Origin: Phascolarctobacterium sp.
Lineage (GTDB): Bacteria; Bacillota; Negativicutes; Acidaminococcales; Acidaminococcaceae
Direction of reading: 5' to 3'
Assembly (NCBI GenBank): GCA_017467905.1
Contig: JAFUKD010000009.1
Location: forward strand, 1-63,778
DNA: 63,778 nucleotides
Part shown: piece after piece, positions 1-63,778 of the stretch
Position numbering within the stretch: the stretch's first letter is position 1
Layout of the letters: each line of letters opens with the position of its first letter
Notes under the pieces: generated by a model
What the model was told of the DNA's origin: nothing
The model's input: only the letters and a program-made list of their open reading frames with translations
Database searches by the model: none
Translations under genes and position numbers: made by a program

Positions 1-633
1 GGCGCAGCAGTAACCTTCTCCGAAGGTGATGCAAGCTATGGTTATGGTAGCACTGATGATAAGAGCACTGCATTTGCAATTTATGGCAGCAAGCTGAACA
101 ATGACGGTACTTTCGTTGACTTGATTGCTCGCTATGCTCATCTGGAAAGTGATTTGGATGACAACAATTATGGCACTGGCGATTACAGCACCAATGGTAT
201 GTCTGTAAGTGCAGAATTTGGCAAACGTATTGAACAAGGCAATGGCCTGTGGATTGAACCGCAAGTTGAATTGACTTATGGTACTGTTGATAGTGCAGAT
301 GTTACCTTTAGCAATGGTTACAAAGCACACTATGACAGCATGGATAGCTTTATCGCGCGTGCAGGCTTCGCACTGGGTAAAGATATTAAACAAGGCAATG
401 TTTATGCTCGCGCATCCTATCTGTATGACTTTGATGGTGAAACTACTACTACCTTTGCTAATGGCGGTCAACCTATCGAAGAAGACTTCGGTGACGGCTG
501 GTGGGAAGTTGGCGTAGGCGCTAACATTAACCTGTCCAAAGCAACCTATATCTATGCTGATGTTGAAAAGACCTTTGGCGGCGAAGTAGACACCAACTGG
601 CAATGGAACTTGGGCGTTCGCTACAGCTTCTAA
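1..633 (+). CDS. Autotransporter-type outer-membrane beta-barrel protein, C-terminal part (5' end outside window)
   Basis: The frame is open from base 1, so the gene starts upstream; 210 residues are visible. The sequence alternates polar and aromatic residues in strand-like stretches (for example GNVYARASYLYDF and WWEVGVGANINLS). It ends in RYSF, and a C-terminal Phe is the usual signal for insertion by the BAM complex. This matches the C-terminal autotransporter barrel domain, which forms the membrane pore that displays a passenger at the cell surface. The passenger, if any, lies outside the window. An outer-membrane protein beside Firmicutes-type genes is the best single sign that the organism is a diderm Firmicute. 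A terminator follows 60 bp downstream. Confidence 0.85.
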   Translation, partial: GAAVTFSEGDASYGYGSTDDKSTAFAIYGSKLNNDGTFVDLIARYAHLESDLDDNNYGTGDYSTNGMSVSAEFGKRIEQGNGLWIEPQVELTYGTVDSADVTFSNGYKAHYDSMDSFIARAGFALGKDIKQGNVYARASYLYDFDGETTTTFANGGQPIEEDFGDGWWEVGVGANINLSKATYIYADVEKTFGGEVDTNWQWNLGVRYSF

Positions 634-693
634 TTTCATAAATCTATCAGTCACTTCGTGACAGCTCCCCCTTGCAGGGGTGCAATAACAAAA

Positions 694-730
694 ATAAGGC
701 CTCTCGCTCGTTTTGGGCGAGGGCCTTTTG
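694..730 (+). terminator. Rho-independent terminator after the barrel gene
   Basis: A GC-rich hairpin (arms AAGGCC.CTCGC and GCGAGGGCCTT, with a one-base bulge) is followed by TTTTG. It is also the first part of a ~96-bp sequence that recurs at 1360-1455. Confidence 0.8.
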
Positions 731-792
731 TCATAAGCAGTAGCTTTTTAAAATTCACGTGGATTTCACAACTATGCGAAATAAATAGGGGT
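696..792 (+). repeat. Direct repeat copy 1 (terminator plus ~60 bp)
   Basis: These bases recur at 1360-1455 with only a handful of substitutions and one indel. They comprise the terminator hairpin followed by a shared stretch including TTAAAATTCACGTGGATTTC and AATAGGGGT. Similarity ends abruptly on both sides. The two copies bracket a broken toxin gene and its antitoxin. Confidence 0.8.
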
Positions 793-856
793 AATAATAT
801 TTCTTTCTTGAATTATAAAGAATAAGTCACTTGACGATATGTGATAAAGAACATAA

Positions 857-1054
857 AATATAAGAAAGGAAGATGGGATTTTTGAATTAAGAACGCAACA
901 GGGAAATGATATAGCTAGAGTGTTGTACTTTTTTGTTGTAGGGCGTAGAGTTATTTTGACAAATGGGTTCATTAAAAAATCGCCTAAGACACCAAATGAC
1001 CAGATAGAATTAGCTAAGAGGTACAGGGCTGATTATGAGAGAAGACAGGAGTGA
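857..1054 (+). pseudogene. HigB/RelE-like (phage Gp49-like) toxin, 5'-truncated remnant
   Basis: The frame ending at the TGA of 1052-1054 reads GIFELRTQQGNDIARVLYFF, followed by a second block ending LTNGFIKKSPKTP and then ELAKRYRADYERRQE. This is the C-terminal half of the HigB/phage Gp49-like ribosome-dependent mRNA interferase family. The frame closes upstream at a stop at 854-856, no start codon with a ribosome binding site precedes it, and the N-terminal ~40-50 residues of the family are missing. The sequence upstream is AT-rich and unrelated. The antitoxin begins 4 bp after the toxin stop, the usual order for higBA. The toxin is therefore very probably inactive. Confidence 0.75.
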
Positions 1055-1058
1055 TATC

Positions 1059-1349
1059 ATGAACAAAGATTTTAGAGAATCACTAAATGAACAACTTAAG
1101 GACCCCGAATTTAAGAAAGAATATGAGGCGCTTGAGCCAGAGTTTCAAATAATCAGAGCGATGCTTGAAGCTAGAGATAAGTTGAATTTAACACAAAAGG
1201 ATTTGGCAGAGCTTAGCGGTATCACCCAAGCAGATATTAGCAGGTTGGAAAATGGGAATGCTAATCCTTCTATCCGTACATTGAAAAAATTGGCTCTTGC
1301 TATGAATATGACATTAGATATTAAGTTTGTTCCTTTGGTAAAGATTTGA
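1059..1349 (+). CDS. XRE-family antitoxin (HigA-like)
   Basis: This is a 96-residue protein with a helix-turn-helix around residues 40-75 (LTQKDLAELSGITQADISRL, then ENGNANPSIRTLKKLA). The fold is that of the HigA-type antitoxins that bind the partner toxin and repress the operon. I chose the ATG at 1059 rather than the earlier ATG at 1035 because AGGAG ends at 1051, seven bases before 1059, and because the toxin frame stops at 1052-1054. Its partner toxin upstream is truncated, so the protein may now be an orphan regulator. No terminator of its own is seen apart from the repeat-borne hairpin at 1360-1392. Confidence 0.8.
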   Translation: MNKDFRESLNEQLKDPEFKKEYEALEPEFQIIRAMLEARDKLNLTQKDLAELSGITQADISRLENGNANPSIRTLKKLALAMNMTLDIKFVPLVKI

Positions 1350-1359
1350 GATGTATTTA

Positions 1360-1455
1360 AAGGCTCTCGCTCGTTTTGGGCGAGGGCCTTTCGTCATAAG
1401 TAACAGTCTTTTAAAATTCACGTGGATTTCACAACTATCCGAAAAAAATAGGGGT
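1360..1455 (+). repeat. Direct repeat copy 2, carrying a terminator at its 5' end
   Basis: This is the second copy of the sequence at 696-792. Its hairpin (1360-1390, followed by TTTCGT) probably terminates the antitoxin transcript. The copies differ by about ten positions, so the duplication is not very recent. Confidence 0.8.
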
Positions 1456-1529
1456 GGTTTATAATTTTTGTTGAATACTAACACAGAGATTCTTGATAGT
1501 CGGTTCCTCCTTGATTGGGGGTGATAGCA

Positions 1530-1607
1530 ATGACTACCTACGAAGCACTGTCTTTAATGATTAGTTTCGGAATTCTTGTTGCTACCATTATTCTTGGACG
1601 TAAATAA
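1530..1607 (+). CDS. Small hydrophobic holin-like toxin peptide (type I toxin candidate)
   Basis: This 25-residue ORF begins MTTYEALSLMISFGILVATI and ends ILGRK. It has an N-terminal MTTYEAL box, one hydrophobic segment and a basic end. That is the pattern of the small putative holin-like toxins of Firmicutes (Hol-Tox group, related to TxpA/BsrG-type toxins). GGGGGTGA at 1516-1523 is well spaced from the ATG. Members of this group are normally restrained by an antisense RNA overlapping their 3' end. The structured region at 1640-1714 is a possible place for it, but no antisense promoter was established. Confidence 0.6.
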   Translation: MTTYEALSLMISFGILVATIILGRK

Positions 1608-1677
1608 TTTGATTTACTAAAAAGAAAAAGACCGTTACGGTTGTAACAGCCTCTTCTTCAAGTTTTTAACAAGTACG

Positions 1678-1714
1678 GAGAGAGCTGACACACCACATAT
1701 CAGGAATCTCTCTT
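1678..1714. other. Imperfect hairpin downstream of the holin-like toxin
   Basis: AGAGAG (1679-1684) pairs with CTCTCT (1708-1713), and inner CTGA pairs with TCAG across a bulge. It lies in the 3' region of the toxin transcript. It could stabilise the toxin mRNA or belong to an antisense RNA. No strong T-run follows on either strand. Confidence 0.4.
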
Positions 1715-1772
1715 GCCATATTATAACATATTATTAAAATTTTACAAGTACTGTCTCAAAAAGGTAGTATAC

Positions 1773-1778
1773 TATAAT
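1773..1778 (+). promoter_or_regulatory. -10 element upstream of the ECF operon
   Basis: A perfect TATAAT lies about 85 bp before the first ECF gene. Only a weak -35 (CTGTCT-like) is seen. A very short ORF (1779-1832) follows and is not claimed as a gene. No riboswitch was recognised in this leader. Confidence 0.4.
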
Positions 1779-1863
1779 ATGGTAACGAAGATGATGGATT
1801 TGCTTGAAGCTGAGAAAAATGATATACTTTAAGGCAGTTTTAAAGATAAAGTGAGGCGTTATT

Positions 1864-2436
1864 ATGGACGATAAACAAAAGAATATTCCTCAATTGATAG
1901 AGATAGAACCTATGCAGGATGGGTATCGTTGGGTTGCCATTACTGCTATGCTTTTGGCAATTGGTATTATTTTGCATACGGTTAGCCCCAACGTAGGTGG
2001 CGTTACTCCAAACTGGACCATCGCTATGTATTCCATTGTTATCAATTTGACGAACCCCAAGCTGAGCCAGGCCATTGGTATTGGCTTTATTGCCGGGCTA
2101 ACATTGGTGCCTTCTTCTAAATCTGCCTTTCCCTTGGGGAACATTGCCAGTGAGCTTGCCGGTGCGACGGTTTGCTGTGTACTGGTTAAGGCGATGCTTA
2201 GTGTTGGCTTGGAAAACTGGAAGCTACGCCCCTTTGTAACAGGCTTTTTGGCAACTATGACCAGTGGCGGTGTGTTTACTTTTATTTTGAAGATTGTTTT
2301 GAACCTGCCGTTAAACGTGTGGATTTATGCAATGCTTCCTGTTGTTGCTACAGTGGGCGTGCTCAACGGCTTGATTACCTATTTGATGTATGCGCCTGTG
2401 CGTAAACTGTTCTATGTGCAGGAGGATAAAGACTGA
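1864..2436 (+). CDS. ECF transporter substrate-binding (S) component, TrpP-like
   Basis: This 190-residue membrane protein has about five to six hydrophobic segments and no ATPase domain. The stretch ILHTVSPNVGGVTPNW, followed by the region ending KSAFPLGN, resembles from memory the TrpP family (tryptophan uptake; LHSI...GG..P...AFPAG in Bacillus). I suggest an aromatic compound such as tryptophan as a possible substrate, with low certainty. Its stop overlaps the start of the first ATPase by one base. The operon carries its own A, A' and T genes, so this is a dedicated (group I) ECF system, not a shared one. The start is the ATG preceded by GTGAGGCG. Confidence 0.75.
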   Translation: MDDKQKNIPQLIEIEPMQDGYRWVAITAMLLAIGIILHTVSPNVGGVTPNWTIAMYSIVINLTNPKLSQAIGIGFIAGLTLVPSSKSAFPLGNIASELAGATVCCVLVKAMLSVGLENWKLRPFVTGFLATMTSGGVFTFILKIVLNLPLNVWIYAMLPVVATVGVLNGLITYLMYAPVRKLFYVQEDKD

Positions 2437-3308
2437 TGGAAAATGTAATTCAACTGGAAAATTTTTATTTTGCTTATAAGCGTTCAGACTTGGTTCTGCA
2501 GGATGTCAACTTGCAGATTAAAAAGGGCAGCTTCACTGTCATTGCCGGACCAAGCGGTGCAGGCAAGACTACCTTGTGTAAAGCTATGACCGGTATCGTG
2601 CCCTATTATATGGGAGGTCGTTACAGTGGTGACGTGAAGGTGTTGGGTGAAACTACCAAGGGCAAGAAGGTTTCTGATATTGCCATGCGCGTGGGCTTTA
2701 TAATGGAGGACTACGAAAGCCAGCTGGTTTCCCTTACTGCGGGAGAAGAGGTTGCCTTTAGCCTTTTGAATCACGGCTTTGCCCCTGCGGAAGTTGCAGA
2801 GCGTACCCGCAAGGCTTTGGAGGACGTGGGCTTGCCGGGGCGTGAAAGCTATCAGCTGGATGAGTTGAGCGGTGGCCAGCGTCAGCGCTTGCTGTTGGCT
2901 TCTGTTCTTGCTGTTCATCCGGAGATTATTGTTTTGGACGAGCCTGTTTCTGCCATGGACCCTGACGGCGCAATCTCTCTGTACAAATTGGTATATGATA
3001 TTCATAAACGCTACGGTACAACCATTGTTGTTGTGGAACACCGTACTGATTATTTGTTGCCTTACGCAACGGATATGATTGTTCTAAAGGAAGGTAGTGT
3101 TGTTGCAGCGGATAAGTTTGAAATTGCTGCTCCTGCCATGTACGCTGATGAGGAGCTACGAGCGCTGCTTCCTTCCTTGTGGCAGGTAAAGCTTGGCTTG
3201 GAAGAAAGGTTTGGCGTGAAGCTTGGTGCTTGGCGTAATGAAGAAGAGGCCTTGCAAGATTTAAAGGCGCAGGGCTTTGAAGGAGGGCTGACTAATGTTA
3301 GAAGCTAA
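2436..3308 (+). CDS. ECF transporter ATPase (EcfA-type)
   Basis: This 290-residue ABC ATPase has Walker A GPSGAGKTT (about residue 39), signature LSGGQRQR (about 145), Walker B IIVLDEP and the switch histidine in VVVEHR. In ECF transporters it pairs with a second ATPase and couples ATP hydrolysis to toppling of the S component through EcfT. A C-terminal extension of ~60 residues follows the ATPase core, as is usual for EcfA proteins. It overlaps the S gene by 1 bp and the next ATPase by 14 bp, which suggests translational coupling. Confidence 0.9.
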   Translation: MENVIQLENFYFAYKRSDLVLQDVNLQIKKGSFTVIAGPSGAGKTTLCKAMTGIVPYYMGGRYSGDVKVLGETTKGKKVSDIAMRVGFIMEDYESQLVSLTAGEEVAFSLLNHGFAPAEVAERTRKALEDVGLPGRESYQLDELSGGQRQRLLLASVLAVHPEIIVLDEPVSAMDPDGAISLYKLVYDIHKRYGTTIVVVEHRTDYLLPYATDMIVLKEGSVVAADKFEIAAPAMYADEELRALLPSLWQVKLGLEERFGVKLGAWRNEEEALQDLKAQGFEGGLTNVRS

Positions 3309-4101
3309 AGAGGTCAATTTTGCTTACTTGCGTGGGCAGCCTGTAATTTTTGATATGGATTGCACTATAAATGATGGCGAGTTCGTTGCTCTTTTGGGAC
3401 ATAATGGCAGTGGCAAAACTACCTTGAGCCGTTTGTTCATGGCGCTGTGCCATCCCCGCAGTGGACAGGTTTTAGTTGATGGCGAGGATATTGTGAAGAA
3501 AGAGCCTGCGGACCTTGCTGATAAAATTGGTTACGTTTTTCAAAACCCTGACCTGCAAATTTTAGAAGACACTGTTTTTGACGAGGTTGCTTATGGCCCT
3601 CGTGCCAAGAAGCTGACGGAAGAGACCATTAACCGCCAGGTAACAGAGGCGTTGGAGGCTATGGGCTTGTGGGAATTACGCAAGGAGTATCCGCGTTTAC
3701 TCTCCTTCGGGCAAAAAAGACGTTTGGGCGTGGCGGCGGCTTTGGCTTTGAACCCGCGCACCTTAATTTTGGACGAGATTACCAATGGCCAGGATGCATT
3801 GGAAAAAGTGCGCATGATGGAATACTTGAAGGCTATCAATGAGAAGAAGGGCATTACCATCGTCCTCATTTCTCATGATATGGACATAGTGCGCCGTTAC
3901 GCAGATAGGGCAATCGTGCTGCACCAAGGCAAGAAGGTTTATGATGGAGCGCCTAAGACCTTGTTTGATGGTAGTGAGCCTGTTGAGGTTTGGGGCTTGC
4001 GTGCTCCCGTAGTAGCTTCCTTGGCTGCTGCTTTTGGCGTTGAAGCCGCAACAGCAGAAGAGTTTTGCGAAGCGCTTACCAGAAAGGATGGTGAGCAGTA
4101 A
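3295..4101 (+). CDS. ECF transporter ATPase (EcfA'-type)
   Basis: This is the second ABC ATPase, 268 residues, with Walker A GHNGSGKTT (about 35), Q-loop FQNPDLQ, Walker B LILDEITNG and switch His in LISHDMD. Its signature reads LSFGQKRR rather than LSGGQ, a variation commonly seen in one of the two ECF ATPases. It presumably forms a heterodimer with the preceding gene product. It begins inside the upstream gene and shares one base with the following ecfT. Confidence 0.9.
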   Translation: MLEAKEVNFAYLRGQPVIFDMDCTINDGEFVALLGHNGSGKTTLSRLFMALCHPRSGQVLVDGEDIVKKEPADLADKIGYVFQNPDLQILEDTVFDEVAYGPRAKKLTEETINRQVTEALEAMGLWELRKEYPRLLSFGQKRRLGVAAALALNPRTLILDEITNGQDALEKVRMMEYLKAINEKKGITIVLISHDMDIVRRYADRAIVLHQGKKVYDGAPKTLFDGSEPVEVWGLRAPVVASLAAAFGVEAATAEEFCEALTRKDGEQ

Positions 4102-4769
4102 TGAAGCTAACAGCTTTTACACAGATTATTGTCACCATTGCTGTAACTGCTTGGGTTTTTATCCTGCCTGTGGAAGCAGTAGCAACTATTTTAGTTTTGG
4201 AGCTGGCTTTGCTTCTTTACATTAAGCACGATAAAATGACCATGGCTGCCATTGGCGGCTTGGCTGTGTTTACGGGAATGATGGTGCTCTTGCAGCTGCT
4301 TTTCGGTACCAGTCTGAGCCTTGCCCTTATTGGCGGCTTGCGTATGCTGGTAATGACCATGGCGTTTTTATGTATGCTGGCTGCTACAAGGATTCAGGAT
4401 ATTGCCAAGGCTTTGGTGGATAAATTTCACCTGCCCTGTGAATATGCCTTTATGCTTACCACTGCGTTGCGCTTCGTGCCCAACTTCCTTACCGATAGCG
4501 AAATAACCTTGGATGCTCAAAGCTGCCGTGGTTATTCTAATCGTGGCAATATTATCAAACGCTTTTTGGCGTATTTAGTTGTTATCCGTCCCTTGGTAAT
4601 GCGTGCTGTTGCTAAATCAGAAACCCTTGCCTTGAGTATGGAGCTGAAAGGCTTTGGCGGTAATACTTATAAAAATATGCCTTCCGAGCCCTTGGGCTTT
4701 GCAGATTATGTGGTGCTGCTTCTGGTTATTGTATTAAGCAGCTATCCCTTCTGGATTGGTTTGCTGTAA
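4101..4769 (+). CDS. ECF transporter transmembrane coupling protein (EcfT)
   Basis: This 222-residue protein has four to five membrane segments (residues ~5-90 and ~195-220) and a cytoplasmic helical part between them. The two short motifs that contact the ATPases appear in altered form: SCRGYSNRG around residue 140 and MELKGFGGN around 185, where ARG is typical. It is the last gene of the S-A-A'-T operon, and a terminator follows at once. Confidence 0.85.
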   Translation: MKLTAFTQIIVTIAVTAWVFILPVEAVATILVLELALLLYIKHDKMTMAAIGGLAVFTGMMVLLQLLFGTSLSLALIGGLRMLVMTMAFLCMLAATRIQDIAKALVDKFHLPCEYAFMLTTALRFVPNFLTDSEITLDAQSCRGYSNRGNIIKRFLAYLVVIRPLVMRAVAKSETLALSMELKGFGGNTYKNMPSEPLGFADYVVLLLVIVLSSYPFWIGLL

Positions 4770-4793
4770 GCATTTCTAAAAAATAAACATATA

Positions 4794-4833
4794 GGAAAAA
4801 CGCTGTACTGCCAGTTGCGGTACAGCGTTTTCC
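4794..4833 (+). terminator. Terminator of the ECF operon
   Basis: The stem ACGCTGTAC/GTACAGCGT has an 11-base loop, an A-run before it and TTTTCC after it. It may also serve the convergent gene on the minus strand. Confidence 0.85.
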
Positions 4834-4862
4834 TTTGGAGGGTGTTTATGAAATTAGGGGTG

Positions 4863-5486
4863 CTATTTATCTACGCGCTCCATGGGAGGCATAGGACGAT
4901 GGTCTTTGTGATGGGGAGCTTTGTGGTGTTTGCCAAATTTAGGCGGTTGTTGCGCGCGGATGGCTTCACGTTGCTCCTTAGTCATATTACGCATTTCGTC
5001 GCGTTGGGCTTCGTGATGCTTTTTCATTTCCTCACGTTGTTCTTTGTGGAAGGCTCTATCTTTTTTGATGAAGTCTTCTACTTGTTGGCGTTGTTCCGGA
5101 GTAAGCTTGTTCATTTTGGCTTCTACACGTTCTTTGTGTGCAGCCTTGCGTTCTGCACGCCATTTAGCAGCTGCTTCCTTACGTTCTTCGGGAGTCATTT
5201 TTTTCCAAGCTTCGCGACGAGCTTCACGCTCTTCTTTTTGCTCCTTGGTCAGGGCGGGGCGTTGGTCTTTGTTTTTATGATGACGGTGCTCGAAGCGGTC
5301 GTCGCAATCTTTTTTGTGATGACGATGCTCGCGCAGGTCGCGGTTATCTTCTTGGTGAAGAATGTTATCAACGCGTTCACGCATGGTGGGTTTTGCAGGA
5401 GCATCACCTGCGAAGGCTGCGTTAGCGCAGAAGGCGGTTAATACGGTAGCTGCCAGTAAAGCTTTTTTGTAGTTCATTTTCAACAT
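4863..5486 (-). CDS. Secreted His-rich, highly charged periplasmic protein (Spy/CpxP-like in character)
   Basis: The protein has about 207 residues. An N-terminal signal peptide (KKALLAATVLTAFCANAAFA) is followed by an almost wholly helical, charged chain. It contains His clusters (HRHHKKD, EHRHHKNKD, KFGKHHKAPHHKDHRP) and repeated LTxEQ/MTPEER segments of the kind seen in Spy/CpxP-type periplasmic chaperones and metal-binding proteins. I do not see a certain family match. The His clusters suggest metal binding. Of the three possible Mets, the one at 5486 is 9 bases from AAGGAG; the one at 5492 is only 3 bases away. It is divergent from a two-component system that could control it. Confidence 0.7.
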   Translation of the reverse strand: MLKMNYKKALLAATVLTAFCANAAFAGDAPAKPTMRERVDNILHQEDNRDLREHRHHKKDCDDRFEHRHHKNKDQRPALTKEQKEEREARREAWKKMTPEERKEAAAKWRAERKAAHKERVEAKMNKLTPEQRQQVEDFIKKDRAFHKEQREEMKKHHEAQRDEMRNMTKEQREAIRAQQPPKFGKHHKAPHHKDHRPMPPMERVDK

Positions 5487-5492
5487 AATCAT

Positions 5493-5944
5493 TCACTCCT
5501 TGCTTTCAATCAATTTGTTTTTATTTTGTAGGATTGGGGGATTTTGTGTGGGTTTCCTTTGTTGAGCTTATGATAACAAGGGTTTATGTTTTAAAAATGT
5601 TTATAGTATGTCTTTTTTATGTTTTTTAGAAAGTTTTATACAAAGAAAATTACAAATGTTCAAAGCAACGATTAGCAAAAGTAGCGACGATGCAAGAAAA
5701 CATCGTGACGTTCCACATCCTGAGCTGTACTTTCTAAAAGTTTGTAATTATTATGGAAGCGAATATGTGGACAGCGATGTTTTCAGCTAAAGGGAGCGTT
5801 AAGCTTTTGCGTGTTGCGGAACATTGTAATTTTCTTTATTAAATGGTAAAAACATAATTTTGTCATAAGTAAGTTTTATATTATAATAAATAGGTAGAAA
5901 CTAATCCGTAGACATAAAAAGTAGAACGTGAAGCGAGGTGCCTT
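5493..5944. other. 452-bp intergenic region between divergent genes
   Basis: The region holds the upstream sequence of the His-rich gene (minus strand) and the promoter of the two-component operon at 5860-5887. A 60-codon frame at 5608-5790 has no ribosome binding site and no recognisable domain, and is not called. Nothing else was recognised. Confidence 0.5.
5860..5887 (+). promoter_or_regulatory. Sigma-A type promoter of the two-component operon
   Basis: TTGTCA (5860-5865), a 16-bp spacer and TATAAT (5882-5887), 57 bp before the response regulator start. Confidence 0.65.
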
Positions 5945-6634
5945 ATGAATAAAATCTTAATCGCTGATGACAATAAACAAATAACTTCCATTTTAGCCAG
6001 CTATGCCCGCAAGGAAGGCTTGGAGCCGGTCATTGCCCTTGACGGAGCAGAAGCTCTGGATGCCTTTGCCCGTTATCAGGACGAAATTGTTATGATTCTT
6101 TTGGATGTGATGATGCCGGAGGTGGATGGCTTTGAGGTTTGCCGTCGTCTGCGCAAGGAAAGCATGGTTCCAATTATTATGATTACTGCTCGTGGCGAGG
6201 ATTACGATAAAATTATGGGCTTGGATATTGGCGCCGATGATTATGTAATTAAACCTTTTTCTGCTAATGAGGTGATGGCACGGGTGCGTGCTGTTCTGCG
6301 CCGCATTCAGGTACAGGAGCAGCAGAAGCAGAACGTTTACGCAGTAAGTAATCTGCAAATTGACTTGGACAAATATGTAGTGGAAATTAGCGGCGAGGAG
6401 GTTCCTCTGACCAAAAAAGAGATTGAACTGCTGTGGACCCTGGCAAGGAACAGTACCAAGGTGTTCAGTCGTGAAAATTTGCTGGACAGCATTTGGGGCT
6501 ATGATTATTTTGGTGACAGCCGTACAGTTGATAGCCACATTAAACGCCTGCGCGCCAAATTGGATAAGTACCCTCATGATGGTTGGGACATCAAAACAAT
6601 TTGGGGTGTTGGTTACCGCTTTGAAGTAAAATAA
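5945..6634 (+). CDS. OmpR/PhoB-family response regulator
   Basis: The 229-residue protein has an N-terminal receiver domain (1-120) with acidic pocket D8-D9, phospho-acceptor D54 in LLLDVMMPE, the T/S position in MITARGED, and K in DDYVIKPF. A C-terminal winged-helix DNA-binding domain (about 130-229) ends in TIWGVGYRFE. It is activated by the kinase encoded 33 bp downstream and would then bind promoter DNA. The nearby divergent periplasmic His-rich gene is a plausible target, but that is inference. Confidence 0.93.
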   Translation: MNKILIADDNKQITSILASYARKEGLEPVIALDGAEALDAFARYQDEIVMILLDVMMPEVDGFEVCRRLRKESMVPIIMITARGEDYDKIMGLDIGADDYVIKPFSANEVMARVRAVLRRIQVQEQQKQNVYAVSNLQIDLDKYVVEISGEEVPLTKKEIELLWTLARNSTKVFSRENLLDSIWGYDYFGDSRTVDSHIKRLRAKLDKYPHDGWDIKTIWGVGYRFEVK

Positions 6635-6667
6635 TGAAGTGATGACGTAAGGTGATGGATTAAGGTT

Positions 6668-8188
6668 ATGAAAAATAAATTCAGCAACAAAATCGCTGTC
6701 AAGCTTACCATGTATTTTGCGGCAGTGCTTCTTACCTTCTCTCTTTTGATGGGGTTGATGTTCTATCAATTCTTTAAGCAGCACAATATTGATGTTACCA
6801 AAAAGGAAATGAATCTGCGCGCCGTAAAGATTGCAGAAGTAATTAGCAAGGATTTGGACTGGCTGCAGGGACGTTACGGGGAGCGCATTTCCCAAAGCCG
6901 TTTTGTCAATAGTCTGGACAACGCCATGCAAGAGATTGTGTGGGTGGTTGATAGTGAGTATAATCTGAATATGAACCTGGACGTGGTAAGGAAGTTTCAT
7001 GCCCGCAGTGGCAAGCATCTTGAAAGAATGCACCGCTTCCTGCCCAAGGATTCCAAGGATGCATATAACAGGCTGCCCAAAAACATCAAGGAGCATGTAG
7101 AAAAAACTTTCCGTGGCGAAAGCTTCATTCTGGAAGAGTATAACTCTGTTTTAGGGGACACCATGCTTACCGTTGGCGTGCCTGTGTATGATAAAAATAA
7201 TGTAGTCAAGGCAGTGGTAATGCTCCATTCCCCCGTGCAGGGAATGAAGGATGCTGTTTGGGCAGGCCTGAGAATTTTGTTCTACAGCGTTTTGGCGGCG
7301 CAGGTATTGGTTTTTATATTAAGTATTGTGCTTTCCTGGCGTTTTACCAAGCCTTTAAATACAATGAAGGAAATTGCTATGCGTTTGGCTGATAAGGATT
7401 ACAAGGCGCGCTGTAACATTACGCAAAATGATGAGATTGGCGAGCTTGCGAATACTCTGGACGTTTTAAGTGAGCGCTTGCAGCTGGCAGACGAAGAAAG
7501 CCAAAAGTTAGAGAAGCTGCGCAGGGAATTTATCGCTAATATTTCTCATGAGCTGCGCACGCCGGTAACAGTTATCCGCGGCAGCTTAGAGGCTTTGCGT
7601 GACGGAGTCATTACTGAACCGGAAGAGGTGCAGGAATATCACGACCAGATGCTTTCGGAAAGTGTTTTCCTCCAACGCTTGATTAACGATTTGTTAGACC
7701 TTTCCCGTTTGCAGAACATGGACTTCCCCATTGAGAAGGAGCCTTTGAATTTGTGTGACGTAGTGCAGGATGCGGTGCGCAGCAGCAGACGCTTAGGCTT
7801 AGAGAAAAATATCGAGATAAATTTATCTTCTGACACAGAGCTTTATGTGTTGAATGGTGATTATGGACGCTTGCGCCAAATGCTGCTCATCTTTTTGCAC
7901 AACAGCATTAAGTTTTCCAATACCGATGGTAAAATTGAGGTGGCGCTTGTCAAGAACAAGCTGACTGTTACGGATTATGGCTGTGGCATTAAGGCAGAGG
8001 ATATTCCCCACGCCTTTGACAGATTTTACAAGGCACGAAACGAAAAAAATAAATCCGGTAGTGGTTTGGGACTTGCTATCGCCAAGCAGATTGCCCTGCG
8101 TCATAATATGACCTTGGATTTGGTGAGTGAGCAAGGCAAATACACTACCATTACTGTAAATTTACCGCCTAAGGAAAAGGTGGAATAG
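6668..8188 (+). CDS. Sensor histidine kinase with periplasmic sensor and HAMP domains
   Basis: The protein has 506 residues. TM1 is at about 12-30, followed by an extracytoplasmic domain to about 200, TM2 (about 205-228) and HAMP to about 280. Then come HisKA with phospho-acceptor His294 in ISHELRTP and a HATPase domain with N-box HNSIKFSN, G1 DYGCGIKAED, F-box FDRFYK and G2 SGSGLGLAI. All catalytic motifs are present. The stimulus cannot be told from sequence. It lies in an operon with its regulator upstream and a short-chain dehydrogenase only 10 bp downstream, so the dehydrogenase may be cotranscribed. Confidence 0.93.
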   Translation: MKNKFSNKIAVKLTMYFAAVLLTFSLLMGLMFYQFFKQHNIDVTKKEMNLRAVKIAEVISKDLDWLQGRYGERISQSRFVNSLDNAMQEIVWVVDSEYNLNMNLDVVRKFHARSGKHLERMHRFLPKDSKDAYNRLPKNIKEHVEKTFRGESFILEEYNSVLGDTMLTVGVPVYDKNNVVKAVVMLHSPVQGMKDAVWAGLRILFYSVLAAQVLVFILSIVLSWRFTKPLNTMKEIAMRLADKDYKARCNITQNDEIGELANTLDVLSERLQLADEESQKLEKLRREFIANISHELRTPVTVIRGSLEALRDGVITEPEEVQEYHDQMLSESVFLQRLINDLLDLSRLQNMDFPIEKEPLNLCDVVQDAVRSSRRLGLEKNIEINLSSDTELYVLNGDYGRLRQMLLIFLHNSIKFSNTDGKIEVALVKNKLTVTDYGCGIKAEDIPHAFDRFYKARNEKNKSGSGLGLAIAKQIALRHNMTLDLVSEQGKYTTITVNLPPKEKVE

Positions 8189-8198
8189 GAGTATGAAA

Positions 8199-8951
8199 AT
8201 GATGAATTATGGTTGCGAAGGGCTGAACGCTGTAATTAGCGGCGGTACTTCCGGAATAGGCTTGGCGACTGCAGAAAAGCTTTTGGCAGATGGAGCTAAC
8301 GTATATATTTTGGGACGCAGTGTTTTGCGTGGCGCCATGGCAGTACAAAAGCTGCAGGCTGCTACGGAACGCAAGGCAGTTTATATTCCCTGCGACGTTA
8401 CGAATGGGGAGGATTGTCGTAAGGCTTTGCAAAGCATTGGCGAGTCCTTGCATATTTTGGTAAACGCTGCAGGGGTGTATATGGAAAAACGCTTGGAGAA
8501 TTTTACGGAAGAAGATTTTTCCTACATTATAGATACCAATGTAAAAGGCACTATGCTATTGACCCAGGCTGCACTGCCCTATATGTATGGAGGGGGAAGC
8601 ATTGTGAACATTGCTTCTGATGCAGGGATTAACGGTAATTATGGCTGCCCCCTGTATTGCGCGTCCAAGGGAGCAGTGGTTGCCCTGACAAAGGCTTTGG
8701 CTCTTGACTATGCGCCTAACATTCGGGTGAACTGCGTTTGCCCTGCGGATGTTGACACGCCCTTGCTACGTAAACAGCTGGAAGATAGTAATGGCGGTTA
8801 CACCATGGCAGATATGGCGGAGGCTTATCCGATGCAGCGCATTGGCAGAGCGGAAGAGGTTGCTCACGTAATTTGCAGCGTGGCAAGTCCGGTGAATGGT
8901 TTTATGACGGGAGCTGTCATTCCTGTTGACGGCGGCTTGACTGCTAAGTAA
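8199..8951 (+). CDS. Short-chain dehydrogenase/reductase (SDR), FabG-like
   Basis: This is a classical SDR of about 250 residues. Its cofactor loop is SGGTSGIG near the N-terminus, followed by NAAG, the catalytic Ser region NIASDAG, YxxxK in YCASKGA, and a C-terminal GAVIPVDGG. SDRs of this type use NAD(P)H to reduce ketones or oxidise alcohols; the substrate is not evident. AGGAG lies 7 bases before the ATG at 8199; the ATG at 8193 would be too close. It follows the sensor kinase directly. Confidence 0.85.
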   Translation: MMNYGCEGLNAVISGGTSGIGLATAEKLLADGANVYILGRSVLRGAMAVQKLQAATERKAVYIPCDVTNGEDCRKALQSIGESLHILVNAAGVYMEKRLENFTEEDFSYIIDTNVKGTMLLTQAALPYMYGGGSIVNIASDAGINGNYGCPLYCASKGAVVALTKALALDYAPNIRVNCVCPADVDTPLLRKQLEDSNGGYTMADMAEAYPMQRIGRAEEVAHVICSVASPVNGFMTGAVIPVDGGLTAK

Positions 8952-9002
8952 ATTCGCCAAACACCGTTGTGCCTTGGTAAAATTAAATAAGCATTTCGAT
9001 TA

Positions 9003-9037
9003 CACAGGTATGAGTGCAAACTTATACCTGTTTTTTG
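9003..9037 (+). terminator. Terminator after the SDR gene
   Basis: ACAGGTAT pairs with ATACCTGT across a 12-base loop and is followed by six Ts. Confidence 0.85.
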
Positions 9038-9038
9038 G

Positions 9039-9067
9039 TTGGTATTCTAATCCAAAAGTGCTATAAT
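9039..9067 (+). promoter_or_regulatory. Promoter of glutamate racemase gene
   Basis: TTGGTA (9039-9044), a 17-bp spacer and TATAAT (9062-9067), 42 bp before the start codon. Confidence 0.55.
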
Positions 9068-9109
9068 TTATTGTGACGGATTAGTGTCCAAATTTAGGAG
9101 GTGCTTTTT

Positions 9110-9913
9110 ATGCGAAGCAACGCACCCATTGGTGTTTTAGATTCTGGCGTTGGCGGCCTTTCGGTGTTAAAGGTTTTACACCAGATGCTGCCCCAGGAAA
9201 ATTTTATATATGTTGGCGACACTGCTCGTACTCCCTACGGCAGTCGCAGTGAAGCAGAGATTAGGGAATTTGTTGAAGAGATAATTTCTTGGCTGGAAGG
9301 GCAGGGCGTAAAACAGGTTGTCATTGCCTGCAATACCTTGACTATGCTGGGTATCGACAGCCTGCAAAAGGAGCATCCCTTTGAATTGATTGGTATGTCT
9401 AAGGGCGAGAAGCTTTTGCTGGCAGCAAGCAAGCAGAAAAAAATCGGCGTGTTCGCTACACAATTTACCATTAGTACGGAAGCACATAAGAAGGCGATTT
9501 TGGCAGCGGATGCCAGCGCAGAGGTTTACCCCATGGCTTGCCCCAAGTTTGTGCCCTTGATTGAAGGGGAACAATTTGAAAGCCCGCTCATTCAGGAAGC
9601 TGTATCAGAATACGCAGCACCCTTGAAGGAAGCAGGTATTGATGCCTTGATTTTGTCCTGCACCCATTATCCCTTCATTAAAGATGTTGTGGAAGCAGAG
9701 TTCGGTACAAGGGTAACTGTCATTGACCCGGCGGAGGCGACTGCTCTGCTGGCGAAGGAAGCTTTGGAAAAAAATAACCTGCTTAATGACGAAGCAGAAG
9801 GCAGCGTTACCATTTGCTGCACTGCAGATTTGGCAAGGGTAAAGCGCTTGGCGGCAAGAATGTTGCCGGCGGAAACCTGCCAGTTCAAGGAAATTTCGTT
9901 AACTAAGTTATAA
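9110..9913 (+). CDS. murI: Glutamate racemase
   Basis: This 267-residue protein converts L- to D-glutamate for peptidoglycan. It shows the family landmarks DSGVGGLSVL (residues 9-18), GDTARTPYG, the first catalytic Cys in IACNTLTML and the second in LSCTHYPF. The first Cys motif reads CNTL where CNTA is usual, a mild change. The ATG at 9110 has AGGAGGT 7 bases upstream; an in-frame GTG at 9101 lies inside that ribosome binding site and is rejected. It stands alone between a terminator and the Mrp operon. Confidence 0.9.
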   Translation: MRSNAPIGVLDSGVGGLSVLKVLHQMLPQENFIYVGDTARTPYGSRSEAEIREFVEEIISWLEGQGVKQVVIACNTLTMLGIDSLQKEHPFELIGMSKGEKLLLAASKQKKIGVFATQFTISTEAHKKAILAADASAEVYPMACPKFVPLIEGEQFESPLIQEAVSEYAAPLKEAGIDALILSCTHYPFIKDVVEAEFGTRVTVIDPAEATALLAKEALEKNNLLNDEAEGSVTICCTADLARVKRLAARMLPAETCQFKEISLTKL

Positions 9914-10073
9914 AATCGATAAAATTTTTCAAAAAAAAAAAAATAGCAGGATTTTGTGAGTTTTTGTCCAAATAATTACAAAATTGAAGAAGTGGGGCAG
10001 GATAGCCTTTTCTTGCTTTTGTACTGCTCAGAGCGTGAGGCAGTAAGATTATAGATGAAGAAAGGTGGTAACC

Positions 10074-10649
10074 GTGATTAAACAAGAGAGCGCAGATAAT
10101 GCAAGAATTGTCGGTTCACCGATGGTACATAACGTATCCCTATTCCTTTTGCTTTTTGCATTTTGGATGGCGTTGGTTGGTACGTTGTCAACAAAATTTA
10201 TTATTTATGGTTTGATTACAGCAGCTGTAACGGTGTGGCTTTGCTACCCGCTGCTGCTGGTGCCTAATAAGGATGGCAGCAAAAAATATTTTGTGTTCGG
10301 AGTACCGGTTTTTAAATTCATCAGCTACTCAGTTTGGCTGATGTGGCAGTTGGTGCTGGCGAACATTGACGTTTTGAAAGCAACCACCAGTCAGGAGCTG
10401 GATATTGACCCCAAGGTTGTACGTTTCTACTTTAAGGTTGATAACCCCATGGCTTATGTGGTTCTGGCTAATTCCATCACCCTTACTCCCGGTACTGTAA
10501 CCCTTAATGTTGATGATGACGGCTTGTTTGAAATTCATGCTTTGACAACGGGTGCGGCAGAAGGCGTGCTGGATGGCAGCTTCCAGAAAAAGGTTGCAGA
10601 TTTGTATGGCGAAGCTTATGAGTTTACTGTGGTGGAAGAGGAGGAATAG
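10074..10649 (+). CDS. mrpE: Mrp/Mnh antiporter subunit E
   Basis: This 191-residue protein has two to three N-terminal membrane segments followed by a cytoplasmic domain. The conserved TPGTVTLNVD (about residues 140-149) and NSITLTPG are characteristic of subunit E of Mrp-type monovalent cation/proton antiporters. I chose the GTG at 10074 because AAAGGTGG lies just before it; the GTG at 10065 falls within that site. It is the first gene of an eleven-gene operon in which neighbours touch or overlap. A run of 13 A (9931-9943) and a hairpin (10022-10046) lie in its leader. Confidence 0.9.
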   Translation: MIKQESADNARIVGSPMVHNVSLFLLLFAFWMALVGTLSTKFIIYGLITAAVTVWLCYPLLLVPNKDGSKKYFVFGVPVFKFISYSVWLMWQLVLANIDVLKATTSQELDIDPKVVRFYFKVDNPMAYVVLANSITLTPGTVTLNVDDDGLFEIHALTTGAAEGVLDGSFQKKVADLYGEAYEFTVVEEEE

Positions 10650-10652
10650 TTT

Positions 10653-10916
10653 ATGAATATTATTTTTATCATCCTCATGGTGTCCATCATTTTCGTAATC
10701 GCCATGATGCTGCAGCGTGTGTTCCAAGGGCCTACGGTTTATGACCGTATGAACGGCTTGGGCGTAATTGGCGCAGATACCATTTTGCTGCTGGTGCTTT
10801 TTGGTTACATTGATAACCGTCCTGATATGTATGTGGATATTGCTCTTTCCTACGCATTGTTAGGATTTGTAGGCTCTGTTATTATTGCTAAGTTCCTGGG
10901 AGGTAAAAACATATGA
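10653..10916 (+). CDS. mrpF: Mrp/Mnh antiporter subunit F
   Basis: This 87-residue protein has three membrane segments. The conserved QGPTVYDRM-like block (FQGPTVYDRMNGLGV) and DIALSYALLGFVG match MrpF. It lies in the membrane arm of the complex. It overlaps mrpG by 4 bp (ATGA-type junction). Confidence 0.9.
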   Translation: MNIIFIILMVSIIFVIAMMLQRVFQGPTVYDRMNGLGVIGADTILLLVLFGYIDNRPDMYVDIALSYALLGFVGSVIIAKFLGGKNI

Positions 10917-11269
10917 TTTGTGATTTTACCATCAGAGAAATTCTCGCAACAATTTTTGTTTTAGGCGGTTCCCTGTTCTTTGTTGGTTCTGCCATCGGTA
11001 TGCTGCGACTGCCGGATTTCTACACAAGAATTCATGCTTCCGGCAATAGTGAAACCCTGGGCTGTATGCTTTCCTTTATCGGGTTGGTAATCTATGAAGG
11101 ATTAACCATTACTGCTTTGAAAATGGTAATGATTTTTACTATTGTTTTCTTGGCGAATCCTATCGGCTCCCATATTTTGAGCAAGGCTGCTTATAAATCC
11201 GGGCATAGGGTTTTGACGTCTAAAGATTTAGAGAAGGAGGAAGACGAAGATGCAGATATACATCATTGA
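10913..11269 (+). CDS. mrpG: Mrp/Mnh antiporter subunit G
   Basis: This 118-residue membrane protein has three segments and the MrpG landmark IGMLRLPDFYTRIHASGNSE (residues 29-48). The acidic C-terminal tail (KEEDEDADI) overlaps the next gene by 20 bp. Subunit G is a small structural component of Mrp complexes. Confidence 0.9.
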   Translation: MICDFTIREILATIFVLGGSLFFVGSAIGMLRLPDFYTRIHASGNSETLGCMLSFIGLVIYEGLTITALKMVMIFTIVFLANPIGSHILSKAAYKSGHRVLTSKDLEKEEDEDADIHH

Positions 11270-11492
11270 AGCTGTTTTGCTTGTTTTCTTAATTCTCATT
11301 ACCTGTGCGGTAATTTTCTGTAAGGATTTGCTGAGTGCGGCTGTAATCTACAGCGGCTTCAGCTTTACGGCGGTGCTGCTCTACTTCATGATGGGCTCTC
11401 CTGACGTAGCTTTTACAGAAGCTGTTATCGGTACAATTTCTACAATCTTTTTTGTAGCTTCCTTGAAGAAAATTGATAGGTGGTGTAAATAA
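11250..11492 (+). CDS. MbhD/DUF4040-type subunit (equivalent to part of the MrpA C-terminus)
   Basis: This 80-residue, three-helix protein contains DLLSAAVIYSGFSF and GSPDVAFTEAVIGT, the hallmark of the MbhD/DUF4040 domain. In Bacillus-type Mrp this segment is part of the large MrpA; here it is a free gene, as in archaeal Mbh/Mbs complexes. It overlaps mrpG by 20 bp and abuts the next gene. Confidence 0.85.
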   Translation: MQIYIIEAVLLVFLILITCAVIFCKDLLSAAVIYSGFSFTAVLLYFMMGSPDVAFTEAVIGTISTIFFVASLKKIDRWCK

Positions 11493-11818
11493 TGCGTGGA
11501 TTAGTAGCTGTATTACTGGCGGTTATAACCGGAATGTTTTGTTCCTTTGTAACCTATTTGCCGGAAATTGGTGATGTCAACACTGCACCTAACCAGCATG
11601 TAACACCTACCTATATTTCCCGCAGTGTCGAAGATACAGGTTCTCCTAACGTAGTAACCGGTGTCATCATTGACTATAGAGGCTTTGATACCATGTGGGA
11701 AACAAGTGTAATGTTCTTGGCTGGTTTGACTACAGTGCTGCTTTTGACCAGCAATAAGGTTGGCAGACGTCCCGAAGAAGAACCGGAAGACCCGGAGGAA
11801 GGGGATGTAGTTAAATGA
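11492..11818 (+). CDS. MbhE-like subunit
   Basis: This 108-residue protein has an N-terminal membrane helix, a short extracytoplasmic loop with NVVTGVIIDYRGFDTMWET and a second helix (about 70-90). It has an acidic cytoplasmic tail. The DYRGFDTxWE motif is typical of the MbhE/MrpA C-terminal region that follows DUF4040. As with the previous gene, it corresponds to a piece split from MrpA. It overlaps mrpB by 4 bp. Confidence 0.85.
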   Translation: MRGLVAVLLAVITGMFCSFVTYLPEIGDVNTAPNQHVTPTYISRSVEDTGSPNVVTGVIIDYRGFDTMWETSVMFLAGLTTVLLLTSNKVGRRPEEEPEDPEEGDVVK

Positions 11819-12264
11819 GAGATGGATTTGGTGGTATTGTTTTAAGCACTGCCTTTAGACTTTTGGTACCCTTTAGCATTGTTTATGGTGTGTACATCCT
11901 CTGCTTTGGTGAGTATTCTCCGGGCGGTGGCTTCCAGGCAGGTGCTTTGCTGGCAGTAGGCGTACTGCTTTCCCGTATGATTCTGGGAGAAAAAGCAAGG
12001 TTTAATATTGATGGTAAAACTTCTGTGGTTATGGCTGGGGTAGGAACCTTCCTCTATACCTTGGTTGGTTGGATAACTCTTTTTGGCGGCGGCTTGTTCT
12101 TAGAATATGACTTTATGCCAATTAAGTTAGAGCCCATGCACGAAATGCACGCCATGGCAATTTTTATCATTGAAATTGGTGTTACCATCTGCGTTATGAT
12201 GACGATTATTAATTTGATGGATTCTATTATAAAAAGGGGTGACGATGATGGAAGTATTGAATGA
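11815..12264 (+). CDS. mrpB: Mrp/Mnh antiporter subunit B (MnhB domain)
   Basis: This 149-residue protein has four membrane segments and the conserved block FGEYSPGGGFQAGA (about residues 36-49), diagnostic of the MnhB domain. A conserved acidic segment, EPMHEMHAMAIFIIEIG, follows. It overlaps mrpC by 26 bp. Confidence 0.9.
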   Translation: MRDGFGGIVLSTAFRLLVPFSIVYGVYILCFGEYSPGGGFQAGALLAVGVLLSRMILGEKARFNIDGKTSVVMAGVGTFLYTLVGWITLFGGGLFLEYDFMPIKLEPMHEMHAMAIFIIEIGVTICVMMTIINLMDSIIKRGDDDGSIE

Positions 12265-12622
12265 ATTTTTGAAAACTAAAGGCATCTACTCCCTTGTTAT
12301 GATTTTATTCTTCTTAGGCATTTATGGTATGGTATTGGCTAAAAACTATATGAAGAAGCTTATGGCTATGAACGTTATGCAGGTTGCTGTAATTTACTTC
12401 TATTTGTGCTTTGCACAAAAGGATGGTGGTATGATTCCTGTTCTTGACGGTATTACCAATAATCCCAATGCCTACATTAACCCCCTGCCTCACGGGCTTA
12501 TGCTTACGGCGATTGTTGTAAGCTTGGGTACTACGGGCGTAGCCTTGGCGCTTTTGATGCGTATCAAGGAAATCTATGGTTCGGTAGAAGAGGTAGAGGT
12601 TTTGAGGAGGGCTAGCAAATGA
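12239..12622 (+). CDS. mrpC: Mrp subunit C (NuoK-like)
   Basis: This 127-residue NuoK-like protein has three membrane segments. The motif NVMQVAVIYFYL and the later DPL-equivalent NPLPHGLMLTAIVVSLGTTG match MrpC/NuoK subunits that line the proton path in complex I-related machines. It overlaps both neighbours slightly. Confidence 0.9.
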   Translation: MTMMEVLNEFLKTKGIYSLVMILFFLGIYGMVLAKNYMKKLMAMNVMQVAVIYFYLCFAQKDGGMIPVLDGITNNPNAYINPLPHGLMLTAIVVSLGTTGVALALLMRIKEIYGSVEEVEVLRRASK

Positions 12623-14112
12623 TGCAGCATGCTCCGCTTTTCATTGTATTGCTTCCTGTTTCTGCGGCGCTTTTATGTATGTTCTTTAGCCGTTTGCAAA
12701 AGAACTTAGGCTCTTGGCTGGTAATTGCCTCGATTGTGGCTGCCTTCATGAGTGCTGTAACAGTGCTGCAGCAGGTTATTGCCGATGGTGGCAAGCCCAT
12801 TCATTACTGGATGGGTAACTGGCAGCCGCCCATTGGTATTGAATTTGTCATCGACCCCATTAGCGGCATCCTTGCCGTTTTGATAACCTTTATTTCTTTA
12901 TTAGGCGCGCTGTATAGCTTGCCCTTTGTTAAGGATGAAGGCTGGCTGCACGTTGGCGGTTATTATACCTTGTATGGCTTGATGACTGTGGGTATGTGCG
13001 GTATGGTTATTACCGGTGACGTGTTCAATCTGTACGTTTTCCTTGAAGTTATGTCTCTGTCCGGCTATGGTTTGATTGCTCTTGGCGGTAAGAAGTCCAT
13101 GCTGGCAGCTTTCAGATATCTGCTCATCGGTACTATTGGTGCTTCTCTGTACTTACTTGGCGTTGGCTATATGTATGCGTTGACCGGTACTCTGAACATG
13201 GCGGACATGGCAGTGCGTGCGGCCGAGTTCTTAAACTATCCGCTTTTTGCGTTGGCAGTTGCCTGCTTCGTAATTGGCTTCGGTATCAAGATGGCATTGT
13301 TCCCCCTTCACGGTTGGCAACCGGATGCATACAACTATGCACATCCCGGTTCTGCTGCCTTCATCGCAGGCTGCATGAGTAAGGTTCCCGCATACGCAAT
13401 GATTCGTTTCTTGTTCTATATGTTTGGCGTGGATACTCCTGTAGTGCGTGCGGCTTTGGATGTACTGGGGATTTTGGGTGTGGCAGGTATTTTGCTGGGC
13501 TCTGTTATGGCATTGGCACAATACGACTTCCGTCGTATGCTGGCATATTCCAGTGTAGCGCAAATTGGTTATATTGCTATTGGTTTGGCAATGGGCAATA
13601 TGTATGGCTTCATTGGTGCTGTGCTGCATATCATAAACCATGCCTTTATGAAGAGTGCGCTCTTCTTTGTAATAGGCGGTATTCAGTACCGCTTTGGCGA
13701 AGTAAACATCTACCGTTTAGGTGGTATGAATAAAAAGATGGCTATCAGCTCCTTGACTGTTACCTTTGCGGCATTGTCCATGATTGGTATTCCGCCTACT
13801 GGTGGTTTCTTCAGCAAATGGTATCTGCTTTTAGGTGCTTATACTGGAGCAGAGTATTTTTACATTGGGGTATTGGTTGTAAGTAGCTTACTCAATGCAA
13901 TCTATTTCTTCCGTATTTTGGAGCAGATGTTTATTCAACGTGAAGCTTCTCTTACCGAGGTTCATCCTCACAAGGGTAAATTGGGTTTGCCCGTTGCGAT
14001 GGCGCTTCCGATTGCGGTAACCGGTATTGGTATCGTGGCATTGGGCTTCTACAGTGTGGATATTGTAACTGATATTATTAAATTAGGATTGCCGGAGGTG
14101 TTGCTGAAATGA
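12619..14112 (+). CDS. mrpD: MrpD/NuoN-like antiporter subunit (large subunit 1)
   Basis: This 497-residue protein has about 14 predicted membrane segments. It shows the key TM5 glutamate in VFLEVMSLSGYG (about 143), the TM7 lysine in GFGIKMALFPLHGWQPDAY (about 224), the broken-helix GCMSKVPAYAM and the NHAFMKSALFF lysine segment. This is the canonical proton-pumping layout of complex I antiporter-like subunits. It is the first of three such large subunits here. Confidence 0.9.
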   Translation: MMQHAPLFIVLLPVSAALLCMFFSRLQKNLGSWLVIASIVAAFMSAVTVLQQVIADGGKPIHYWMGNWQPPIGIEFVIDPISGILAVLITFISLLGALYSLPFVKDEGWLHVGGYYTLYGLMTVGMCGMVITGDVFNLYVFLEVMSLSGYGLIALGGKKSMLAAFRYLLIGTIGASLYLLGVGYMYALTGTLNMADMAVRAAEFLNYPLFALAVACFVIGFGIKMALFPLHGWQPDAYNYAHPGSAAFIAGCMSKVPAYAMIRFLFYMFGVDTPVVRAALDVLGILGVAGILLGSVMALAQYDFRRMLAYSSVAQIGYIAIGLAMGNMYGFIGAVLHIINHAFMKSALFFVIGGIQYRFGEVNIYRLGGMNKKMAISSLTVTFAALSMIGIPPTGGFFSKWYLLLGAYTGAEYFYIGVLVVSSLLNAIYFFRILEQMFIQREASLTEVHPHKGKLGLPVAMALPIAVTGIGIVALGFYSVDIVTDIIKLGLPEVLLK

Positions 14113-15614
14113 CGATTATGGATTGCAGACCCTTTCTGGCAGTAGGCGTTCCCTTCCTGGCTGCAATTTTAATTGCTTTCAGCAGAAGATGGCCTAACAT
14201 CCGTGAAACTTGGAGCGTAATTGCTTCCGTAGTTATGTTTGGTACAGTGGTTTCCATGTTGCCGGAAGTTTTGGACGGCAATTATTATGAATATACTCTG
14301 TGCCAGCTTACTGATACTGTTGGTTGGACTTTACGTACTGATCCGGCTGGTATGGTTTTTGCCGTGCTGGCATCCATGCTCTGGGTTCCTATCAACTTCT
14401 ATTCCATTGGTTACATGCGTTGTCACAATGAGAAGGAGCAAACCGGTTACTTTGCAGCTTTTGCAATCTGCATGAGCTCTGTAATGGGTATTGCTATGGC
14501 AGAAAACCTGCTGACCTTCTTCCTGTTCTACGAAATGTTGACTTTGGCAAGCTATCCTCTGGTATTGCATAAGCGTAATGCCGAAGCATTGATGGCGAGC
14601 CGTAAGTATTTGATTTACACTTTGATTTCCGGTCAATTATTCTTGGCTGGCGTAGTTATGGTGTACTGCATTACCGGTACTATGAGCTTTACTGCAGGTG
14701 GCTTCCTTACCTATGAAATGGCACCTAGCTGGGCATTGCAGCTTGCGTTCGTAATTATGATTTTGGCAGGCTCCGTAAAAGCGGCGGTTATGCCTTTGCA
14801 TGGTTGGCTTCCTGCGGCGATGGTAGCTCCTACTCCGGTTAGCGCCCTGCTTCACGCTGTTGCAGTAGTTAAGACCGGTGTGTTCTGCGTACTGCGTATT
14901 ATTGGCTTTGTATTTGGTCCTGAACTGTTAGCTCAGCTTGGTATTATTGATGTACTGGCATGGGCAGCAGCTACCAGTATTTTGGTTTCTTCCTTGATTG
15001 CATTGCGTCAAGACCATTTGAAACGTCGCTTGGCGTTTTCAACTATTGGCCAGCTTTCCTATATTGTTTTAGGTGCGGCGCTGCTTTCTCCCTTGAGCAT
15101 TAAAGGTGCTTATCTGCATCTGGTTGCCCATGCGGTTATGAAGATTACCCTCTTTATGTGCGCAGGCTTAATCATCGCCCGTACTCACCGCGAATATATC
15201 AGCGAACTGTACGGTATTTCCAAAAAGCTTCCTATTACTATGGCATGCTTCACCATAGCCTCTTTGGGTATAGCAGGTATGCCTTTCCTGGTTGGCTTCA
15301 TTAGTAAATGGAATTTGGCGCTTGGTGCTTTGCAGGCAGGCAAGCCCTTGTACATTTTGGTTTGGGTTGCTTCTGCGCTCTTGGCCGCGGCGTACCTTCT
15401 GCCTATTTGCCAAATGGCGTACTTCCGCAAGGATCCTCAGGAACAGTTCCGTGAATATGGTGAAATTAGCTATCGTATGTTGGTTCCCATTTGCGTAACC
15501 ACTGCTATGGCTGTTATTCTGGGTGTTATTCCCAATTTCTATCCTCATTTCTACAGGCTGGCAACAATGGCAGCTAACGCTATTACCGCAGGCTGGAACG
15601 GGGGGTGGATGTAA
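14109..15614 (+). CDS. MrpA/MrpD/NuoM-like antiporter subunit (large subunit 2)
   Basis: This 501-residue antiporter-like protein has TM5 Glu in LFYEMLTLASYPL, TM7 Lys in GSVKAAVMPLHGWLPAAM, VAPTPVSALLHAVAVVKTGV (TM8 His and Lys) and VAHAVMKITLFM. The full set of charged residues for proton translocation is present. The HAVAVVK motif resembles NuoL/MrpA-type subunits, so this may fill the MrpA N-terminal role, with the C-terminal MrpA domains supplied by the two small MbhD/E-like genes upstream. It overlaps the preceding gene by 4 bp and the following one by 10 bp. Confidence 0.88.
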   Translation: MTIMDCRPFLAVGVPFLAAILIAFSRRWPNIRETWSVIASVVMFGTVVSMLPEVLDGNYYEYTLCQLTDTVGWTLRTDPAGMVFAVLASMLWVPINFYSIGYMRCHNEKEQTGYFAAFAICMSSVMGIAMAENLLTFFLFYEMLTLASYPLVLHKRNAEALMASRKYLIYTLISGQLFLAGVVMVYCITGTMSFTAGGFLTYEMAPSWALQLAFVIMILAGSVKAAVMPLHGWLPAAMVAPTPVSALLHAVAVVKTGVFCVLRIIGFVFGPELLAQLGIIDVLAWAAATSILVSSLIALRQDHLKRRLAFSTIGQLSYIVLGAALLSPLSIKGAYLHLVAHAVMKITLFMCAGLIIARTHREYISELYGISKKLPITMACFTIASLGIAGMPFLVGFISKWNLALGALQAGKPLYILVWVASALLAAAYLLPICQMAYFRKDPQEQFREYGEISYRMLVPICVTTAMAVILGVIPNFYPHFYRLATMAANAITAGWNGGWM

Positions 15615-15850
15615 TGACTAAAAAGACGGTTTACATGATTGTTGCTGTGGTTTTGGTATTATCTGCAGTGGCAGAGCTGTGTGGCATCCACATGCATGGT
15701 GCTCACTGGTGGCCGTTACCCTTTGGCTATAATATTTTCTTTGGCTTTGTTGGTTGTTGGGCGTTGATTATCGTTTCCAAGATGATAATGGCTCCGCTTT
15801 TGCAGCGTGACGAGGACTATTACGAAAGTGCAGGTGATGATGATGAGTGA
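15605..15850 (+). CDS. Small two-helix membrane protein of the Mrp-like operon
   Basis: This 81-residue protein has two hydrophobic segments (about 7-26 and 40-60) joined by HMHGAHWWPLPFGYN, and an acidic tail DEDYYESAGDDDE. It overlaps both large-subunit genes, so its product is almost certainly part of the complex. I do not recognise a named family; similar small proteins are known beside large subunits in Mrp-like operons of other anaerobes. Confidence 0.75.
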   Translation: MDVMTKKTVYMIVAVVLVLSAVAELCGIHMHGAHWWPLPFGYNIFFGFVGCWALIIVSKMIMAPLLQRDEDYYESAGDDDE

Positions 15851-17585
15851 GATTTTAATGCATCCGGGCATAATTCTTATTCTGGTTGGATTGCTTGCCA
15901 TGCTCGCACCTAAAAGTATTCGTAAGCTGTTGTTGGCAGTTGGTCCTTTGGCTGCATTGTATTTTGCCTTTAACCTGCAGCTTGGTACTGATGTAAGTAT
16001 TGATTTTGTTCGTGGCTATAAGCTTGGCGTTATTCACGTGGATAAGCTTAGCTGGATTTTTACCTTTATCTTTTCTGTGTTGGCGCTTATCAGTGGCATT
16101 TATGCTTGCCATAACGAGAACCGTATGGAAGCTTTGTGCGCAATGTCCTATGCTGGCTGCGCTATAGGCGTAACCCTTGCTAAAGACTGGCTGACCTTGA
16201 TTTTCTTCTGGGAAGCAATGGCAGTGACTTCTGTATTCTTGGTATGGTGCCGTAACAGTAAAGTTTCCCGTCGTGCGGGCTTCCGTTACCTCCTGGTACA
16301 TATGCTTGGTGGCAATCTGCTGCTGGCAGGTATTTTCTTGCATCTTGGTCATGGTGGCGATTCCAATATCGCTAATTTAGTTAATGGTCCCCATAATTAC
16401 GCATACTGGCTGATGTTGATTGGTATCTGTGTAAACGTGGCAATGCCCCCTGTAAATGCTTGGTTGGTAGATGCTTATTCCAATTCCACAATTACCGGCG
16501 GTGTATTCATGAGCTGCTTGACTACCAAGGTTGCTGTTTATGCGCTCTTGCGTGTGTTCGCAGGTAGCGAGCTGATTATGTGGGGCGGCGTACTGATGGC
16601 ACTTTATGGTGCTTGCTACGCGATTATGGAAAACGATATGCGACGTTTGCTTGCACATCATATCATCAGTCAAACCGGGTTCATGGTTGCAGGCGCTGGT
16701 ATCGGTACCGGTCTTGCAATGAATGGTGCTACTGCCCATGCTTTCTGCGATATTCTCTTTAAATCCTTGCTCTTTATGTGTGCTGGTGCAATTATGTATG
16801 CAACTGGCGTTGGTCACATCAATAAGCTTGGAAATATGGCGAAGAAACTTCCTTTTGTATGTATCTGTTTCTTTGCAGCAGCGTTCTCCATTTCTGGTAT
16901 TCCTCTGTTCAATGGTTTTATCAGTAAGGCAATTACTGTTAACGCAGCTTACGCTGCAGGGCAAGGCACTGTCTACACTTTGTTAGAACTTGCCAGCATC
17001 GGTACCTTCTTGTCCATTCCTTTGAAGATGGGTTACTTCATTTTCCTGCGCAAGGATGACAAGGGTGTAGAGATTAAAACCCAAGTTCCTTTCAATATGA
17101 AGGTGGCAATGGGTATGGGCGCATTCCTCTGCTTCCTGTATGGTGTTTGTCCCGGACTGCTCTATCAGTATCTGCCCTTCGAGGCTCCTGCGTACCATCC
17201 CTTCCTGCCGGAACACATCCTGCAATATGTGCAGATGTTAGGTATGGCAATGGTTCCCTTTATGATGTATTTGTCCAAGATGGAACCCCATACTGCCATT
17301 AGCTTGGATACCGATTGGTTCTATCGCAAGCCTTTCGTGGTAGTAGTTAAAGAAACCAGTATGATTTTCTGCGCATTGTGCAGTGCCCTTGGTAATGCTT
17401 GGCAAGTTGTCTATGAAAAATTTATGGAGCTTACTGCCAACCCCATGGAATTTTTGGATGCTCGTCCCTTCCGTCAAAGAAAGAGATACAATCCGGAAAA
17501 TTATCGTACTTCTATTGCTGACCCGATGATGATAACCTTGACTGTTTTGGGATGTGTCATTGGCTATCTCGTAACTGCAATTTAA
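15843..17585 (+). CDS. MrpD/NuoL-like antiporter subunit (large subunit 3), TM7 lysine variant
   Basis: This ~580-residue antiporter-like membrane protein keeps the TM5 glutamate (FFWEAMAVTSVFL). The TM7 segment, however, reads ICVNVAMPPVNAWLVDAY: the usual lysine and the His of PLHxWLP are absent. A lysine follows in TTKVAVYALLRVF, a pattern I associate with one subfamily of Mrp-cluster subunits. After the transporter domain there is a ~110-residue C-terminal extension with a last helix. I chose the ATG at 15843, behind AGGTGA; the upstream ATG in this frame (15807) lies deep in the previous gene. A terminator follows. Confidence 0.85.
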   Translation: MSEILMHPGIILILVGLLAMLAPKSIRKLLLAVGPLAALYFAFNLQLGTDVSIDFVRGYKLGVIHVDKLSWIFTFIFSVLALISGIYACHNENRMEALCAMSYAGCAIGVTLAKDWLTLIFFWEAMAVTSVFLVWCRNSKVSRRAGFRYLLVHMLGGNLLLAGIFLHLGHGGDSNIANLVNGPHNYAYWLMLIGICVNVAMPPVNAWLVDAYSNSTITGGVFMSCLTTKVAVYALLRVFAGSELIMWGGVLMALYGACYAIMENDMRRLLAHHIISQTGFMVAGAGIGTGLAMNGATAHAFCDILFKSLLFMCAGAIMYATGVGHINKLGNMAKKLPFVCICFFAAAFSISGIPLFNGFISKAITVNAAYAAGQGTVYTLLELASIGTFLSIPLKMGYFIFLRKDDKGVEIKTQVPFNMKVAMGMGAFLCFLYGVCPGLLYQYLPFEAPAYHPFLPEHILQYVQMLGMAMVPFMMYLSKMEPHTAISLDTDWFYRKPFVVVVKETSMIFCALCSALGNAWQVVYEKFMELTANPMEFLDARPFRQRKRYNPENYRTSIADPMMITLTVLGCVIGYLVTAI

Positions 17586-17610
17586 AATCGGAAACAGCTT
17601 CTAAAATTAA

Positions 17611-17637
17611 AGCGGCGCTTGAGGGCGTCGCTTTTTT
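17611..17637 (+). terminator. Terminator of the Mrp-like operon
   Basis: AGCGGCGC pairs with GCGTCGCT (one G-T pair) and is followed by six Ts. Confidence 0.8.
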
Positions 17638-17713
17638 AATGTAAAAAACTTTGGCGGCAAATGACTGGTTATGATAAAATGTAAGCAGATATATTTTATA
17701 TGGAGGTGCCACA

Positions 17714-18994
17714 ATGACTTTAGCTAATTATTCCTATAAGTATGGACACGGTTACAAGGATTTCTCTTTGGAGCAGGAACGTGTTATTGCAGAAATTAAA
17801 GTAGCAGAAATGCCCCCCGTTGAAAATTTAAAGGCAGCAATTTTAGATGCCATTTATCATCCCATCGACAGCGCTCCCATCAATGAGCTGGTTAAGCCCG
17901 GGCAAAAGGTGGCGTTCATTTGTAATGACCCTACCCGTGTAGCTAATAGCTTTGATTTTATGCCGGTGCTTGTTAACGAAATGAACAAGCTTGGAATTAA
18001 AGATGAAGACATGCGTATTGTTTTTGCTTTGGGCACCCATCGCAAGATGACTGATGCTGAAATGGTTGAAGCAGTTGGCGAAGACGTTGCCAAGCGCCTG
18101 CCCATGTATAATAGCGATTGCAATGCAGCAGATGACTTTGAATATTTTGGCGAAACTTCCTTTGGTACTCCTGTATGGATTAATAAATTGATTTGTGATG
18201 TGGACTTAGTTATTATGACCGGAACCATTGTCCATCATTTCTTCGCAGGCTTTGGCGGCGGACGCAAGGCTATTTTACCTGGTGTAGCTGCTATGGAAAC
18301 TGTTCGTAGAAATCACAGCCTGATGATGAGTCCTAATTCTCAGCTGGGAAAATTGCATGGCAATCCGGTCTATGATGACCAGATGGAGGGTGTACGTCTT
18401 TTCGCCAAGGAACACAAGCTTTTCCTGTTCAACGCAATTTTGGATGCGAAAAAGGAATTTGTAAAAATCTTCGCCGGCGATTGGGATACTGCCCACCTTG
18501 AAGCCTGCAAATTTGTTGACAAGGTTTACGGTGTAGAAATTGACCAGCCTGCAGATGTAGTAATTGCTTCCTGCGGTGGTTATCCTAAAGATATTAACGT
18601 TTACCAATTACAAAAAACTATGGATAACGCATGGTGCGCAGTGAAAGAAGGCGGCGTGGTTATCATTATAGGTGAATGTGAAGAGGGTAGCGGTAGTGCG
18701 GCCTTGGAAAAAGCTTTGCAAGAAAATCCATCACCTGATGCAATTAAGGCACAACTGGAAAAGAACTTTGTAATTGGCGCCCATAAAGCTTTCGCTATTA
18801 CCAGACTTATGAAAAAGGCTAAGTTCATTCTCGTATCTGCTCTTGATAAAAAGATTGCCAAGGATTTACTTTTTGAGGCAGTTGACAGTGTTGATGAAGC
18901 AATTAAATTGGCAGAAGAGCAAGTTGGAGCTGACTATAAAGTGGTGCTTATGCCACAGGGAAGCTTGACCGTTCCCTTGCTAAAAAAAGTTTAA
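17714..18994 (+). CDS. larA: LarA-family nickel-dependent 2-hydroxyacid racemase
   Basis: This 426-residue protein has the LarA/DUF2088 landmarks: NDPTRV near residue 72, GTHRKM near 110 (first catalytic His region) and VHHFFAGFGGGRKAILPG near 173-190 (second His and the Lys that carries the nickel-pincer cofactor). LarA interconverts D- and L-lactate, but many homologues act on other 2-hydroxyacids, so the substrate is open. The cofactor synthesis genes larB, larC and larE are not nearby. It is monocistronic by layout, with GGAGGTG before the ATG. Confidence 0.85.
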   Translation: MTLANYSYKYGHGYKDFSLEQERVIAEIKVAEMPPVENLKAAILDAIYHPIDSAPINELVKPGQKVAFICNDPTRVANSFDFMPVLVNEMNKLGIKDEDMRIVFALGTHRKMTDAEMVEAVGEDVAKRLPMYNSDCNAADDFEYFGETSFGTPVWINKLICDVDLVIMTGTIVHHFFAGFGGGRKAILPGVAAMETVRRNHSLMMSPNSQLGKLHGNPVYDDQMEGVRLFAKEHKLFLFNAILDAKKEFVKIFAGDWDTAHLEACKFVDKVYGVEIDQPADVVIASCGGYPKDINVYQLQKTMDNAWCAVKEGGVVIIIGECEEGSGSAALEKALQENPSPDAIKAQLEKNFVIGAHKAFAITRLMKKAKFILVSALDKKIAKDLLFEAVDSVDEAIKLAEEQVGADYKVVLMPQGSLTVPLLKKV

Positions 18995-19031
18995 AAATGC
19001 CGAAAAATGGCTTAAATACGAGGTTTTTTCC

Positions 19032-19060
19032 TTGCCATAAAGTTTCTTTTGGTCTATAAT
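19032..19060 (+). promoter_or_regulatory. Promoter of the XRE regulator gene
   Basis: TTGCCA (19032-19037), a 17-bp spacer and TATAAT (19055-19060). Confidence 0.6.
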
Positions 19061-19127
19061 ATGATATGTTGACGGTGCGGGAAGCACTATGAATACATTA
19101 TGATACATAGATTTAAAGGAGAGGGTT

Positions 19128-19517
19128 TTGTTGAAAATGGATATAGATTACAAGGCTATTGGTGTGAGAATTAAGGCTGCTCGTGTACGTAAAGGTGTAA
19201 CTCAAGGTAACATTGCAAAAATTACTGGCTTGTCTACTCCTCACATCAGCAACATTGAAACTGGCAACACCAAGTTGGGTTTGCCTACTATCATCCATTT
19301 AGCTAATGTACTGGATGTTTCCGTTGATGAATTGTTATGCGATAATATTCATCGTAGCGAGAGAATTTTTCATAACGAATTATCTGACTTGCTTCAGGAC
19401 TGCAGTGTAGACGAATTGCACATCATTGCAGAGCTGGCAAAGGTAATCAAGAAATCCGGCATTAACAGTGTAAAAAAGGCAAGAGGTCGTAAAAGCAAGA
19501 AGGCTTTGGCTGAATAA
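19128..19517 (+). CDS. XRE-family transcriptional regulator
   Basis: This ~128-residue protein has a helix-turn-helix at residues 8-65 (VRIKAARVRKGVTQGNIAK, then GLSTPHISNIETGNTKLGLP). A helical stretch and a very basic tail (KKARGRKSKKA) follow. It probably binds its own or a neighbouring promoter as a dimer. The start is TTG: both 19128 and 19131 fit AAAGGAGAGG, and the ATG at 19137 is somewhat far. It lies directly upstream of a tRNA gene. The targets are unknown. Confidence 0.8.
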   Translation: MLKMDIDYKAIGVRIKAARVRKGVTQGNIAKITGLSTPHISNIETGNTKLGLPTIIHLANVLDVSVDELLCDNIHRSERIFHNELSDLLQDCSVDELHIIAELAKVIKKSGINSVKKARGRKSKKALAE

Positions 19518-19526
19518 TATTAAGCT

Positions 19527-19602
19527 GCTACTATAGCTCAGCTGGTAGAGCATCTCATTCGTAATGAGAGGGTCGCAGGTTCGAACCCTGTTAGTAGCTC
19601 CA
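19527..19602 (+). tRNA. tRNA-Thr (anticodon CGU), CCA encoded
   Basis: The cloverleaf is complete. The acceptor GCTACTA pairs with TAGTAGC, the D-stem is GCTC/GAGC, and the anticodon stem TCTCA/TGAGA holds loop TTCGTAA with CGT at 34-36. The T-arm is GCAGG TTCGAAC CCTGT. The discriminator T is followed by a genomically encoded CCA. It reads ACG codons. Confidence 0.96.
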
Positions 19603-19613
19603 GAGAAAAACAG

Positions 19614-19635
19614 CGCCCGCACACAAGTGCGGGCG
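19614..19635 (+). terminator. GC-rich hairpin after the tRNA
   Basis: CGCCCGCAC pairs with GTGCGGGCG across a short loop. The T-run is weak (TAAATATTTC), so termination efficiency is uncertain. Confidence 0.55.
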
Positions 19636-19693
19636 TAAATATTTCTTGCACACTTCTAATTTTACAGTTATAATAGCATTGCAATTCAATAAC

Positions 19694-19733
19694 AGACAGT
19701 TCGTGACCATCCTGTCTATAAACAAAACTACGG
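19694..19733 (+). promoter_or_regulatory. preQ1-I riboswitch aptamer
   Basis: Stem P1 is AGACAG (19694-19699) with CTGTCT (19712-19717). The loop contains TTCGTGACCAT. An A-rich tail, ATAAACAAAACTACGG (19718-19733), can form the H-type pseudoknot with the loop. This arrangement closely follows the preQ1-I class, including the AACAAAAC tail I recall from the Thermoanaerobacter aptamer. It lies upstream of a radical SAM gene and a YhhQ-type transporter, an appropriate regulon. The platform is at 19764-19794. Confidence 0.85.
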
Positions 19734-19763
19734 AGCCTTGCTGAAAATATTTCAGTTTATTTG

Positions 19764-19794
19764 GGATGCGCCGTAGATTGGTGCATCCTTTTTT
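19764..19794 (+). terminator. Expression-platform terminator of the preQ1 riboswitch
   Basis: GGATGC (19764-19769) pairs with GCATCC (19783-19788) and is followed by six Ts. CCGTAG in the loop region (19771-19776) is complementary to CTACGG (19728-19733) in the aptamer tail. Ligand binding, which locks the tail into the pseudoknot, would free the terminator. Without ligand, tail and loop can pair as an antiterminator. The predicted logic is that preQ1 turns the operon off. Confidence 0.8.
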
Positions 19795-19800
19795 ATTTAC

Positions 19801-19915
19801 AGCTTACCAATAAATACCGCTATACGTTGTCACGGCTTGCTTGCTCGACGTATGCAGGTACGCCTTCTGTTTATAAGCTTCGTGTTCGTAGTTTAGCAGT
19901 ACTTTTTAAAAGCTT
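19801..19915 (+). repeat. Intergenic repeat family, divergent copy
   Basis: The stretch contains the family core TTGCTTGCTCGACGTATG and related short blocks seen at 21346-21460, 34090-34215 and 63445-63535. It lies between the riboswitch terminator and the radical SAM gene. No coding potential is seen. Confidence 0.5.
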
Positions 19916-19930
19916 TCAGGAGATGTGAAA

Positions 19931-20650
19931 ATGGCACAAGTCCCCTTTGAATTTAGATATTCCAAGTTAATAGAGAAGAACCCTCGTGAGATTGTACTGT
20001 TGCGTGGTAATGGCTGTAAATGGCGGCGCTGTCGCTTCTGTGATTATCACACTGACTTTTCTCTAAATGAAAAGGAAAACTTTGAGTTGAACAGTAAGGT
20101 GCTTGCCCAAGTTACGGGGGGATTTGGCAGGCTGGAGGTAATAAATTCCGGAAGCTTCTGTGATTTGGATGCAGAAACTATTAAGCTTATCATTCAGCTT
20201 TGCAGGGAACGGGCAATAACGACAGTTTATTTTGAATGTCATTGGATGCATCGTCTGCTTATCGCAGATTTTCGCAAAAGCTTTGCGGAAAAGGGTATTA
20301 CTGTTAAATTTAAGATAGGTGTAGAAACTTTTGACAGCCTGTTTCGCGAAAGCTATTTGGACAAGGGAATGGGAAGTGCTACGCCGGAGGAGATTGCCCA
20401 ATATTTTCAGCAGGTTTGTTTGCTGCAGGGCTTACCGGGGCAAAGCAAGGAAAGCATGGCTAAAGACATAGAGCTTGGCTTAAAATACTTTGAGCGGGTG
20501 TGCGTGAACATTATGGTTCCTAATACTAAAGCCATTGTGCCTGACCCGCAGGTTGTAAAAATTTTTCGAGAAGAGCTTTACCCTTTGTATAAGGATGATG
20601 ACAGGGTAGATATTTTATTGAATAATACGGATTTTGGAGTAGGCGTTTAA
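19931..20650 (+). CDS. Radical SAM protein, probable queuine lyase (QueL-like), CX4CX2C cluster motif
   Basis: This ~239-residue protein has an N-terminal cluster motif CKWRRCRFC, so the spacing is CX4CX2C instead of the usual CX3CX2C. The codons were checked. The rest fits a compact radical SAM barrel: a glycine-rich GNGC start, INSGSF, KFKIGVETFD and GLPGQS. It sits behind a preQ1-I riboswitch and overlaps a YhhQ-type queuosine-precursor transporter by 1 bp. A radical SAM subgroup from gut bacteria that converts queuine to preQ1 is known, and this gene is a good candidate for it by context. The family assignment was not tested by alignment. The ATG at 19931 follows AGGAGATG. Confidence 0.7.
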   Translation: MAQVPFEFRYSKLIEKNPREIVLLRGNGCKWRRCRFCDYHTDFSLNEKENFELNSKVLAQVTGGFGRLEVINSGSFCDLDAETIKLIIQLCRERAITTVYFECHWMHRLLIADFRKSFAEKGITVKFKIGVETFDSLFRESYLDKGMGSATPEEIAQYFQQVCLLQGLPGQSKESMAKDIELGLKYFERVCVNIMVPNTKAIVPDPQVVKIFREELYPLYKDDDRVDILLNNTDFGVGV

Positions 20651-21336
20651 TGCGTAATGAGTTTTTACTGATTTTAAATTTAATAGTGGTTTATAGTAGT
20701 GTAATTTTGTGGTACTACTTCCTGAAAGAAAAGGGGTTGTACTGCTGGACGGTGCTTGCTACCATCACGGCAAATATTGAGGTTATGATTTTGGTGGATG
20801 CCTTTGGCATGGAACAAACCTTGGGGAACATTGTCTTTGCTTCTACTTTTTTGGTGACGGATATTTTAAGTGAGCTGTATGGGAAGAAGCAGGCAGATAC
20901 AGCTGTTAATTTAGGTATTGCAACTTCGGTGACGTTTATTATTTTGTCTCAGTTTTGGCTGTACTACACTCCTGCGCCGGCAGACAGGGTGTTTCCGCAT
21001 ATTGAAGCAGTGTTTACCAACACACCGCGCATTATGCTGATGGGGCTTTTGGTTTATGGCGTTGTTCAGAAATTTGACGTATGGCTCTATCATTGGTGGT
21101 GGTCCTATACTAGCAGGAGGTACGGTAGCAGCAGGAAATATCTTTGGCTGCGTAACAATGGCTCAACTATGGTGTCCCAGCTTTTGAACACAGTGCTGTT
21201 TACCGTGGGTGCTTTTTACGGAGTGTACAGCGGAGAGGTATTAATGGAAATTATTGTATTCAGTTATGCAATATTTTTTATGACAAGCCTGCTTGATACA
21301 CCCTTTGTTTATCTTGCTCGCTATCTACATAAATAA
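20650..21336 (+). CDS. yhhQ: Queuosine precursor transporter (YhhQ/VUT family)
   Basis: This 228-residue protein has six hydrophobic segments. The family signature is clear: VFASTFLVTDILSELYGKK (about residues 59-77), a first helix with NIEVMILVDAFG before it, and RNNGSTMVSQLLNTVLFT near 165-182. YhhQ proteins import preQ0/preQ1, and some import queuine. Its start overlaps the stop of the radical SAM gene, and both are under the preQ1 riboswitch, which supports a salvage operon: import, conversion and insertion by a tRNA-guanine transglycosylase encoded elsewhere. Confidence 0.85.
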   Translation: MRNEFLLILNLIVVYSSVILWYYFLKEKGLYCWTVLATITANIEVMILVDAFGMEQTLGNIVFASTFLVTDILSELYGKKQADTAVNLGIATSVTFIILSQFWLYYTPAPADRVFPHIEAVFTNTPRIMLMGLLVYGVVQKFDVWLYHWWWSYTSRRYGSSRKYLWLRNNGSTMVSQLLNTVLFTVGAFYGVYSGEVLMEIIVFSYAIFFMTSLLDTPFVYLARYLHK

Positions 21337-21341
21337 AACTA

Positions 21342-21460
21342 GCAATAAGCACCGTTATGCTTTGTAGCAGCTCGTTCGCTTTCTCGACTACTTTAAGTGC
21401 GCCATTGCTTAACGAATTACGGTATCTCGTGCTTTCCAGCACTTCTAAATTGGTTTTAAG
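21342..21460 (+). repeat. Intergenic repeat family, copy
   Basis: TAAGCACCGTTATGCTTTG at 21346 is followed by a TCGTTCGCTTTCTCGAC block and, further on, by GCTTTCCAGCACTTCTA. The first 40 bases are nearly identical to 63448-63485; the last part resembles 34180-34200. It begins within a few bases of the yhhQ stop. Confidence 0.65.
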
Positions 21461-21470
21461 ATTTAGGTAA

Positions 21471-21500
21471 TAAAAAGCTCTCCGTTTTTGCGGAGAGCTT
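21471..21500 (-). terminator. Terminator of the minus-strand 508-codon gene
   Basis: AAGCTCTCCG pairs with CGGAGAGCTT. On the minus strand the hairpin is followed by TTTTTATT. It may act in both directions. Confidence 0.75.
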
Positions 21501-21519
21501 TACGTTTTTGTGGACTATT

Positions 21520-23046
21520 TTATTCTACTACGTCTTCTACTTTATATTTCTTGCCTGTGAGCAAGCATTCAATACGCGCGTTGACAACGGGATGATTGCT
21601 TAACCCTTGGGCTGTATGCAGTGCGTGGCGGAGTGCGGGAGTTAAATGCTCGCTGCCCCATTCATCCAAAATCATACAGGCGATACCGCGAGGCCAATCG
21701 TACAGGGAAGTAAGGGCGGCAATAATAATGCCAATACCTTCGCCCGGATGGTTGCGCAAATAACGCAAAGGCACCAGAAGTGCGTTCTGGTCTATTAAAT
21801 ATTGGTAGATATTTTTTTCGACAACGTCCAAAACCTGCTTGGAGCGTTCGTCGCCAGTGAAGGCGAGCAGGTAGGGAAGAAGCTGAATTTCTGTGGGATG
21901 TTCACCAAAGTAAGAGAACAGGCGTTGCCAAATGTCGATGTCCAGCTCGTAGGCGAAATCGCACAGGGGATAGTTTACGCCTTCATCCGTAATGAGGGTA
22001 GCATTGATTTCTTCCTGCCAATCCTTTTGGTAAATAATTTTGTCGCAGGCAGCGATGAGTGTGTGGCATTGGTTTGCAGAAAGCTTGTACCAGTTTTGGG
22101 TATCGACGAGAGTGTTCAAGCCAATACACAGTGCTACGATATCTAAAATTTCTTCAGGAGAGGCGGCGTACTCTTTGGCGTGACGCAGGAAGTTATCTAA
22201 AAGCTGTTCCAGGTCAATAGAAGTAGTATTAAAGTTTTGCTCTATTACCGCTGGTGCGAAGTTGTTGAGCAAGAGCAGGAAGTTGTTTAAAATTGCGCCT
22301 GCACCTTTGTAGGTGGCGTAGTCAATTTGTTCTGCCTGCAATGCTTCGGCAAGCCTACCTTCGATAATCATCTTTACAGAAAGAGGAGGGTATTCGATTG
22401 TAATATCATAGCCGTTTTCGATAAGCCATTGCTGTTTGCCGGGAGTATTGAAATTTGCGGAGTTAATGGCGTAGACCTTACCCCAGCTATTGGTACAATG
22501 GAGCAGCTGCCAAATTTCTTCTTGGGGTGCGTAATTAGTAATGCGGCAACCATACAGGAAGAAGAAGGTAAATTCTTCGCAGCGGGCAAGGGTGAGTAAA
22601 TCCTGCCATAAATCGGGATGCTTTTCTTTAATATTTGCCATACCGTACAAACCAAAGATAAGCAAAGAAAATTTTACCGGTTCGCGATGGGGGCAGTTAT
22701 AAAAATATTCCTCTGCCAGCTCCATGGCTTCCGGAGACAAATCATCAGCAGTAAATTTTTCCAAGAAGGGGTCGCAAATACCTGCAACCACAATTTTGCA
22801 AAGGTGGTCATACAAACGGCGCTTGCTTTCCAAGCAGGGAATAGCAAGGTGCTGTTTTAAAAGCTTAACGGCTTGAGTGGCACCTTCAATGTCAGGAGGA
22901 ACCTCCGTCGTGTAGTAGTAAGCGTCTTCTGCGCCAAGGGGTCTGGGAACTGTGGGCATGGGGTCGTCTGGCAAAACCTCGCCTGTGAAACGGCCTTCTT
23001 CATCTATATTATTCTTCACATATTCAAAAATACTTTGCGGATTCAT
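21520..23046 (-). CDS. Hypothetical protein, 508 residues, helical
   Basis: I recognise no named family. The protein looks soluble, acidic and mostly alpha-helical, without signal peptide or membrane segments. The C-terminal half has repeated helical blocks of about 40 residues (for example PLRYLRNHPGEGIGIIIAAL, then DEWGSEHLTPALRHALHTA), suggestive of a HEAT-like solenoid. It contains several Cys but no clear metal motif. It is transcribed alone, away from ftsH, with the parS site in the shared upstream region. The start ATG follows AAGGAAGATTGT on the minus strand, an acceptable ribosome binding site. Confidence 0.7.
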   Translation of the reverse strand: MNPQSIFEYVKNNIDEEGRFTGEVLPDDPMPTVPRPLGAEDAYYYTTEVPPDIEGATQAVKLLKQHLAIPCLESKRRLYDHLCKIVVAGICDPFLEKFTADDLSPEAMELAEEYFYNCPHREPVKFSLLIFGLYGMANIKEKHPDLWQDLLTLARCEEFTFFFLYGCRITNYAPQEEIWQLLHCTNSWGKVYAINSANFNTPGKQQWLIENGYDITIEYPPLSVKMIIEGRLAEALQAEQIDYATYKGAGAILNNFLLLLNNFAPAVIEQNFNTTSIDLEQLLDNFLRHAKEYAASPEEILDIVALCIGLNTLVDTQNWYKLSANQCHTLIAACDKIIYQKDWQEEINATLITDEGVNYPLCDFAYELDIDIWQRLFSYFGEHPTEIQLLPYLLAFTGDERSKQVLDVVEKNIYQYLIDQNALLVPLRYLRNHPGEGIGIIIAALTSLYDWPRGIACMILDEWGSEHLTPALRHALHTAQGLSNHPVVNARIECLLTGKKYKVEDVVE

Positions 23047-23098
23047 ACAATCTTCCTTTTCAAGATAATAGCTTCTATATTATAACATAATCTTAGAA

Positions 23099-23114
23099 TG
23101 TTTCACGTGAAACA
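23099..23114. promoter_or_regulatory. parS centromere site (perfect 16-bp palindrome)
   Basis: TGTTTCACGTGAAACA matches the universal bacterial parS consensus at every position. It is bound by ParB/Spo0J for chromosome segregation and lies in an intergenic region. Such sites cluster around the replication origin. Confidence 0.93.
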
Positions 23115-23272
23115 TTTTATTGGAGTAGATATTAAATTGTTGTACTGCCTCAGAAAATAATTTTTCTTTAACATAGAGCAGACAGCAAGTTCACAATATT
23201 TTCGTTTGTGAACTTCTTGGGGAAAGGTTATCATATACATATAAGATAGAATTTATGCAAGGAGATGACAGT

Positions 23273-25123
23273 ATGGGAATAGAAAACAAGCCTAAAAAAT
23301 CAATGCTCTACTACTATTTGATGACCCTTATGATTTTAATGGTTATCAATACCTACGTCGTACCTACTTTCTTTAGTCCAAAGGTACACGAGCTTCCGTA
23401 TGGAACCTTTATCCAAATGTTGGACGAAGATAAATTTTCCAAAGTGGAAATTACCGATAAGCGCATAGCTGCTTTAGGCAAGGGTGCAGACGAACAGCAG
23501 ATTTATGCTACAGGTCGTGTGGATGACCCTCAGCTGGTTGACCGCCTGATGAAAAGCAAGGTAGAATTTAGTCAGGTTGTTCCCAAGGAAGACAGCTTTA
23601 TTGTAAGCTTCTTTAAAAATTGGGTATTCCCCATTTTACTCTTCTTTGCTTTGGGACAGCTTTTTATGCGCTATATGGGAAACAGAATGGGCGGCAATGC
23701 CATGACCTTTGGCAAAAGCAATGCCAAGGTGTATGTTGAGGCGCAAACCGGCAAAAGCTTTGCTGACGTAGCAGGACAGGACGAGGCGAAGGAAGCTTTG
23801 ATGGAAATGGTGGATTTTCTCCATAATCCTTCCAAATATAAAGAGATTGGTGCCAATATGCCTAAAGGAGCCCTTTTGGTTGGACCTCCGGGTACGGGCA
23901 AGACCCTGTTAGCGAAAGCAGTTGCCGGCGAAGCAAAGGTTCCCTTCTTCTCCATTAGCGGCAGTGAGTTTATTGAAATGTTTGTGGGCATGGGTGCTGC
24001 CCGCGTTCGTGATTTGTTTAAGCAAGCAGAGGACAAGGCTCCCTGCATTGTGTTCATAGACGAGATTGATGCCATTGGCAAGCGTCGCGATAGCGGACAA
24101 TTTGGTGGTAATGACGAGCGTGAGCAAACCTTGAACCAGCTGCTTTCCGAAATGGATGGCTTTGATGGCAGTAAGGGCGTAGTAATTTTGGCGGCAACCA
24201 ACAGACCGGAAACCTTGGACAAAGCACTGCTTCGCCCCGGTCGTTTCGACAGACGTATTCCCGTGGAGTTGCCTGACCTGCAAGGTCGCGAGGCAATCCT
24301 TAAGGTGCACGCTAAAAATATTAAGGTTGCAGAGGACGTAGATTTTCGCGAACTGGCAAGAGCAACTGCCGGTGCTTCCGGTGCAGAGCTTGCAAATATT
24401 GTGAACGAAGCTGCTCTGCGTGCAGTGAAAATGCAGCGCAGGGTAGTGGAGCAGGCAGATTTGGAAGAATCCATTGAGATTGTTGTGGCAGGCTATCAAC
24501 GTAAGGGAGCAGTAATCTCCCCAGAAGAAAAGAAGGTTATTGCTTACCACGAAATTGGACACGCACTGGTAGCGGCAATGCAAAAGCATTCTGCGCCCGT
24601 CCATAAGATTACCATCATTCCCCGTACTAACGGTGCCTTGGGGTACACTATGCAGATTAGCGAAAACGATTCCGTCTTGATGAAGAAGGAAGAGCTTTTC
24701 AATAAGATTGTTACCATTACCGGTGGCCGCAGTGCCGAAGAAATTGTTTTTGGTAGCATTACCTCTGGCGCTGCTAACGATATTGAGCAGGCAACCCGTA
24801 TTGCCCGGGCAATGGTAACACGTCTGGGCATGACGGAAGAGTTCGATATGATGGCAACGGAAATTGTCAACAACATGTATCTTGGCGGTGACGCTTCCCT
24901 CCAATGCAGTGCAGAAACCGCGGGCAAGATTGATGCCAAGGTTTTAGAAATCATTAAGGATGCCCACGCTAAGGCAAGGGTAATCTTGAGTGAGAACCGG
25001 GAGAAGCTGGACGAGCTGGCTGCATACCTCTTGGAGAAAGAGACTATTACCGGCGAAGAATTTATGTCTATCTTGAATGGTGACGAAGAAGAGCTTGCGA
25101 AAGTAGAAGAACAAGAAGCATAA
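23273..25123 (+). CDS. ftsH: ATP-dependent zinc metalloprotease FtsH
   Basis: The protein has 616 residues. Two N-terminal membrane helices (about 10-28 and 110-128) flank a periplasmic domain. An AAA+ domain follows with Walker A GPPGTGKT, pore motif MFVGMGA, Walker B CIVFIDEID and an SRH with LRPGRFDR. The zinc protease motif is HEIGH at 426-430, where HEAGH is usual. It degrades membrane and regulatory proteins. The ATG at 23273 is used because AAGGAGATGA precedes it; the ATG at 23255 lies upstream of that site. It is monocistronic, with a terminator shared with the convergent kor operon. Confidence 0.93.
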   Translation: MGIENKPKKSMLYYYLMTLMILMVINTYVVPTFFSPKVHELPYGTFIQMLDEDKFSKVEITDKRIAALGKGADEQQIYATGRVDDPQLVDRLMKSKVEFSQVVPKEDSFIVSFFKNWVFPILLFFALGQLFMRYMGNRMGGNAMTFGKSNAKVYVEAQTGKSFADVAGQDEAKEALMEMVDFLHNPSKYKEIGANMPKGALLVGPPGTGKTLLAKAVAGEAKVPFFSISGSEFIEMFVGMGAARVRDLFKQAEDKAPCIVFIDEIDAIGKRRDSGQFGGNDEREQTLNQLLSEMDGFDGSKGVVILAATNRPETLDKALLRPGRFDRRIPVELPDLQGREAILKVHAKNIKVAEDVDFRELARATAGASGAELANIVNEAALRAVKMQRRVVEQADLEESIEIVVAGYQRKGAVISPEEKKVIAYHEIGHALVAAMQKHSAPVHKITIIPRTNGALGYTMQISENDSVLMKKEELFNKIVTITGGRSAEEIVFGSITSGAANDIEQATRIARAMVTRLGMTEEFDMMATEIVNNMYLGGDASLQCSAETAGKIDAKVLEIIKDAHAKARVILSENREKLDELAAYLLEKETITGEEFMSILNGDEEELAKVEEQEA

Positions 25124-25127
25124 TATA

Positions 25128-25157
25128 AAAGGCTCCGCAAAACTGCGGAGCCTTATT
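25128..25157. terminator. Bidirectional terminator between ftsH and kor operon
   Basis: AAGGCTCCGC pairs with GCGGAGCCTT. T-rich sequence follows on the plus strand (ATTTTTTG) and the minus strand (TTATATT). Confidence 0.85.
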
Positions 25158-25164
25158 TTTTGCC

Positions 25165-25695
25165 TTATAATTTTACCAAGTCCATACCGAGTTGAAGAGC
25201 TTGCTTGTTAACCTCTTCCGTTCCCTTGGGAACGCGGTTCAGTACAGCCTTAACCAAGGATTCTTCGGAAACGATATTGGTAATCTTAACCAATGCGCCC
25301 AAAGCGATGATGTTAGCAAACAGCGCCTTGCCCAAAACTTCTTTAGCAGAATGGGTAATGGGCAGCTCATAAATCTTGCCGCTGTGAGTAGGTAATTTGC
25401 TTACAAAGAGGCTATCGGTTACAAGGATGCTTTCCGGAGAAAGGTCGGCACTGTATTTATTGGCGGCCTCTTGGCTCATGGCAAGGAGCAGGTTGGGCTC
25501 GGTAACTTTAGGGAAGTGGATAGCTTCGTCGCTAATCATAACTTCGGATTTAGAAGAGCCGCCGCGTGCTTCCGGACCATAGGATTGGGACTGAATGGCG
25601 AGCTTGCCATCTAAGAGTGCAGCTTCTGCTAAGATGATGCCGGCAAGAATCAAGCCTTGACCGCCGGTGCCAGACAAACGTAATTCTTGTTTCAT
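25165..25695 (-). CDS. korC: 2-oxoacid:ferredoxin oxidoreductase, gamma subunit
   Basis: This 176-residue protein begins with the nucleotide-fold signature RLSGTGGQGLILAG and contains YGPEARGGSSKSE, typical of the gamma subunit of 2-oxoglutarate- and related oxidoreductases. It completes the four-subunit enzyme that cleaves a 2-oxoacid with CoA, yielding acyl-CoA, CO2 and reduced ferredoxin. Its start overlaps the korB stop. It is the last gene of the D-A-B-C operon. Confidence 0.9.
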   Translation of the reverse strand: MKQELRLSGTGGQGLILAGIILAEAALLDGKLAIQSQSYGPEARGGSSKSEVMISDEAIHFPKVTEPNLLLAMSQEAANKYSADLSPESILVTDSLFVSKLPTHSGKIYELPITHSAKEVLGKALFANIIALGALVKITNIVSEESLVKAVLNRVPKGTEEVNKQALQLGMDLVKL

Positions 25696-26525
25696 TATTT
25701 ATTACCTCCCTGCGCACGAGCGATAAGTTCGTCATAAGCTTCGGTATATTCCTTACGGTCATTGTTTTCATACAATACGCCAATGGGGAATTTGCCTGCG
25801 CGTTGTTCATCAGTCATTTTATTCCAAGCTGCCAGCATAACCGCGTGGTCTCTTTGCCACTTCATCATATCAGCAGGACCGCCAATTTTGTTTTGACGAC
25901 CAAAGGAAATGGGACAGCCGGAAACAGCTTCGATAAGGCTAAAGCCCTTATGCTCAATACCTTTAGCAATTAAATCTGCAAGGATTTGTGCGTGGAAGGT
26001 AGTGCCGCGTGCTACAAAGGTAGCGCCTGCTGCTTTAACTAATTCGGTAATGTCAAAGGAAGGTTCAATGGTATTGTAGGGAGCGGTGGTAGCCTTGCTG
26101 CCTTGAGGAGTCATAGGGGAATATTGACCGCCGGTCATACCGTAGATGCTGTTGTTATACAGAATAACAGTCATATCAATGTTGCGGCGTGCAGCGTGAA
26201 TAAGGTGATTGCCGCCAATGGCAGTAGCGTCGCCGTCGCCGGTAACAACAATTACCTTCAAGGACGGGTCAGCCAATTTAACGCCGGTTGCTACGGGGAG
26301 CGCCCTGCCATGAGCAGAGTGAACAGTGTTAAAATCCAAATAACCGGAAGCACGACTGCTGCAGCCAATGCCAGAGATAACAGCAACATTGTCTTTGTCC
26401 AAGCCTAATTTATCAATAGCCTTGACAATAGTACCGGTAACAACACCGTTACCGCAGCCCGGACACCAAATGTGAGGCAGACGGCCGGGACGGAAATATT
26501 TATTGATTAAGGTTTCCATACTCAT
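25695..26525 (-). CDS. korB: 2-oxoacid:ferredoxin oxidoreductase, beta subunit (TPP-binding)
   Basis: This 276-residue protein has the thiamine diphosphate-binding segment VTGDGDATAIGGNHLIHAAR and, before it, WCPGCGNG and SGIGCSSR with cysteines typical of this subunit. The YNNSIYGMTGGQYSPMTP motif is also conserved in Kor/Vor beta chains. The order relative to alpha and gamma favours 2-oxoglutarate as substrate, but branched-chain or other 2-oxoacids cannot be excluded. Confidence 0.9.
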   Translation of the reverse strand: MSMETLINKYFRPGRLPHIWCPGCGNGVVTGTIVKAIDKLGLDKDNVAVISGIGCSSRASGYLDFNTVHSAHGRALPVATGVKLADPSLKVIVVTGDGDATAIGGNHLIHAARRNIDMTVILYNNSIYGMTGGQYSPMTPQGSKATTAPYNTIEPSFDITELVKAAGATFVARGTTFHAQILADLIAKGIEHKGFSLIEAVSGCPISFGRQNKIGGPADMMKWQRDHAVMLAAWNKMTDEQRAGKFPIGVLYENNDRKEYTEAYDELIARAQGGNK

Positions 26526-26542
26526 AGTTCTTCTCTCCTCTC

Positions 26543-27682
26543 TTACAGTGCCATGGCTTTCTTAATTTCTGCCAGCAGCTGCGCAGGAGTTGCCGGTTCG
26601 TTATCGTATTTAGCATAGCTGGTTACGGGAACCTTGCCTGCTACGGCACGTTCAACTTCCAGAACATATTGACCGCAGTTCAGCTCGTGTACCATAATTC
26701 CCTTAACCTTGTCAGCTAATGCCTTCATTTGTTTTTCTGCAAAGGGCCAAATGGTGATGGGGCGAACCAAACCAACCTTTAAGCCTTCCTTGCGCGCACG
26801 GTCAACTGCTTCATAAGCGGTACGCGCACCGCCACCAAAGGCAACAACTGCGTATTCAGCATCTTCCATGCGGTAATCTTCAACTTGAACAATGTCTTCC
26901 AAATTGTCATACAGCTTGTGGTATTGACGGTCAGCAGCCTCACGGGTAGCCGCAGGGGTACCTTTTGGGAAGCCGGTTTCGTCATGCACAAGACCGGTAA
27001 CATGCCAGCGGTAGCCACTGCCAAAGGCAGGCATTGCAGGAACAAGGCTTTCATCAGTTGCGTAAGCCTTGAACTCTTCCGGCGGGCAGGTAGGTTGTTT
27101 GCGCTCTGCTTGGGGGATTTCATCGTAGTTATCAGGAAGCTCAATTCTTTCGCGCATATGACCAATAACTTCGTCCATCAAAAGAATTACGGGAACACGA
27201 TATTTTTCGCTGAGTGCGTAAGCACGCAGGGTAAGCTCGAAACATTCAGGAACACTTGCCGGAGTAAGAGCAATAAGCCAATGGTCGCCATGGGTGCCCC
27301 AACGAGCCTGCATAATATCACCTTGGGAAGGAGAGGTGGGTTGACCTGTGGAGGGACCCACACGTTGTACGTTAACAATTACCATGGGAATTTCTGCCAT
27401 GCAAGCATAGCCAATCAATTCCTGTTTTAAAGAAAAGCCAGGGCCGCTGGTTGCGGTCATAACTTTTTTGCCTGTTAAGGATGCACCAATGATTGCGCCC
27501 ATGGAAGCGATCTCGTCTTCCATTTGGATAAACTTGCCGCCAACCAAGGGCAGTCTTTCTGCTAAGGATTCGGCAACTTCAGTGGAAGGGGTAATGGGGT
27601 AGCCACCGAAAAATTTAACGCCTGCGGCAATGGCGCCTTCAACAACTGCTTGGTTACCCTGCAGCAGTAAAATTCTGGACAT
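26543..27682 (-). CDS. korA: 2-oxoacid:ferredoxin oxidoreductase, alpha subunit
   Basis: This 379-residue protein has the pyrimidine-binding motif GGYPITPSTE (about residues 26-35), MEDEIASMGAIIGAS, the TATSGPGFSLK block and RVGPSTGQPTSPSQGD, all typical of the 2-oxoglutarate oxidoreductase alpha chain. It provides the second half of the thiamine site and the CoA-proximal domain. It lies 17 bp upstream of korB and downstream of the ferredoxin-like korD. Confidence 0.92.
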   Translation of the reverse strand: MSRILLLQGNQAVVEGAIAAGVKFFGGYPITPSTEVAESLAERLPLVGGKFIQMEDEIASMGAIIGASLTGKKVMTATSGPGFSLKQELIGYACMAEIPMVIVNVQRVGPSTGQPTSPSQGDIMQARWGTHGDHWLIALTPASVPECFELTLRAYALSEKYRVPVILLMDEVIGHMRERIELPDNYDEIPQAERKQPTCPPEEFKAYATDESLVPAMPAFGSGYRWHVTGLVHDETGFPKGTPAATREAADRQYHKLYDNLEDIVQVEDYRMEDAEYAVVAFGGGARTAYEAVDRARKEGLKVGLVRPITIWPFAEKQMKALADKVKGIMVHELNCGQYVLEVERAVAGKVPVTSYAKYDNEPATPAQLLAEIKKAMAL

Positions 27683-27700
27683 TTACTTCACTCCTTTGGC

Positions 27701-27883
27701 TTATTTCTCTACAAAAATAGCATAGTCGGGGCAACGCAGTTCGCATTGACCGCACTTAATGCAGTTTTCTTCGTTTACAGCTTCAATTTTTTCAATCTCA
27801 CTTAAAGCAAGAACTTTTTTAGGGCAGAACGCAGCACAAATGCCACAGCCTTTGCAGCGCTCGGTGATAATTTTTAAACTCAT
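27701..27883 (-). CDS. korD: 2x[4Fe-4S] ferredoxin subunit of the 2-oxoacid oxidoreductase
   Basis: This 60-residue protein has two CX2CX2CX3C motifs, CKGCGICAAFCPKK near residue 10 and CIKCGQCELRCPDY near 41. It is the electron-transferring delta subunit and the first gene of the kor operon (minus strand), with AAGGAGGAGG before its ATG. The operon makes acyl-CoA and reduced ferredoxin, which could feed the hydrogenase 1.1 kb away. Confidence 0.92.
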   Translation of the reverse strand: MSLKIITERCKGCGICAAFCPKKVLALSEIEKIEAVNEENCIKCGQCELRCPDYAIFVEK

Positions 27884-28091
27884 AATAGTCCTCCTCCTTA
27901 TAGAAAACCAAAAATTAGAATTTGCCCGTTAAGCATTTCACCATAAGTATATTATATGAAATCTTGTTAACATATTAAAGCATTTTAAGGTATTTTTGCG
28001 AAGAAATTTTATTGCTACAACTGGCAATAAAGCTTCGGAGTGGGTATAATAGCATTAGATGTGTATGTGTAGCTTTACAGGAGGCAAGGTC

Positions 28092-28763
28092 ATGCAGATA
28101 GATGTTAAGCTGCCCAAGGAAACAAGGATAAAACTGGCGGCAGAAGAAATTTTTTCTAAATATGGATACGAGAAGGCAACCTTAGATTCCATCATTGCTT
28201 TGGCTGACGTGGGTAAGGGAACTGTTTATAAATATTTTGGCAATAAGGAGCAGCTCTTTTATAAATTAGTTGCAGAAAAAAACATACCATTTGTGGAAGC
28301 CCTGCAGCAGGCAGTGGATGCTGAAAACGAGCTGGAAAGCAAGCTTATTGCCTATTTTACTGTCTTAGTGGATTTTTACCGTAACAATAGGGCATTGTGG
28401 CAGATAATTTATTTTGAAATGCTTAACAATAGCTATTGCGCTTTGATTTTTGACGAAGATGACAAGCCCATGGTTGTTTCGCGCTATAGTGAAGATTTGC
28501 TTAGCGAAGAGTTTAAGGAGCGTTACCTACGCTACCACGGGCTACTCATTTCGGAATTCAACATCCTGAAGCTGCTTGTAGAAGATGGAATGAACAACGG
28601 TGAGCTGAAACAAGGAGATGCGAGGATATCTGCAAGCCATCTATTTTTTGGAGTGGCGATGGGTATCTTCCATCACACACACCAGCTTGAAAAGACAATG
28701 TCCTATAGCCATATGGCGAAAATTATTGTGGATCGCTTCCTGTATGGTGAAGCTACAAGGTAA
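28092..28763 (+). CDS. TetR/AcrR-family transcriptional regulator
   Basis: This 223-residue protein has an N-terminal helix-turn-helix (residues 10-55: AAEEIFSKYGYEKATLDSI and GKGTVYKYFGNKEQLF), followed by a helical ligand-binding domain of no recognised specificity. AGGAGG sits 7 bases before the ATG at 28092. It is divergent from the kor operon, which is an obvious candidate target. This is suggested by position only. Confidence 0.88.
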   Translation: MQIDVKLPKETRIKLAAEEIFSKYGYEKATLDSIIALADVGKGTVYKYFGNKEQLFYKLVAEKNIPFVEALQQAVDAENELESKLIAYFTVLVDFYRNNRALWQIIYFEMLNNSYCALIFDEDDKPMVVSRYSEDLLSEEFKERYLRYHGLLISEFNILKLLVEDGMNNGELKQGDARISASHLFFGVAMGIFHHTHQLEKTMSYSHMAKIIVDRFLYGEATR

Positions 28764-28830
28764 TATTGGCAGGAAGTATAAGGTTTGTAGAAATAAGGAA
28801 GCGTCTGGATAGAACATATACATATATAAA

Positions 28831-28878
28831 AGGCAGATGATGAATTAGTTTTATACTAATTATTTATCTGCCCTTTTT
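28831..28878 (+). terminator. Terminator after the TetR gene
   Basis: The long hairpin has outer arms GGCAGAT and ATCTGCC, with inner AATTAGT/ACTAATT pairing. It is followed by TTTTTC. The shape and some bases resemble the hairpin in the IS1182 leader at 63614-63660. Confidence 0.8.
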
Positions 28879-29027
28879 CTTTATTCGTTAATAAGCAGGG
28901 GAGATTGGAAGAAAATTTTTAGCAGGAAAATTTTACTTCTGCATAGAATATTTACAAATGCGAAAGTTGAAGTTTGGGATTTAGCCTTTTAACTGAATGA
29001 TAGAGTTTGATTCAGGAGGATATGGAT

Positions 29028-30482
29028 ATGGAACTAACTGCTGTTGCGCAGCTGCGACGTATGGTATTGGAGCATTTGGCGCGTTATACTTGGGAAGATA
29101 GGCTTGTGGAAAGCGTATATGATATTTTGCAGGAGGTAAGAGAGGATACTCCGCGTTATAGGTGCTGTGTTTATAAGGAAAGAGCGGTTTTAAAGAATCG
29201 TATTGACATGGCGCTGGGGCAAACCTGCGAAGAAAATATTATCGAAGCTTCTAAAAAGACTTTGCATAACGACATAGACAAGACTCTGCCAGTCATTGAC
29301 GTGTTGCCCGCGGCTTGTGACCAGTGCCCCATCGAAGCGTATTTCGTGACTGATGCTTGTCGTCATTGTATTACTCATAAATGTATGAACAACTGTCCCA
29401 GAAAAGCTATCAGTATTATTCAGGATAGAGCTTTTATTGACAGAAACAAATGTGTTGAATGTGGACGCTGCAAAGCGGTGTGCCCCTATGGTGCGATTAT
29501 TGAAATCCACCGTCCTTGCGTGCGTGCCTGCGCTTTGGGAGCAGTACATATTGGCGAGGACAGAAAGGCAAAGATTAACCACGAGATGTGTGTGGAATGT
29601 GGTGCGTGCCGTGCGGCTTGTCCCTTTGGTGCTATTGACGAGCGCAGCAGTATTGTGCCAGTTATTATGAACATCAAGACTGGTGCTAAGGTTATTGCAA
29701 TGGTTGCGCCTTCTATCGTAGGTCAGTTTGGCTTGAAGGTTAAGCCAGACCAGATTTATACTGCTTTGAAGATGGCGGGCTTTAGTGAAGTAGTAGAGGT
29801 GGCTATTGGGGCTGATATTGTTAGCGTGGAAGAGGCAGAGGAATATATGGAGAAGGTTCCTACTAAACAGCCTTATATGACCAGCTCATGCTGCCCTGCT
29901 TTCGTGAAGATTGTAAAAAAATATGTGGGTGATGCTACGGATAAAATTTCTCACACGGTTTCCCCTATGGTGGCAACTGCTCGTTGGCTTAAACAGCAGA
30001 ACCCGGATGCCGTTACTGTTTTCATAGGTCCGTGCATTGCCAAAAAATCTGAAGCCAAGGACACCCCTGAATATGTAGATTATGTGCTGACCTTCGAGGA
30101 AGCGATGTGCCTGATGGAAGGTAAGGATATTAAGGTAGAAAATGTTGAGGCTGTAGAATTTGTACGCGATGGCTCTAAGGTTGGCTTGGGCTTCCCCTTG
30201 ACTGCAGGCGTGACTGCCGCAGTGAACGCTACTGTTGGCGCCAAGGGCGGTAGCGTGCGGGCAACCCATTATGCTGCTGGCGTAGATAAGTGCGTAACAG
30301 ATTTAACTGCTGTAGCAAAGGGTACTATAGATTGCAGCTACTTTGAGGGAATGGCTTGCTCCAATGGTTGTATTGATGGACCGGGCACAGTTGGCGACTT
30401 CCGCTTGACCAAGGTTGCCTTGACTAAATACGCAGAGGTAGCTCCTGTAACTGCCGCTGTGGACAGCAAACATATTAAATAA
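29028..30482 (+). CDS. Monomeric [FeFe] hydrogenase, group B-like
   Basis: The protein has 484 residues. An N-terminal domain carries [4Fe-4S] motifs (CRHCITHKCMNNCP, CVECGRCKAVCP, CVECGACRAACP). The H-cluster domain follows with L1 TSSCCPAFVKIV, L2 FIGPCIAKKSEA and L3 YFEGMACSNGCIDGPG. The L1 and L2 forms (CCPAF, GPC) are those of group B enzymes, not the classical TSCCPGW/MPC pair. It would take electrons from ferredoxin and make H2, or have a sensory or redox-balancing role. The ATG at 29028 is 8 bases after AGGAGG. The maturases HydEFG are not in the window. Confidence 0.85.
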   Translation: MELTAVAQLRRMVLEHLARYTWEDRLVESVYDILQEVREDTPRYRCCVYKERAVLKNRIDMALGQTCEENIIEASKKTLHNDIDKTLPVIDVLPAACDQCPIEAYFVTDACRHCITHKCMNNCPRKAISIIQDRAFIDRNKCVECGRCKAVCPYGAIIEIHRPCVRACALGAVHIGEDRKAKINHEMCVECGACRAACPFGAIDERSSIVPVIMNIKTGAKVIAMVAPSIVGQFGLKVKPDQIYTALKMAGFSEVVEVAIGADIVSVEEAEEYMEKVPTKQPYMTSSCCPAFVKIVKKYVGDATDKISHTVSPMVATARWLKQQNPDAVTVFIGPCIAKKSEAKDTPEYVDYVLTFEEAMCLMEGKDIKVENVEAVEFVRDGSKVGLGFPLTAGVTAAVNATVGAKGGSVRATHYAAGVDKCVTDLTAVAKGTIDCSYFEGMACSNGCIDGPGTVGDFRLTKVALTKYAEVAPVTAAVDSKHIK

Positions 30483-30502
30483 TTATTGACTATGGTAATT
30501 TA

Positions 30503-30537
30503 ATGCGAAGGGTAAATAGCCCTTCGCATTCTTTTGA
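30503..30537 (+). terminator. Terminator after the hydrogenase
   Basis: AATGCGAAGGG pairs with CCCTTCGCATT and is followed by CTTTTG. Confidence 0.75.
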
Positions 30538-30572
30538 AATATATCTTTGTGAAAATAAGTGAGGTGTGGTAA

Positions 30573-32257
30573 ATGGGTAGGCGCGTTATGGAAGTTGCTC
30601 TAGGCAATGAGTCCGCTGATATCTTAATCGCAAATGGCAAGGTTGTTGACGTGTTGACAGGAGAATTGTCATTGCGGAGGGAGTTATCGCAGGCGTAGGT
30701 GATTATCACCAAGGCAAAAGGGTTATTGACGCTACTAATAAATATGTTCTGCCAGGGTTTATCAACACTCATTGCCACGTGGAAAGCTCAATGGCTGTGC
30801 CACAAAATTATTGTGGGGAAGAATTACGCTGGGGCGTAACTACTCTCGTGACTGACCCTCACGAAATTGCCAATGTTGCCGGCGGCGAGGGCGTGAGGTA
30901 TATGCTTGAAGCTACTCGTGAGCTGCCCATCAATTATTATGTACAGGTTCCCAGCTGCGTTCCCGCCACTCCCTTTGAACACGCAGGATGCGTGATGGAA
31001 GCGGAGGATATGGAAGAACTGCTTAACTTAGAGGGTGTTCTTGGACTCGGAGAGATGATGAACGTCCCCGGTGTTTTGGGTAGTGATGCTTCTGTACATG
31101 CTAAGATAGATTTATTTAAGGATAGAATTATTGATGGACATGCGCCAATGGTTAGTGGTAAAGCATTACAAGCCTATGTTGGCTGTGGCATAGCTACGGA
31201 CCATGAAAGCATCAGCTGGGAAGAAGCCAAGGAAAAACTGCGTGCAGGCTTGGCGGTGCTGGTGCGGGAGGGGAGCGCTTCTCGCAATTTAAATGATATA
31301 ATCGAGGGAGCTGTCCGAGATAAAATTTCTACAAGACGAATGGCCTTCTGCACTGATGATAAGCATTTGGCGGATATTCGTCGGGAGGGAACTATTCGCC
31401 ACTGTGTAAGACAGGCCATTGCTTTAGGGCTGGAGCCTGTGCAGGCAATCCAGATGGCGACCATTAACGCTGCGCAAATTTTTGGCTTGCGTAAGTTGGG
31501 AGCGCTTGCTCCTGGTTGGCAGGCGGATGTCCTCGTCGTTGATGACCTTTCCAATTTGAAACCGGAGCATGTCTTCCACAAGGGTGAGGAGGTTTGGGAG
31601 AAGCTCAAGGTTGTTTCGCAAGCTATTGTTAGCACTGACCTGCGAGGTAGCGTGAATGTCGCTGACTTTACAGAAGAAGTTTTTTCTCCTGCCCAGTTTG
31701 CTGTGGACAAGGAATATCCTGTGCTTGAAATTTTACCAGGGCAAATCTTTACAGAGCGTGGCAGCGTGAATGGGAAGGAAGTAGCTTCTTTGCTTGAGGA
31801 AGGCAAGCTGTGCATGCTTGCGGTTCTGGAACGGCATCACGCTACAGGAAATATTGGCATTGGACTTATGCGTGGTTACGGCTTGCGCAAGGGGGCGGTG
31901 GCGACAACTGTTGCTCACGATTCTCATAACTTAATCGTGGCAGGCACTAATGCCAGGGATATGTATGTGGCGGCGCAGGAACTCATTCGCGTACAGGGTG
32001 GTTACACCTTGGTAAGTGAAGGTGCGGTGGTGGATACTTTGCCCCTGCCTATCTGCGGTTTAATGAGCGACGCTCCTGCAGAAGAGCTTATACCTCGCCT
32101 TGATGAGATTACTGCTAAGGCTTGGGCGATGGGCGTGCCTCGTGATATTGATGCCTACATTACTCTTAGCTTTATGGCGCTTCCCGTTATTCCCAAGCTT
32201 CGGGTTACGGATATGGGCGTTTTCGATGCAGAGTATTTTACGTTTATGGAGGGGTAA
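30573..32257 (+). pseudogene. ade: Adenine deaminase, interrupted by a frameshift near the N-terminus
   Basis: From the ATG at 30573 the frame reads ADILIANGKVVDVLTGEL and then runs to a stop at 30699. From about 30665 a second frame continues with IVIAEGVIAGVGDY, YVLPGFINTHCHVESS and the rest of the enzyme to 32257. The join lacks several residues expected between TGE and IVIAEG, so a small out-of-frame deletion is likely. The metal motif HCHVE ends at the point where the longest downstream ORF (GTG 30779) begins, so that ORF alone would lack metal ligands. The remaining domains (DPHEIANV, DDKHLAD, NAAQIFGL) are intact. The intact enzyme would convert adenine to hypoxanthine. Confidence 0.85.
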
Positions 32258-32259
32258 AA

Positions 32260-32757
32260 ATGTTTTTAAGAAAGGCTTTTTTGGATGAAGTTAATGTAGC
32301 CTATCAATGCATTGAAGATGCAAGAGAGTATCATAACCTTCTTGGATTTGTGCAATGGCATCCTGGGTATCCGACTATGAATACCATAGTGGAAGATATC
32401 GAAAAAGGAATAGGCTTTGTGTTTATAGAAGACGACAAAGTTTTAGGATATTGTTGTATAATTATTGGTAATGAACCCGCTTATAATATTATTGATGGTG
32501 CGTGGAAAACGGATAGAGTTTATGCTGTAGTACACAGAATGGCTTTTTCCAAACACAGCAGGGGCAAGAGTTTGTCCGGGCAAGCGATAGACTTAATTAA
32601 AGAATATTGTGTTGAGAATGAGATAGAAGCTATACGTGTTGACACCCAAAAAGAAAATAAACCAATGCAACACATTCTTGCTCGTGAAGGATTTGAATAT
32701 TGCGGTTTGGTGACTTTTGATGGTGGACCAAAACTTGCATATGAGTGGGATAATTAA
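32260..32757 (+). CDS. GNAT-family N-acetyltransferase
   Basis: This 165-residue protein has a GNAT fold. The central strand/pyrophosphate region is VYAVVHRMAFSKHSRGKSLS (R/KxxGx-type loop), followed by AIDLIKEYC and a C-terminal VDTQKENKPMQHILAREGFE. It would transfer an acetyl group from acetyl-CoA to an amine that I cannot specify. It starts 2 bp after the ade stop and may be cotranscribed. Its codon use looks more AT-rich than that of its neighbours. Confidence 0.8.
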   Translation: MFLRKAFLDEVNVAYQCIEDAREYHNLLGFVQWHPGYPTMNTIVEDIEKGIGFVFIEDDKVLGYCCIIIGNEPAYNIIDGAWKTDRVYAVVHRMAFSKHSRGKSLSGQAIDLIKEYCVENEIEAIRVDTQKENKPMQHILAREGFEYCGLVTFDGGPKLAYEWDN

Positions 32758-32788
32758 AATTAGAAGTTTAGTTTGAGGGGGATGATTT

Positions 32789-34096
32789 ATGTTTAGAGAA
32801 ACTTCTAAACTCGTAATTTATAGAAACTTGGATGCAGATAATCTGCTGTTCCCGATGGCGGACATCTGCGAAAAATTTTATACAGGAAATTATCAAAAGG
32901 AACAGCTCATTACCAGCATCTACGAGCAGATTCATAAGCTGCTTGACGTGGCAACGGTGTGTGGTTTTGATACTAATCTGTGGCATAATTATTTGACCTA
33001 TCTTTTGGTGAGCTGCGAGAATCCCTTTAGCATTACCTGTGAAAAAGAGGGAGCCTGCGTGGGCAGTGTAAACCAATTTGCCAAGAGTGACTTTGCCATT
33101 TTTAAAAAGCTTTTTGATTATGATTTTGCTCCCATGGAAAAAGAGCTGGGTATTAACTGCTTTAGCGTAATCAGTAATTACCATTCCATTAAAAAGAGTG
33201 AACGTCGCTACAATAAAAATATCAGCGAGCGTGTGCAGGAGTTAAGTGCTGCCATTGAACAGGCTGCTGACGCTGACGAAGTTTTTGAACTGGTAACAGG
33301 CTTCTACAAGGCTTACGGCGTAGGCAAGCTGGGCTTAAACAAAGCCTTTCGTATCGTACACGAGGATAAGGGCGTGGAGCTTGTGCCCATCAGCAACACT
33401 GCTTACGTAGATTTTGACGATTTGGTTGGCTACGAGCTGCAAAAGCAGCGCTTAATTGAAAACACAGAAGCCTTTGTGCAAGGACGCAAGGCAAATAACG
33501 TACTGCTCTTTGGTGATAGTGGAACAGGTAAATCCAGCAGCATCAAGGCAATCTTGAACAAATACTACGCACACGGCTTGCGCATGATTGAAATTTACAA
33601 GCACCAGTTCCGCGACCTTTCCGCAGTTATTGCGCAAATCAAGAATCGTAACTACCGCTTTGTAATTTATATGGACGACCTGTCCTTTGAAGATTTTGAA
33701 ATTGAATATAAATATTTGAAGGCTGTTATCGAAGGTGGCTTGGAAATTCAACCTGATAATATTTTGATTTACGCTACTTCTAATCGCCGTCATTTGATTA
33801 ACGAAAGCTGGAAGGATCGTAATGATGTAACCGTTAGCGGTGGCATCCACCAATCTGATACCATGCAGGAAAAACTTTCCTTGGTGAACAGATTTGGCTG
33901 CACCATTTACTACGGTCAACCTACGCCTAAAGAGTACTTCCGTATCGTACAAGAACTGGCACGCAAGAACGGCTTGGAAATTGATGAAGCTACTTTGCGC
34001 GCAGAGGCTACGAAGTGGGAAATGTCACACGGAGGAATTTCCGGACGGACCGCTCAGCAATTTGTTAACTATTTATCTGGGGTAAAATCGTTATAA
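32789..34096 (+). CDS. DUF815-family AAA ATPase
   Basis: The protein has 435 residues. An N-terminal ~220-residue helical domain is followed by an AAA ATPase with Walker [14 protein letters not shown] (about 238), Walker [12 protein letters not shown] and sensor-like [10 protein letters not shown]. The C-terminal part has [10 protein letters not shown]. The combination matches the DUF815 family, widespread but of unknown function. It stands alone. A repeat of the intergenic family begins at its stop codon. Confidence 0.85.
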
Positions 34097-34215
34097 GCAC
34101 TGTCTAACTGTGTTGGAACTACGATTGCTTGCTCGATGTACCATTAGTACGACTTCGCTACGTGCGCTGCACTGCTTCGCGCCTTTCGGCACTTCTAGCA
34201 ATTTTAGAGTGGATT
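34090..34215 (+). repeat. Intergenic repeat family, copy
   Basis: TCGTTATAAGCACTGTCTAAC is followed by TTGCTTGCTCGATGTAC and CTTTCGGCACTTCTAGCAA. The leading AAAATCGTTATAAGCAC is identical to 42696-42712. The copy begins in the stop codon of the ATPase gene. Confidence 0.65.
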
Positions 34216-34237
34216 TAGTTTTATAAATAAGCACGCA

Positions 34238-34272
34238 GAAAAGCTCGCTGCATTTTGCAACGAGCTTTTCGT
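34238..34272. terminator. Bidirectional terminator between convergent genes
   Basis: GAAAAGCTCG pairs with CGAGCTTTTC across a 12-base loop. T-runs exist on both strands. Confidence 0.8.
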
Positions 34273-34287
34273 AATTTAAGGGGGTTT

Positions 34288-34578
34288 TTATTTTCCAGCC
34301 AACATAAAGCCGTTCTGGGTAACTGCCTTTACTGGGATGGTCAACACTTGTCCGGGATAAATGTGTTTGCTTTTAAGATTGTTAGCTTCGCAAATACGGT
34401 GCATTACTTCACGGACATCTTCTTTGTCATCACTCCAACGATGAGCAATGGACCACATAGTATCGCCGCTGTGGACGGTAACCTTCTGGTTGTAGTAAAC
34501 CAGTTCATCAGCAAAAACCATGTTCATTCCAGTATATAAAGCAAAACTTAAGCAAAGGAGTGATAAAATCTTATTCAT
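34288..34578 (-). CDS. LysM-domain cell-division inhibitor-like protein (YneA-like)
   Basis: This 96-residue protein has an N-terminal hydrophobic signal/anchor segment (KILSLLCLSFALYTGMN), then a LysM domain with VHSGDTMWSIAHRW and HIYPGQVLTIPV. Size and order match YneA, the SOS-induced division suppressor next to lexA in Bacillus. The promoter at 34618-34646 and the LexA-like box at 34596-34609 support SOS control. lexA itself is not in the window. The ATG at 34578 is chosen because it opens directly onto the signal segment; earlier in-frame codons would run into the promoter. Confidence 0.7.
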   Translation of the reverse strand: MNKILSLLCLSFALYTGMNMVFADELVYYNQKVTVHSGDTMWSIAHRWSDDKEDVREVMHRICEANNLKSKHIYPGQVLTIPVKAVTQNGFMLAGK

Positions 34579-34595
34579 CACATTCACCAACTTTC

Positions 34596-34609
34596 GGAAC
34601 AACTGTTTG
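34596..34609. promoter_or_regulatory. Candidate LexA (SOS) box
   Basis: GGAACAACTGTTTG matches the Firmicutes LexA consensus CGAACRNRYGTTYG at 12 of 14 positions. It sits just downstream of the -10 of the YneA-like gene, where a repressor would block transcription. Confidence 0.5.
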
Positions 34610-34617
34610 TTGAAGTT

Positions 34618-34646
34618 ATTGTACAACGAACGTCACATTTTGTCAA
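34618..34646 (-). promoter_or_regulatory. Promoter of the YneA-like gene
   Basis: On the minus strand, TTGACA (34646-34641), a 17-bp spacer and TACAAT (34623-34618). Confidence 0.75.
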
Positions 34647-34717
34647 CAATTATTTAGAAATATTGTTCGTGAAAATCAAGGCTGTTCGTTAGAGTAACTA
34701 TAGTTGCGAACAAAAAA

Positions 34718-34754
34718 TAAGCTCATCCTCTTGCTGAACAAAAGAATGAGCTTG
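34718..34754 (-). terminator. Terminator of the DUF853 ATPase gene
   Basis: AAGCTCAT pairs with ATGAGCTT. On the minus strand the hairpin is followed by ATTTTTTG. Confidence 0.75.
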
Positions 34755-34764
34755 TGAAAGGCTT

Positions 34765-36315
34765 TTATTTTTTCAATAGACTACCTAAAATGCCACGTGC
34801 CAAGGTATTTGCAATGGTTCTGCCAAAGGAGGTTGCAGTTTTTTCCAGAACTTTTCCTAGAAGGGAAGGTTCTTCTTTTTTAGTAGTGGTGCGGCGAGTG
34901 GAGGTCTTTCTTGTAGAAGTACCAGCACTGCGAGCGTTACGGCGCACTTCTTCCTGCAAGGTTTCGTCTTCGGGAACGTACTCTTCGCCTGCAGCTTCTG
35001 CCTCTTCTTTGGCGGCCTGCTCTCCACGTTTTTGCAAAATCTCGTAGGCAGATTCCCTGTCTATGGTTTTGGCGTACTTGCTATTCAAAGGGCTTGCGTT
35101 AATAATTTCCTGACGTTTGCTTTCTTCTGCTACGCCCAAGAAGCTACGGGGAGGCATAACGTAAGCACGTTCTACAATTCCGGGAATGCCTTCTTCGTCC
35201 AGCAGGGAAACAAGTACTTCGCCTGTTCCCAGTTCAGAAAGGGTAGCTTCTGCATCCAGCTTGGGGTTGGGACGGAAGGATTGAGCTGCTACCTTCAACG
35301 CCTTTTGGTCTTTGGGGGTATAGGCGCGTAGCGCGTGCTGCAGCTTGTTACCTAATTGGGAAAGAACACTATCAGGAATATCGCTGGGCAGTTGAGTGAT
35401 GAAGTAAATGCCAATGCCCTTGGAGCGGATGAGACGCACGATTTGTTCAACCTTATCCAGCAGGGAACGGGGCGCATCTTTAAAAATTAAGTGGGCTTCG
35501 TCGAAGAAGAAGACCATTTTAGGCTTTTCCAAATCGCCGGCTTCAGGCATGGTTTCGTAAAGCTCGGAGAGCATCCACAGCAGGAAGGTGGAATACAATA
35601 GAGGTCTTTGGAAGAGCTCGGTGCAGTGGAGCATATTGATAATGCCGTAGCCCTTTTCGTCTCGGGCAAACCAATCTTTAATTTCCAGAGCAGGCTCGCC
35701 AAAGAAAATATTGCCGCCTTGGTCTTCCAAACGCAGCAGCGCACGTTGGATGGCGCCAACACTTTGCGCGGAAACATTGCCGTATTTAGTTTTTAAGCTG
35801 GCAGCGTTCTCGCCAACGTATTGCACCATGCTACGTAGGTCTTTCAAATCCAAAAGCAGCAAGCCTTGCTCATCTGCCACGCGGAAGATAATATTCATGA
35901 TACCAGTTTGGGTATCGTTTAATTCTAACAAACGGCTTAAAAGTTCCGGTCCCATTTCGGAAATAGTAGTGCGTACAGGGTGACCCTTCTTACCGTACAC
36001 ATCCCAGAAGCGGATGGGGTAACCGCTAAACTTCCATTCCAGTTCCAAGCCAAGCTTGTTGCGGATACGCTTTTGGAAGCCTTCGCTATCTTCGCCGGGC
36101 AGGCACATACCGGAAACGTCGCCCTTAATATCTGCCAAGAAAACAGGAACGCCCATTTCACTAAAGGCTTCTGCCAAAACTTTTAAGGTAACAGTTTTAC
36201 CGGTACCGGTAGCACCGGCAATTAAGCCGTGGCGATTTGCCATTTTAGGGGTAAGGTGAATACTGCCTTCGCTATTTTGGCACAGCCACACTTTATGTAA
36301 TTTAGGGATATACAT
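34765..36315 (-). CDS. HerA-like/DUF853 ATPase
   Basis: This 517-residue P-loop ATPase of the HerA/FtsK superclass has Walker A GATGTGKTVT (about residue 36), Walker B MVFFFDEAHLIF and arginine-finger region RSKGIGIYFITQLPSDIPD. It matches the DUF853 (YjgR-like) family. The C-terminal ~80 residues are low-complexity, rich in Glu then Arg/Thr/Lys (TSTRKTSTRRTTTKKEE), and end in a hydrophobic helix. A DNA-handling role is suggested by the family but unproven. The ATG at 36315 follows CGGAGGTG; the longer frame upstream has no ribosome binding site. Confidence 0.85.
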   Translation of the reverse strand: MYIPKLHKVWLCQNSEGSIHLTPKMANRHGLIAGATGTGKTVTLKVLAEAFSEMGVPVFLADIKGDVSGMCLPGEDSEGFQKRIRNKLGLELEWKFSGYPIRFWDVYGKKGHPVRTTISEMGPELLSRLLELNDTQTGIMNIIFRVADEQGLLLLDLKDLRSMVQYVGENAASLKTKYGNVSAQSVGAIQRALLRLEDQGGNIFFGEPALEIKDWFARDEKGYGIINMLHCTELFQRPLLYSTFLLWMLSELYETMPEAGDLEKPKMVFFFDEAHLIFKDAPRSLLDKVEQIVRLIRSKGIGIYFITQLPSDIPDSVLSQLGNKLQHALRAYTPKDQKALKVAAQSFRPNPKLDAEATLSELGTGEVLVSLLDEEGIPGIVERAYVMPPRSFLGVAEESKRQEIINASPLNSKYAKTIDRESAYEILQKRGEQAAKEEAEAAGEEYVPEDETLQEEVRRNARSAGTSTRKTSTRRTTTKKEEPSLLGKVLEKTATSFGRTIANTLARGILGSLLKK

Positions 36316-36536
36316 CACAGCACCTCCGAGAAGTTTCTTTCCTATATTATATAGGCTTGTAGGGAATAGGGCAAATAAAGTTATGCTTTTAATTATTTTA
36401 CCTGCCAACATGTGACCTTAACCACAAAGTTAATTATTTAAATTTTGTTCGTCGTAATGTCAATATTAAAACATCACTTTTAATACGGAAAGTATTAGAA
36501 TGATTTGAATAAGAGAAACTTTGCGGAGGGAAGAAT

Positions 36537-39461
36537 ATGCAGATTGGCTTGGATATTGGTAGTACAACTATTAAAATTGCTGTGCTTGATGATGCAGGGA
36601 AGCTTCTTTTTGCGAAATATCAAAGGCATTATAGCCAGATAGCTGAAAAAATACAGGAGCTTTTGCAGGAGCTGTTTGCCAAATTTCCACTACTAAAAAC
36701 TGCTAACTTAGCGGTGAGCGGCAGTGCAGGTATTGGCATTGCGGAAGGCTGTGGCTTGCAGTTTGTGCAGGAGGTTTTTGCAGAAAAGGTTTGCACCGAA
36801 CGCCTTAACCCTGGTACGGATGTGGTTGTGGAATTGGGCGGCGAGGATGCCAAGCTGCTGTTTTTGGGCAAGCACTTTGATGCGCGTATGAACGATAGCT
36901 GTGCAGGAGGCACGGGCGCTTTTATTGACCAGATGGCAAGCTTGCTTAATGTTGCTACGGAAGATATGAATGGCATGGCACAAAAGGCGCAGAACATTTA
37001 TACCATTGCCAGCCGTTGCGGAGTTTTTGCCAAAAGCGATATCCAACCACTGTTGAATCAGGGGGCTCCCAAAAATGATTTAGCAGCAAGTATTTTTCAG
37101 GCTGTGGCTCAGCAGGCGGTAACCGGTTTGGCGAAGGGGAGACCTATTCACGGAAAGGTGTTGTATCTTGGCGGTCCCTTAACCTTTATGAGCTGTTTGC
37201 GTGATTGCTTTGATAAAATTTTGAACGTGAAGGGGATTTGCCCCGAAGATAGTTTATATTATGTAGCCATGGGTACTGCCTTTTGTGCAGAGCGTAGTGT
37301 TGACCTGAGAGCTTTGCCTGAAAAGCTGCAGGCTACTGCTGCTTGCCACAGCTTTGAGCATTTGGCACCGCTCTTTAATAATGAAGAAGAGTACGCAAGC
37401 TTCAACGCTCGTCATAATGAGGAAAGCGTGGCTACAGCGGATATCACTACTGCGAAGGAAGCCTATCTTGGCATTGATAGCGGTAGCACTACTATAAAAA
37501 TTGCAGTTATTTCCCCGCAGGGAGAGCTGCTGAAATCTTTTTACCAAAGCAATAAGGGGAATCCTGTTGTGGCGGTGAAGGAGTTTTTACAGGAATTTTA
37601 TGAGCAGCACCCTTGCTGTAAAATTGTAGCGAGTGGTGTTACAGGCTATGGTGAAGATTTAATTAGGCATGGCTTTGGGGTTGATTACGGTATTGTAGAG
37701 ACCGTTGCTCACTTTTTGGCGGCGAAGAGCCTGCAGCCGGACGTAGATTTTATTTTGGATATTGGTGGGCAGGATATTAAATGCCTTAAAATACACAATG
37801 GTTGTATTGATAATATTTTTTTGAACGAGGCTTGCTCTAGTGGCTGTGGTAGCTTTTTGCAAACCTTTGCAGAGATTTTAGGCTACAGCGCAGAGGAGTT
37901 TGCAAAAATAGGCTTGTTTGCAGATAAGCCTGTGGATTTGGGCAGTCGTTGTACTGTGTTTATGAATAGCAGCGTGAAGCAGGCACAAAAGGACGGAGCT
38001 TCCGTTGCTAATATTAGCGCAGGCTTGTCCTTGAGTATTGTAAAGAACGCTTTGTACAAGGTTATTCGCCCCGGAAGCAAGGAAGCCATTGGCAAGCACA
38101 TTGTTGTACAGGGTGGAACCTTTATGAATGACTGCGTCCTGCGTGCTTTCGAAAAAGAGATGGGGCTTGAGGTTGTGCGCCCCAATATCGCAGGGTTGAT
38201 GGGTGCTTATGGTGCAGCTCTCTACGCTCGCGGGCGTCATGAGCAAGCGCCAAAGGCTTCTACGCTTTTGGATGCTGCTGCCTTGGCGCAGTTCAAGCAT
38301 CAGGTGAAATCTGTAACCTGCGGCTTGTGCAGTAATCATTGTCATTTGACGGTTAATACCTTCGTCAGCGGCAAGCCGTTCATTAGCGGTAACAGGTGTG
38401 AACGCCCTGTAACCCACTGCGCTCCTGATAATAGTTTGAATTTGTACAGGCAAAAGCTGGATTTACTGGAAGCCTTGAAGGTGCAGGAAGGCACTGGCGA
38501 AAGAGGGACAATGGGTATTCCAATGGGCTTGAATATGTACGAGCTATTACCTTTTTGGCATGCTTTCTTTAGTAATTTGGGCTTTAAGGTTGTGGTTAGT
38601 CCTATTGCAGATAAAAAGATTTGCAAGATGGGGCAGAACACCATTCCCAGCGATACAGTGTGCTACCCGGCGAAGCTGATGCATGGTCATATTAAATGGT
38701 TGCTGGAAAAAGGCGTTACCAATATTTTTTACCCCTGCATGACCTACAATGTGGAAGATGGTAACAGCGAGAACTGTTACAACTGCCCCGTGGTTGCCTA
38801 TTATCCGGAGGTATTACACGCTAACGTGCAGGAGCTGGAAAAATGTAATTTCTTTTTTGATTACGTGGGCTTGGCAAATAATAAGATGCTGGCAAAAAAA
38901 TTAGAGGCGATGCTTGGCAAAGCTTTCCCTGATATTACAATGAAGGAAATAAAAAAAGCTTTGATGCAGGCTTACATTGCTTATGATTTATTTGAAGGAG
39001 AGGTGCGTCGCCACGGCAGAGAGATTATTGCTGCGGCACGAGAGCAGGGAAAACCCATCATTGTTTTGGCGGGAAGACCCTACCATATTGACCCCAAGGT
39101 AAACCACAGCATTGACAGGCTTATTACAACAATGGGTGCTGCCCTGGTAAGTGAGGATGCGGTGAGCAGCCATGTTGAACCTAAAAAATTGGCGGCAGAG
39201 CTGCAGGTGCTGAACCAGTGGACCTACCACAGCCGTTTGTATGCTGCGGCAAAATATGTTGCCAATAATGATGATATGCATATGGTTCAGCTTGTAAGCT
39301 TTGGTTGTGGCTGTGATGCCATTACAGCAGATGAATGTCGTCGTCTGCTGGAAGAAAGCGGTAAAATTTATACTCAGATAAAAATAGATGACATAGATAA
39401 TTTAGGTACGGCTAAGATTCGCCTGCGCAGCTTGTTTGCGGCGGTGGGTCTGGAGAGTTAA
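36537..39461 (+). CDS. 2-hydroxyacyl-CoA dehydratase activase-like protein, two ATPase domains plus DUF2229
   Basis: The 974-residue protein has two BadF/BcrA-type ATPase domains in series, each starting with the same phosphate loop (GLDIGSTTIKIAVL at 4; GIDSGSTTIKIAVI near 315). The first keeps NDSCAGGTGAF and the second NEACSSGCGSF, the Cys segments that hold the [4Fe-4S] cluster of activases. A CGLCSNHC motif and a DUF2229-type domain (about 590-970) follow. Related proteins use ATP to drive an electron into a partner iron-sulfur enzyme. The next gene encodes what is usually the C-terminal part of one ~1400-residue protein, so the system appears split here. The partner substrate is unknown. 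Confidence 0.8.
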   Translation: MQIGLDIGSTTIKIAVLDDAGKLLFAKYQRHYSQIAEKIQELLQELFAKFPLLKTANLAVSGSAGIGIAEGCGLQFVQEVFAEKVCTERLNPGTDVVVELGGEDAKLLFLGKHFDARMNDSCAGGTGAFIDQMASLLNVATEDMNGMAQKAQNIYTIASRCGVFAKSDIQPLLNQGAPKNDLAASIFQAVAQQAVTGLAKGRPIHGKVLYLGGPLTFMSCLRDCFDKILNVKGICPEDSLYYVAMGTAFCAERSVDLRALPEKLQATAACHSFEHLAPLFNNEEEYASFNARHNEESVATADITTAKEAYLGIDSGSTTIKIAVISPQGELLKSFYQSNKGNPVVAVKEFLQEFYEQHPCCKIVASGVTGYGEDLIRHGFGVDYGIVETVAHFLAAKSLQPDVDFILDIGGQDIKCLKIHNGCIDNIFLNEACSSGCGSFLQTFAEILGYSAEEFAKIGLFADKPVDLGSRCTVFMNSSVKQAQKDGASVANISAGLSLSIVKNALYKVIRPGSKEAIGKHIVVQGGTFMNDCVLRAFEKEMGLEVVRPNIAGLMGAYGAALYARGRHEQAPKASTLLDAAALAQFKHQVKSVTCGLCSNHCHLTVNTFVSGKPFISGNRCERPVTHCAPDNSLNLYRQKLDLLEALKVQEGTGERGTMGIPMGLNMYELLPFWHAFFSNLGFKVVVSPIADKKICKMGQNTIPSDTVCYPAKLMHGHIKWLLEKGVTNIFYPCMTYNVEDGNSENCYNCPVVAYYPEVLHANVQELEKCNFFFDYVGLANNKMLAKKLEAMLGKAFPDITMKEIKKALMQAYIAYDLFEGEVRRHGREIIAAAREQGKPIIVLAGRPYHIDPKVNHSIDRLITTMGAALVSEDAVSSHVEPKKLAAELQVLNQWTYHSRLYAAAKYVANNDDMHMVQLVSFGCGCDAITADECRRLLEESGKIYTQIKIDDIDNLGTAKIRLRSLFAAVGLES

Positions 39462-39476
39462 GTTCAAGGAGTAGTT

Positions 39477-40706
39477 ATGGAATCCCACGCGGTTTTTACA
39501 CCGGAAATGAAAAAGACACATACCATTCTTATTCCAAGCATGCTGCCCTGGCATTTTAATTTGCTTAAAGCTGCGCTCATCAGTTGCGGCTACAAGGCAG
39601 AGCTTTTGGACAATACGGATAGAAGCGTTGTGGAAACAGGCTTGAAGTATGTGAACAACGATATTTGTTACCCTGCCCTGTTAGTCATAGGGCAGTTTAT
39701 CAACGCATTGGAAAGCGGTAAGTACGACGTTAACCGCGTCGCTCTGATTATGACTCAAACAGGTGGCGGGTGCCGCGCTTCCAATTATATTCACCTTTTG
39801 CGCAAGGGCTTGGAGCAGGCTGGCTTTGGTCACGTTCCTGTAATCAGTTTGAACCTGGCAGGCATGGAAGAACAGCCTGGCTTTGATTTAAGCTTGAAAA
39901 TGATTAAGCGGATGCTGGCGGCTGTTGTTTACGGCGACGTGCTGATGTATTTAAGCAATAAGACCCGTCCCTACGAGGCTGTAGCCGGCGAGGCAGATGC
40001 TTTGGCGAAACGTTGGCTGGCAAATTTGGAAGAGCTGTTCCAGCTTGGCAAGGCGCAAAGCCTGAGTAATATCTACCAATTTGCAAGAGAGATTACCAAG
40101 GATTTTGCTCAGCTGCCCGTTGTTGCCAAGAATAGGATTAAAGTTGGCGTGGTGGGTGAAATTTACATTAAGTATTCTGATTTAGGGAATAACTGCCTGG
40201 AAAGCTTCCTGCAGAAGCAAAACTGCGAATACATGCTGCCAGGTGTTATGAACTTTGTCATGTACGGAGCTGATACTTATTTAATAGATTACAAGCTGTA
40301 CGGCGGCAGCTTGATGAAGTATGGAACGGCGAAGGCTGCCCTGTGGTACCTGCAGCGTTTGGAAAAGGCAATGCGCAAGGCATTAGAGCTTGCTCCCTTT
40401 AAGGCGCCTGCTTCCTACGCAGAAACCAAGGCTATGGTAAAGGGCGTTATCGGTTACGGCAGCAACATGGGTGAAGGCTGGCTTCTTACTGCAGAGATGC
40501 TGGAGCTTGCCAAAAACGGGTACAACAATATTATCTGCGCTCAACCCTTTGGCTGTTTGCCCAACCATATTGCGGGACGAGGAATGATTAACAAAATTAA
40601 AGAGCTGGTAGAAGATGCTAACATTCTTCCCATTGATTATGATGCCAGCGCATCCAAGGTTAATCAGGAAAACAGAATTAAGCTGATGCTTGCAACTGCT
40701 CGTTAA
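39477..40706 (+). CDS. 2-hydroxyglutaryl-CoA dehydratase subunit-like protein (activase partner)
   Basis: This 409-residue protein contains CYPALLVIGQF near residue 62, TQTGGGCRASNYIHLLRKGL near 91, VGVVGEIYIKYSDLGN near 222 and a C-terminal CAQPFGCLPNHI. These cysteine motifs are those of the dehydratase D-like module that ends the large fused activase proteins of Firmicutes. It starts 15 bp after the 974-residue gene, with AAGGAG before the ATG. The two products together approximate the fused form in length (1383 residues). Confidence 0.8.
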   Translation: MESHAVFTPEMKKTHTILIPSMLPWHFNLLKAALISCGYKAELLDNTDRSVVETGLKYVNNDICYPALLVIGQFINALESGKYDVNRVALIMTQTGGGCRASNYIHLLRKGLEQAGFGHVPVISLNLAGMEEQPGFDLSLKMIKRMLAAVVYGDVLMYLSNKTRPYEAVAGEADALAKRWLANLEELFQLGKAQSLSNIYQFAREITKDFAQLPVVAKNRIKVGVVGEIYIKYSDLGNNCLESFLQKQNCEYMLPGVMNFVMYGADTYLIDYKLYGGSLMKYGTAKAALWYLQRLEKAMRKALELAPFKAPASYAETKAMVKGVIGYGSNMGEGWLLTAEMLELAKNGYNNIICAQPFGCLPNHIAGRGMINKIKELVEDANILPIDYDASASKVNQENRIKLMLATAR

Positions 40707-40775
40707 TGGAACTTATTTGCAGAAAAATTTGCTAAATGTTATAATGAAAATATCTTGAAACGGATGGTGATATCT

Positions 40776-41480
40776 ATGATGAAAAAATTTCTGGCAGCTG
40801 GTCTTTTGACCTTGGCTTTCACCGCTGCTCCTTTGTTTGACGCAGAAATTATGCCTGCTGCAATCGCTGCCCCTTCCAATGTAACTATGGAAAACTATCC
40901 TGCCCTTGTTGGCAAAACTCATATGTCCCAACTTTCCAATAAGGATTTGCGTGAAATTAAACGCACTGCTCCCGAATTAAAAGAAATCAGCGATTGGAAC
41001 CGTCGTGTAGCTTACTACCTTGGCTCCAAGGATTATGCTGTTTCTACCATGTGGGCTCCCCAAAGAATTCAGCTCATCACTCCCTATTCCTTAACCAAAT
41101 ACTTGTACTTCCTGGCTGATAAAGAATTGGTTGCTCCTGACCAAGCTCTCTTGGACGAGGTTGCAGAGCTTAAAGACGTTGTTTGGGTTTGGGTTTGGAA
41201 CAGTGGCAGCTACAATGTGCTGAACAATAATCCTGCTCCCACTATTGAAAACGTAGTAATCCGCTCCAAAGATAACGATTACTTCTATCATTTGGACACC
41301 GAAAAATATATGCCTGTAAATGCGATGAAGGCTGCTAAGGTTGACACTGCGCAGCTGTGGCCTTTCCCGGCAAAGGTTTTCTCCCAAAGCCAAATTCCTT
41401 TTGAAATTGTGCTGATGGATTCTGCAGATAACAAGAAGCCTTTGAAAATTAAAGAAGACGATCTTGCTAAGTGCAAATAA
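40776..41480 (+). CDS. Secreted hypothetical protein
   Basis: This ~234-residue protein has a signal peptide (MMKKFLAAGLLTLAFTAAPL, cleavage probably near AIAA). The mature part has no family I recognise. It is mixed alpha/beta, with Trp-rich DVVWVWVWNSGSYN in the middle and a Lys-rich C-terminus. Its codon use looks strongly biased, which suggests good expression. It lies upstream of a small cytosolic protein, probably as a two-gene unit. Confidence 0.7.
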   Translation: MMKKFLAAGLLTLAFTAAPLFDAEIMPAAIAAPSNVTMENYPALVGKTHMSQLSNKDLREIKRTAPELKEISDWNRRVAYYLGSKDYAVSTMWAPQRIQLITPYSLTKYLYFLADKELVAPDQALLDEVAELKDVVWVWVWNSGSYNVLNNNPAPTIENVVIRSKDNDYFYHLDTEKYMPVNAMKAAKVDTAQLWPFPAKVFSQSQIPFEIVLMDSADNKKPLKIKEDDLAKCK

Positions 41481-41515
41481 TTTATTAAACATTTTAGTAT
41501 GAGGGGGTACTACCA

Positions 41516-41947
41516 ATGAATGTAAAAGCAACTAAATTTAACGAGTTCCTGCAAGCAAACAACATTACCTGCTTCAACGCGCAAGCTATTGAAAATGAAA
41601 TGCATTCCGTTTTGTATCGTTCCTTTATGGAAGTGAATGGTCAAAACCTGCCTACCATGGTTGTTGTGGACGATAGCATTTATGTAATGGTACAAGTGCG
41701 CGTGGCTGCTGCTGTTATTAAAGAAGGAAACAGAGCTGCAGTTATGGAACACATCAATAAGCTGAACGAGAAGTATAAGGTTTTCAAATACTACATCAAC
41801 GATAATGGCGACATTGTAATTGAAAGCTGCATTCCTTCCACCGATGATGACTTTGTTCCCGGTTTGATTCACGCTGTAATTGACGTTATCCTGAAACATT
41901 TGCAAGAGGAATATCCGCAAATTATGAAAAACGTTTGGGCTAACTAA
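41516..41947 (+). CDS. YbjN-like small protein
   Basis: This 143-residue acidic protein has no signal peptide. The alpha/beta pattern, with central VVVDDSIYVMVQVRVA and YYINDNGDIVIESCIP, resembles the YbjN/sensory-chaperone-like fold. This is an impression of fold type, not a firm match. GGGGG precedes its ATG. It follows the secreted protein by 35 bp and ends before a terminator. Confidence 0.55.
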   Translation: MNVKATKFNEFLQANNITCFNAQAIENEMHSVLYRSFMEVNGQNLPTMVVVDDSIYVMVQVRVAAAVIKEGNRAAVMEHINKLNEKYKVFKYYINDNGDIVIESCIPSTDDDFVPGLIHAVIDVILKHLQEEYPQIMKNVWAN

Positions 41948-42003
41948 GTTTATACCCAGAAAATTTAGAAGCGTTACTCCAAATTAAAGCTCATAATAAA
42001 AAT

Positions 42004-42039
42004 TAAACGCTGTGTTGCGAAAGCTGCACAGCGTTTTTA
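42004..42039 (+). terminator. Terminator between convergent genes
   Basis: AAACGCTGTG pairs with CACAGCGTTT and is followed by TTTT. Confidence 0.85.
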
Positions 42040-42046
42040 TGTGGTG

Positions 42047-42379
42047 TTACATATTTTTATGTTTTACGTGATCCATGGCTTGGGCGAAGAGTGTTAAGAC
42101 ATGCTCGTCGTCTAAGGAGTAGATTACTTCCTTGCCTTCCTTGGTGAATTTAACCAAGCCTGCCTTACGCAGTAGACGTAATTGGTGACTAATGGCGGAA
42201 TGGGTCATGCTTAGGCCTTCTGCAATGCAGGTTACGCACAATTCTTCCTGATGTGCCAAAAGAGCAAGGATGCGGATGCGGGTAGGGTCGCTCAGAACTT
42301 TGAAGATATCCGACATGGGTTGGATTAATCTTTCGTCGTCCTGACCGGGTATTGGAAATTTATGGATGTGTTCTGTCAT
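42047..42379 (-). CDS. ArsR/SmtB-family metal-responsive repressor
   Basis: This 110-residue winged-helix protein has ELCVTCIAEGLSMTHSAISH, which includes a CxxC in the metal-sensing helix, and the recognition helix SMTHSAISHQLRLL. The N-terminus (TEHIHKFPI) is His-rich, and the C-terminus ends DHVKHKN, also with His. Family members release DNA on binding metals such as Zn, Cd or As. The start at 42379 follows AGGTGAT. The next gene upstream, a small membrane protein, ends only a few bases away and may be cotranscribed. Confidence 0.88.
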   Translation of the reverse strand: MTEHIHKFPIPGQDDERLIQPMSDIFKVLSDPTRIRILALLAHQEELCVTCIAEGLSMTHSAISHQLRLLRKAGLVKFTKEGKEVIYSLDDEHVLTLFAQAMDHVKHKNM

Positions 42380-42383
42380 GGTA

Positions 42384-42680
42384 TCACCTGTTTTGAATGT
42401 AAGCACGATAGCCTTTAGTGAAGAAGTAGACTAAAACTAAATAATAGAAGAAGCCTCCTGTCTGGGTTCTTGTAATGAAGAGTATGGGAAAAATAAAAAA
42501 GGCAAGTGCGATAAAAAGAATTTGGGGCAAAGAACCAAGCAAGCCATTTGCCAAACCCTTTTCTAAAATGTTGGCGCGCAGTTTGATTGTAGCAAGAACG
42601 CTGTAGCGGGAAGCAAAGATGCCAAAGAAGAAACCGCTTAATGCGTACAGTGCGTAGTTACATATTTCACCAAAAGTCAT
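42384..42680 (-). CDS. Small membrane protein, three helices
   Basis: This 98-residue protein has three hydrophobic segments (about 6-26, 45-68, 73-90). No family is recognised. It lies between thiW (separated by a hairpin) and the ArsR-type repressor (4 bp), so it may be the partner or target of that repressor. Confidence 0.6.
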   Translation of the reverse strand: MTFGEICNYALYALSGFFFGIFASRYSVLATIKLRANILEKGLANGLLGSLPQILFIALAFFIFPILFITRTQTGGFFYYLVLVYFFTKGYRAYIQNR

Positions 42681-42695
42681 AAAGTCATCCTGTCC

Positions 42696-42741
42696 AAAAT
42701 CGTTATAAGCACCAGTATATTTTGGAGTAGCTTTAACGATT
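42696..42741 (-). terminator. Hairpin/terminator after thiW
   Basis: AAAATCGTTA and TAACGATTTT are perfect complements around a 25-base loop. The left arm is shared with the intergenic repeat family at 34085-34100. Confidence 0.65.
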
Positions 42742-42742
42742 T

Positions 42743-43237
42743 TTAATTTTTATGGGTATTAGCCTTAGTATTAGTAAGAGGGATTGCCTTTAATAGCATT
42801 ACCGCAATAAAGCTGCCACCAAAGGAGCTGATTAAAAAAGGCGGAATGAAGAACCAGGCAACTGCTTCGCTTCCTAAAAGGAAGTAGGCGATAAGCCAGG
42901 CGGCGAAGCCACCCAAGATTCCTGTTCCGAAAACTTCGCCCACCATTGCGCAAGGCAGGGTTCTGCCGCGTTGATAAAGAATGCCTGCAACGAGGGCACC
43001 AATCATGCTTCCGGGAAAGGCAAGCAGTGAGCCGGTACCAAGGATGTTACGCAGGCAAGCAATGACAAAGCCGATGGCAGTGGCGTAGTCCGCGCCAAGA
43101 AGCACTGCCGCCATAACATTGATGGCGTGCTGTACGGGAAAGCAGCGTGAAACGCCTGCCGGTATGTAAATAAGGTGCGCTGTTAACGTACCGATGGCAA
43201 TTAAGAGCGCAGCCAAAGTAAGCTTGCGGGTTTGCAT
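42743..43237 (-). CDS. thiW: ECF S component ThiW (thiazole precursor uptake)
   Basis: This 164-residue protein has six membrane segments. The ThiW family block is clear: YIPAGVSRCFPVQHAINVMA (residues 25-44), then LRNILGTGSLLAFPGSMIGA. ThiW is thought to import the hydroxyethylthiazole moiety of thiamine using the shared ECF module. There is no TPP riboswitch in the 190-bp upstream region, which is unusual because thiW genes are commonly under THI elements. The promoter TTGCGT-17-TATAAT lies at 43268-43296 (minus strand). Confidence 0.88.
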   Translation of the reverse strand: MQTRKLTLAALLIAIGTLTAHLIYIPAGVSRCFPVQHAINVMAAVLLGADYATAIGFVIACLRNILGTGSLLAFPGSMIGALVAGILYQRGRTLPCAMVGEVFGTGILGGFAAWLIAYFLLGSEAVAWFFIPPFLISSFGGSFIAVMLLKAIPLTNTKANTHKN

Positions 43238-43267
43238 ATTGTACCTCTATTTGTAAATGCTACATTA

Positions 43268-43296
43268 ATTATACGCATTTGCCCCAAGCCACGCAA
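43268..43296 (-). promoter_or_regulatory. Promoter of thiW
   Basis: On the minus strand, TTGCGT (43296-43291), a 17-bp spacer and TATAAT (43273-43268). Confidence 0.55.
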
Positions 43297-43375
43297 GGTT
43301 ATTTTGCAGGGGAAAAACTGTTTTTGTAGAATAACTAAGGTAGTTAGATTTTAAACAAAGGTCGAAATGTCAGAT

Positions 43376-43391
43376 TGTTTCACGTGAAGCA
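43376..43391. promoter_or_regulatory. parS-like site (one mismatch)
   Basis: TGTTTCACGTGAAGCA differs from parS only at position 14 (A to G). It is intergenic and 20.3 kb from the perfect site at 23099. Confidence 0.75.
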
Positions 43392-43426
43392 AGGCAAATT
43401 TGTGAACTGCAAGTGGAGAGGTAATT

Positions 43427-44569
43427 ATGCAAGTATTAGCAGGTATTAAGGTTATAGATTTTTCTAAATGGCTGCCCGGTCAGTATTGTGGTATGCTGCT
43501 GGGTGATTACGGCGCAGATGTTATCAAGGTTGAAGACATGGCTGGCGATAGCACGCGACGCTTCTTCCCGGAAAAGGAAGAAGGCATGAGCTACTGGCAT
43601 TTAATGCTGAACCGCAACAAGCGTGGTATTGCTCTGGACATTCGTAAGGAAGAAGGGCAAGAAATTTTGCGCAAGCTGTTGAGCGAGGCAGATGTTTTCC
43701 TCGAAGGCTTCCGTCCCGGCTATTTGGCACGCTACGGCTTGGACTATGAAAGCATTAAAAAAATAAACCCGCGCATTGTGTACTGCTCTATTACCGGATT
43801 TGGACAAAATTGTCATAAGCCTGCCCACGATTTAAATGTTATCGGCTTGACGGGGCTGAACTCTCTCGACGACGTAGGTAGTGCCTGCGTTTCCGAGGTG
43901 CAGGTTTCTGCTATTGGCAGTTCTCTTAACGCCTTGAGTGGTATCTGTATGGCGTTGCTTTCCCGCGAGCGCACTGGCGTTGGTCAATACTTAGACGTTA
44001 ATTTGTACGCAACAGCTTTAAGCCTACAGGTGACAGGTATTAGCAGCGTGTGGGGATGTGAAGAAACTGGCGACAAGCCTTTTGGTCGCACCGCTCATTA
44101 CTATAATATTTACAAGTGCAAGGACGGCAGGTTCCTTACCGTTGGCACCATTGAACCTAAATTTTGGCAACGCTTCTGCGATTTGATAGAGTGCCCTGAT
44201 TTAGAAAAGCGCCAGTTTGATTTTGCCCACAAGGATGAAATCGAAGCACGCATTAAAGAAAAGCTGCTGAGCAAAACTCAGGCAGAATGGTTGGAGCTGA
44301 TTGGCGGCGCAGAGTTTTGCGTAACACCTGTTCTAAATGTGAAGGAAGCCTTGGAAACGGAGCTGACCGCTCAAGAAAATATGCTGTTGACTCAGGATTG
44401 CGATTTGGGAGCCATCCGCTATGTGGGGGCGCCGGTGAAGTTTTCTGATGGCGAGTGGAGCGTACGCTTGAGAGCACCTCGTCTGGGTGAGCATAGCGTG
44501 GAGGTTTTGCAGGAGCTTGGCTATAACGCCGAAGAGATAGCCGCAATGAAGGACAAGGGCGCAGTGTAA
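43427..44569 (+). CDS. Class III CoA-transferase (CaiB/BaiF family)
   Basis: The 380-residue protein has the interlocked-fold landmarks: GIKVIDFSKWLPGQYCGMLL at the N-terminus, GADVIKVE, NRNKRGIALD and FLEGFRPGYLARYGL. The catalytic Asp region is AHDLNVIGLTGL (about residue 140), followed by TGVGQYLDVNLYATAL. These enzymes move CoA between carboxylic acids, here perhaps a fermentation intermediate. The substrate is unknown. Ten bases separate it from the M48 protease gene, so they may share a transcript. Confidence 0.88.
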   Translation: MQVLAGIKVIDFSKWLPGQYCGMLLGDYGADVIKVEDMAGDSTRRFFPEKEEGMSYWHLMLNRNKRGIALDIRKEEGQEILRKLLSEADVFLEGFRPGYLARYGLDYESIKKINPRIVYCSITGFGQNCHKPAHDLNVIGLTGLNSLDDVGSACVSEVQVSAIGSSLNALSGICMALLSRERTGVGQYLDVNLYATALSLQVTGISSVWGCEETGDKPFGRTAHYYNIYKCKDGRFLTVGTIEPKFWQRFCDLIECPDLEKRQFDFAHKDEIEARIKEKLLSKTQAEWLELIGGAEFCVTPVLNVKEALETELTAQENMLLTQDCDLGAIRYVGAPVKFSDGEWSVRLRAPRLGEHSVEVLQELGYNAEEIAAMKDKGAV

Positions 44570-44578
44570 GGAGGTACT

Positions 44579-45820
44579 ATGAAACGAATTTTACTGACAA
44601 TATTGTTCGTGCTGTGCGTGGTCTTTGGTATCACTCCTCCTACGCAGGCAGGGATGATTAGCCTTGAACAAGAGATAGAGATGGGGCGCGAAACTGCTCA
44701 CGCTTTAGAAGCCCAGTACGGTTTGTACCAAGATGATGCTATGCAGGCGAGGGTGAACCGTATTGGCCAACGTTTGGCGGCGGTATGCGGTCGTGACGAA
44801 CTTACTTATTCCTTTAAGGTTTTAAACCATAACGAGGTCAACGCCTTGGCTTGCCCCGGCGGCTTCATCTACGTTTTCAAGGGCTTGGTAGATTATATGC
44901 CCAGCGATACGGAGCTGGCGGGCGTGCTCGGTCACGAAGTTGGGCACGTTGCGAAGAAGCACACGGTTCATTCTATCGAAAAGCAAATGTGGACAACTCT
45001 TGCCCTCATCGTGGCAACAGGTGGGCGCGGGGGCATGGGCTTGATTGGCGCGGCGCAGCAGGCACTTTTTGCAGGGTACAGTCGTACCGACGAACGTGGG
45101 GCAGACAAGGAAGGCTTTTACAATACGGTGAAAGCAGGCTTCAACCCTTACGCAATGCTCATCACGGCAAATAAGCTTGAAGATTTGGCGGCAGAAGGTG
45201 GCGGCGCAAATTATGGTTTGTTCAGCAGTCACCCGGAACCGGAAGAACGTGTAAAGCGTATTAAAAAATATTTGAAGGAATACGACATCCATCCGGACGT
45301 AGTGGTTAACGAAAATGGAGTTGCCACAGTGCAAGAAGGGGATTGGACTTTTAATATTAGCCAAAGCATTGGCAGCACTAAGGCAGAATACCGCGCTTAT
45401 ATGTTGGCAGGCTCCTTGTGGGTTGCTCGTCAGCGTGGCGCAATAAACCCAGATTATTTTGTTGTGTATGATAACGGCAATTATGCTCACATCTATTATG
45501 ATGACATTCAGCTTTTAACAGTTTATAATCAGGACGCAGCCGGGATTAGCAGTAGCGCAGGAACTTACGCTGCTGCTTGTACCAAAATGCTGCGTGAATG
45601 GGCGAGCGTTGCCAATTACAACGATAAGCTGAAAAAGGACAAAGCCTTTGTAGAAGAACAGAAACGTTTAGTCGAAGAGCAGAAGAAATTAGAAAAAGAG
45701 CAAGCTAAAAAGGCTAAGGAAGAAGCCAAGCGTTTAGAAAAAGAGCGCAAGGCTAAAGAGAAGGCTGAGAAGAAAGCTCGTGAAAAAGCAGAAAAGGAAG
45801 CCAAGAAGAAGGCAGCGTAA
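44579..45820 (+). CDS. Secreted M48-family metalloprotease with Lys/Glu/Ala-rich tail
   Basis: The protein has 413 residues. A signal peptide (KRILLTILFVLCVVFGITPP) is followed by an M48 domain with HEVGHVAKKH (zinc ligands, about residue 117) and third ligand Glu in the downstream DERGADKEGF. The last ~70 residues are a highly charged coiled coil built from K/E/A repeats (EEQKKLEKEQAKKAKEEAKR). It resembles BepA/LoiP-like periplasmic proteases that act on outer-membrane proteins, which fits a diderm. The tail is an unusual addition. Confidence 0.85.
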   Translation: MKRILLTILFVLCVVFGITPPTQAGMISLEQEIEMGRETAHALEAQYGLYQDDAMQARVNRIGQRLAAVCGRDELTYSFKVLNHNEVNALACPGGFIYVFKGLVDYMPSDTELAGVLGHEVGHVAKKHTVHSIEKQMWTTLALIVATGGRGGMGLIGAAQQALFAGYSRTDERGADKEGFYNTVKAGFNPYAMLITANKLEDLAAEGGGANYGLFSSHPEPEERVKRIKKYLKEYDIHPDVVVNENGVATVQEGDWTFNISQSIGSTKAEYRAYMLAGSLWVARQRGAINPDYFVVYDNGNYAHIYYDDIQLLTVYNQDAAGISSSAGTYAAACTKMLREWASVANYNDKLKKDKAFVEEQKRLVEEQKKLEKEQAKKAKEEAKRLEKERKAKEKAEKKAREKAEKEAKKKAA

Positions 45821-45838
45821 AAATTTAAAAGCAAATAA

Positions 45839-45872
45839 AAAGGTAGCTTCTCGTTTTGGGAAGCTACCTTGT
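45839..45872. terminator. Terminator between M48 protease and flavodoxin genes
   Basis: AAGGTAGCTTC pairs with GAAGCTACCTT. Moderately T-rich sequence follows on both strands. Confidence 0.7.
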
Positions 45873-45894
45873 ATTTTAAAAGGAATATCTAATT

Positions 45895-46515
45895 TTATTT
45901 AAGCATTTTATTTTCTTCAAGCCAAGGTTTAATTTTAGCAGAGATATTTGCCAAAAGACCGTCACGAACTTCTACGCCCGGCAAGGTCTTGCGCAAATCT
46001 TCAACGCTTTCTTTAACGTCGCTGCTGCCGCTTGTAGCAAAGGGAAGAATGATCTTACCTTTTAAATCTGTTGATTCCACAAAGGTTTTAACAATCATAG
46101 GTTCTATGTGCCACCAGATGGGATAACCTAAGATGATTACATCATAATTTTTAAGCTCAGGCAGTTTGCCGGCAATGGCAGGTCTCAGGTTTTGGGATTT
46201 TTCTATTTTAACAACCTCTACCGCTTGCTTGTACTTATCCGGGTAAGGAACTTGAGGTTTTATTTCGTATAGGTCTCCACCAACCAGTTCATGAATTTTG
46301 CAGGCAACCTTGCGGGTGTTGCCACCCCAAGAGAAGTAGGCTACTAAAACCTTTTGTCCATTTTTGGCTACAGCCTGTCCGAGTACATCCTTTTGCTTTT
46401 CAGAAGCTTCTTGTGCTGTACGGGACATGGAAAGCAAGCCTACAAATCCTGATGGGCCTTTATAGGCAATGAATGCTACTAAAGCTATGACTAATAAGAT
46501 TATAATTTTTTTCAT
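45895..46515 (-). CDS. Membrane-anchored or exported flavodoxin-like protein
   Basis: The 206-residue protein has an N-terminal hydrophobic anchor (IIILLVIALVAFIAY, residues 4-18). A flavodoxin domain follows with FMN phosphate loop YFSWGGNTRKVA (about 61-72), the WW-containing LGYPIWWHIEP loop and FATSGSSD. It would carry FMN and act in electron transfer at the membrane. The minus-strand gene is divergent from an HxlR regulator that is likely to control it. Confidence 0.85.
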   Translation of the reverse strand: MKKIIILLVIALVAFIAYKGPSGFVGLLSMSRTAQEASEKQKDVLGQAVAKNGQKVLVAYFSWGGNTRKVACKIHELVGGDLYEIKPQVPYPDKYKQAVEVVKIEKSQNLRPAIAGKLPELKNYDVIILGYPIWWHIEPMIVKTFVESTDLKGKIILPFATSGSSDVKESVEDLRKTLPGVEVRDGLLANISAKIKPWLEENKMLK

Positions 46516-46638
46516 GGTGAAACCTCCTTGAGAACAGAGTTGACTTCTGTTTTCTCTTTAGTATAATTTTAATAAGAATGATAACTAAAGACAAGTACGC
46601 ACATTTATGTTATATACTTACCTAAAGGAGAGTGTAAA

Positions 46639-46971
46639 ATGGGGACTCGCTGTATTGCAAAAGAAACTCTAAAAAACACAGGCTTTAATTATACTTTGAG
46701 CCTTATTAATGGAAAATACAAGATGACTATTTTATATACCCTTATGGAGTTTGAAATAGTCCGATTCAATGAAATGAAACGTTATATTGGTGACATTTCT
46801 TATAAAACACTTAGTGCAGCTTTAAAAGAAATGGAAGCTGATCATCTTATAGCACGCAAGGAATATCCGCAAATTCCTCCTAAGGTGGAATACAGTTTAA
46901 CTGAACGAGGGAAATCGCTAATTCCAATATTGGATGGAATGTGTGAGTGGGGAGATAAGAATAGGCTGTAA
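46639..46971 (+). CDS. HxlR-family transcriptional regulator
   Basis: This 110-residue winged-helix protein has the HxlR pattern LINGKYKMTILYTLM, FNEMKRYIGDISYKTLSAAL and KVEYSLTERGKSLIPIL. A single Cys near the N-terminus (residue 5) could sense electrophiles or oxidants, as in related regulators. It is divergent from the flavodoxin gene across a 123-bp region, the usual layout of a regulator and its redox target. Confidence 0.88.
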   Translation: MGTRCIAKETLKNTGFNYTLSLINGKYKMTILYTLMEFEIVRFNEMKRYIGDISYKTLSAALKEMEADHLIARKEYPQIPPKVEYSLTERGKSLIPILDGMCEWGDKNRL

Positions 46972-47078
46972 GTGGGTCTCTCTAAATTTGAAAAGCTATT
47001 GCCAAAATTAAAAAGGAACAAAAATAGACCTCACTACCTTTACAGGTAATGAGGTCTTTGAATTTTATGAAGCTTTCT

Positions 47079-48149
47079 TTATTCGTCAACTCTGTACCAG
47101 AAGGGACGCATGAAGTTCAGGTAGCAAACTTCGCCGATTGCAGGACCGAGGTCGCGACGGCCGGTTTGTACACGAATTTCTTGGTCGCCAACTTGTACCA
47201 AGTAGTCGATGATTTCGCCCAAGAAGGATTTACGCACTACAACACCTTGTACGCCGTTGGGGTCGGTGCTGGAGGTAAAGTTGATTTCAGTGGGGCGAGA
47301 AGCCAAGTTGAAAGTTGCTTCGCCTTTAACTTTGTCGGGGATGATGATACCACCAGGCATTGCAGTGTTAGCACCTTTGATATGTGCTTGACCATTTTGC
47401 CAAACCATGTCGGTAAAGTTAGATACGCCGATGAAGCTAAATACGAATTTATTTACAGGATTGTTGTAAATATCAAGGGGAGCAGCAATTTGTTGCATTA
47501 CACCCAATTTCATAACCATGATGCGGTCGGACAATGCCATTGCTTCAGATTGGTCATGGGTTACGTAAATGATGGAGAAGCCGTATTTTCTTTGCAAGTC
47601 CTTGATTTCAAAGCGCATTTCTTCACGCAGATGGGGGTCAAGGGAAGAAAGAGGTTCGTCCAAAAGCATTACGTCGGGGTTAATTGCCAGTGCACGAGCC
47701 AAAGCAACACGTTGTTTACCACCGCCGGAAAGGTCTGCAGGGCTTTGGTCTGCATATTTCAAAAGGTTGGTGGAAGTCAGTGCGTCTTTAGTGCGTTTGT
47801 CAATTTCTGCTGCAGGCAGGTTACGCAAGCGCAGGGGGAAAGCAACGTTTTCGTAAATGTTCATATGGGGCCAAACTGCGAAAGCTTGGAATACCATACC
47901 GAAGTTACGATGTTCAGGGGGAGTATAGTGACGTTTTTTAGGAGAAGAAAGGAGGCGGTCGCCAACCCAAACTTCGCCATCGCTCAAATCTTCGAAGCCA
48001 GCAACCATACGCAGGGTAGTGGTTTTGCCGCAGCCGGAAGGACCAAGCATGGAGAAGCATTCGCCTTTGCCGATTTCGATATTTAAGTTATCTACGGCGG
48101 TAACATCACCGAATTTTTTAGTAACGTTAATTAAGCGGATGTATGACAT
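47079..48149 (-). CDS. ABC transporter ATPase (FbpC/SfuC-like), second ATPase of the operon
   Basis: The 356-residue protein has an ABC domain with Walker A GPSGCGKTTT (about 38), Walker B VMLLDEPLSSLD and switch IYVTHDQSEA, followed by a C-terminal TOBE-like regulatory domain. The signature reads LSGGGKQR, with Gly-Lys where Gln-Gln is usual (LSGGQQQR in the sister ATPase). It is the last gene of the four-gene importer operon, 5 bp after the permease. Having two different ATPase genes for one permease gene is unusual for Fbp-type importers and suggests a heterodimeric ATPase. Confidence 0.85.
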   Translation of the reverse strand: MSYIRLINVTKKFGDVTAVDNLNIEIGKGECFSMLGPSGCGKTTTLRMVAGFEDLSDGEVWVGDRLLSSPKKRHYTPPEHRNFGMVFQAFAVWPHMNIYENVAFPLRLRNLPAAEIDKRTKDALTSTNLLKYADQSPADLSGGGKQRVALARALAINPDVMLLDEPLSSLDPHLREEMRFEIKDLQRKYGFSIIYVTHDQSEAMALSDRIMVMKLGVMQQIAAPLDIYNNPVNKFVFSFIGVSNFTDMVWQNGQAHIKGANTAMPGGIIIPDKVKGEATFNLASRPTEINFTSSTDPNGVQGVVVRKSFLGEIIDYLVQVGDQEIRVQTGRRDLGPAIGEVCYLNFMRPFWYRVDE

Positions 48150-48154
48150 GACGA

Positions 48155-49855
48155 TTATTCACTCGCTTTCTTGGTAAGATGATTGATGAGCATTTGACCC
48201 AATACAATGAGGATCAATGCGATACCTGCAAGTGCAGTAGACATAACAGTTTCACCGTCTTCGTTCAGGGTGTAGATTGCTACACCGATGGTACGAGTGG
48301 TAGGAGCATACAGCATAATGGAAACTGTCAATTCGCGGAGAGCAGGCAAGAAGATAAGGAAGAAAGCGGAAATCATACCCGGTTTTACCAGCGGGATAAC
48401 GATGTCTTTCAAGGATTGCCACATAGAAGCGCCGCAGGAGCGGGAAGCTTCCATCAAGGAGTCGTGTACTTGTTCCAACGCTGCGGAGTTAGCTTTCAAG
48501 GAGAATGCCATGTAACGAGCGATGTAGGAAACAAGGATAATCCATACGGTGTTATAGATGTTGATACCATACGCACCGCTCCAAGCGAGGATTACGCCCA
48601 GCGCGATAACGGAACCCGGTACGGAGAAGGGAAGCATACCCAAGAATTCCAGGATGCCTTTGCCTCTAACCTTCATCTTAACGATAACGTAGGAAATCAT
48701 TACGCCTGCAAACATAGTGATGAATGCTGCTGCCAAGCCCAAGGTAACGCTGTTGAAGATAGCGTCGCGGGTAACATCATATTCAAACAGAATGTATTTG
48801 TAGTTATCCAAGGACAGGTTAGCAGGGTCGGTAATGGACAAGCCATAGGTTTGAACACCGCCAACGAGGAAGATTACTACGGTCGGCAATACGATGGTGA
48901 AGCCAATGTAAGCCAAGCAGAAGAACAACAAGGGGTAACGCAAACCGCGGAGCTTGAGTTCCATAGGACGGAAGCTCTTGCCACCGATAATTTGGTAGTG
49001 ACCTCTGCTGAGAATTTTTTGTTGAGTCCAGATGATGAGAGCTGCGGAAGCAATCAATACGGTTGCCAATACGGTACCGGTACGGATGGATGCGAAGCTA
49101 CCCGCAGATTGGTGAATTTTTTCGTAGATAAGAGTTGGGATATTGTAAATACCTTGTTCAATACCCAAAACTGCTACGGTACCAAAGTGCGCCATGGAGT
49201 ACAACATGATGAGCAGTGCACCGGACATAATGGAAGGAAGTACCAGGGGAATGGTAATCTTGCGGGTAATGGTCAAGAGGCCTGCGCCAGAAATACGAGC
49301 AGATTCTTCCAAGGTGGGGTCCATACGTTCCAACGCGCCGCATACTTGAATGAATACGAAGGGGAACAGGTACATAACTTCAACAAGTGCGATACCGGCA
49401 TAGCTGTAGATGTTAAACAGCGGCTCGGTAGTGTTGAACATTTCCATCCACATTTTGTTAATGTAGCCGGAGTGAGGAGAGAGCAGCATTTTCCAAGCCA
49501 ATGCGCCGATGAAGGAGGGCAGCATAAAGGGTACAAGGAACAAGCTCTTCATAAAGGTTTTGTACGGTAAGTCAGTACGGGTTACCAGCCAAGCGAAGAA
49601 GGTACCTACGATTACAGAACCAACGGTGGTCATGCAAGCGATTACGAAGGAGTTTTTCAAAGCTTGGAAGGTTTCAGGTTCTGTAAGAACATTGTAGAAG
49701 TCGAAGCTGTTGAATTTGCCTTCTACGAAGAACGCGTTGAACAAAATCAACAGTACGGGCCATGCTACGAAAATAACCAAAATAGCGATGGAGATCAAGA
49801 GGATAAGTTGAGCAACGCCAAAACCGCTATCTTTTTTGATGGTGTTTTTTGCCAT
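48155..49855 (-). CDS. ABC transporter permease (FbpB/SfuB-like, fused double permease)
   Basis: This 566-residue protein has about 12 membrane segments arranged as two homologous halves. Each half carries an EAA-type loop: LEESARISGAGLLTITRKIT in the first and MEASRSCGASMWQSLKDIVI in the second. This is the fused permease form seen in ferric iron (Fbp/Sfu) and 2-aminoethylphosphonate importers. Its start overlaps the upstream ATPase stop by one base. Confidence 0.88.
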   Translation of the reverse strand: MAKNTIKKDSGFGVAQLILLISIAILVIFVAWPVLLILFNAFFVEGKFNSFDFYNVLTEPETFQALKNSFVIACMTTVGSVIVGTFFAWLVTRTDLPYKTFMKSLFLVPFMLPSFIGALAWKMLLSPHSGYINKMWMEMFNTTEPLFNIYSYAGIALVEVMYLFPFVFIQVCGALERMDPTLEESARISGAGLLTITRKITIPLVLPSIMSGALLIMLYSMAHFGTVAVLGIEQGIYNIPTLIYEKIHQSAGSFASIRTGTVLATVLIASAALIIWTQQKILSRGHYQIIGGKSFRPMELKLRGLRYPLLFFCLAYIGFTIVLPTVVIFLVGGVQTYGLSITDPANLSLDNYKYILFEYDVTRDAIFNSVTLGLAAAFITMFAGVMISYVIVKMKVRGKGILEFLGMLPFSVPGSVIALGVILAWSGAYGINIYNTVWIILVSYIARYMAFSLKANSAALEQVHDSLMEASRSCGASMWQSLKDIVIPLVKPGMISAFFLIFLPALRELTVSIMLYAPTTRTIGVAIYTLNEDGETVMSTALAGIALILIVLGQMLINHLTKKASE

Positions 49856-50946
49856 TATTCAGCCACCTCCTCAAGTTGTTTAGCGTCGAACCAGTGTAAT
49901 GCCTTGAAGGTGATGTAACATTCTTCGCCTTCTTCAAACATTAAATTGCTGTTGATGGCATGATGGGTTTCCAGTTCAGTACGCAGGGTTTCGCCGTCGA
50001 TTTCAACCATGTAGTCCATGGTTGCGCCTAAGAAGTTAGCGCGACGAATCTTGCCTTTGAGACCTTTAGCTTCGCGGCTGATGGTAACGTCAGACGGACG
50101 GAAGCCAGCTACCCAGCTAGCAGCGCTGCCGGTGGGAGCATTCCAAGGAACCTCTTGGTCGCCGGTACCAACGCAGAACTTGCCTGCTTTTTCGGTAACG
50201 TGAAGGAAGTTAGCGATGCCCATGAATTTGAACACGAACAAGTCTGCCGGTTGTTCAAAGATTTCGTAGGGAGTACCAATTTGGCGGATAGCACCATTGG
50301 TATCCATGATTGCGATGCGGTCAGAAAGAGCAAGAGCAACTTCTTGGTCATGGGTTACATAAAGAACGGTAATGCCAAATTTTTCTTGCAAGCCTTTGAT
50401 TTCAAAGCGCATTTCTTCACGCAGGTTGGCGTCCAAGTTGGACAGAGGTTCGTCAAGCAGCATAACAGAGGGGTCAGCTACCAAAGCACGTGCCAGAGCA
50501 ACACGTTGTTGTTGACCACCGGAAAGTTCGGAGGGCAAACGTTTGTCTAAGCCTTTCATACCAACGATGTCGATCATTCTCATAACCAGCTCGTCGATTT
50601 CAGCCTTAGGGCGCTTTTCCATTTTCAAAGGATAAGCGATGTTTTCAAATACAGTCATGTGAGGCCAAACAGCATAATCTTGGAACACGATGCCCAGACC
50701 GCGGCGTTCAGGCGGGATGTATTCGCCGGTAGCACTGTCGGTAACAACGGTATTATCGATGCTGATTTTGCCTTCATCAGGAACTTCGTGACCTGCAATC
50801 ATACGGATGAGAACGGTTTTACCGCAGCCGGAGGGACCGAGCAGGGTAAAGCATTCGCCTCTGATGATGTCCAGGCTCAAGTTCTGGTGAACTTGGTGTT
50901 TAGCGTAGCTTTTAGATACGCCTTCAACCTTGATAATGTTTTCCAT
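49855..50946 (-). CDS. ABC transporter ATPase (FbpC/SfuC-like), first ATPase of the operon
   Basis: This ~363-residue ABC ATPase has Walker A GPSGCGKTVL, canonical signature LSGGQQQR, Walker B VMLLDEPLSNLD and LYVTHDQEVA, with a C-terminal TOBE-like domain. The start at 50946 (MENIIKVEGV) follows GGGAGGTT; the longer frame extends into the hairpin region upstream. It is the second gene of the operon, after the substrate-binding protein. The two ATPases of this operon are clearly different sequences. Confidence 0.88.
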   Translation of the reverse strand: MENIIKVEGVSKSYAKHQVHQNLSLDIIRGECFTLLGPSGCGKTVLIRMIAGHEVPDEGKISIDNTVVTDSATGEYIPPERRGLGIVFQDYAVWPHMTVFENIAYPLKMEKRPKAEIDELVMRMIDIVGMKGLDKRLPSELSGGQQQRVALARALVADPSVMLLDEPLSNLDANLREEMRFEIKGLQEKFGITVLYVTHDQEVALALSDRIAIMDTNGAIRQIGTPYEIFEQPADLFVFKFMGIANFLHVTEKAGKFCVGTGDQEVPWNAPTGSAASWVAGFRPSDVTISREAKGLKGKIRRANFLGATMDYMVEIDGETLRTELETHHAINSNLMFEEGEECYITFKALHWFDAKQLEEVAE

Positions 50947-51006
50947 AAATAAAATAACCTCCCGAAAATTTTGCGTAATGCAGAAGTTTACGGTGTAAAT
51001 ATAAAA

Positions 51007-51043
51007 TTGCAAAAATGGCAGAACGGTATTCCGTTCTGCCATT
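51007..51043 (-). terminator. Intercistronic stem-loop between the binding protein and the rest of the operon
   Basis: AATGGCAGAACGG pairs perfectly with CCGTTCTGCCATT across a 4-base loop. On the minus strand it is followed by TTTTTGC. It lies between the binding protein gene and the first ATPase gene. Partial termination here would give more binding protein than membrane parts. Confidence 0.75.
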
Positions 51044-51093
51044 GGGTTAACACATAGAGTTAACTACTGTTATAGCAGTATTACAATAACAGA

Positions 51094-52134
51094 TTATTTT
51101 TTAACTTGCATCAATTCAGTGAAGTCTTTAACGATCTTTTCTTTGCTGTCGATGATATCGTGGTAGTTAACTTTGATACCTTTTTCGAGAGCTTCTTTCG
51201 GAGAAGGCAGACCAAATTTCGGGTCGATTTTTACGTCTTCACGAACGGGGATGGTACCTTGGTTAGCAACCATTTGTTGAGCTTCAGCGCCGAGCAGGTA
51301 GTCAACAAATTTTTGAGCTGCGTCAAGTTGTTGGGTGTCTTTGAAAATAGCTACCGGGGAGGGAACCATGAGCAGTTCGGGCGGATAGCAAACTTTCAAG
51401 TGAGCGCCTTTAGCGATTTTAGCGTTGGTGATGTAGTCAACGCCGAGGCAAGCAGCCAATTCGCCGGAAGCAGTGTCGTCGATAACTTGACCGGAACCTT
51501 TACCAACGCGAGCGCCGTTAGATTTCAGGTCAACGAAGTATTCAGGACCAAATTGTTTGGTCAACAAAGCGATGGACATGTAAGCGGTACCGGAGAGAGC
51601 CGGGTTAGCTACAGCAAAGCCGTTTTTGAATTCCGGTTTCATGAGGTCAGACCATTGGGTCGGAGCTTCTTTAATTTTATCGGTGTTGATGATGATGCCC
51701 AAAGTGCCGAGACGAGCTGCAGCGAAGGATCCATCATAGTCATCAAACGGATTGAGAACTTCTTTCATAACAGGGCTCTTGTAGGTAGCCAAGATGCCTT
51801 CTTTTTTCATTTTGTAGAAGTCAGGTACTTCAGAGGTCCAGATAACGTCTGCCAAAATTTTGCCGCTTTGACGTTCAGCAGCGATTTTAGCCATCAGTTT
51901 GCCAGCGCCTGCGGATTGATAGTCAACTTCAATGCCAGGGTTAGCTTTTTTGAAGCCATCAACGATACCTTTGATGAGAACTTCTTTCATAGAGGTGTAA
52001 ACAACGATTTTTTTGCCGTCTTTCGGTGCATCAGCTTTCTTTTCAGCTTTTTTCTCGCCGCCGCCGCAACCAGCCAACAGCATGGTAGCTGCTACCATGA
52101 GCATCATTACCACTAAACTAAGTTTTTTAGCCAT
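51094..52134 (-). CDS. Extracellular solute-binding lipoprotein of the Fbp/Sfu-type importer
   Basis: The ~346-residue protein has a lipoprotein signal (KKLSLVVMMLMVAATMLLAGC; lipobox LAGC), a Lys/Glu-rich linker and then a type II periplasmic-binding fold. The start is IVVYTSMKEVLIKGIVDGF, with GKLMAKIAAE, DVIWTSEVPDFYKM and GVDYITNAKIAKG, as in FbpA/SfuA-like and 2-aminoethylphosphonate-binding families. The paired iron-binding tyrosines are not obvious, so the ligand is open. The start at 52134 follows AAGGAGGTT; the upstream Met at 52197 has no ribosome binding site. Confidence 0.85.
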   Translation of the reverse strand: MAKKLSLVVMMLMVAATMLLAGCGGGEKKAEKKADAPKDGKKIVVYTSMKEVLIKGIVDGFKKANPGIEVDYQSAGAGKLMAKIAAERQSGKILADVIWTSEVPDFYKMKKEGILATYKSPVMKEVLNPFDDYDGSFAAARLGTLGIIINTDKIKEAPTQWSDLMKPEFKNGFAVANPALSGTAYMSIALLTKQFGPEYFVDLKSNGARVGKGSGQVIDDTASGELAACLGVDYITNAKIAKGAHLKVCYPPELLMVPSPVAIFKDTQQLDAAQKFVDYLLGAEAQQMVANQGTIPVREDVKIDPKFGLPSPKEALEKGIKVNYHDIIDSKEKIVKDFTELMQVKK

Positions 52135-52475
52135 TACTAAAAACCTCCTTAAAAATTTTCCGGTTACAGCACCGGTAATTATTATATATCGCATCACCTA
52201 AGATGCTAAATTTGTACCAAAAGCCACATCAAAAAGAATGCCTTCGTACAAAAAAGTAACCAGTTTTCAAATGCGACACATATTTACAATAATATTACCA
52301 CACATTTCCAGAAATGAAAAGGCAAGTGAAAATTTTTGTAAAATTTCATTTAAATGATTAGCGGATTTTTTACTTACAATATTTAATGTAGGAAATATTA
52401 AATGACAGGCTTACGTTAATGAAGAAATCCCCACCACTTATGCGATGGGGATTTAGGTTGCAAACTATTTATTTC
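52135..52475. other. 341-bp intergenic region
   Basis: The region contains the upstream sequence of the importer operon, with a possible -10 (TATAAT on the minus strand, 52186-52181) and two small dyads near it. The rubrerythrin terminator hairpin is at 52425-52454 (AAATCCCCA/TGGGGATTT). Nothing else is seen. Confidence 0.5.
52425..52454 (-). terminator. Hairpin after the rubrerythrin gene
   Basis: AAATCCCCA pairs with TGGGGATTT across a 12-base loop. On the minus strand TTTCTTC follows. Confidence 0.6.
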
Positions 52476-53018
52476 TTATTTGAAGTAGCGTTTCAGCAAG
52501 CCTTCGAAAGCTTTGCCATGACGTGCTTCGTCTTTTGCCATTTCATAAACGGTATCAGCGATTGCGTTCAAGCCAAGTGCTCTTGCACGATCAGCAACGT
52601 CAACTTTACCAGCGGTTGCGCCGTTTTCAGCTTCTACACGCATTTCAAGGTTTTTCTTGGTAGAAGGGGTAACAACTTCGCCCAACAGTTCTGCAAATTT
52701 AGCAGCGTGTTCAGCTTCTTCATAAGCTGCTTTTTCCCAGTAGAGACCGATTTCAGGATAGCCTTCACGGAAAGCTACGCGGCTCATTGCCAAATACATA
52801 CCAACTTCGGAGCATTCGCCGTTGAAGTTAGCACGCAAATCCATTTTAATATCTTCCGGAGCGTCAGCTGCGATACCAACGATGTGTTCAGCTGCCCATT
52901 CCATTTCTTCTTTCATTTCAGTGAATTTGGAAGCGGGAACCTTGCATTGGGGGCAGAAAGCCGGAGCTGCTTCACCTTCATAAACATAACCGCAAACTTG
53001 GCATACAAATTTTTTCAT
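52476..53018 (-). CDS. Reverse rubrerythrin (rubredoxin domain first)
   Basis: The 180-residue protein has an N-terminal rubredoxin-like domain (residues 4-30, [10 protein letters not shown] and FCPQCK). A ferritin-like diiron domain follows, with [21 protein letters not shown] and the final [10 protein letters not shown] carrying Glu and His ligands. The order is opposite to classical rubrerythrin, as in clostridial reverse rubrerythrins that act as NADH-linked peroxidase/oxidase terminal components. It protects anaerobes from H2O2 and O2. The start at 53018 follows GGAGG. Its promoter at 53105-53133 overlaps an AT-rich palindrome. Confidence 0.9.
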
Positions 53019-53104
53019 AATAATTTCCTCCGTAATTATAATTTTGATATTAGCTTTTCTTTTTACATTAACCTCAAATTTGTGAGGTTTCCTTGACTGA
53101 TTAC

Positions 53105-53133
53105 ATAATAGCATAGGCTAAAAAACTTGTCAA
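53105..53133 (-). promoter_or_regulatory. Promoter of reverse rubrerythrin
   Basis: On the minus strand, TTGACA (53133-53128), a 17-bp spacer and TATTAT (53110-53105). A short hairpin CCTCA/TGAGG lies in the leader (53071-53087). Confidence 0.75.
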
Positions 53134-53147
53134 TAATAATTATTATT
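53132..53147. promoter_or_regulatory. AT-rich palindrome overlapping the rubrerythrin -35 (PerR/Fur-like operator candidate)
   Basis: AATAATAATTATTATT is a perfect 16-bp palindrome that covers the -35 edge. PerR and Fur boxes are AT-rich dyads of this kind in Firmicutes, and rubrerythrins are common PerR targets. The match is to type, not to an exact consensus. Confidence 0.45.
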
Positions 53148-53304
53148 AATTACATAAAATTTTTAGGAGCCTTTCGTTTTGGAAAGAAGCCTTATAATAT
53201 GGAAGAAAGTATTTTGAATTTCAAGGGAGCAGGGCAAAACGGAAGTGAGTGTTTTGCTTTGAGAGCTAGCATTAGATTTCTGGAAGGTGCTTGTGAAAAA
53301 AATG

Positions 53305-53334
53305 TTCACAACTTTGAATGTTTCGTGATATAAT
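53305..53334 (+). promoter_or_regulatory. Promoter of the first gatCAB operon
   Basis: TTCACA (53305-53310), an 18-bp spacer and TATAAT (53329-53334), 51 bp before gatC. No T-box motif is seen in the leader. Confidence 0.6.
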
Positions 53335-53385
53335 AAATCGGATTATCGTCTACACTTGAATTTATATATTTAGGAAGGTGAAAAA

Positions 53386-53673
53386 ATGAAAGTAACAGCT
53401 GATATTGCTAAACGCATTGCTGATCTTACTAAGGTAATTATTCCTGAAGCTGAAATGGACGCTTACTTGGAACATTACAACAAAGTTTTTGACTACGCTG
53501 ATGAGCTGCAAAAACTCGATACCGAAAACGTAGAACCTACTGTTTACATTCTCCCCATCTACAACGCTTTCCGCGAAGACGTTGCTTTGGAAGGTGTATC
53601 CCAAGAAGTTGCATTGAAAGATGCTCCTGCTGTACACAATGGCGGCTTCAAAGTTCCGCGCGTTATGGAGTAA
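53386..53673 (+). CDS. gatC: GatC paralogue of the divergent first gatCAB operon
   Basis: This 95-residue protein has the GatC fold pattern (helices at the N-terminus, then LQKLDTENVEPTVYILPIYN, REDVA and a C-terminal GGFKVPRVME). It normally clamps GatA and GatB together in the amidotransferase that converts Glu-tRNA(Gln) or Asp-tRNA(Asn) to the amides. It is about half identical by eye to the second gatC at 56887. The role of this copy depends on the altered GatA next to it. Confidence 0.85.
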   Translation: MKVTADIAKRIADLTKVIIPEAEMDAYLEHYNKVFDYADELQKLDTENVEPTVYILPIYNAFREDVALEGVSQEVALKDAPAVHNGGFKVPRVME

Positions 53674-53691
53674 TATAAAGGAGGAACTACT

Positions 53692-55152
53692 GTGGATTTG
53701 TTTAAATATACCGCACATGAGCTGCATGAAAAACTCGTAAATAAAGAAATCACTGCTGTTGAACTTGTTAACAGCGTTTATGCTCGCATTGACGAAGTTG
53801 AAGAACAAGCTAATGCTTATATCTCTATGAGCAAAGAAGAAGCTTTGGCTCAAGCTGAAAAGGTTGATGCTAAAATTGCTGCTGGCGAAGCTATCGCTCC
53901 TTTGGCTGGCATTCCCGTTGTTTTCAAAGACAACATCAACATTGCTGGTCAAGTAACCTCTTGCGCATCCAAAATGCTTGATGGCGTAAGCGCTATCTTC
54001 GATGCTCACGCTACTGAAAACCTGCGTAAAGAAGACGCTGTATTCCTTGGCAAGGCTAACATGGCAGAATTCTCCATTGGCAACACCACTGACAACTCCT
54101 TCTTTGGCGCTGCTCACAACCCTTGGAATTTGGACTGCGTTACCGGCGGCTGTGCTACTGCTGCTGCTGTTGCTGCTGGCGAAGCTATTTGGGCTTTGGC
54201 ATCCGATACCAGCGGTGATCTTCGTCAACCTGCTGCTTATGCTGGTTGCGTTGGCATTAAACCGACTTATGGTCGTGTTTCCCGTTTAGGTTTAGCAGCG
54301 TATGCTTCTTCCATGGACCAAATCGGTGCTGTAACCAAAGACGTTACTGACGCTGCTACCGTACTCAATGCTATCTGCGGTAAAGATGATAGAGATTCCA
54401 CTTCCTGGGCAGTAGAAACTCCTGACTTCACCCAAGCTTTGGTTGCAGACGTTAAGGGCTTGCGCATTGGTGTTCCCAAAGAATATTTTGGTGAAAATGT
54501 TGACGCAAAAATTAAAGCTGAAGTTGAAAAGGCTATTGAACAATACAAAGAGTTGGGCGCTGAAATCGTTGAGGTTTCCCTGCCCCATACCCAATATGCA
54601 GTAAGAACTTTCTATGTAATCGCTAATGGCGAAGCTGGTGCAAACTTTGCTCGCTATGACGGTGTACGCTATGGTTATCGCAATATGGAAGCTCAAAGCG
54701 CTTCTGATATGACTGCTCGCAGCAGAAACGAAGGCTTTGGCGAAGAAGTTAAACTGCGCTTGCTGTTTGGTACCCATGTATTGAGCAAAGGCTACTATGA
54801 AAACTACTATGTAAGAGCTATGAAGGTTCGCACCTTGATTCGCAACGACTTTGAAGAAGCTTTCAAACAATGCGACGTACTCTTGACTCCGACCACTCCC
54901 GTTCTGGCAGAAGCTTACAATACTGAAATGGATGCTTTCGCTAAATATGAATTGGACTTCACCACCGTTACTGCTAACTTGGCTGGCTTGCCTGCCATCA
55001 CTGTTCCCTGTGGTATGGTTGATGGTATGCCCGTTGGTATGCAATTGATTGGTAAAGTGCTTGATGAAGCAACTATTTTGAAAGCAGCTTATACCTTTGA
55101 ACAAGCTACTGACTTCCATAAAGCAATGGCACCGTTAGGAGGTAACAAATAA
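53692..55152 (+). CDS. GatA paralogue lacking the catalytic serines (pseudo-amidase)
   Basis: This is a 486-residue amidase-fold protein. Catalytic Lys79 remains (VVFKDN). The segment that should read [10 protein letters not shown] reads GGCATAAA at 152-159, two residues shorter and without the cis-serine. The nucleophile motif [10 protein letters not shown] reads SDTSGDLRQP, so the serine equivalent to Ser178 is Asp176. The rest follows the downstream GatA closely ([28 protein letters not shown]). Glutamine or asparagine hydrolysis by the usual mechanism should not occur. The gene is intact, starts at GTG behind AAGGAGG, and favours GCT, GAA, AAA and CAA codons. It overlaps gatB by 1 bp. Confidence 0.88.
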   Translation: MDLFKYTAHELHEKLVNKEITAVELVNSVYARIDEVEEQANAYISMSKEEALAQAEKVDAKIAAGEAIAPLAGIPVVFKDNINIAGQVTSCASKMLDGVSAIFDAHATENLRKEDAVFLGKANMAEFSIGNTTDNSFFGAAHNPWNLDCVTGGCATAAAVAAGEAIWALASDTSGDLRQPAAYAGCVGIKPTYGRVSRLGLAAYASSMDQIGAVTKDVTDAATVLNAICGKDDRDSTSWAVETPDFTQALVADVKGLRIGVPKEYFGENVDAKIKAEVEKAIEQYKELGAEIVEVSLPHTQYAVRTFYVIANGEAGANFARYDGVRYGYRNMEAQSASDMTARSRNEGFGEEVKLRLLFGTHVLSKGYYENYYVRAMKVRTLIRNDFEEAFKQCDVLLTPTTPVLAEAYNTEMDAFAKYELDFTTVTANLAGLPAITVPCGMVDGMPVGMQLIGKVLDEATILKAAYTFEQATDFHKAMAPLGGNK

Positions 55153-56594
55153 TGACTAAATACACTACCGTTATCGGCTTGGAAGTTCACGCTGAGCTGA
55201 AAACCGAATCTAAAGCATTCTGCACCTGCTCTGCAGAATTCACCAATGTACCTAACACCCACGTTTGCCCCGGCTGCCTTGGCTTGCCCGGCACTTTGCC
55301 TGTACTGAACAAACAAGTTGTTGAATTTGCAATTCGCGCTGGCTTGGCAGTAAACTGCGAAATTCAAAAATACAATAAATTCGACCGTAAAAGCTATTTC
55401 TATCCTGATTTGTGCACCAACTACCAAATCTCCCAATTGGATAAACCCATCTGCTTGGCTGGTCACATCGACATCAATGTTGACGGCGAAGAAAAACGTA
55501 TTGGTGTAACCCGTATTCATATGGAACAAGACGCTGGTAAACTGGTTCACAGTGGTGCAACCATCAGTACTTCTGACTTCTCCGCAGTTGACTACAACCG
55601 CGCTGGCGTAGCTCTGATTGAAATTGTTTCTGAACCTGATATGCGTAGTGCTGAAGAAGCTCGCGCTTATATGGAAAATCTGAAAGCAATTCTTGAATAC
55701 ACTGACGTTTGCGACTGCAAAATGCAAGAAGGCAGTCTCCGTTGCGATGCTAACGTATCCATTATGCCTGAAGGTGCAACTGAATTCGGCACTCGTGTTG
55801 AAATCAAAAACCTTAACTCCTTCCGTGCTTTGGTTCGCGCTATCGAATACGAAGTTGAACGTCAAAAAGAAGTTCTTGCAGAAGGTGGCCGCCTGATTCA
55901 AGAAACTCGTACCTGGGACGATGCTAATGGTGTAACCCTGTCCATGCGTAACAAAGAAACCGCAGAAGACTATCGTTACTTCCCGGATGCTGACCTTGTT
56001 CCCGTAATCATTGACGATGCTTGGATTGAACGCGTGCGTGCTGAACTGCCCGAACTTCCGGCTCAACGTCAAGCTCGTTTGATGGAACAACACGGCTTGC
56101 CCAAATACGACGCTTCTATCATCGTATCCACCAAAGCTATGGCTGAATACTTTGACGAAGCAGTTAAAACTGCAAAAGATGCTAAAGGCGTTTCCAACTG
56201 GTTGTTAGGTGACGTATCCGCTTACCTTAACAACGAAGGCATCACTATTTCTGAATTCAAAGTAACCCCTGCTCACTTGGCAGAGCTGGTTAACTTGACT
56301 AAAGACGGCGTGCTCTCCAGTAAGCTGGCTAAAAAAGTATTTACCGAAATGCTTAAAGAAGACAAAGCTCCGGGCGCTCTTGTAAAAGAATTGGGCTTGG
56401 AACAAGTAAGTGACGAAGGTGCGATTATGAAATTGGTTGAAGAAACCATTGCAGAAAATCCCCAATCCGTTGCAGACTTCAAAGCTGGTAAAGATCGTGC
56501 TATCGGCTTCCTTGTTGGTCAAATCATGAAAAAATCCAAAGGCAAGGCAAACCCCGGCATGGTTCAAAAAATGCTCAAAGAAAAAATGCAATAA
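55152..56594 (+). CDS. gatB: GatB paralogue of the divergent first gatCAB operon
   Basis: The 480-residue protein has the GatB catalytic domain (GLEVHAEL at 9-16, zinc cysteines CTCS and [19 protein letters not shown]) and a C-terminal helical tRNA-binding tail domain (from about 290). It aligns over its whole length with the second GatB. Positions that are usually conserved have changed: EEDAGK is EQDAGK (Glu125 kept, Gln126), RAGVPLIE is RAGVALIE, and DLSKNYQ is DLCTNYQ. Kinase and transamidase function may be retained or altered. The GatA partner lacks its glutaminase serines, so any ammonia would need another source. Confidence 0.85.
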   Translation: MTKYTTVIGLEVHAELKTESKAFCTCSAEFTNVPNTHVCPGCLGLPGTLPVLNKQVVEFAIRAGLAVNCEIQKYNKFDRKSYFYPDLCTNYQISQLDKPICLAGHIDINVDGEEKRIGVTRIHMEQDAGKLVHSGATISTSDFSAVDYNRAGVALIEIVSEPDMRSAEEARAYMENLKAILEYTDVCDCKMQEGSLRCDANVSIMPEGATEFGTRVEIKNLNSFRALVRAIEYEVERQKEVLAEGGRLIQETRTWDDANGVTLSMRNKETAEDYRYFPDADLVPVIIDDAWIERVRAELPELPAQRQARLMEQHGLPKYDASIIVSTKAMAEYFDEAVKTAKDAKGVSNWLLGDVSAYLNNEGITISEFKVTPAHLAELVNLTKDGVLSSKLAKKVFTEMLKEDKAPGALVKELGLEQVSDEGAIMKLVEETIAENPQSVADFKAGKDRAIGFLVGQIMKKSKGKANPGMVQKMLKEKMQ

Positions 56595-56602
56595 TGTAAA
56601 AC

Positions 56603-56637
56603 AAAAGATGCGTCGCGTAAGCGGCGCATCTTTTATT
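56603..56637 (+). terminator. Terminator of the first gatCAB operon
   Basis: GATGCGTCGC and GCGGCGCATC form the stem around GTAA, followed by TTTTATTTT. Its core recurs after the second gatB (60103-60130), so the terminator appears to have been duplicated with the genes. Confidence 0.85.
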
Positions 56638-56737
56638 TTAAGAGTATCATACATACCTCTACGAACATTAATCGTAGGATGAAGTAACTATTCAAATTTC
56701 AGCCAATCTTAAATATTATGAAAAATTTGTGTCTATA

Positions 56738-56767
56738 TTGACATATAAAGATACAGAGGAATATAAT
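56738..56767 (+). promoter_or_regulatory. Promoter of the second gatCAB operon
   Basis: TTGACA (56738-56743), an 18-bp spacer and TATAAT (56762-56767). The leader holds a hairpin (CCGAACAAT 56795-56803 with ATTGTTCGG 56821-56829). No T-box core was found. Confidence 0.7.
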
Positions 56768-56886
56768 AACTACGAAAAAACAGCATGCAATCTACCGAAC
56801 AATATCATGTAAAAGAATTTATTGTTCGGAACGATATTTGATTGGATTATAATTATAGGTTTATAGAGCCATTAGGAGGGTGAAAA

Positions 56887-57174
56887 ATGAAAGTTACTGC
56901 CCAAGACGTTAAGTATATTGCTCAGCTTTCTCGTTTAATTGTTCCGGAAGCTGATTTGGAGAAGTCTACGGAAGAGTTTAATCAGATTTTGAATTATGCA
57001 GATATCTTGCAAAAGATTGATACTACTGGTATTGAGCCCACTCCCTATGTGCTGCCTATTAGCAATGCGCTTCGTAAAGATGTCGCTAAAGAGGGCGTAA
57101 CTCACGAAGAAGCACTGCTGAATGCCCCAGAAGTATATAACGACGGTTTCAAAGTACCGCGTGTTATTGAGTAA
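56887..57174 (+). CDS. gatC: Aspartyl/glutamyl-tRNA amidotransferase subunit C
   Basis: This 95-residue GatC begins [20 protein letters not shown] and has [25 protein letters not shown] and the terminal GFKVPRVIE. It is the structural subunit joining GatA and GatB. It is the first gene of the canonical operon, preceded by AGGAGGG, and ends 13 bp before the gatA start. Confidence 0.93.
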
Positions 57175-57187
57175 GGGGGGATTGTCT

Positions 57188-58660
57188 GTGAAGTTATATG
57201 AACTTACGGCTCACGAATTGCATGATAAATTGATGGGCAGAGAAATTAGTTCTGTGGAACTTACCAATGCCTTGTATGAACGTATTGATGAAGTAGAAGA
57301 CAAAGTTAATGCTTATGTTACCTTGGATAAAGAAAATGCCTTGGCGCAAGCCGCTAAGGTTGATGCTAAAATAGCTAAAGGCGAAAGCATTTCTGTTTTG
57401 GCAGGCATCCCCGGCGGTATTAAGGACAATATTTCTACTAAAGGCTTGCGTACTACCTGCTCTTCCAAAATGTTGGGCAACTTTATTCCCATTTATGATG
57501 CTCACGTTATCGAGAGGCTACGTGCTGACGAAACCATCTTCCTAGGCAAAACCAATATGGATGAATTTGCTATGGGTTCCACTACGGAAAGCTCATACTT
57601 TGGTGTCACACGCAATCCTTGGAATTTAGAGCGTGTTCCCGGTGGTTCTTCCGGTGGTAGTGCCGCTGCAATTGCCGCTGGCGAAGCTATTTGGACTTTA
57701 GGCTCTGATACTGGTGGTTCCATTCGTCAGCCAGCTTCCTTTAATGGTTGTGTCGGTATTAAACCTACTTATGGACGTGTTTCCCGTTATGGATGTGTGG
57801 CTTTTGCTTCTTCCTTAGATCAAATTGGTCCTATTACTAAGGATGTTACCGATGCGGCCATTGTGCTTAATTCTATTTGCGGTAAGGATGAACAGGACTC
57901 TACCTCTTTAAATGTAGAAGTACCTGACTTTACCAAAGCTTTGGTGCAGAATGTAAAGGGTTTGCGCATTGGCTTGCCCAAAGAATATTTTGGTGAAGGC
58001 ATTGACCCAAGGGTTAAGTCAGAAGTTGAAAAGGCAGTTAAGAAATACGAAGAGCTGGGCGCAGCAATCGTAGAAGTTTCTTTGCCCCACACTGAATACG
58101 CAGTAATTACCTACTACATCATTGCTCCTGCAGAAGCAAGTGCCAACCTTGCCCGTTATGACGGTGTGCGTTATGGTTATCGCAATCTGGAAGCGAAATC
58201 TGCGGCGGAAATGGTTACCTTGAGCCGTACTGAAGGCTTCGGAGCGGAAGTGCGCCGTCGCATCATGCTTGGTACTTACGTTTTAAGCAGTGGTTATTAT
58301 GATGCTTACTACAATAAAGCAATGAAGGTGCGCACCCTCATCCGTCGTGACTTTGAAGAAGCTTTCCAAAAGTGCGACCTGCTGTTGACCCCTACTTCTC
58401 CCGTAGTTGCTTATCCTATTGATGGAAAAATGGATCCCTTGTCCATCTATATGCTTGACGTGACTACTATTCCTGTAAATATGGCGGGCTTGCCCGGTAT
58501 TTCCATTCCCTGTGGTTTTGTAGATGGTTTGCCTGTAGGTATGCAGCTTATTGGCAAGGTGTTGGATGAAGCAACTATTTTGCGTGCCGCTTATACCTTT
58601 GAACAAGCTACTGGATATCATAAAGTGTTTGCACCGCTGGGAGGTAAACATAATGACTAA
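57188..58660 (+). CDS. gatA: Aspartyl/glutamyl-tRNA amidotransferase subunit A
   Basis: The 490-residue amidase has a complete Ser-cisSer-Lys triad: Lys79 (GGIKDN), Ser154 in [10 protein letters not shown] (152-161) and Ser178 in [10 protein letters not shown]. It hydrolyses glutamine and passes ammonia to GatB. The start is GTG at 57188 after GGGGGG; a longer frame reaching back to 57122 lies inside gatC. The gatB start lies within its last codons (8-bp overlap). Compared with the copy at 53692 it is the conventional enzyme. Confidence 0.93.
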
Positions 58661-60095
58661 ATATATTACTGTTATCGGTCTTGAGGTTCACGCTGAACTG
58701 AAAACTAAATCCAAAGCATTTTGCTCCTGCTCTACGGAGTTTGGCGGTGCGCCCAACACTCACATTTGCCCCGTTTGTTTGGGCATGCCCGGAGCGTTGC
58801 CTGTTTTGAATGAGCAGGTTGTGGAGTTTGCTATTCGTGCCGGCTTGGCTTTGAACTGCGATATAAAATATTTTAATAAGTTTGATCGTAAAAATTATTT
58901 TTATCCGGACCTTAGTAAGAATTACCAAATCTCCCAATTCGATAAACCTATCTGTTTGAATGGTTATATAGACGTTGATGTAGATGGCGTTGAAAAACGT
59001 ATAGGTATTACTCGTATTCATATGGAAGAAGATGCAGGCAAGCTGGTGCATAGTGGCGGGAACATCAGCACTTCTGACTTTTCCGCAGTAGATTACAACC
59101 GTGCAGGCGTACCTCTGATTGAAATTGTTTCTGAACCGGATATGCGTAGTGCGGAAGAAGCGCGTGCTTATTTGGAAAACTTGAAGGCGATTTTGGAATA
59201 CACCGATGTTTGTGACTGCAAGATGCAAGAGGGAAGCTTGCGCTGTGACGCTAATATTTCCTTAATGCCCGAAGGCGCAACAGAGTTTGGTACTCGTGCC
59301 GAGGTTAAAAACTTGAACTCCTTTAGAGCGCTGGTGCGTGCCATTGAATACGAAGTGGAACGACAAAAGGAAATTCTTGAAAATGGTGGAAGAGTTATCC
59401 AGGAAACTCGCACTTGGGATGATGCCAACGGCAAAACTCTTTCCATGCGCAGTAAGGAAGAAGCTCATGATTATCGTTATTTTTCTGAGCCTGACCTTGT
59501 GCCCGTGGAACTTGACGACGCTTGGGTGGAACGTATACGCGCTGAATTGCCAGAGCTTCCTGCTCAGCGTCAAGCTCGTTTAATCGCAGAGCTTGGATTG
59601 CCAAAATACGATGCCTCAATCATTGTTTCTAACAAGGCTATGGCGGAATACTTTGATGAAGCGGTGAAGACTACAAAGGATGCTAAGGGTATTGCCAACT
59701 GGTTGTTGGGGGACGTATCCGCTTACCTTAACAACGAAGGTATCACTATTTCTGAGTTTAAAGTTGCCCCTGCTCACTTGGCAGAACTGGTTAACTTGAC
59801 TAAAGAGGGTGTGCTCTCTAGCAAATTGGCGAAAAAAGTATTTGCTGAAATGCTCAAAGGAGACAAGTCGCCTAAGATTTTAGTGAGGGAGTTAGGGCTG
59901 GAGCAAGTTAGTGACGAAGGAGCTATTATGAAATTGGTTGAGGAAATTCTTGCAGAAAATCCCCAATCCGTAGCAGACTTCAAGGCTGGCAAAGAGCGTG
60001 CCATCGGCTTCTTGGTTGGTCAAATCATGAAAAAATCCAAAGGCAAGGCAAACCCCACCATGGTTCAAGCAATGCTTAAAGAAAAAATGCAATGA
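58653..60095 (+). CDS. gatB: Aspartyl/glutamyl-tRNA amidotransferase subunit B
   Basis: This 480-residue GatB has GLEVHAEL, zinc cysteines (CSCS...CPVC), [19 protein letters not shown] (Glu125 and Glu126), [14 protein letters not shown] and the C-terminal YqeY-like tail. It phosphorylates the tRNA-bound Glu or Asp and amidates it with ammonia from GatA. I chose the ATG at 58653, behind GGGAGG, not the earlier ATG within gatA. Confidence 0.93.
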
Positions 60096-60102
60096 GAAAA
60101 AG

Positions 60103-60132
60103 AAATGCGTCGCGTAAGTGGCGCATTTTTGT
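60103..60132 (+). terminator. Terminator of the second gatCAB operon
   Basis: AAATGCGTCGC pairs with GTGGCGCATTT around GTAA, followed by TTTTGTT. The core is shared with 56603-56637. Confidence 0.85.
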
Positions 60133-60168
60133 TATACTGATAGAAAAGAATTATGGAGGTAACTCTTT

Positions 60169-60897
60169 ATGGATATGCAAGAATGGAAAGGTTATGTTAA
60201 AAAAGTAGCTAATAGTCAGTTCCCCGTACCCGAAGGAATGATAAAAGATTATGACGATTGGCGTTGCCGCAGTATTGTTGGTCGTATGTTGTATGTTTTG
60301 GATGATGTCGAAGGAGCTATCGCTGTGCTCTTGACTGTAAAAGATATCAAACCAAATTTGCAGGATGTTCCTGAAAAAGGCTTGAGTGAGGCAGAGCATA
60401 TGGTGTTATGCCTGCGAGATATTGCAGAAATAATCTGGAAGCTGATGGGCAATGCGCCTGTTGCTATTACTTATCTCGGTCATGCACATCAAATTTGTCG
60501 TGTTTACAAACATCCCTTTCGTAGTGCGGATAAGGGCGGCGTGTGGTATCGCAGCTTAGAATTAATGGAAGAAATTGGCGAAACCGATAAAGCCATTGCC
60601 AAAGCAGAAGCAATGTTGGAAGAAGAAAAAGATAATTTTGGTAAGAATCCCTATCGTTACTACGCCAACAAATATTTAGCAGAGCAAGCTGCCAAAGCAG
60701 GCGAATACTCCAAAGGAGCAGACCTCATTGCCGAAGCTTACAAATATTATCCAGTTAACGAAGCCTGCTTAAAAGATTTGGCAGAAGCTGCTGCCATCGA
60801 AGATGCAGAAGAACGTTACAAAAAATATCATCATTGCACTACCATACAATACAATTATTGGGAAGAACGTAAGGTAGCAGTGATCAACAGGGGGTAG
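60169..60897 (+). CDS. Hypothetical TPR-like helical protein
   Basis: This 242-residue soluble protein is built of helix pairs. The stretch around 115-210 has TPR-like spacing (LELMEEIGETDKAIAKAEAM and ANKYLAEQAAKAGEYSKGAD). I recognise no named family. GGAGGTAACT precedes the ATG. It follows the gatCAB terminator and appears monocistronic, ending before a long hairpin. Confidence 0.6.
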   Translation: MDMQEWKGYVKKVANSQFPVPEGMIKDYDDWRCRSIVGRMLYVLDDVEGAIAVLLTVKDIKPNLQDVPEKGLSEAEHMVLCLRDIAEIIWKLMGNAPVAITYLGHAHQICRVYKHPFRSADKGGVWYRSLELMEEIGETDKAIAKAEAMLEEEKDNFGKNPYRYYANKYLAEQAAKAGEYSKGADLIAEAYKYYPVNEACLKDLAEAAAIEDAEERYKKYHHCTTIQYNYWEERKVAVINRG

Positions 60898-60940
60898 TGC
60901 GAATTTCAGAGATTGAAATAAAAACTTTGAAGCGCAAAAA

Positions 60941-60994
60941 TAGGCACGCTATATAGTAATCTCTATTTGAGATTTAGCTATATAATGTGCCTTT
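60941..60994 (+). terminator. Long hairpin between convergent genes
   Basis: AGGCAC pairs with GTGCCT, and inner CTATATAG/CTATATA plus AATCTC/GAGATT extend the stem. TTTGTTG follows. Confidence 0.65.
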
Positions 60995-61031
60995 GTTGTT
61001 AAAAAATCAGTTTTGTTACGATCTTTTTTAT

Positions 61032-61460
61032 CTACAGTTTAATGTCAATTTGCGCAGAAACACCTACGCCCTGTACCCTGTTGATGTCTTTGACGGCAAC
61101 CTTATCTATAGGTATCAAAACCATTGCACGCACACCAAAGATGGTTTGCTCAATTTGCAGTGCGGCTTGGCATTGGTCAACTAACTCTTGTGGCCCGGAG
61201 ACCTGTGCTGCGCCGGCACGACTGCCGTCACCAACTGCAACGATGGGAACAACTTTTGTAGCGTATGTACTGCTTACTCCGTATTTAGCTGTAATGGCGT
61301 TAATGGCATCATTAATTTGTGGTGCAGTTTTGTCAACTACAACCCCTACGATACCGCCTTTAAGAACTTTATCTAAAATTCCTGCGTTAACTGGAGTCAT
61401 TGCATTTCCAAAAATAAAACCGCCGATCAATGCTGCTGCAATCAATTTTTTGCTACTCAT
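61032..61460 (-). CDS. Secreted small hypothetical protein
   Basis: This 142-residue protein has a signal peptide (KKLIAAALIGGFIFGNAMTP, cleavage near VNA). The mature part has Gly- and Val-rich segments (LKGGIVGVVVDKTAPQINDA and VVPIVAVGDGSRAGAAQVSG) and no family I recognise. The composition (many Ala, Val, Ile, no Trp) suggests a compact alpha/beta protein, periplasmic or envelope-associated. The Met at 61460 follows AGGAGGTT. Confidence 0.65.
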   Translation of the reverse strand: MSSKKLIAAALIGGFIFGNAMTPVNAGILDKVLKGGIVGVVVDKTAPQINDAINAITAKYGVSSTYATKVVPIVAVGDGSRAGAAQVSGPQELVDQCQAALQIEQTIFGVRAMVLIPIDKVAVKDINRVQGVGVSAQIDIKL

Positions 61461-61748
61461 ATTAAAACCTCCTGTCATCGTCAATTATATTGAGAGTTCG
61501 ACATTGTGAGCTAAAAGCCTTGTGAAAGTAATGTAAAAATTATAGGTAGCAGAAAGTAAATTAATGTTGTGGAATACGAGTCTATTGTAACGACAATTTT
61601 TTATAGAAATGTTATGGATAGTATATTCATTTACTGATAGTTGTTTCTTTTTATTTTGCGTTAAGAGTTGTATAATATATTTGTGGTTAGCGTGTTTGGA
61701 GCGAAATATTTGAATAGAGTTAAGATAAAATTTCCAGGAGGTACTAGT

Positions 61749-62366
61749 ATGAAGGTTTTATTGATTAATGGTAGCCCTAAAGCAAATGGCAATACTGCTG
61801 TTGCCTTAAATGAAATGATAAAAGTTTTTACCGAAGAAGGCGTTGAAACAGAGTTGATACATGTTGGCAACAAAAATATTAGAGGCTGTATTGCCTGTGG
61901 TAAGTGCTTTGAAATTGGAAAGTGCGTGTTTGATGACTTGGTGAATGAAGCTGCTCCGAAGTTTGAGGCTTGTGACGGTATTGTTGTGGGTAGTCCTGTT
62001 TATTATGCTTCTGCTAATGCGACCTTGGTTGCGTTCTTACAACGCTTGTTTTTCAGCGCAAGGTTTAATAAAACTATGAAGGTTGGTGCATCTGTAGTTG
62101 CTGCAAGGCGTGGGGGATTGTCTTCTACTTTTGATGAGCTCAATAAATTTTTCGCAATTAGTGGTATGCCCATTGCTTCCAGCCAATATTGGAACAGTAT
62201 TCATGGCTTGGAACCGGGCGAGGCCTTGCAGGACGAAGAGGGCTTGCAAACAATGCGTACTTTGGCTCGCAACATGACTTTCTTGATGAAGAGTATTGCC
62301 CTTGGCAAAGAAAAGTATGGTTTGCCCGAAAAAGAAATGGGTACATTTACTAACTTCATTAGATAA
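61749..62366 (+). CDS. Iron-sulfur flavoprotein (flavodoxin-fold NAD(P)H reductase type)
   Basis: This 205-residue protein has the FMN phosphate loop LINGSPKANGNT (residues 5-16). A compact cysteine motif, CIACGKCFEIGKC (CX2CX2CX5C, residues ~47-59), follows and matches the cluster-binding motif of archaeal-type iron-sulfur flavoproteins. GSPVYYASANATL is the second flavin loop. It would pass electrons between ferredoxin or NAD(P)H and an unknown acceptor, perhaps in oxidative stress defence. AGGAGG precedes the ATG at 61749. It lies 34 bp upstream of the DUF1638 gene. Confidence 0.88.
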   Translation: MKVLLINGSPKANGNTAVALNEMIKVFTEEGVETELIHVGNKNIRGCIACGKCFEIGKCVFDDLVNEAAPKFEACDGIVVGSPVYYASANATLVAFLQRLFFSARFNKTMKVGASVVAARRGGLSSTFDELNKFFAISGMPIASSQYWNSIHGLEPGEALQDEEGLQTMRTLARNMTFLMKSIALGKEKYGLPEKEMGTFTNFIR

Positions 62367-62400
62367 TATTGCAAAACTTTATATACAAACGGAGGCCGTT

Positions 62401-63063
62401 ATGAAAGCTATTATTCTTTCCTGTCCAACTTTAAGAGGTGAGCTGCTGACAGCTCTCACCGCACACAATGCAGATATTCCCGTACATTTTATGCCTTATG
62501 AATTACACGGTGATATTAAATATTTGCATGAGTATGTGCAAAAAATGATTGATAGTTTTGCCAATGTAGATAGGATTTATATTTGTACTACTGGCTGTGG
62601 CGGTGGAACCATTGGTTTGAAGGCGACGACTGCGGAATTGGTGCTGCCTCGTACTCGCGACTGCTTGGATATTTTGCTTTCCGGTGATGACTTAAAGCGT
62701 GATGACAGGCGTAACCTGCGCGGTATTTACTACACTGCAAGCTGGATGGATTTTTCTAAGAATAGTGAGATTGACGTAGAAAAGCTGATTGCTAAACGTG
62801 GTCAAGAGGAGGCGGAAGCCTTTTTACGCAAATTATATAACGGTTTCAAAGATTTTTATGTTATCGATACTGGTTGCTATGATGTGGAAGAGGTCCGCAC
62901 CTATCTCGCACCACTTATGAAGATTTTAGGAACAGATATTAAGGAAGTAAAAGGAGAATACAAAATTTTGCACAAGATGGTTACTCACCAAATTGACCAA
63001 GATTTTGTGGTTGTCCCCAAGGGTGAGTGCGTACAGGCAGGTTCTTTTATGCCTAACAAATAG
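62401..63063 (+). CDS. DUF1638 family protein
   Basis: The 221-residue protein begins with ILSCPTLRGELLTAL. The CGGGTIGLKA motif, YICTTGCGGG just before it, and DTGCYD near the C-terminus supply three conserved Cys regions typical of DUF1638. Such genes often accompany corrinoid methyltransferase clusters, but no such genes are nearby here. CGGAGG precedes the ATG at 62401. It is probably cotranscribed with the iron-sulfur flavoprotein. Confidence 0.8.
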   Translation: MKAIILSCPTLRGELLTALTAHNADIPVHFMPYELHGDIKYLHEYVQKMIDSFANVDRIYICTTGCGGGTIGLKATTAELVLPRTRDCLDILLSGDDLKRDDRRNLRGIYYTASWMDFSKNSEIDVEKLIAKRGQEEAEAFLRKLYNGFKDFYVIDTGCYDVEEVRTYLAPLMKILGTDIKEVKGEYKILHKMVTHQIDQDFVVVPKGECVQAGSFMPNK

Positions 63064-63123
63064 CAGGAAGAAAGGCAACCCTTATAGAATATGAACTTAG
63101 AATAAATTTTGGAGGTATACTTT

Positions 63124-63444
63124 ATGTTAATGACTACCACTGCTGCTCTTCAAGGTAAGGAAATTGTTGAGTATAAAGGTTTGGTTTTTGGTGAGGTTGT
63201 TTCCGGCGTAAATATTTTCAAGGATATGTTCTCCGGTATTAGGGACGTAATCGGTGGACGTAGTGGTGCTTACGAAGGAGAAATTGAGGAAGCTCGTGAT
63301 AAGGCTCTGGAAGAGATGGCTAAACGCGCAGAGAAAATGGGTGCTAATGCTGTTATCGCCGTGGATGTTGATTACGAGGTTTTGGGCGAGAAGAATGGCA
63401 TGTTGATGGTGAGCGTGTCTGGCACTGCTGTTGTAGTAAAATAG
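63124..63444 (+). CDS. YbjQ-family protein (UPF0145)
   Basis: This 106-residue protein contains [40 protein letters not shown] and [15 protein letters not shown], the standard YbjQ/UPF0145 pattern. These proteins form pentamers and have been called heavy-metal-binding by structure only; their function is unknown. GGAGGTATAC precedes the ATG at 63124. The intergenic repeat starts right after its stop. Confidence 0.88.
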
Positions 63445-63535
63445 TTATAAGCACCGTTATGCTTTGGCTCATTCGCTTGCTCGATGTACGCTTCGTTTTC
63501 GTGGTACAATCTTGTTTCGCATCGTTATATGTACT
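63445..63535 (+). repeat. Intergenic repeat family, copy
   Basis: TTATAAGCACCGTTATGCTTTGG begins at the stop of the YbjQ gene and is followed by TCATTCGCTTGCTCGATG. The first 40 bases are nearly the same as 21346-21389. Confidence 0.65.
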
Positions 63536-63580
63536 CCTGTCGATTTTGACGTAGTAGTAATTGGAAAATATAAAAGTAAA

Positions 63581-63778
63581 GAGGCTGGGACAAAACCTCT
63601 GAATAAAAACAGAAAAGGCAGACGAACATTAGTATTTTACTAATAATTCGTCTGCCTTCTTTGTTTTTGTAGTAAAATAATATAAGAACACCCCAGCAAA
63701 ATAAAATCAAGATTTAATCACCACAAAAAATCTTGAGATAGAAAGAAGTGTCCTTATATGTTTAAAGATTATAACATA
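63581..63778 (+). mobile_element. Left end of an IS1182-family insertion sequence (continues beyond window)
   Basis: GAGGCTGGGACAAAAC at 63581 is the typical terminal sequence of IS1182-family elements. The hairpin at 63614-63660 (GGCAGACGAA with TTCGTCTGCC) lies in the leader before the transposase. The right end is outside the window, so target duplication cannot be checked. Confidence 0.75.
63758..63778 (+). CDS. IS1182-family transposase, first seven codons
   Basis: The ATG at 63758 opens MFKDYNI, the usual start of IS1182-family transposases (MFKDYN...). AAAGAAG lies upstream. The gene runs off the window. Confidence 0.65.

Follow-up and report, generated by a model that had tools for sequence, protein, structure and literature searches.

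A terminating preQ1-I riboswitch of type I, which imposes product feedback on a queuine-salvage operon, is in our judgment the very probable (approximately 0.88) function of the leader preceding queL and yhhQ in Phascolarctobacterium sp.; product feedback here means that preQ1, a precursor for tRNA modification, would shut off the enzyme producing preQ1. The window, that is, the whole stretch of DNA analyzed here, comprises 63,778 nt (assembly GCA_017467905.1, contig JAFUKD010000009.1, positions 1 to 63,778, forward strand). The assembly has completeness 99.7% and a listed contamination of 4.4%, and a plasmid similarity search yielded no match. What computation shows directly comprises the aptamer, which is conserved and covaries, the promoter and terminator, both competing folds, the gene families, and the pathway content of the genome.

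Organization of the leader and operon

The features of the locus, all on the + strand, are as follows.

19527–19599, +, tRNA gene, 5' of the riboswitch promoter
19613–19636, +, G+C-rich hairpin between the tRNA gene and the promoter
19646–19674, +, strong sigma-70-type promoter TTGCAC-17-TATAAT (sequence reading; a scan gives TATAAT with 10/12 matches)
19694–19734, +, predicted preQ1-I type I aptamer (independent covariance model, type I features)
19694–19699 and 19712–19717, +, P1, AGACAG/CTGTCT, 6 bp (sequence reading)
19700–19711, +, aptamer loop TTCGTGACCATC, with the specificity C at 19711
19718–19727, +, A-rich L3 (sequence reading)
19728–19730, +, CUA signature, first half of the tail CUACGG
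19728–19733, +, tail CUACGG, antiterminator 5' strand (transcript folding; conserved in relatives)
19740–19756, +, small hairpin within the antiterminator, GCTGAAAATATTTCAGT (folding)
19763–19795, +, intrinsic terminator, 11-bp stem GGGATGCGCCG/TGGTGCATCCT followed by a T-run (folding, shuffles)
19771–19776, +, CCGUAG, antiterminator 3' strand, inside the terminator stem and loop
19918–19922, +, Shine-Dalgarno AGGAG of queL, ~120 nt 3' of the terminator (sequence reading)
19931–20650, +, queL, queuine lyase by its match to PDB 6p78, 239 aa
20650–21336, +, yhhQ/QPTR-type queuosine precursor transporter (COG1738), 228 aa (TIGR00697, PF02592)

These coordinates reproduce the layout drawn in the earlier note (P1, an A-rich tail, CTACGG, and CCGTAG inside the terminator) and its two-gene operon (open reading frames 19931–20650 and 20650–21336). 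Transcription would be expected to start at about 19681–19683, and a –35/–10 arrangement like that of the window is also observed 5' of the aptamer in five related genomes. The terminator stem occupies 19763–19789, and its T-run, 19790–19794. The queL Shine-Dalgarno is located ~185 nt 3' of the aptamer, that is, outside the aptamer and beyond the terminator. The start of queL is ATG 19931, with AGGAG 8 nt upstream; GTG 19925 was rejected as the start, being too close to the Shine-Dalgarno and not retained in relatives. One base at 20650 (TAATG) belongs both to the stop of queL and to the start of yhhQ, and therefore the two genes probably form one transcript with coupled translation.

An intergenic repeat with the core ATAAGCACCGTTATGCTTTG, similar across ~90 nt, is found in 42 copies in the genome at no more than 3 mismatches (0 for the reversed control). 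In the window its copies are at 19801–19829, 21345–21364, 42696–42724, and 63447–63466; thus, a diverged copy separates the riboswitch terminator from the queL Shine-Dalgarno, occupying a stretch that has no counterpart in relatives, and another one lies 3' of yhhQ. The element from 19801 onwards might contribute its own regulation.

Genes and pathway content

The first gene, described in the earlier note as encoding a radical SAM protein, is by sequence similarity QueL, queuine lyase: its product matches PDB 6p78 “Queuine lyase” with 174 bits (E 2.9e-50, residues 9–238). The similarity is near full-length, with CX4CX2C common to both proteins and ordinary divergence elsewhere. The radical SAM motif of QueL is C29-X4-C34-X2-C37, and the motif together with its neighbours is invariant in six homologues. 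QueL appears to make preQ1 from queuine. Assignment of the second gene to YhhQ-type transporters, also made earlier, is borne out by TIGR00697 (174.3 bits, cut-off 50.95) and PF02592 (151 bits). As E. coli YhhQ carries preQ0/preQ1 and not queuine (PMC11130926), the substrate of the window YhhQ is not certain, with queuine as the candidate. Given the identity of QueL, import most likely concerns queuine, with its cleavage to preQ1 taking place intracellularly, which narrows the previous salvage reading (queuine or preQ1).

Family searches for the pathway genes covered the whole genome. The genes tgt, queA, and queH are grouped on contig 23, and nothing over the cut-off is found for queC, so that the lack of de novo genes, previously noted in the window, holds genome-wide for this key gene. 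QueT and IU_nuc_hydro (PF01156, QueK-type) hydrolases are absent from the genome. One PTPS (QueD-like) protein is present; it is not evidence for de novo preQ0 synthesis, because queC-bearing relatives carry it and have a second PTPS near queC. This genome content is consistent with free queuine being salvaged to preQ1.

Downstream of the operon, a 508-aa open reading frame at 21520–23046 on the – strand has no NCBIfam or Pfam match at E 0.01.

Identification of the aptamer

The covariance search suggested in the earlier note gave a divided outcome. The Rfam model RF00522 at its gathering score (39) matches neither the window nor the genome nor any of 17 queL loci; in a permissive scan it scores 18.6 bits at the window aptamer, among several weak matches, and 19.4–21.2 bits at the same pre-queL site in five related genomes. 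At gathering, it matched B. subtilis alone among 14 controls and missed the verified type III preQ1-I switch of E. coli (PMC10622847), and hence the class cannot be delimited by this threshold. The failure of RF00522 was therefore rejected as a refutation and read as a limit of the model, the base-by-base match to type I and the genomic association being strong; “no hit to the preQ1-I model”, which the earlier note would have counted against the assignment, would have misfired at Rfam's threshold.

Because of the low RF00522 scores, a covariance model of our own was built from 34 distinct aptamers found in Clostridia at queL loci and, within the window's family, at queT loci of genera other than its own; the window's genus contributed no sequence. 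This independent model identifies 19694–19734 with 68.8 bits (E 3.2e-19), the next best match in the window having 10.4 bits, and finds one strong copy in the whole genome, followed by a match of 15.2 bits.

The 41-nt aptamer is almost invariant over the 34 sequences. P1 is 99.5% paired in their alignment, with two pairs changed on both sides (A-U to C-G or G-C; A-U to U-A), and the loop–tail ceiling pair equivalent to A12-U32 is A-U in 33 sequences of 34 and G-C in one. The covariation score is lost when the partners are slid, and is reached by 0 of 500 shuffles. The architecture is of the H-type, with the P1 hairpin, the A-rich L3, and a tail able to pair with the loop, and the aptamer is located 5' of the queuosine-related genes queL and yhhQ. 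A full Watson-Crick P2 register (CGUG with UACG) was dropped, as the base after CUA is free to vary (C, G, U, A) and its supposed partner G9 is invariant; the comparison agrees instead with the type I register, in which A12 pairs with U32.

Type I aptamers are marked by UU after the P1 5' strand, UC before the P1 3' strand, and CUA in the tail, with contacts formed by G5, U6, U7, C8, A12, U16, C17, C18, A30, C31, and U32 (PMC11625349, PMC8752633). In the window we observe TT at 19700–19701, TC at 19710–19711, and CTA at 19728–19730, and the loop between G19699 and C19712 has the type I length, with bases in register. On these sequence features, 19694–19734 is a class I, type I preQ1 aptamer, so that the preQ1-I assignment made earlier stands and is refined to type I, as opposed to the type II known from B. 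subtilis. Binding of preQ1 by this aptamer is thus predicted and, since the type I group is reported to bind two preQ1 molecules, each window RNA may, by analogy, accommodate two.

Terminator and antiterminator

The terminator has a folding energy of –17.9 kcal/mol (z-score –4.7), with 0 of 200 shuffles as good. Folding of transcripts with growing ends gives P1 alone, then P1 with the antiterminator, then P1 with the terminator. In the transcript ending at 19776 the CUACGG/CCGUAG helix and P1 together yield –20.2 kcal/mol, while for the complete leader the fold with P1 and the terminator has –29.2 kcal/mol vs. –21.3 for the antiterminated fold (these energies ignore the pseudoknot). As the finished terminator fold is more stable by ~8 kcal/mol, antitermination must be kinetic. 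The two structures are exclusive, because the antiterminator loops in the terminator 5' arm and CCGUAG is situated within the upper terminator stem and loop. Folding and comparison thus reveal a G+C-rich stem, a T-run, and a competing antiterminator, and the mutually exclusive pairing of CTACGG and CCGTAG proposed earlier agrees with the folding, with conservation in six genomes, and with the shuffle test.

These six genomes are the window's, three more from its genus, and two from a sister genus. Their terminator stems vary both in sequence and in length, yet CCGTAG is kept, except that locus L005 has CCGTGG in its place, which still pairs via G-U. An exact complement of the tail arises between the aptamer and the terminator in 0.5% of dinucleotide shuffles of the window, and 7 of 60 loci have an exact complement of their own tail (shuffled mean 0.36, maximum 3 in 1000), figures that are indicative, as the loci are related. 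The seven comprise five of the Phascolarctobacterium set, L047, and L070. In view of this count, CTACGG/CCGTAG was rejected as a general antiterminator design for most Clostridia.

Scanning of a genome collection with the QueL alignment yielded 80 loci, 76 of them outside Phascolarctobacterium. In the latter, yhhQ directly follows queL in 74 cases (the remaining two loci are cut off by a contig end shortly after queL), and the aptamer precedes queL in 70, while three of the six aptamer-less loci have less than 100 nt of upstream sequence. A terminator-like hairpin with a T-run is found within 170 nt of 54 of these 70 aptamers.

Of 54 clostridial loci (L015–L090), 25 have the pentamer GATGG at the terminator's 5' edge, compared to the shuffled mean of 3.0 and maximum of 10. 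This pentamer is the complement of CCAUC, the aptamer loop strand with the ligand-contacting U16 and C17, and in folds computed before the terminator 3' arm this strand pairs with the terminator arm in many Clostridia. Two antiterminator designs seem to serve one aptamer. We lean, by a modest degree, towards a large queL-yhhQ clade of Clostridia and Negativicutes in which a dual-ligand type I aptamer is coupled to termination via two antiterminators, CUACGG/CCGUAG in Phascolarctobacterium and CCAUC/GAUGG in many Clostridia; if true, a cooperative two-preQ1 switch would gate RNA polymerase directly.

Proposed mechanism and alternative explanations

At low preQ1, the tail CUACGG of the growing transcript would pair with CCGUAG as soon as the latter emerges, and the antiterminator would trap the terminator 5' arm, allowing for transcription of queL-yhhQ. 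YhhQ would then bring in the vitamin-like base queuine, QueL would cleave it to preQ1, and TGT, QueA, and QueH would rebuild preQ1 into queuosine on tRNA. At high preQ1, the aptamer would be occupied, with the pseudoknot holding the tail CUA and the antiterminator blocked, so that the terminator would fold and transcription would stop. This OFF response to preQ1 is predicted since C and U of CUA are engaged in the ligand-bound aptamer, and its direction would follow the precedent of the class.

A mainly translational action of the aptamer, with the downstream hairpin being a constitutive or unrelated attenuator, would agree with the type I aptamers of Carnobacterium antarcticum, which repress translation and leave transcript levels unchanged (PMC11625349), but we consider it improbable given the remote position of the queL Shine-Dalgarno behind a strong terminator, the retention of the CCGTAG complement in the terminators of six genomes, and the hairpins with T-runs following most of the other queL aptamers. 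Slightly less probable still is a ligand other than preQ1, queuine or another 7-deazaguanine, which would leave the switching logic unchanged: the operon deals with queuine, and specificity could imaginably be tuned by the variable loop positions N10 and R11, but the window has counterparts of the bases contacting preQ1 at the alpha and beta sites of type I (G5, U6, U7, U16, C17, A30, and C31 in C. antarcticum numbering; PMC8752633). Moreover, in relatives the same aptamer sequence precedes queT, as in other genera of the window's family, or sits near queD/queC, as in G013 and G025, where a second aptamer copy is close to a PTPS gene and queC. Finally, the RF00522 score below gathering might be taken to mean that the P1 hairpin and the terminator are unrelated, resemble a riboswitch by chance, and leave the gene pair under the promoter alone. 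The E-value of 3e-19 speaks against such a coincidence, and comparative data refute it, the aptamer being conserved across Negativicutes and Clostridia and, at locus L042 (Emergencia), identical to that of the window over all 41 nt; its probability is negligible.

Comparison with known systems

Riboswitch control of queL is already known, since a preQ1-I riboswitch precedes queK-qrtT-queL in Clostridioides difficile (PMC11477304). That system is similar to the one considered here in having a preQ1-I aptamer over queL and a queuosine-precursor transporter, and in salvage of queuine to preQ1 (PMC11477304). However, its transporter is the ECF component QrtT, and not YhhQ/QPTR, and its operon includes queK, whereas the window's genome has no QueK-type hydrolase; the type I aptamer with a terminator is one more difference from the C. 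difficile switch. The C. antarcticum type I aptamer has the same UU, UC, and CUA signature and the 12-nt loop with C8, A12, U16, and C17 in register, but regulates translation (PMC8752633), while the window's leader has a terminator, a far Shine-Dalgarno, and a longer L3. The Bacillus subtilis switch also acts by termination via competition of the aptamer 3' part with an antiterminator; unlike the window, it has a type II aptamer (AC before the P1 3' strand, one ligand) and controls the de novo queCDEF operon (PMC11625349).

Type I examples in a review act on translation (PMC11625349), and we found no publication demonstrating a terminator mechanism for a type I aptamer, although our coverage of the literature is incomplete and priority is not claimed. 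What the locus would add is riboswitch-controlled queuine salvage with product feedback in gut Phascolarctobacterium and many Clostridia, with modest extras: the type I aptamer tied to termination, the two antiterminator designs, and the Rfam threshold missing these aptamers. As a near-invariant type I aptamer is missed at Rfam gathering, annotation by Rfam alone under-counts such switches. With natural terminator-linked type I aptamers, one could ask whether control of transcription becomes sharper when two preQ1 molecules bind cooperatively.

Additional observations

In G061, from the same order, the type I aptamer precedes queT, not queL. Its queL-yhhQ locus (L006) has, ~60 nt 5' of queL, a different leader, CGGAG-TTTTGCCTTTGCACC-CTCCG-TAAAAAAGAAAGAGGAG, in which the Rfam preQ1 search finds no match; this is perhaps another kind of translational switch. 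In G002, from the same genus (locus L101, about 1606–2130), queL is frameshifted near codon 19 and has lost ~66 codons, and the riboswitch, terminator, and yhhQ are retained despite the broken queL.

Elsewhere in the window, 695–792 and 1358–1455 are 98-nt copies, 90% identical, each with a terminator-like hairpin and a shared stretch. Long diverged direct repeats at 54152–55448 and 57654–58949, ~3.5 kb apart, probably represent a duplicated gene set.
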